Shown here piece after piece: positions 1 through 11,357 of a stretch of DNA of 11,357 nt (its first letter is position 1; each line of letters starts with the position of its first letter). The translations under genes and the position numbers were made by a program. This DNA is from Bradyrhizobium sp. (GTDB lineage: Bacteria > Pseudomonadota > Alphaproteobacteria > Rhizobiales > Xanthobacteraceae). Below the pieces are notes generated by a model, which saw nothing but the letters and a program-made list of their open reading frames with translations, searched no databases and was not told the DNA's origin. The DNA lies in assembly GCA_028290165.1 (NCBI GenBank), contig JAQGKJ010000741.1, forward strand, positions 1 through 11,357, read 5' to 3'.

Positions 1-594
1 GTTGTGAGATGGCGCACCGTCGCCAGACACCACGAGACTCAACAACGCGGGCGCGACGACGTCTTTCAAGATTATCATTTGCGGGTTGGCGAAATCGTGT
101 CGGATACGGCGCCTCCCGACGGCGTACGTCTGGTTGAACAACGTCTGGACGAGACGGAGGTCGGCGCCGGGAAGTTTGCGACCCTGACCGAGATTTTGCC
201 GGCGCCGACTGGACCAGGATCACTGGCTTCGTCGGAGCTCGCTGACCGCTTGTCGCTCGATCGAACACGCTCGGCCCTGATCGACCACGACGTTTTCTCA
301 AGCATCTACAATGCGGGAAAACTTGCATTGTTGGCGAGCTGGCGCGACCGCAACTCCGCTGAGCAGTTTGAACCACAGCTCCCTACCGAGGCCGACGCTG
401 TTCGTCATCGCGTCGTGCGCATCGTGCGTGACGCCTTCCATGACCATGACGTTGACCGGCAGCGTCGCTTCCTCAGCAATCCGACGGATATGGTCGGCCT
501 CGGTCAGCCCGGGAATGAAGAAGCCGGATGCGCCGGCCGACGCGTATGCTTTCGCTCTCTCCAGGGCTTCGTCGACATCGCCGCTGTTACCTAA
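1..594 (+). CDS. ABM-type monooxygenase, 5' cut by window, 3' end replaced
   Basis: The frame is open from base 1 (Val-Val-Arg-Trp) to a TAA at 592-594. Up to about Asp at 430-432 it resembles, from memory, two-domain proteins of the antibiotic biosynthesis monooxygenase (ABM) superfamily, which are ferredoxin-like alpha/beta proteins acting on small aromatic or quinone-like substrates. Recognisable stretches are VVRWRTVARHHETQQRG near the start (end of domain 1), a VEQRLDETEVGAGKFATLTE strand region near 130-195, and LIDHDVF plus GKLALLASWRDR near 275-345, followed by RHRVVRIVRD. Family members then continue with a short tail roughly of the type YGMFDRREAP. Here the frame instead runs for about 54 codons antisense to the neighbouring mutase gene, so residues after 432 are almost certainly not native. 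The native part may still fold, because only a short tail is lost. The N-terminal domain lies outside the window. Domain identity is fairly sure; substrate is unknown. Confidence 0.72.
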   Translation, partial: VVRWRTVARHHETQQRGRDDVFQDYHLRVGEIVSDTAPPDGVRLVEQRLDETEVGAGKFATLTEILPAPTGPGSLASSELADRLSLDRTRSALIDHDVFSSIYNAGKLALLASWRDRNSAEQFEPQLPTEADAVRHRVVRIVRDAFHDHDVDRQRRFLSNPTDMVGLGQPGNEEAGCAGRRVCFRSLQGFVDIAAVT

Positions 595-1062
595 GAACAC
601 ATCGGTCCGTGCATTGATAAAGAGAGGAACGCCCTTCCGCTCGGCAGCATGGCGAATCGCTGCGATCCGTTTCGCCTGTCGATCAATGTCGTAGAGCCCA
701 CTGCCCTTGACCACGCGGTCCTCGAAATTGATTCCGATGATTCCAAGATCGAGAAGCTTGGAAATGTTCGAGGCCAGCTTGCGATCATCGTCGCTATACC
801 CGCCTTCGAAGTCCACGGTCACAGGCACGTCAACTGCCGCCGCGATCCGCTCGACGATCTGCTCGGCAAGAGGAAGCGGAAGGTCCTCGCCGTCCTCATA
901 TCCCTGCGCACTGGCGACAGACCAACTGCTGGTCGCGATCGCCGTCGCGCCGGCATCGACGATCGTTTTCGCACTGCCTGCATCCCACGCGTTGTAAAGT
1001 ATCACTGGCGTCCCTTTGACGTGAAGGGCGGCGAATTGTTTAGCTTTCTTGGTCTGGCTCAC
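298..1062 (-). CDS. Isocitrate lyase/PEP mutase family protein, C-terminus replaced
   Basis: A TIM-barrel protein of the isocitrate lyase/phosphoenolpyruvate mutase superfamily, whose members form or cleave C-C or P-C bonds next to a carboxylate using Mg2+. Seen from the chosen start: substrate loop YNAWDAGSA (residues 23-31), the acidic metal-site segment VDFEGGY (83-89), INFED (111-115) and NARTD (150-154). Homology-like sequence runs to about Val211 (MVMEGV, near base 430). The expected last strand and helix (of the type GVARISYGP) are missing and are replaced by 44 residues read antisense to the monooxygenase gene. The enzyme is probably inactive or altered. Start: GGAGG lies 6 nt before GTG at 1062. 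ATG at 1068 directly abuts the GGAGG and ATG at 1080 has no good site, so GTG 1062 is preferred; GTG at 1197 has no ribosome site. The gene has its own promoter and twin operators upstream, with a leader of about 170 nt. Confidence 0.72.
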   Translation of the reverse strand: MSQTKKAKQFAALHVKGTPVILYNAWDAGSAKTIVDAGATAIATSSWSVASAQGYEDGEDLPLPLAEQIVERIAAAVDVPVTVDFEGGYSDDDRKLASNISKLLDLGIIGINFEDRVVKGSGLYDIDRQAKRIAAIRHAAERKGVPLFINARTDVFLGNSGDVDEALERAKAYASAGASGFFIPGLTEADHIRRIAEEATLPVNVMVMEGVTHDAHDAMTNSVGLGRELWFKLLSGVAVAPARQQCKFSRIVDA

Positions 1063-1217
1063 TGTCATCCTCCCATTCATAGATTGCTCAATGGTGAAAT
1101 CGCAGACAGACTTGGAGTCGAAGCCTTGCTTGCGCACGCTGCCGGCGACCGTAACCCGCCGCGCAGCATTGAGCAGCGGGTCACCATCGGCTGCCACGCG
1201 TCACTGAGCGGCATTAA

Positions 1218-1233
1218 TCTATCTATCGATAGA
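1218..1233. promoter_or_regulatory. Operator palindrome, copy 1 (at the start point)
   Basis: TCTATCTATCGATAGA, containing a perfect 14-bp palindrome (ATCTATCGATAGAT, 1221-1234). It covers the predicted transcription start of the minus-strand mutase promoter. The same 16-mer recurs at 1271-1286, 53 bp away centre to centre, or about five helical turns. Size and symmetry suit a dimeric repressor such as a TetR- or MarR-family protein; the regulator itself is not intact in the window. Confidence 0.62.
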
Positions 1234-1239
1234 TCGTCT

Positions 1240-1268
1240 CTGATACGCTCGCTATCCAACCATGTCAA
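1240..1268 (-). promoter_or_regulatory. Sigma70-type promoter for the PEP mutase family gene
   Basis: On the minus strand, TTGACA (1268-1263) is followed by a 17-bp spacer and TATCAG (1245-1240, four of six consensus bases). The predicted start point is near 1233, about 170 nt before the preferred GTG. The promoter is boxed in by two identical palindromic sites, one just upstream of the -35 and one at the start point, which is the layout of a repressed promoter. Confidence 0.62.
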
Positions 1269-1270
1269 CC

Positions 1271-1286
1271 TCTATCTATCGATAGA
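1271..1286. promoter_or_regulatory. Operator palindrome, copy 2 (upstream of -35)
   Basis: Second exact copy of the 16-mer TCTATCTATCGATAGA, with a perfect 12-bp palindromic core (1275-1286). It lies 2 bp upstream of the TTGACA box. With copy 1 it brackets the promoter on the same helical face, which would allow a repressor to bind both sites cooperatively. Confidence 0.62.
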
Positions 1287-1289
1287 ACG

Positions 1290-1567
1290 CGCCACTGAGG
1301 TCGGGTCGTTCTGCGGCTGGTACGTGCGCGGCTTCAGCGGTCTACCCAAGGCAGGTTCCCCTCGTCGCTGGCGGAAGAAGGACCGCTTGCGCTGTCGAGT
1401 TTGTCGCGTGGTCCGCCGTGCACGGGCGGACCCGGTCTCGTCGCACTACCGCTGGTCGCGGCAACGATCACCGCGCTCGGCCCAATGCTGGCGCTCTGGA
1501 GCCTGCGTCTCGACCAAAGGCTCGTACCGGCCGTCGGATAATAGAAGGTAACCTGCTCGATCGTGCG
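1290..1567 (+). other. Gene-free stretch with a possible TetR C-terminal scrap
   Basis: No intact gene is visible. In one plus-strand frame, about 1379-1423, the reading CAVEFVAWSAVHG resembles the C-terminal ligand-domain helix of TetR-family regulators (AW.LVHG). It then runs without a stop into the P460 fragment and becomes arginine-rich and meaningless. Another frame (about 1435-1530) gives a hydrophobic stretch (LVALPLVAATITALGPMLA) that could be a leftover signal peptide or membrane segment. A TetR remnant next to twin operators would make sense as the lost regulator, but the match is short. Confidence 0.28.
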
Positions 1568-1807
1568 ATGTCGCCCGACCATGCGCTTCAGGCGTGGCGG
1601 CAGCTTGCAGATGCATCGCCGATCTACGGGGTCACCCTCCCCGAGGGATACCGGCAGTGGGAGTTGGTAGCACCGGCGCTTGAGGACGAGCCTCTCAATG
1701 AGCTTCGTGCCGTCGTCGGAAATAGCGCGGCGATCAACGCCTACCAGGCCGGCACCTTGCCGTTCCCCGACGGGACCGTGCTCGTCAAGCTCGCCTGGAA
1801 GCGCCGC
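1568..1807 (+). pseudogene. Cytochrome P460 fragment lacking the heme site
   Basis: From ATG at 1568 the frame reads a typical N-terminal half of the cytochrome P460 family: SPIYGVTLPEGYRQWELVAP, then LNELRAVVGN, INAYQAGTLPFPDGTVLVKLAWKR. P460 proteins are periplasmic c-type heme proteins, in ammonia oxidisers linked to hydroxylamine or NO oxidation. In this family the second half carries the CxxCH heme-attachment motif, and it is absent. After Arg at 1805-1807 the reading frame stays open to a stop at 2024-2026, but it becomes Pro/Arg-rich and runs antisense or out of frame to other fragments. No secretion signal is in frame upstream. It cannot make a working cytochrome. Confidence 0.7.
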
Positions 1808-1811
1808 CAGC

Positions 1812-1979
1812 CCACCGGCTTTCCGCCGACAAATCTTCCGAATCCCCACGCAGCAGGTCCGGCAGATAGAACATATCGCCGCCCCGATCGACCTGGGCCA
1901 TGGTTTCCCCGATCAAGGCCGGCGCCCGGGCGAACTCCTTTTTGGTGGCCAGTGACTCGGCCAGCGCGGCCACCTCGCT
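1812..1979 (-). pseudogene. Fragment resembling a TPR tail of a regulator/ATPase
   Basis: Between the P460 and quinone reductase fragments the minus strand reads VAALAESLATKKEFARAPAL, then IGETMAQVDRGGDMFYLPDLLR. This has the helix-pair character of the C-terminal TPR region of large predicted-ATPase or winged-helix regulators, where a segment of the type YLPELLRIKG is common. After LLR the resemblance fades. There is no start, and both flanks belong to other genes in the opposite orientation, so this is a displaced scrap of about 55 codons. The assignment is from memory of the pattern and is uncertain; coding on this strand is inferred mainly because neither neighbouring fragment explains these 170 bases. 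Confidence 0.33.
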
Positions 1980-2316
1980 CGTGCCGGTGCCCGATGAAAT
2001 CAATGACCGAACGGCTGCGTCGGTGATGATGCAGGGGCTGACGGCCAGCCATTTCGCGACGGATTTCTATCCTGTGCAGCCCGGCGACATCGCGCTTGTC
2101 CATGCGGCCGCCGGCGGCCTCGGTCTGCTTCTCACCCAGATCATCAAGCTCAGGGGTGGCCATGTCATCGGTCGGGTCTCCTCGACCGATAAGATCGCGG
2201 TGACGAAGGAAGCCGGCGCCGATCATCTCATCGCCGAAGGCCGGTTTGCCGAGGAAGCGGTTCGTCTGTCAGGAGGTGAAGGCGTTCATGTCGTGTATGA
2301 CGGCTCCGGCCCCAAG
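1975..2316 (+). pseudogene. Quinone oxidoreductase (zeta-crystallin type MDR) fragment
   Basis: An internal piece of a zinc-free medium-chain NADPH:quinone oxidoreductase: LVPVPDEINDRTAASVMMQG, then FYPVQPGDIALVHAAAGGLG with the AAAGGLG dinucleotide-binding turn, then VIGRVSSTDKIAVTKEAGAD and GGEGVHVVYDGSGPK. The N-terminal catalytic domain (about 100 residues) is missing before 1975. Everything after DGSGPK (last codon 2314-2316) is also missing; the frame then gives RGQDLNLR and a stop at 2341-2343. That short tail is typical of reading across a tRNA 3' end or attachment site. The open frame upstream, back to GTG or ATG codons near 1900, is antisense to the TPR-like scrap. It is a dead fragment. 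Confidence 0.75.
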
Positions 2317-2352
2317 AGGGGACAAGATTTGAACCTTCGGTGACTTCGAAGG
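2317..2352 (-). other. tRNA 3'-end-like sequence, possible attachment-site remnant
   Basis: The minus strand contains GAAGGTTCAAATCTTGTCCCC, which matches a tRNA T-arm and start of the acceptor strand (TTCAAAT T-loop). The T-stem has a mismatch, no matching 5' acceptor or anticodon arm is visible within 90 bases upstream, and the CCA region is absent, so it is not a functional tRNA. A 6+6 bp inverted repeat (CCTTCG-N7-CGAAGG, 2334-2352) overlaps it. It sits exactly where the quinone reductase homology stops and about 80 bp from a recombinase remnant, as expected for an att site. Confidence 0.35.
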
Positions 2353-2430
2353 CCCACTCGCGAGAAACGTAAACCTGCAGGTACCGGACAAAGCTCCTTG
2401 GGAGGCGGCGCGACAGGCCTCGTGTAGGAC

Positions 2431-2910
2431 CTAAGCCGCCAGACCGCACTCCTCTTCGGCCTCCTCCTGGTCACCACCTGAAGCCCTCTTCAGGAAGCGG
2501 GCCAGGGCAGCTTTTCGTGAATCGCGGTCCAATGCGTAGGCGGTCTGCTTGAACTCAATGCCGTCAAGGAGCCCTTGGATGTAGCCGGAGATCGTGTCCG
2601 CAGCCATGATCAGCGCTGTGTCAAGCGTATGGATGTACTTGCTTGTCACCGAGCCCTTGGCTTGGCCGACCAGGGCCGCAATGGTCACCTCGGTAAAACC
2701 GAGATCGTTGGCGATGCTCGCGAAGCTATGACGTAGGACGTGCGGTGTCACATCGGATACCCCACTTGAACGTTTGGTCACGGCTGATCCCGCAATCGGC
2801 GTGATCGAGCGTGATATTCCACAAGGTGTGAACGGGCTTGTGGTCCGTTCCGAGTCTTGCAAATTAAGGCCAGCCAGCAGGGACTGATCAACCTCTGCCT
2901 TTGAGCGCAT
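2431..2910 (-). pseudogene. Tyrosine recombinase/integrase C-terminal remnant
   Basis: The C-terminal catalytic part of a phage/island-type tyrosine recombinase: VTPHVLRHSFAS holds the HxxR pair (residues 57 and 60 of this frame), and VTSKYIH holds the nucleophilic Tyr92. The intervening position, normally His (or Trp) in a segment like LVGH, is Gln83 (codon CAA at 2664-2662), one base away from a His codon. The N-terminal core-binding domain and the first catalytic Arg are missing, and residues 1-45 do not look like integrase. A complete family member is about 400 residues; this is 159. It ends with an acidic tail (DQEEAEEECGLAA). It cannot act alone as a recombinase. It marks an old integration event beside the att-like sequence. 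Confidence 0.8.
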
Positions 2911-2983
2911 TACGGACTCGAGTCGGACATAGCGCCAAGTCTGAAAAATGAGCGGAAGCGGACTCCGTCTCCGGATTCACGAT

Positions 2984-3676
2984 TTAGGATTCTAACCCGG
3001 CAAGCCACGCTTCAAGCGCCTTGATGTGACGGTCGACAGCTCCGTCGATGCTTACCTGATCGCCAGTATTCGGATCTGAATCAATCGTCGCGTCGACATC
3101 GACCCACATCGAAGCGATTGTCCCCGCTGGAAGTTCATCCACTGCCGCGCGCCGCTCCGATCGCCGGTCAAGTTCGTCCGGATCTAGCTTCTCGAGGACA
3201 TCGACCATTCGCTGATACAATTTCCCGTAGCGCTCGCTCATGTCGAAAAATGGCGCGAGGCCTTGATTCTCGAGATACCCATGCACCGTCCCGGCCTTGC
3301 CATAAACGCCTGTGGTCTGCGGATGCGGTGTCATATGTCCGAACGACTCCTCGCCGCCCGGAGACACCCATCGCGCCAATGGATAGATGCGGCATGCCAG
3401 GGGCCGATCCGGGTGCACGCCGCATCCACTTTCGTTGAGAAATCCGCAGTCGCCATTCTCCTTGGACCGCAGGACGGTGCCGCCCGCCTCGGTGTGACCC
3501 GCGATGAATTCGGTGGTGGAGAGACCGAGATAGCGCGCCAACCGCAGGATTTCGTAAGGACTGACGCGAATCGCTTTGTTTCGGCAGCAGCGCTTGCAGG
3601 CGTGACAGGTGTAAGAGAATGCGCTTCCACGCTGCATGTCGAAATCGACGCGGGAGACCAGATCACCATAAGCCAT
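2984..3676 (-). CDS. YkgJ-type cysteine-cluster protein
   Basis: A 230-residue soluble protein of the YkgJ/UPF0153 cysteine-cluster family, members of which are annotated as putative Fe-S or zinc-binding proteins of unknown reaction. Cysteines lie at 24, 27, 30 and 31 (CHACKRCC) and at 77, 85 and 95 (CGFLNESGC, then RPLACRIYPL), the family pattern CxxCxxCC...C...C...C. Between the clusters, VSPYEILRLARYLGLSTTEF matches the conserved helix. The last 90 residues are acidic and helical without known motifs. No signal peptide or membrane segment is seen. ATG at 3676 has only a weak ribosome site. The gene follows the small repeat protein by 74 bp on the same strand and may be the last gene of the cassette or an independent neighbour. 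Some relatives sit with metal or methylation genes, but its job here cannot be inferred. Confidence 0.8.
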   Translation of the reverse strand: MAYGDLVSRVDFDMQRGSAFSYTCHACKRCCRNKAIRVSPYEILRLARYLGLSTTEFIAGHTEAGGTVLRSKENGDCGFLNESGCGVHPDRPLACRIYPLARWVSPGGEESFGHMTPHPQTTGVYGKAGTVHGYLENQGLAPFFDMSERYGKLYQRMVDVLEKLDPDELDRRSERRAAVDELPAGTIASMWVDVDATIDSDPNTGDQVSIDGAVDRHIKALEAWLAGLES

Positions 3677-3750
3677 GACATTTGCTCGCGGCCGGAGTTT
3701 GAGGAAGGAGATAGTCGCTCAAATTCGATGTGCTGCTTTCAAAGGCCGCT

Positions 3751-4049
3751 TCATCGCGGCGGTGTTCCCTTCACTTTGTCGATGATTTCCTTGGCGAGAT
3801 CGGCGCAGGCCTTCATCGATTCGTCTTCGGCGCACTTCACGTCCACCGATGCAGTGCCGTCGGTGGCGATATCGACCTTGATGCGGCCGCCCTTGCCTTC
3901 GCGGCGGCCTTCCTTGCCCTCAAACTTCCCTTCGCCTTTTCCTTCACCTTTTCCTTCACCTTTGCCTTCTGCCTTGCCGCGGCGAGCGCCAACGTGGCGC
4001 GGCGCGACACACCAGTTCCGTTCGGGTTTGAATTGTCATCATGGGTCAT
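3751..4049 (-). pseudogene. Small Lys-Gly-Glu repeat protein, frameshifted
   Basis: A strong ribosome site (GAGGAG, 6 nt spacer) precedes ATG at 4049. That frame begins MTHDDNSNPNGTGVSRRATLALAA, with a twin-arginine-like SRRATLALA. From about 3983 the convincing coding frame is one base earlier: GKAEGKGEGKGEGKGEGKFEG, then GRIKVDIATDGTASVDVKCA, a predicted amphipathic helix (MKACADLAKEIIDKVKG) and a TGA at 3751-3753. Third-position GC preference supports the switch: the start frame is natural before about 3983, and the other after it. The downstream frame has no usable start codon of its own. Without a frame change the start frame gives a basic 70-residue product ending at 3837. Either a one-base deletion or sequencing error broke the gene, or a deletion also removed the rest of a Tat signal. 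It was probably a small exported or periplasmic protein with two cysteines; function unknown. Confidence 0.55.
3931..3978. repeat. Short tandem repeat encoding Gly-Glu-Gly-Lys units
   Basis: Imperfect tandem 12-bp units (TTCACCTTTTCC on the plus strand), each encoding Gly-Glu-Gly-Lys in the minus-strand downstream frame. Unit length is a multiple of three, so slippage here changes length without shifting the frame. It therefore does not by itself explain the frameshift nearby. Confidence 0.5.
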
Positions 4050-4168
4050 AGCAGTCTCCTCGGTTGATCGGCCCCGGAATGGGCGCGAACACATTGGCGC
4101 TCGATCCCGCAATCGTGGCGGCGCTGGCCAGAGCGAAATCTTCCGGAGCCCTGCGACGATCACTGCTT
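4050..4168 (-). other. Gap after the ArsB-like gene with a possible broken secreted peptide
   Basis: Between the ArsB-like stop and the small repeat gene, ATG near 4162 opens MKAVIVAGLRKISLW. One frame over, the sequence reads FALASAATIAGSSANVFA, then PIPGPINRGDCYDP and a stop overlapping the next gene's start region (4039-4041). Joined, the two halves would make a signal peptide (cleavage after VFA) followed by about 14 residues. This needs a second one-base frame change within 100 bp of the first, so it is only a suggestion. Confidence 0.22.
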
Positions 4169-5428
4169 TCATAGCTGCGCCGCCGACAAGGCGAGCAGTG
4201 ACAGCAGAAGCGCGGGAGGCATAACGACGAGGCCAAGTCTGAGAAACTGAAGTGCGGCAACGCGCTCGCCCTCGCGACGCAGCGCGATTAGCCACAGGAT
4301 GGTGGCGAGTGAGCCTGTAACAGAGAGATTTGGCCCGAGATCGACGCCGATCAGGATCGAGCCGGTCACATGCACGGGCACCTGCGCGGCATGACTGGTG
4401 GTTGCCGCGATCAGACCCATCGGCAGATTGTTTACGAGATTAGATGCGATGGCGGCGGCGATGCCGACAATCCACGACGTTATGTCTGGAGATGTCGTTG
4501 CCATTTCATGTAAAATGCGGGCAAGCGCGGGCAGCACACCGGTTTGGTTCAACCCCTCGACGAGAACGAACAGACCCGCGACTAGCGGCAGCACGCTCCA
4601 CGACACGTCTTTAAGGATCGGCAGCGGCGATTGCCGCGCGGTGACCAGCACGGCGGCCGTCACCACTGCTCCGGCGACAAAGGTCGGCAACCCGAGTGGC
4701 CGGCCGGACGCAGATGCCGTGAGAAGCACGACCGCTGTCGTCGCGATTCCGAGCGCCGCAAGTTTGCCTCCGAACGTCAGCGAGGGCATTTCCTCCACGG
4801 CGGAGACGTTCGCATCAAGCGCCCGCCGTTGCGTCAGGCGCAGCGCGGCGTAGGTCGCCAGGATCGCGACGACCGAGGGGCCAGCAAAGTGGCGCAGCCA
4901 TTCCGACAACGGCGGCATTTGCGCGCCGAACACTACAAGGTTGGCCGGGTTGGAGATCGGCAGCACGAAACTCGCAGCATTGGCGATGAATGCACAAATG
5001 AAGAGGTAGGGCAGTGGCTCGACCCGCGCGGCACGGGTCGCGGCATAGACCGCCGGCGTCAGCACCACGGCGGTGGCGTCGTTCGACAGGAGCACCGTTA
5101 CCAGCGTGCCGACGAAGTAGACGATCAGGAACAGCCGTTTGGCCGAGCCGCGCGCGAGACGCACCGCCTGGGCGGCGAGCCAGCCGAACAGGCCCTCTTT
5201 TCGGGCGACCTCCGCAAGCAGCATCATGCCGATCAGGAAGAGATAGACATCCATGCCCTTGCCGGCCGCGACGAGCGCCTCCCGCCAAGGCAACAGGTTG
5301 AGCCCGACCAGAAGTGCGGCGCCCACGACCGCCCAGACATACTCCGGCAGATTCCATGGCCGCACGATCACGCCGAATGTGGCCAGCGCGGCAATTCCCC
5401 AAGTGGCCGTGCTGATCCCGGGCGTCAG
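4169..5428 (-). CDS. ArsB/SLC13-type inner-membrane carrier (arsenical pump-like)
   Basis: A hydrophobic 419-residue permease of the ArsB/ion transporter superfamily; the length matches ArsB-type carriers. From the chosen start, LSNDATAVVLTPAV lies at 114-127 and NAASFVLPISNPANLVVFG at 150-168, the paired hairpin motifs of this family. A second set, VNNLPMGLIAA, lies in the C-terminal half, as in the inverted-repeat fold. About 10-12 membrane segments are visible. ArsB proteins export arsenite or antimonite; other family members move different anions, so the substrate is open. Start: homologs begin close to TATWGIAALATFG, and no ATG, GTG or TTG fits. CTG at 5428, with GGGAG 4 nt upstream and a CTGA overlap with the MFS stop, is the best choice; the alternative GTG codons lie inside the first membrane segment. 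It is translationally coupled to the MFS gene. Confidence 0.82.
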   Translation of the reverse strand: MTPGISTATWGIAALATFGVIVRPWNLPEYVWAVVGAALLVGLNLLPWREALVAAGKGMDVYLFLIGMMLLAEVARKEGLFGWLAAQAVRLARGSAKRLFLIVYFVGTLVTVLLSNDATAVVLTPAVYAATRAARVEPLPYLFICAFIANAASFVLPISNPANLVVFGAQMPPLSEWLRHFAGPSVVAILATYAALRLTQRRALDANVSAVEEMPSLTFGGKLAALGIATTAVVLLTASASGRPLGLPTFVAGAVVTAAVLVTARQSPLPILKDVSWSVLPLVAGLFVLVEGLNQTGVLPALARILHEMATTSPDITSWIVGIAAAIASNLVNNLPMGLIAATTSHAAQVPVHVTGSILIGVDLGPNLSVTGSLATILWLIALRREGERVAALQFLRLGLVVMPPALLLSLLALSAAQL

Positions 5429-6717
5429 CGCGCTCCCACCGCCAGCGCGGCGATCGGCGCGGCGTGGGGTTCGGTTCGCCCGCGCGTCTCCGGCATGAAC
5501 AGCGCAAAGAAGCCGAAAGCAGCCAAAGCCACAGCGGTCAGCGACAGAAATCCCGCTCCGTATCCGTACCATTCTATGATGAAGCCGGAGACGAAGTTGC
5601 TGAGGGCGGCTCCTACGCCGACGCACAGCGCAACGAGGCCTTGCGCCAGATTGAAGCGTCCCGTGCCGCGCATGAGATCGGACGCGATGACGACGGCGAT
5701 CACGCCGAAGATGCCAGCCGCAATACCATCGAGAAGCTGAATCGCAACAACGCCGTAAGGATTCGCGGTGAATGAAAACAGAATGCCGCGTACCGGCAGC
5801 GTGGCCAGGGCAACCAGAAAGATAGGCTTCCGGCCAATGCCGGCCGCCATCGCCTTGCCCGCGGCCCACGCAACGCCGACCATGATCAATTGTGCCGCGA
5901 TAATGCAGGCAGACAGGGCAATCGTGTCCGAGCCGGGATGGGTTTGGGCCAGCACTTGTCCCGCCATCGGCAGCATCGCGGCATTTCCGAAATGAAACAG
6001 CACCACGGAGACCAGAAAAATTACGAGATCCTTGCGCGCAAACAGATCACGGACGCTGAGCGGCGCCATGAATTGACCGTTCGCATCGCGTTCTTCGCCG
6101 CCACGCGCCAGTTCATGATCGATTTCCGCGGGATTGATGAGATTGACGACCGCGGCGCTCGCGACCGCGAAGAAGCAGACCAGATAGAAGATCCAGTCAT
6201 AACCGAGGGTATAACCCAGCGATCCCGCCATTCCCGCGGCGACGAAGTTGCCGCCGTGGTTGAAGCTCTCATTGCGGCTGATCCGTGCATCAAGGCGCCT
6301 GTGGCCAACGAGGCCAAGACTGAGCGCCGCAAGCGCCGGCGGGATGACGGCAGAGGCTGCGCCGAGCGTCACCTGCGCGGCAACGACGGCCGCAAATTGC
6401 GGATGGAACGCGACCAACAGGCAACCGGCAGCCACCAGCAGACCGGACACGGCCACCAACAGCCGCTTGAACCGGAGACTGTCGACCAGAAGCCCCGCCG
6501 GAATCTGCCAGAATGCGGCAGCGATGCTCGACGCGGCCATTGCGATGCCGATCGCGCCTGGCGGCCAGTGCTGCTCGGCCTTGAGGAAGACCGCAAGGAA
6601 CGGGCCAAGACCGTCGCGAACGTCGGCGAGCAAAAAGTTGAGACCGTCAAGACCGCGCAGGCTGCGCTGCGACGGAGCCCGATTCCGTTCCTGCCCGTCG
6701 GTACGGCGAGGACTCAC
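5425..6717 (-). CDS. Major facilitator superfamily transporter
   Basis: A 430-residue inner-membrane carrier with about 12 hydrophobic segments. A polar N-terminus (1-25) leads into LNFLLADVRDGLGPFLAVFL. The loop between segments 2 and 3 carries GLLVDSLRFKR (75-85), the MFS loop motif (G...D...R/K). RNESFNHGGNFVAAG (148-162) is a distinctive polar stretch likely lining the path. The central loop is charged (EIDHELARGGEERDANGQF). Start: tandem GTG codons at 6720 and 6717. The second has GGAGG 5 nt upstream and overlaps the phosphoesterase stop as GTGA, so it is preferred. The stop overlaps the next carrier's start. Two unrelated carriers in one operon suggest transport of related substrates or import/export of a modified compound; the sequence does not show which. 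Confidence 0.85.
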   Translation of the reverse strand: MSPRRTDGQERNRAPSQRSLRGLDGLNFLLADVRDGLGPFLAVFLKAEQHWPPGAIGIAMAASSIAAAFWQIPAGLLVDSLRFKRLLVAVSGLLVAAGCLLVAFHPQFAAVVAAQVTLGAASAVIPPALAALSLGLVGHRRLDARISRNESFNHGGNFVAAGMAGSLGYTLGYDWIFYLVCFFAVASAAVVNLINPAEIDHELARGGEERDANGQFMAPLSVRDLFARKDLVIFLVSVVLFHFGNAAMLPMAGQVLAQTHPGSDTIALSACIIAAQLIMVGVAWAAGKAMAAGIGRKPIFLVALATLPVRGILFSFTANPYGVVAIQLLDGIAAGIFGVIAVVIASDLMRGTGRFNLAQGLVALCVGVGAALSNFVSGFIIEWYGYGAGFLSLTAVALAAFGFFALFMPETRGRTEPHAAPIAALAVGAR

Positions 6718-7838
6718 CACTTCCTCCCGTTTCTGTTGGGGCCGAGTTGCGTTCCGAACAGGTGGCGCTCAGGCCACGCGCCGATGCTGCCGGCGTCGCT
6801 GCCGGTCGGCTTGCGGATGAGGGGTGTGCGGGAGCGCGCAACCTCGATGGTGTCGGTATCCTGTCCGCCGCGATGATCGGTTACGCGAACGCTAAGCCTG
6901 AAGGATCGATCCGGAACCGTGGCCGACGCGGTAAATAATCCACCGTCTTCGCCTTGCATGAGGCGCCAGTCGTCGTCGTCAACCTTGAACAATGCTTTTG
7001 CGATCGGGACTGCGCCCCAGGCGGAAGCTCTCACTTCGCAGGAAGCGCCCAAGATTTGATCAGGCGAGTCCGGTTGCGTAACAAGCCTGCGGTCGGCAGG
7101 AGCCGTGATCATCACGAACGGCCATGGCGATTTGAGCGTCTTGAAACGCCAGCTCACCATCCCCCGATCGATGGCAGCGAAGGAAAAACCAGCATCCCCC
7201 TCTTCGATCTGGCCGGTCGAGCGCGTCGCCGCGTAAATCGTCCGGCCATCGTTGGCGAGCTCGTTGTAATGAGTATGACCCATATCGACCAACGCGACCG
7301 TGCTGTCGTCAAATAGAGTGGTCAGCTCCTCGGCTTCGCCGCGAAGATCAGCAGGATAGGTGTGCATAAACACGGCAGCGACCTTCCTGTCCCGCCGTGC
7401 GGCGTCAAGCTGTTCGCGCAGCCAGATAAGGCGCGATGCTCCGAGCCGGAAATCGGGACCACCCGAACCGCACGACACCACATCGAGAAAGATGCAGCGG
7501 CAGCCGGAGATTTCGGTCACATAGGGCAGCCGGCGAGCCTTGAGACCGGCATAGAAATTGTCGAGCGACTTCGGCTTGAAGTCGTGATCGCCGGGAATTG
7601 CGTGCCATGGTGCGGTCAATCGCGACATCTCGTCGTGGACGATGCGGAATTGTTCAGGCGTGCCGTCGTCCGCGTTGTCGCCGGGCAAAATTACAAAATC
7701 AATTCCACCGCTGACATTCGCGTTCACCTCATCCACGATGCGGCGCAGATCGAGATGGTTCTGCAGGTCAGCCTCGGTGATATGCAAATCACCGATGTGC
7801 AGGAACCTGAGTGGTCTTTGATTTGTGTCATTGGACAT
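6714..7838 (-). CDS. Calcineurin-like metallophosphoesterase with C-terminal beta-sandwich
   Basis: A 374-residue enzyme of the two-metal metallophosphoesterase superfamily, which hydrolyses phosphomono- or diesters. Motifs in order: GDLH (16-19; Asp17, His19), GDNADD (53-58), GDHD (83-86), MHTYP (His159) and GHTHYN (187-192). In the third motif the usual GNH[DE] Asn is Asp84. Residues about 255-335 look like an Ig/fibronectin-like beta-sandwich (ending SVRVTDHRGGQDTDTIEV), unusual for a protein with no signal peptide; it is predicted cytoplasmic. The C-terminus is polar and basic (LGPNRNGRKW). ATG at 7838 is 84 bp after the His-tail gene; its stop overlaps the MFS start. Substrate is unknown; co-transcription with two carriers suggests it processes a transported compound, or reverses a phosphate or arsenate ester. 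Confidence 0.85.
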   Translation of the reverse strand: MSNDTNQRPLRFLHIGDLHITEADLQNHLDLRRIVDEVNANVSGGIDFVILPGDNADDGTPEQFRIVHDEMSRLTAPWHAIPGDHDFKPKSLDNFYAGLKARRLPYVTEISGCRCIFLDVVSCGSGGPDFRLGASRLIWLREQLDAARRDRKVAAVFMHTYPADLRGEAEELTTLFDDSTVALVDMGHTHYNELANDGRTIYAATRSTGQIEEGDAGFSFAAIDRGMVSWRFKTLKSPWPFVMITAPADRRLVTQPDSPDQILGASCEVRASAWGAVPIAKALFKVDDDDWRLMQGEDGGLFTASATVPDRSFRLSVRVTDHRGGQDTDTIEVARSRTPLIRKPTGSDAGSIGAWPERHLFGTQLGPNRNGRKW

Positions 7839-7876
7839 TGTAACTCTCGCAGTAAACGTTTGTCCCGTTCAATACG

Positions 7877-7913
7877 GCCGCACGGCGAAACGGATATCGC
7901 CTCGGCGTGCGGC
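7877..7913 (-). other. Intercistronic hairpin
   Basis: An 8+8 bp inverted repeat (GCCGCACG at 7877-7884, CGTGCGGC at 7906-7913) with an inner 4+4 bp stem (7885-7888 with 7897-7900) lies between the His-tail gene and the phosphoesterase. No U-run follows, so it is unlikely to be a strong intrinsic terminator. It may stabilise the upstream message or attenuate read-through. Confidence 0.4.
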
Positions 7914-7922
7914 ACGTGGCGA

Positions 7923-8582
7923 CTAAGCGGCATGCTCCTCGTTGCGATGCTCCGGATCATGCTTGGGTCCGTGTTTTTTCCCGCGATGCTTGGGGCCTTT
8001 GTGACCCGGTTCATGCTTGGGCTTCTTCGGCTCGAGCGGCTGCAGCGTTTCGATGGATGCGCCGATTTCGCGCGCCTCGACCACCGTCCCGAAAGTCGTC
8101 GTGGCTCCGTCGCCGTTGACTGAGATTTCTGCGCCCTTCTTGAGCAAATCGGCAAAACACTCGGCCTCATGAGGCGGCAGGCGGATGATGCGCCCGTCCT
8201 CAAGCACGGCACCGCGCGTTTCACCCTTCGGCCCATGGATCGACTGCTTGACGGTACCCTCCGCGGTCATCGGACCGTGCTTCGCCTTCTCAAATTCGCT
8301 ATCGTCCTCGCGAATGTGCGGACCCTCGTCGAGGATGCGACCCTTTGGCGTATCGATCGCGACGGCGGCAACCATCTGAATACCGCGCGGGCGAACCCCA
8401 CGGACCTTGACCTGACTGCCGAGGTGCACATCGCGCAGAAGTCGGGAAGATAAATGCGGCGGCACGTGCACCTCGCTTCCATCGGTCAGCAGAAAGCCAT
8501 CGGCTTCGCCGTGCTTGTTGACGAGAAACTGGTCCACGGTCCCGCTAATTTCCGGGAGGTGATCGGGATCGATCCAATGCAT
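7923..8582 (-). CDS. Duplicated beta-domain protein with His/Lys-rich tail
   Basis: A 219-residue soluble protein that I do not recognise by name. It holds two similar modules: residues 12-62 (GTVDQFLVNKHGEADGFLL, then TDGSEVHVPPH, ending VKVRG) and 108-158 (GTVKQSIHGPKGETRGAVLE, then DGRIIRLPPH, ending ISVNG). Each looks like a small OB-fold or SH3-like barrel with a shared DG...LPPH/VPPH signature. The C-terminus (185-219) is Pro/Lys/His-rich, with PKH three times and seven His between 190 and 217, a plausible Zn/Ni/Cu/Co-binding tail. No signal peptide or membrane segment is present, so it is predicted cytoplasmic. AAGGAG lies 7 nt before ATG at 8582. It is the first gene after the sigma54 promoter, which makes it the likely primary response protein of the cassette, perhaps metal sensing or storage. 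That role is inference. Confidence 0.8.
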   Translation of the reverse strand: MHWIDPDHLPEISGTVDQFLVNKHGEADGFLLTDGSEVHVPPHLSSRLLRDVHLGSQVKVRGVRPRGIQMVAAVAIDTPKGRILDEGPHIREDDSEFEKAKHGPMTAEGTVKQSIHGPKGETRGAVLEDGRIIRLPPHEAECFADLLKKGAEISVNGDGATTTFGTVVEAREIGASIETLQPLEPKKPKHEPGHKGPKHRGKKHGPKHDPEHRNEEHAA

Positions 8583-8630
8583 GTTGAAGCTCCTTGCGTT
8601 CGACTGTCGGGCAGTCCTGCCGACGTCTTC

Positions 8631-8645
8631 GCAAGGCGCGTGCCA
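8631..8645 (-). promoter_or_regulatory. Sigma54 (-24/-12) promoter
   Basis: The minus strand reads TGGCACG-CGCC-TTGC, matching the RpoN consensus TGGCACG-N4-TTGC at every defined base, with GG and GC exactly 10 bp apart. The predicted start point is near 8619, giving a leader of about 37 nt before the ATG at 8582. An NtrC-type activator gene ends 234 bp upstream, and an inverted repeat lies at about -99, so activator, enhancer and promoter are all present. Confidence 0.85.
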
Positions 8646-8656
8646 ACAGGCATGCC

Positions 8657-8677
8657 ATTGTTTTTATTGTGTTTTGA
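8657..8677. promoter_or_regulatory. AT-rich patch between enhancer and sigma54 promoter
   Basis: A 21-bp stretch with A/T runs spaced about one helical turn apart, standing out in high-GC surroundings. Its position between the putative activator site and the -24 box is where IHF or intrinsic bending usually acts at sigma54 promoters. No clean IHF consensus is seen. Confidence 0.35.
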
Positions 8678-8706
8678 AGAGAGCCGCGACGAGCGGAGCG
8701 TCGTAT

Positions 8707-8729
8707 TTCACGACACTCGCCGTCGTGAA
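8707..8729. promoter_or_regulatory. Putative enhancer (activator) site
   Basis: A perfect inverted repeat TTCACGAC-N7-GTCGTGAA centred near 8718, about 99 bp upstream of the predicted start point, within the usual range for NtrC-type activators. A weaker CGACG-N7-CGTCG (8687-8703) lies 23 bp closer to the promoter, about two helical turns away, which would fit two dimers on one face. It is probably bound by the Fis-type HTH of the adjacent response regulator. Confidence 0.55.
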
Positions 8730-8878
8730 TGCGGACGCATGGGGAATGCGGGACTCACAAGCACGCGAAGGGCGAACGCGGCGCTGTGGCTTGGAAATGA
8801 CGCGGTGAGGTACGGCGCGGATGAAGAACGCGGGATCAGTTGAGGCCGATCAGATTGCGTGCCGCGCCTACGGACGGC

Positions 8879-10237
8879 TCAATCCGAACTCTTTCGTTTG
8901 CCCAACCCGTATTTTTCAGCCTTGGTGTGCAGGAGCTGACGGTTGATTCCAAGTCGGCGCGCGGCTTCCGCGCGATTGCCCTTTGACTCGGCGAGTGCTT
9001 CGGAAATCAACCGGCGCTCAAGCCGTTCCACCGCGGACGAGAGATCCTCATCCGCGCCGCCACCGTCTGAACCCGGAAGGCCGCCGTGAGACCCAGTGAG
9101 AAAATTCAGATCGGCAGCCGTAACGATATCACTGCGGCACATCACGGCGACGCGTTCCATGGCATTTCTGAGCTCGCGTACATTGCCGGGCCAGGGATGT
9201 TCGGTGAGACGCTGCGCGGCGTCGCTCGACAATTGCTTCTTTAGCGACGACGCAAGCATCAGAAAATGTTCAGCCAGCGGAACGATGTCGGCGACGCGCT
9301 CTCGCAGCGGCTGCAATTCGACAGGAACGACAGTCAGACGATAGAACAGATCCTCGCGAAAACGTCCGGCCTTCACCCATTGGTCGAGATCGCGATGCGT
9401 AGCGGCGATGATCCGCACGTCTATCTTTTGCGACCGGCCGCCGACGGGCGTTACGACGCGCTCCTGAATTGCCCTCAGGATCTTGGCCTGCATGGCGAGG
9501 TCCATGTCGCCGATTTCATCGAGGAACAGCGTACCACCGTCGGCGTCGCGAAACGCCCCCTTGCGCTCCACCACGGCGCCCGTGAATGCGCCCTTCGTGT
9601 GGCCGAACAGTTCGCTCTCAAGCAGTTCCGCCGGAATGGCCGCGCAGTTGAGCGCGACAAACGGGGCCGCGCTGCGAATACCAACCCGATGGATGATGCG
9701 CGCGACAACCTCTTTCCCCGTGCCCGTCTCGCCGGTGATCAGGACAGTGGCGTCGCCATCTGCGACGAGGCCGATCGTTTTCTGCACGTCACGCATACTG
9801 CTGCTTGAGCCGATAATTTCATCTTGGCCACTTTCAGCCGCGCGTGGGCTGCGCTTGAGAGATTTCGATGCCCTTGACCGGATCATGCGCTTAAGAAGCG
9901 ATGCCAGATCCTCGCGCCCGATGGGCTTGGTCAGATGATCGAACGCGCCGAGCCGCATGGCCTCGATCGTGTTGGCCGCGGTCGCATAGGCGGTGATGAT
10001 GGCAACGGGTGGCTTCGAACCTTCTGCATCATCGCGCAGCCGTGTCAGAACCTGAAGCCCGTCCATATCCTGCATCCGCAGATCGAGCAGCACAGCGTCC
10101 GGTTTCGCCTTCGCCGCGAGGGCAAGCGCTTCGCGCCCCGATGCCGCGGCGACCGCCTCATAACCGAGATCCCGAACGGCCTCCGCGAGACCATCCCGCA
10201 AGGCCTTCTCGTCGTCGACGATCAGCACGACCGTCAC
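8879..10237 (-). CDS. NtrC-family sigma54-dependent response regulator
   Basis: A 452-residue enhancer-binding activator. The receiver domain (1-120) has the acidic pair near Asp8-Asp9, phospho-acceptor Asp52 (LLDLRMQDMDG), Thr82 and Lys104. The AAA+ domain (about 140-370) has Walker A GETGTGKE (169-176), the sigma54-contact loop GAFTGA (216-221), Walker B GGTLFLDEIG (234-243) and arginine-finger segment GRFREDLFYR (291-300). A Fis-type HTH (NRAEAARRLGINRQLLHTKA, 421-440) ends the protein. All elements needed for RpoN activation are intact. GTG start at 10237 overlaps the kinase stop as GTGA, so the pair is co-translated. Its likely target is the sigma54 promoter just downstream. The overall layout resembles ZraR/HydG-type regulators, but the signal is not known. 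Confidence 0.95.
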   Translation of the reverse strand: MTVVLIVDDEKALRDGLAEAVRDLGYEAVAAASGREALALAAKAKPDAVLLDLRMQDMDGLQVLTRLRDDAEGSKPPVAIITAYATAANTIEAMRLGAFDHLTKPIGREDLASLLKRMIRSRASKSLKRSPRAAESGQDEIIGSSSSMRDVQKTIGLVADGDATVLITGETGTGKEVVARIIHRVGIRSAAPFVALNCAAIPAELLESELFGHTKGAFTGAVVERKGAFRDADGGTLFLDEIGDMDLAMQAKILRAIQERVVTPVGGRSQKIDVRIIAATHRDLDQWVKAGRFREDLFYRLTVVPVELQPLRERVADIVPLAEHFLMLASSLKKQLSSDAAQRLTEHPWPGNVRELRNAMERVAVMCRSDIVTAADLNFLTGSHGGLPGSDGGGADEDLSSAVERLERRLISEALAESKGNRAEAARRLGINRQLLHTKAEKYGLGKRKSSD

Positions 10238-11357
10238 GAGCGGCCCCCGATCGGAAAGTCCAGGGTAAATGTCGTGCCATCCGTGCGATGCGCGACAACA
10301 ACGCGACCGCCATGCGCTTCCGCAACCTCGCGCACAATCGCGAGGCCAAGTCCCGTTCCGTCCGGCCGGCCAGTCGCGAAGGGTTCGAACAGATGCTCTC
10401 GAATGTTCAATGGCACTCCTCTCCCTGAGTCGGCGACAGAAAGACGCAACCGGTTGTCGACTATATCTCCGCGCAAGGTGATCGGGGTACCATCCTCAGA
10501 ATTTTGAATGGCGTTCAGGATCAAATTGTCGAGCGCGCCACCTATCTGCGCCGTGTCGAACGATACCTGCTGTTCAACCAACTGCGGTACCTCGACTGAT
10601 ATCGCGCGGCGACCGGCCTGTTCGCGAAACAGCGCGGCGTGATCCGCAAGAAATTTGCGGATATCTGCGACAGGCTGTCGCTTGATGTCTGACCGCTGAA
10701 CCGAACGCAGCAGAGTTTGCAAAAGCCGGTCCATTCGTCCCACCTGCTCGACCACGACCTGCAGCGCATCCGTCGTCCTGCCTGGGTCGGCCTCATTGGC
10801 GAGAGCATTCTCGGCCTTTAACCGCATGGCGGCGATCGGGTTCCGTATTTCGTGAGCGACGCCGGCAGCGACCCGGCCCAGCGTGGCAAGGCGCTCGCCG
10901 TCTGCAACACGCTGGAGCAGGCTTTCGGTGCGGCGACGCGCTTCCGACGCCTTGGCGCCCGCCCCGTTGATTGCCCCCACGATGCGGTCGAGATCACGCT
11001 GACCTGTCAGCGGCAGAACCGGCAAGTCCTCAGCGCCTGTCGATAGCGCCGCTTCCACCGTTCGCAACCGCTGCGACCAACGCCAGAGCACCCGTCCGAG
11101 CAACGCCGCCGATCCCAGAAGCACGACGAGCAGGAATGCCAATCCCGTGACCGCCAGAAGGAATGGCCGCCCGCCGACGGTCACGACCCGCGTCATGGTC
11201 CATGCGGCGATGCCCTCCGCTGCGTTGGAAATCGGACAAGCGTGAATCAAGAGGACCTGCGAACCCGCATCCCGCTTCCACTCGACCGGCCGGTGCGCGG
11301 TCGCGGCCGTCTCGACCACCTGCCTTATCGTTGGTTCTTCGGCTTGCGGAAGATCTG
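10234..11357 (-). CDS. Sensor histidine kinase, 5' end beyond the window
   Basis: The open frame reaches the window edge without a convincing start, so the N-terminus (an earlier membrane segment and most of the sensor domain) is missing. Counting from the GTG at 11319: the end of a presumed periplasmic domain (1-50), a membrane segment (about 52-78, FLLAVTGLAFLLVVLLGSAALL), a HAMP-like linker, a HisKA helix with VAHEIRNP (phospho-His156), N box DNLILNAIQN (264-273), G1 DSGRGVP (297-303), FEPF (311-314) and G2 GTGLGLAI (321-328). A complete kinase core is thus present. It should phosphorylate the receiver Asp52 of the overlapping NtrC-type regulator. The sensed signal is presumably extracytoplasmic; a single Cys (HACPI) is seen in the visible sensor part, with no metal-binding motif. 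Confidence 0.93.
   Translation of the reverse strand, partial: DLPQAEEPTIRQVVETAATAHRPVEWKRDAGSQVLLIHACPISNAAEGIAAWTMTRVVTVGGRPFLLAVTGLAFLLVVLLGSAALLGRVLWRWSQRLRTVEAALSTGAEDLPVLPLTGQRDLDRIVGAINGAGAKASEARRRTESLLQRVADGERLATLGRVAAGVAHEIRNPIAAMRLKAENALANEADPGRTTDALQVVVEQVGRMDRLLQTLLRSVQRSDIKRQPVADIRKFLADHAALFREQAGRRAISVEVPQLVEQQVSFDTAQIGGALDNLILNAIQNSEDGTPITLRGDIVDNRLRLSVADSGRGVPLNIREHLFEPFATGRPDGTGLGLAIVREVAEAHGGRVVVAHRTDGTTFTLDFPIGGRS

What the first reader, a model, noticed from the sequence alone, without database searches (positions are those of the whole stretch)
4169..11357. Two-component/sigma54-controlled cassette: His-tail protein, phosphoesterase, MFS and ArsB-like carrier
Seen: kinase and NtrC-type activator with GTGA overlap, a consensus sigma54 promoter, then a same-strand run of a His/Lys-tailed duplicated-domain protein, a metallophosphoesterase, an MFS carrier and an ArsB/SLC13-type carrier, the last three coupled by 4-bp overlaps. 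Known: ars operons are usually ArsR-repressed and sigma70-driven, and ZraSR-type systems usually control small periplasmic zinc proteins. The combination of phosphoesterase plus two unrelated carriers under RpoN does not match a pathway I can name. Inference: response to, or export of, a metal or oxyanion, possibly after dephosphorylation of an intermediate.
Basis: partly seen in the sequence, partly recalled or inferred. Interest (0 to 1): 0.8.

Follow-up and report, generated by a model that had tools for sequence, protein, structure and literature searches.

The report
Sigma-54-switched exporter and phosphoesterase cassette
A bacterial sensor pair appears to switch on, through a precisely spaced control site, a block of genes for unstudied OB-fold proteins, membrane carriers and a phosphoester-cutting enzyme; related blocks recur in distant, often plant-associated bacteria, and what they respond to is unknown.

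Summary
Of 40 loci with a close NtrC-type regulator upstream of module genes, 33 carry a strict sigma-54 site in the gap. The seven without are all Methylobacterium: four have a TTGA variant, one shows none, two have lost the regulator's GAFTGA loop. A combined pattern hit 21 places in 150 Burkholderiaceae genomes; 18 are promoters of this system; the reversed control gave 0. The His-tail protein is a two-OB-fold protein without a Pfam family; its tail is not conserved. The kinase sensor has two invariant cysteines. The phosphoesterase is GpdQ-like, with Asp in motif III and a conserved disordered tail. Bacteroidota pair the OB proteins with an OmpR-type system. Arsenic/oxyanion export is weakly supported: the carrier misses NCBIfam ArsB cut-offs and no ars gene was found in 121 module or OB loci. 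Best reading: an inducible export/detoxification response to an unknown, possibly thiol-reactive, compound.

The parts
10234..11357 (-). Sensor histidine kinase, 5' end beyond the window edge; end of the periplasmic sensor with the second conserved Cys (codon 11236-11238), TM2, HisKA, HATPase_c
8879..10237 (-). NtrC-family response regulator (receiver, AAA+ with GAFTGA, Fis-type HTH); GTGA overlap with the kinase
8699..8715 (-). Palindrome TGTCGTGAAATACGACG (predicted regulator site), starting 70 nt upstream of the -24 box
8630..8645 (-). Sigma-54 promoter TGGCACGCGCCTTGCG, 48 bp before the OB protein's ATG
7923..8582 (-). Duplicated OB-fold protein, 219 aa, with a lineage-limited His/Lys-rich tail; no Pfam family
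6714..7838 (-). GpdQ-like metallophosphoesterase, 374 aa, motif III GDHD, GHTHYN, C-terminal beta (Ig-like) domain
6717..6803 (-). Codons of the conserved C-terminal tail GSDAGSIGAWPERHLFGTQLGPNRNGRKW
5425..6720 (-). MFS carrier, not assigned to a named NCBIfam family; GTG start at 6720 or 6717
4169..5431 (-). ArsB/CitMHS (SLC13-type) carrier; start codon uncertain, CTG at 5428 would give a CTGA overlap

Best explanation
An inducible export/detoxification regulon. A membrane kinase with an unnamed periplasmic sensor domain holding an invariant cysteine pair detects a compound in the envelope. It phosphorylates the NtrC-type regulator, which binds the TGTCG-N7-CGACA palindrome about 70 nt upstream of the -24 box and, through its GAFTGA loop, opens a sigma-54 promoter. 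That promoter drives OB-fold accessory proteins, an MFS exporter and, as exchangeable extras, an ArsB/SLC13-type carrier, a YdcZ carrier (absent from the window) and a cytosolic GpdQ-like phosphodiesterase. The phosphodiesterase would cleave a phosphoester form of the compound, or of something it damages, while the carriers remove the product. Shown by sequence comparison: gene order, promoter and palindrome with fixed spacing, cysteine pair, folds of two proteins (predicted models), copies of the promoter at separate genes. Inferred: that the regulator binds the palindrome, transport direction, hydrolase substrate, role of the OB proteins, and that the signal is thiol-reactive.
Against: No signal, substrate or transport direction was measured, and my paper searches surfaced nothing on the gene set. 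In 54 of 70 phosphoesterase loci no such regulator lies within 5 kb. Four sigma-54-like sites before phosphoesterase genes (L002, L021, L027, L034) lack the palindrome, as do the gaps of L063 and L136. Six of 32 fetched OB loci hold a single OB gene without kinase, regulator or carrier. Two cysteines may form only a structural disulfide. MFS and ArsB-type families include importers.
Confidence: 0.6

Rival explanations
1. Metalloid or oxyanion resistance: the cysteine pair senses As(III), Sb(III) or another soft metal(loid), the ArsB-like carrier exports it, and the MFS exports an ester opened by the phosphoesterase.
For: Carrier passes the Pfam ArsB cut-off and matches a solved ArsB; invariant Cys pair; one 70%-identical relative lies beside acr3 and arsH (NCBIfam) and what read like arsR and two arsC genes.
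Against: NCBIfam ArsB models far below cut-off (164.4 against 457 bits); no homologue of that ars cluster in the window, L001-L088 or L109-L140 at E 1e-8; of 19 Bradyrhizobium-family genomes with the carrier, 18 show no phosphoesterase, and of the 20 stretches fetched around such carriers and one OB gene only L092 has ars genes.
Confidence: 0.2
2. Scavenging: the carriers import glycerophosphodiesters or other plant-surface phosphodiesters, which the GpdQ-like enzyme hydrolyses for carbon or phosphate.
For: Catalytic fold closest to glycerophosphodiesterase GpdQ; several host names point to leaves or lichens.
Against: Three unrelated carrier families, one of them (YdcZ) described by Pfam as a putative exporter; in the fetched OB loci the phosphoesterase is mostly absent while regulators and carriers remain.
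Confidence: 0.12
3. Signal turnover: the phosphoesterase hydrolyses a cyclic nucleotide and the carriers are incidental co-regulated genes.
For: Weak similarity to the SpdA and CpdA phosphodiesterase models and to Rv0805.
Against: Scores far below those cut-offs (35.9 against 400 and 34.4 against 225 bits); motif III is GDHD in 85 of 87 loci; the usual neighbours are carriers.
Confidence: 0.08

Closest known systems
ZraSR/AtoSC-type two-component systems (sigma-54)
   Same: Kinase and NtrC-family regulator as a pair; sigma-54 promoter directly upstream of a small-protein target
   Different: Below NCBIfam cut-offs for ZraS, ZraR, AtoS and AtoC; sensor with two conserved Cys and no Pfam family above cut-off; targets are OB proteins, carriers and a phosphoesterase
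GpdQ / Rv0805 metallophosphodiesterases
   Same: Same catalytic fold and overall metal motifs
   Different: Motif III GDHD in 85 of 87 loci where GpdQ has GNHD (alignment); an added C-terminal beta domain; a conserved, poorly modelled tail
ArsB / SLC13 (DASS) carriers
   Same: Pfam ArsB and CitMHS; similarity to a solved ArsB
   Different: Far below the NCBIfam ArsB cut-offs; no ars genes nearby
OB-fold proteins (SSB, PriB; Pfam tRNA_anti-codon, DUF5666)

Membership tests
Sigma-54 enhancer-binding response regulators | Receiver, AAA+ domain with Walker A and GAFTGA, Fis-type HTH | tested here: met
   Pfam domains and GAFTGA in the window translation; GAFTGA in 19 of the 22 regulator hits, missing in L045, L047 and one distant L021 hit
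Sigma-54 promoter | TGGCAYR-N4-TTGCW with GG and GC kept, before the target gene, conserved in relatives | tested here: met
   11 of 12 positions in the window; 33 of 40 regulator loci
ZraSR system | NCBIfam ZraS and ZraR equivalog cut-offs | tested here: not met
   146.9 against 479 and 356.8 against 760 bits; the window kinase is 5'-truncated
ArsB arsenite exporter | NCBIfam ArsB subfamily cut-offs | tested here: not met
   164.4 against 457 and 134.4 against 415 bits; the looser Pfam ArsB cut-off is met
ars operon | ArsR, ArsC, Acr3 or ArsH nearby | tested here: not met
   tblastn with the five L092 ars proteins finds none in the window, L001-L088 or L109-L140; distant homologues could be missed, and flanks are at most about 10 kb
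ArsB arsenite exporter | Transports As(III)/Sb(III) | not testable with these tools
   no assay possible
GpdQ / CpdA phosphodiesterase | Same fold, motif III GNH(D/E), CpdA cut-off | tested here: not met
SSB/PriB single-stranded DNA-binding proteins | OB fold that binds nucleic acid | tested here: inconclusive
   OB fold predicted; binding not testable

The most novel reading that the evidence does not exclude
An undescribed sensing-and-export system shared by Proteobacteria and Bacteroidota, in which OB-fold protein pairs in different compartments act as accessory sensors of two unrelated two-component families, and the phosphoesterase's conserved disordered tail, kept alone as a 59-aa peptide in Caballeronia SBC1, docks on the carriers or the OB protein to couple hydrolysis to export.
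Probability: 0.15. Interest if true: 0.85.

Novelty: new variant of a known kind. Interest (0 to 1): 0.62.

Why it matters
It lays out a whole uncharacterised regulon with a defined promoter grammar (palindrome, fixed spacing, sigma-54 box), a cysteine-pair sensor domain and a tandem OB-fold family that Pfam does not name, and a GpdQ-like enzyme with an unexplained conserved tail. The signature is specific enough to predict members in genomes and to make the inducing compound findable by a reporter screen. Its recurrence in strains named after leaves, lichens and soil suggests a shared chemical challenge. The paired loss of GAFTGA and of the sigma-54 site in two Methylobacterium loci looks like a natural case of sigma-factor rewiring.

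Tried and rejected
Arsenic operon: five ars proteins of L092 searched in 109 sequences and in 32 more loci; only L092, which is not a module locus, has them. His tail as a core metal-binding feature: rejected, since 7 or more His-rich-tail copies are limited to Bradyrhizobium-like and a few other proteins, and the Caballeronia-type copies end without it. Stand-alone tail peptide as a widespread gene: only 3 proteins found, the query among them, so probably an internally deleted phosphoesterase. Further widely shared neighbours: ORF clustering in 88 loci plus the window showed none beyond the parts named; several of the larger clusters are opposite-strand spurious ORFs and the caller was crude, so small genes may be missed. 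tRNA and Rfam scans of the window: nothing. Literature: nine searches of an open-licence library listed nothing that seemed to describe this gene set; I saw listings and abstract starts, and passages of one paper, PMC3101248, which decided nothing. General roles of these protein families are recalled. Whole-chain Foldseek TM-scores for the OB model were low. In a first tail count seven loci seemed to lack it; on reading, six have small variants and L085 is cut or frame-broken.

Limits of the counts. One search kept the best 80 of 215 loci and picked them by the GDHD and GHTHYN words, so counts of those two motifs are biased; the tail was not used for picking. One search used 70 of 88 loci (18 dropped for short flank or no full-length enzyme), kept kinase and regulator hits at 200 bits or more, and undercounts divergent Bacteroidota OB proteins. 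One search left out regulator hits under 400 bits. Taxon samples come from larger groups, hold some tiny genomes, and only a limited number of candidates per genome were scored. L024 and L138 appear to be the same contig; neither is among the 40 regulator loci. Identities are to the better of two queries; the window-only values are. The combined pattern gave 3 hits in 149 Bradyrhizobium-family genomes, none in the one genome with the module, whose palindrome begins with C. A palindrome of 8 of 10 occurs 1.24 times per kb by background, so its mere presence in a gap is weak evidence; the fixed spacing is the argument.
Full report
What is in the window. On the minus strand lie a histidine kinase cut by the window edge (10234-11357), an NtrC-type regulator (8879-10237), a sigma-54 site (8645-8630), a 219-aa protein with two repeats and a His/Lys tail (8582-7923), a metallophosphoesterase (7838-6714), an MFS carrier (to 5425) and an ArsB/CitMHS carrier (to 4169). 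tblastn with two YdcZ proteins finds none in the window, although many relatives have one. Kinase, regulator, OB protein and ArsB-like carrier are 78-79% identical to those of Bradyrhizobium L009, the phosphoesterase 74%.

Neighbourhood from the phosphoesterase. An alignment found 215 relatives in a collection of one genome per species, of which the best 80 were kept; eight plasmid loci were added. Hosts named there include Bradyrhizobium, Methylobacterium, Sphingomonas, Aureimonas, Burkholderiales, Rhodanobacter and Bacteroidota. Of 70 loci with more than 4.5 kb on both sides of the gene, 61 have the ArsB-like carrier within 5 kb, 49 an MFS, 43 a YdcZ (DMT) carrier, 18 an OB protein, 16 a regulator (15 at 57% identity or more, one at 40%) and 12 a kinase. 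So phosphoesterase plus carriers is the commoner unit, and the NtrC-type pair is attached in part of the tree.

Neighbourhood from the OB protein. In 150 Burkholderiaceae genomes 31 have the OB family and 10 the phosphoesterase, all 10 among the 31. In 151 genomes around Pedobacter 4 have the OB family and 3 the phosphoesterase, all 3 among the 4. Of 32 OB loci fetched from these samples, 21 have kinase and regulator; of those 21, 17 have an MFS (one of them broken) and 11 the ArsB-like carrier; six others hold a single OB gene with none of the rest. In 149 genomes of the Bradyrhizobium-family sample the phosphoesterase was found in 1, the OB family in 2 and the ArsB-like carrier in 19, so the carrier also lives apart.

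Promoter. In 33 of 40 loci with a close regulator (400 bits or more) and a module gene downstream, a strict sigma-54 site lies in the gap, 12.3 kb in all. At the overall rate of 39 sites in 1.62 Mb about 0.15 would be expected by my arithmetic. The seven exceptions are Methylobacterium: L036, L038, L042 and L044 have TGGCAYG-N4-TTGA, L055 has none found, and L045 and L047 have none and also lack GAFTGA in the regulator. A palindrome TGTCG-N7-CGACA (8 or more of 10 positions) occurs in 38 of 40 gaps. Background is 1.24 per kb, so presence alone is weak, but position is not: around all strict sigma-54 sites, 32 palindromes begin 68-70 nt upstream and others fall mainly at 90-93 and 100-102. By my count, 25 of the 33 strict gaps and the 4 TTGA gaps have one at 68-70 nt; the window has it at 70. 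L045 and L047 keep good palindromes. The loci share ancestry and are not independent trials.

Genome-wide test. The pattern TGTC-N9-GAC-N51..53-TGGCAY-N5-TTGC has 21 matches in 150 Burkholderiaceae genomes: 18 lie directly upstream of an OB gene or phosphoesterase of this system, 3 elsewhere (context not examined), and the reversed control has 0 (placed). Phosphoesterase genes apart from the regulator's operon in L006, L053, L062, L063 and L066, and an ArsB-like gene in L118, have a sigma-54-like site with a palindrome; sites before the phosphoesterase in L002, L021, L027 and L034 have none. In the Bradyrhizobium-family sample the pattern gave 3 hits, none in the module genome.

A second regulatory solution. 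In Pedobacter and Mucilaginibacter loci the OB proteins sit beside an OmpR-type regulator (Response_reg + Trans_reg_C in 4 of 4 scanned) and a HAMP kinase, with MFS, phosphoesterase and ArsB-like genes in L049, L058 and L061; L128 and L137 show OB, regulator and kinase without the enzyme nearby. An unrelated two-component family joined to the same OB proteins argues that the OB proteins belong with sensing; this is inference.

What it does. The parts fit an inducible export response; which compound is not shown. Arsenic is suggested by the carrier's name: NCBIfam cut-offs are missed widely, and no ars homologue was found in the window, L001-L088 or L109-L140. One 70%-identical relative in another genome lies next to acr3, arsH and what read like arsR and arsC, and the cysteine pair would suit a thiophilic agent, so I leave it at 0.2.

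Probabilities by step: one sigma-54 regulon in lineages with the regulator 0.93; palindrome is the regulator's site 0.9; export/detoxification role 0.6; thiol-reactive or soft-metal signal 0.3.

Noticed in passing
L045:8383-10001 and L047:8360-10001 (Methylobacterium): Regulator has GALGGA instead of GAFTGA and no sigma-54 site was found before the target gene, while the palindromes remain: apparent switch away from sigma-54.
   Followed up: partly
L008:5972-6151 (Caballeronia SBC1 plasmid): A 59-aa ORF made of the phosphoesterase's conserved C-terminal tail stands in the enzyme's slot, behind a ribosome-binding-site-like stretch.
   Followed up: partly
window 5425-6720: The MFS is of a different subfamily from that of the nearest Bradyrhizobium loci (35-38% identity against 78-79% for kinase, regulator, OB protein and ArsB-like carrier of L009): the exporter gene looks swapped.
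   Followed up: partly
window 3765-4049 (-): Small Lys/Glu-rich ORF with a twin-arginine-like start appears split over two frames at a simple repeat; sequencing slip or real frameshift not known.
   Followed up: no
window 2431-2910 (-) and 1900-2343 (+): A phage-integrase-like fragment (below the Pfam cut-off) and what reads like a cut-off quinone-oxidoreductase gene (by eye, no search) lie near each other, hinting at an island boundary.
   Followed up: no
window 2984-3676 (-): CxxCxxCC (putative zinc- or iron-chelating) protein near the cassette.
   Followed up: no
L004:3606, L005:3528, L083:5534, L110:3806, L109:11292: A near-consensus sigma-54 site also precedes the kinase gene in one Burkholderiaceae group, suggesting self-activation.
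   Followed up: no
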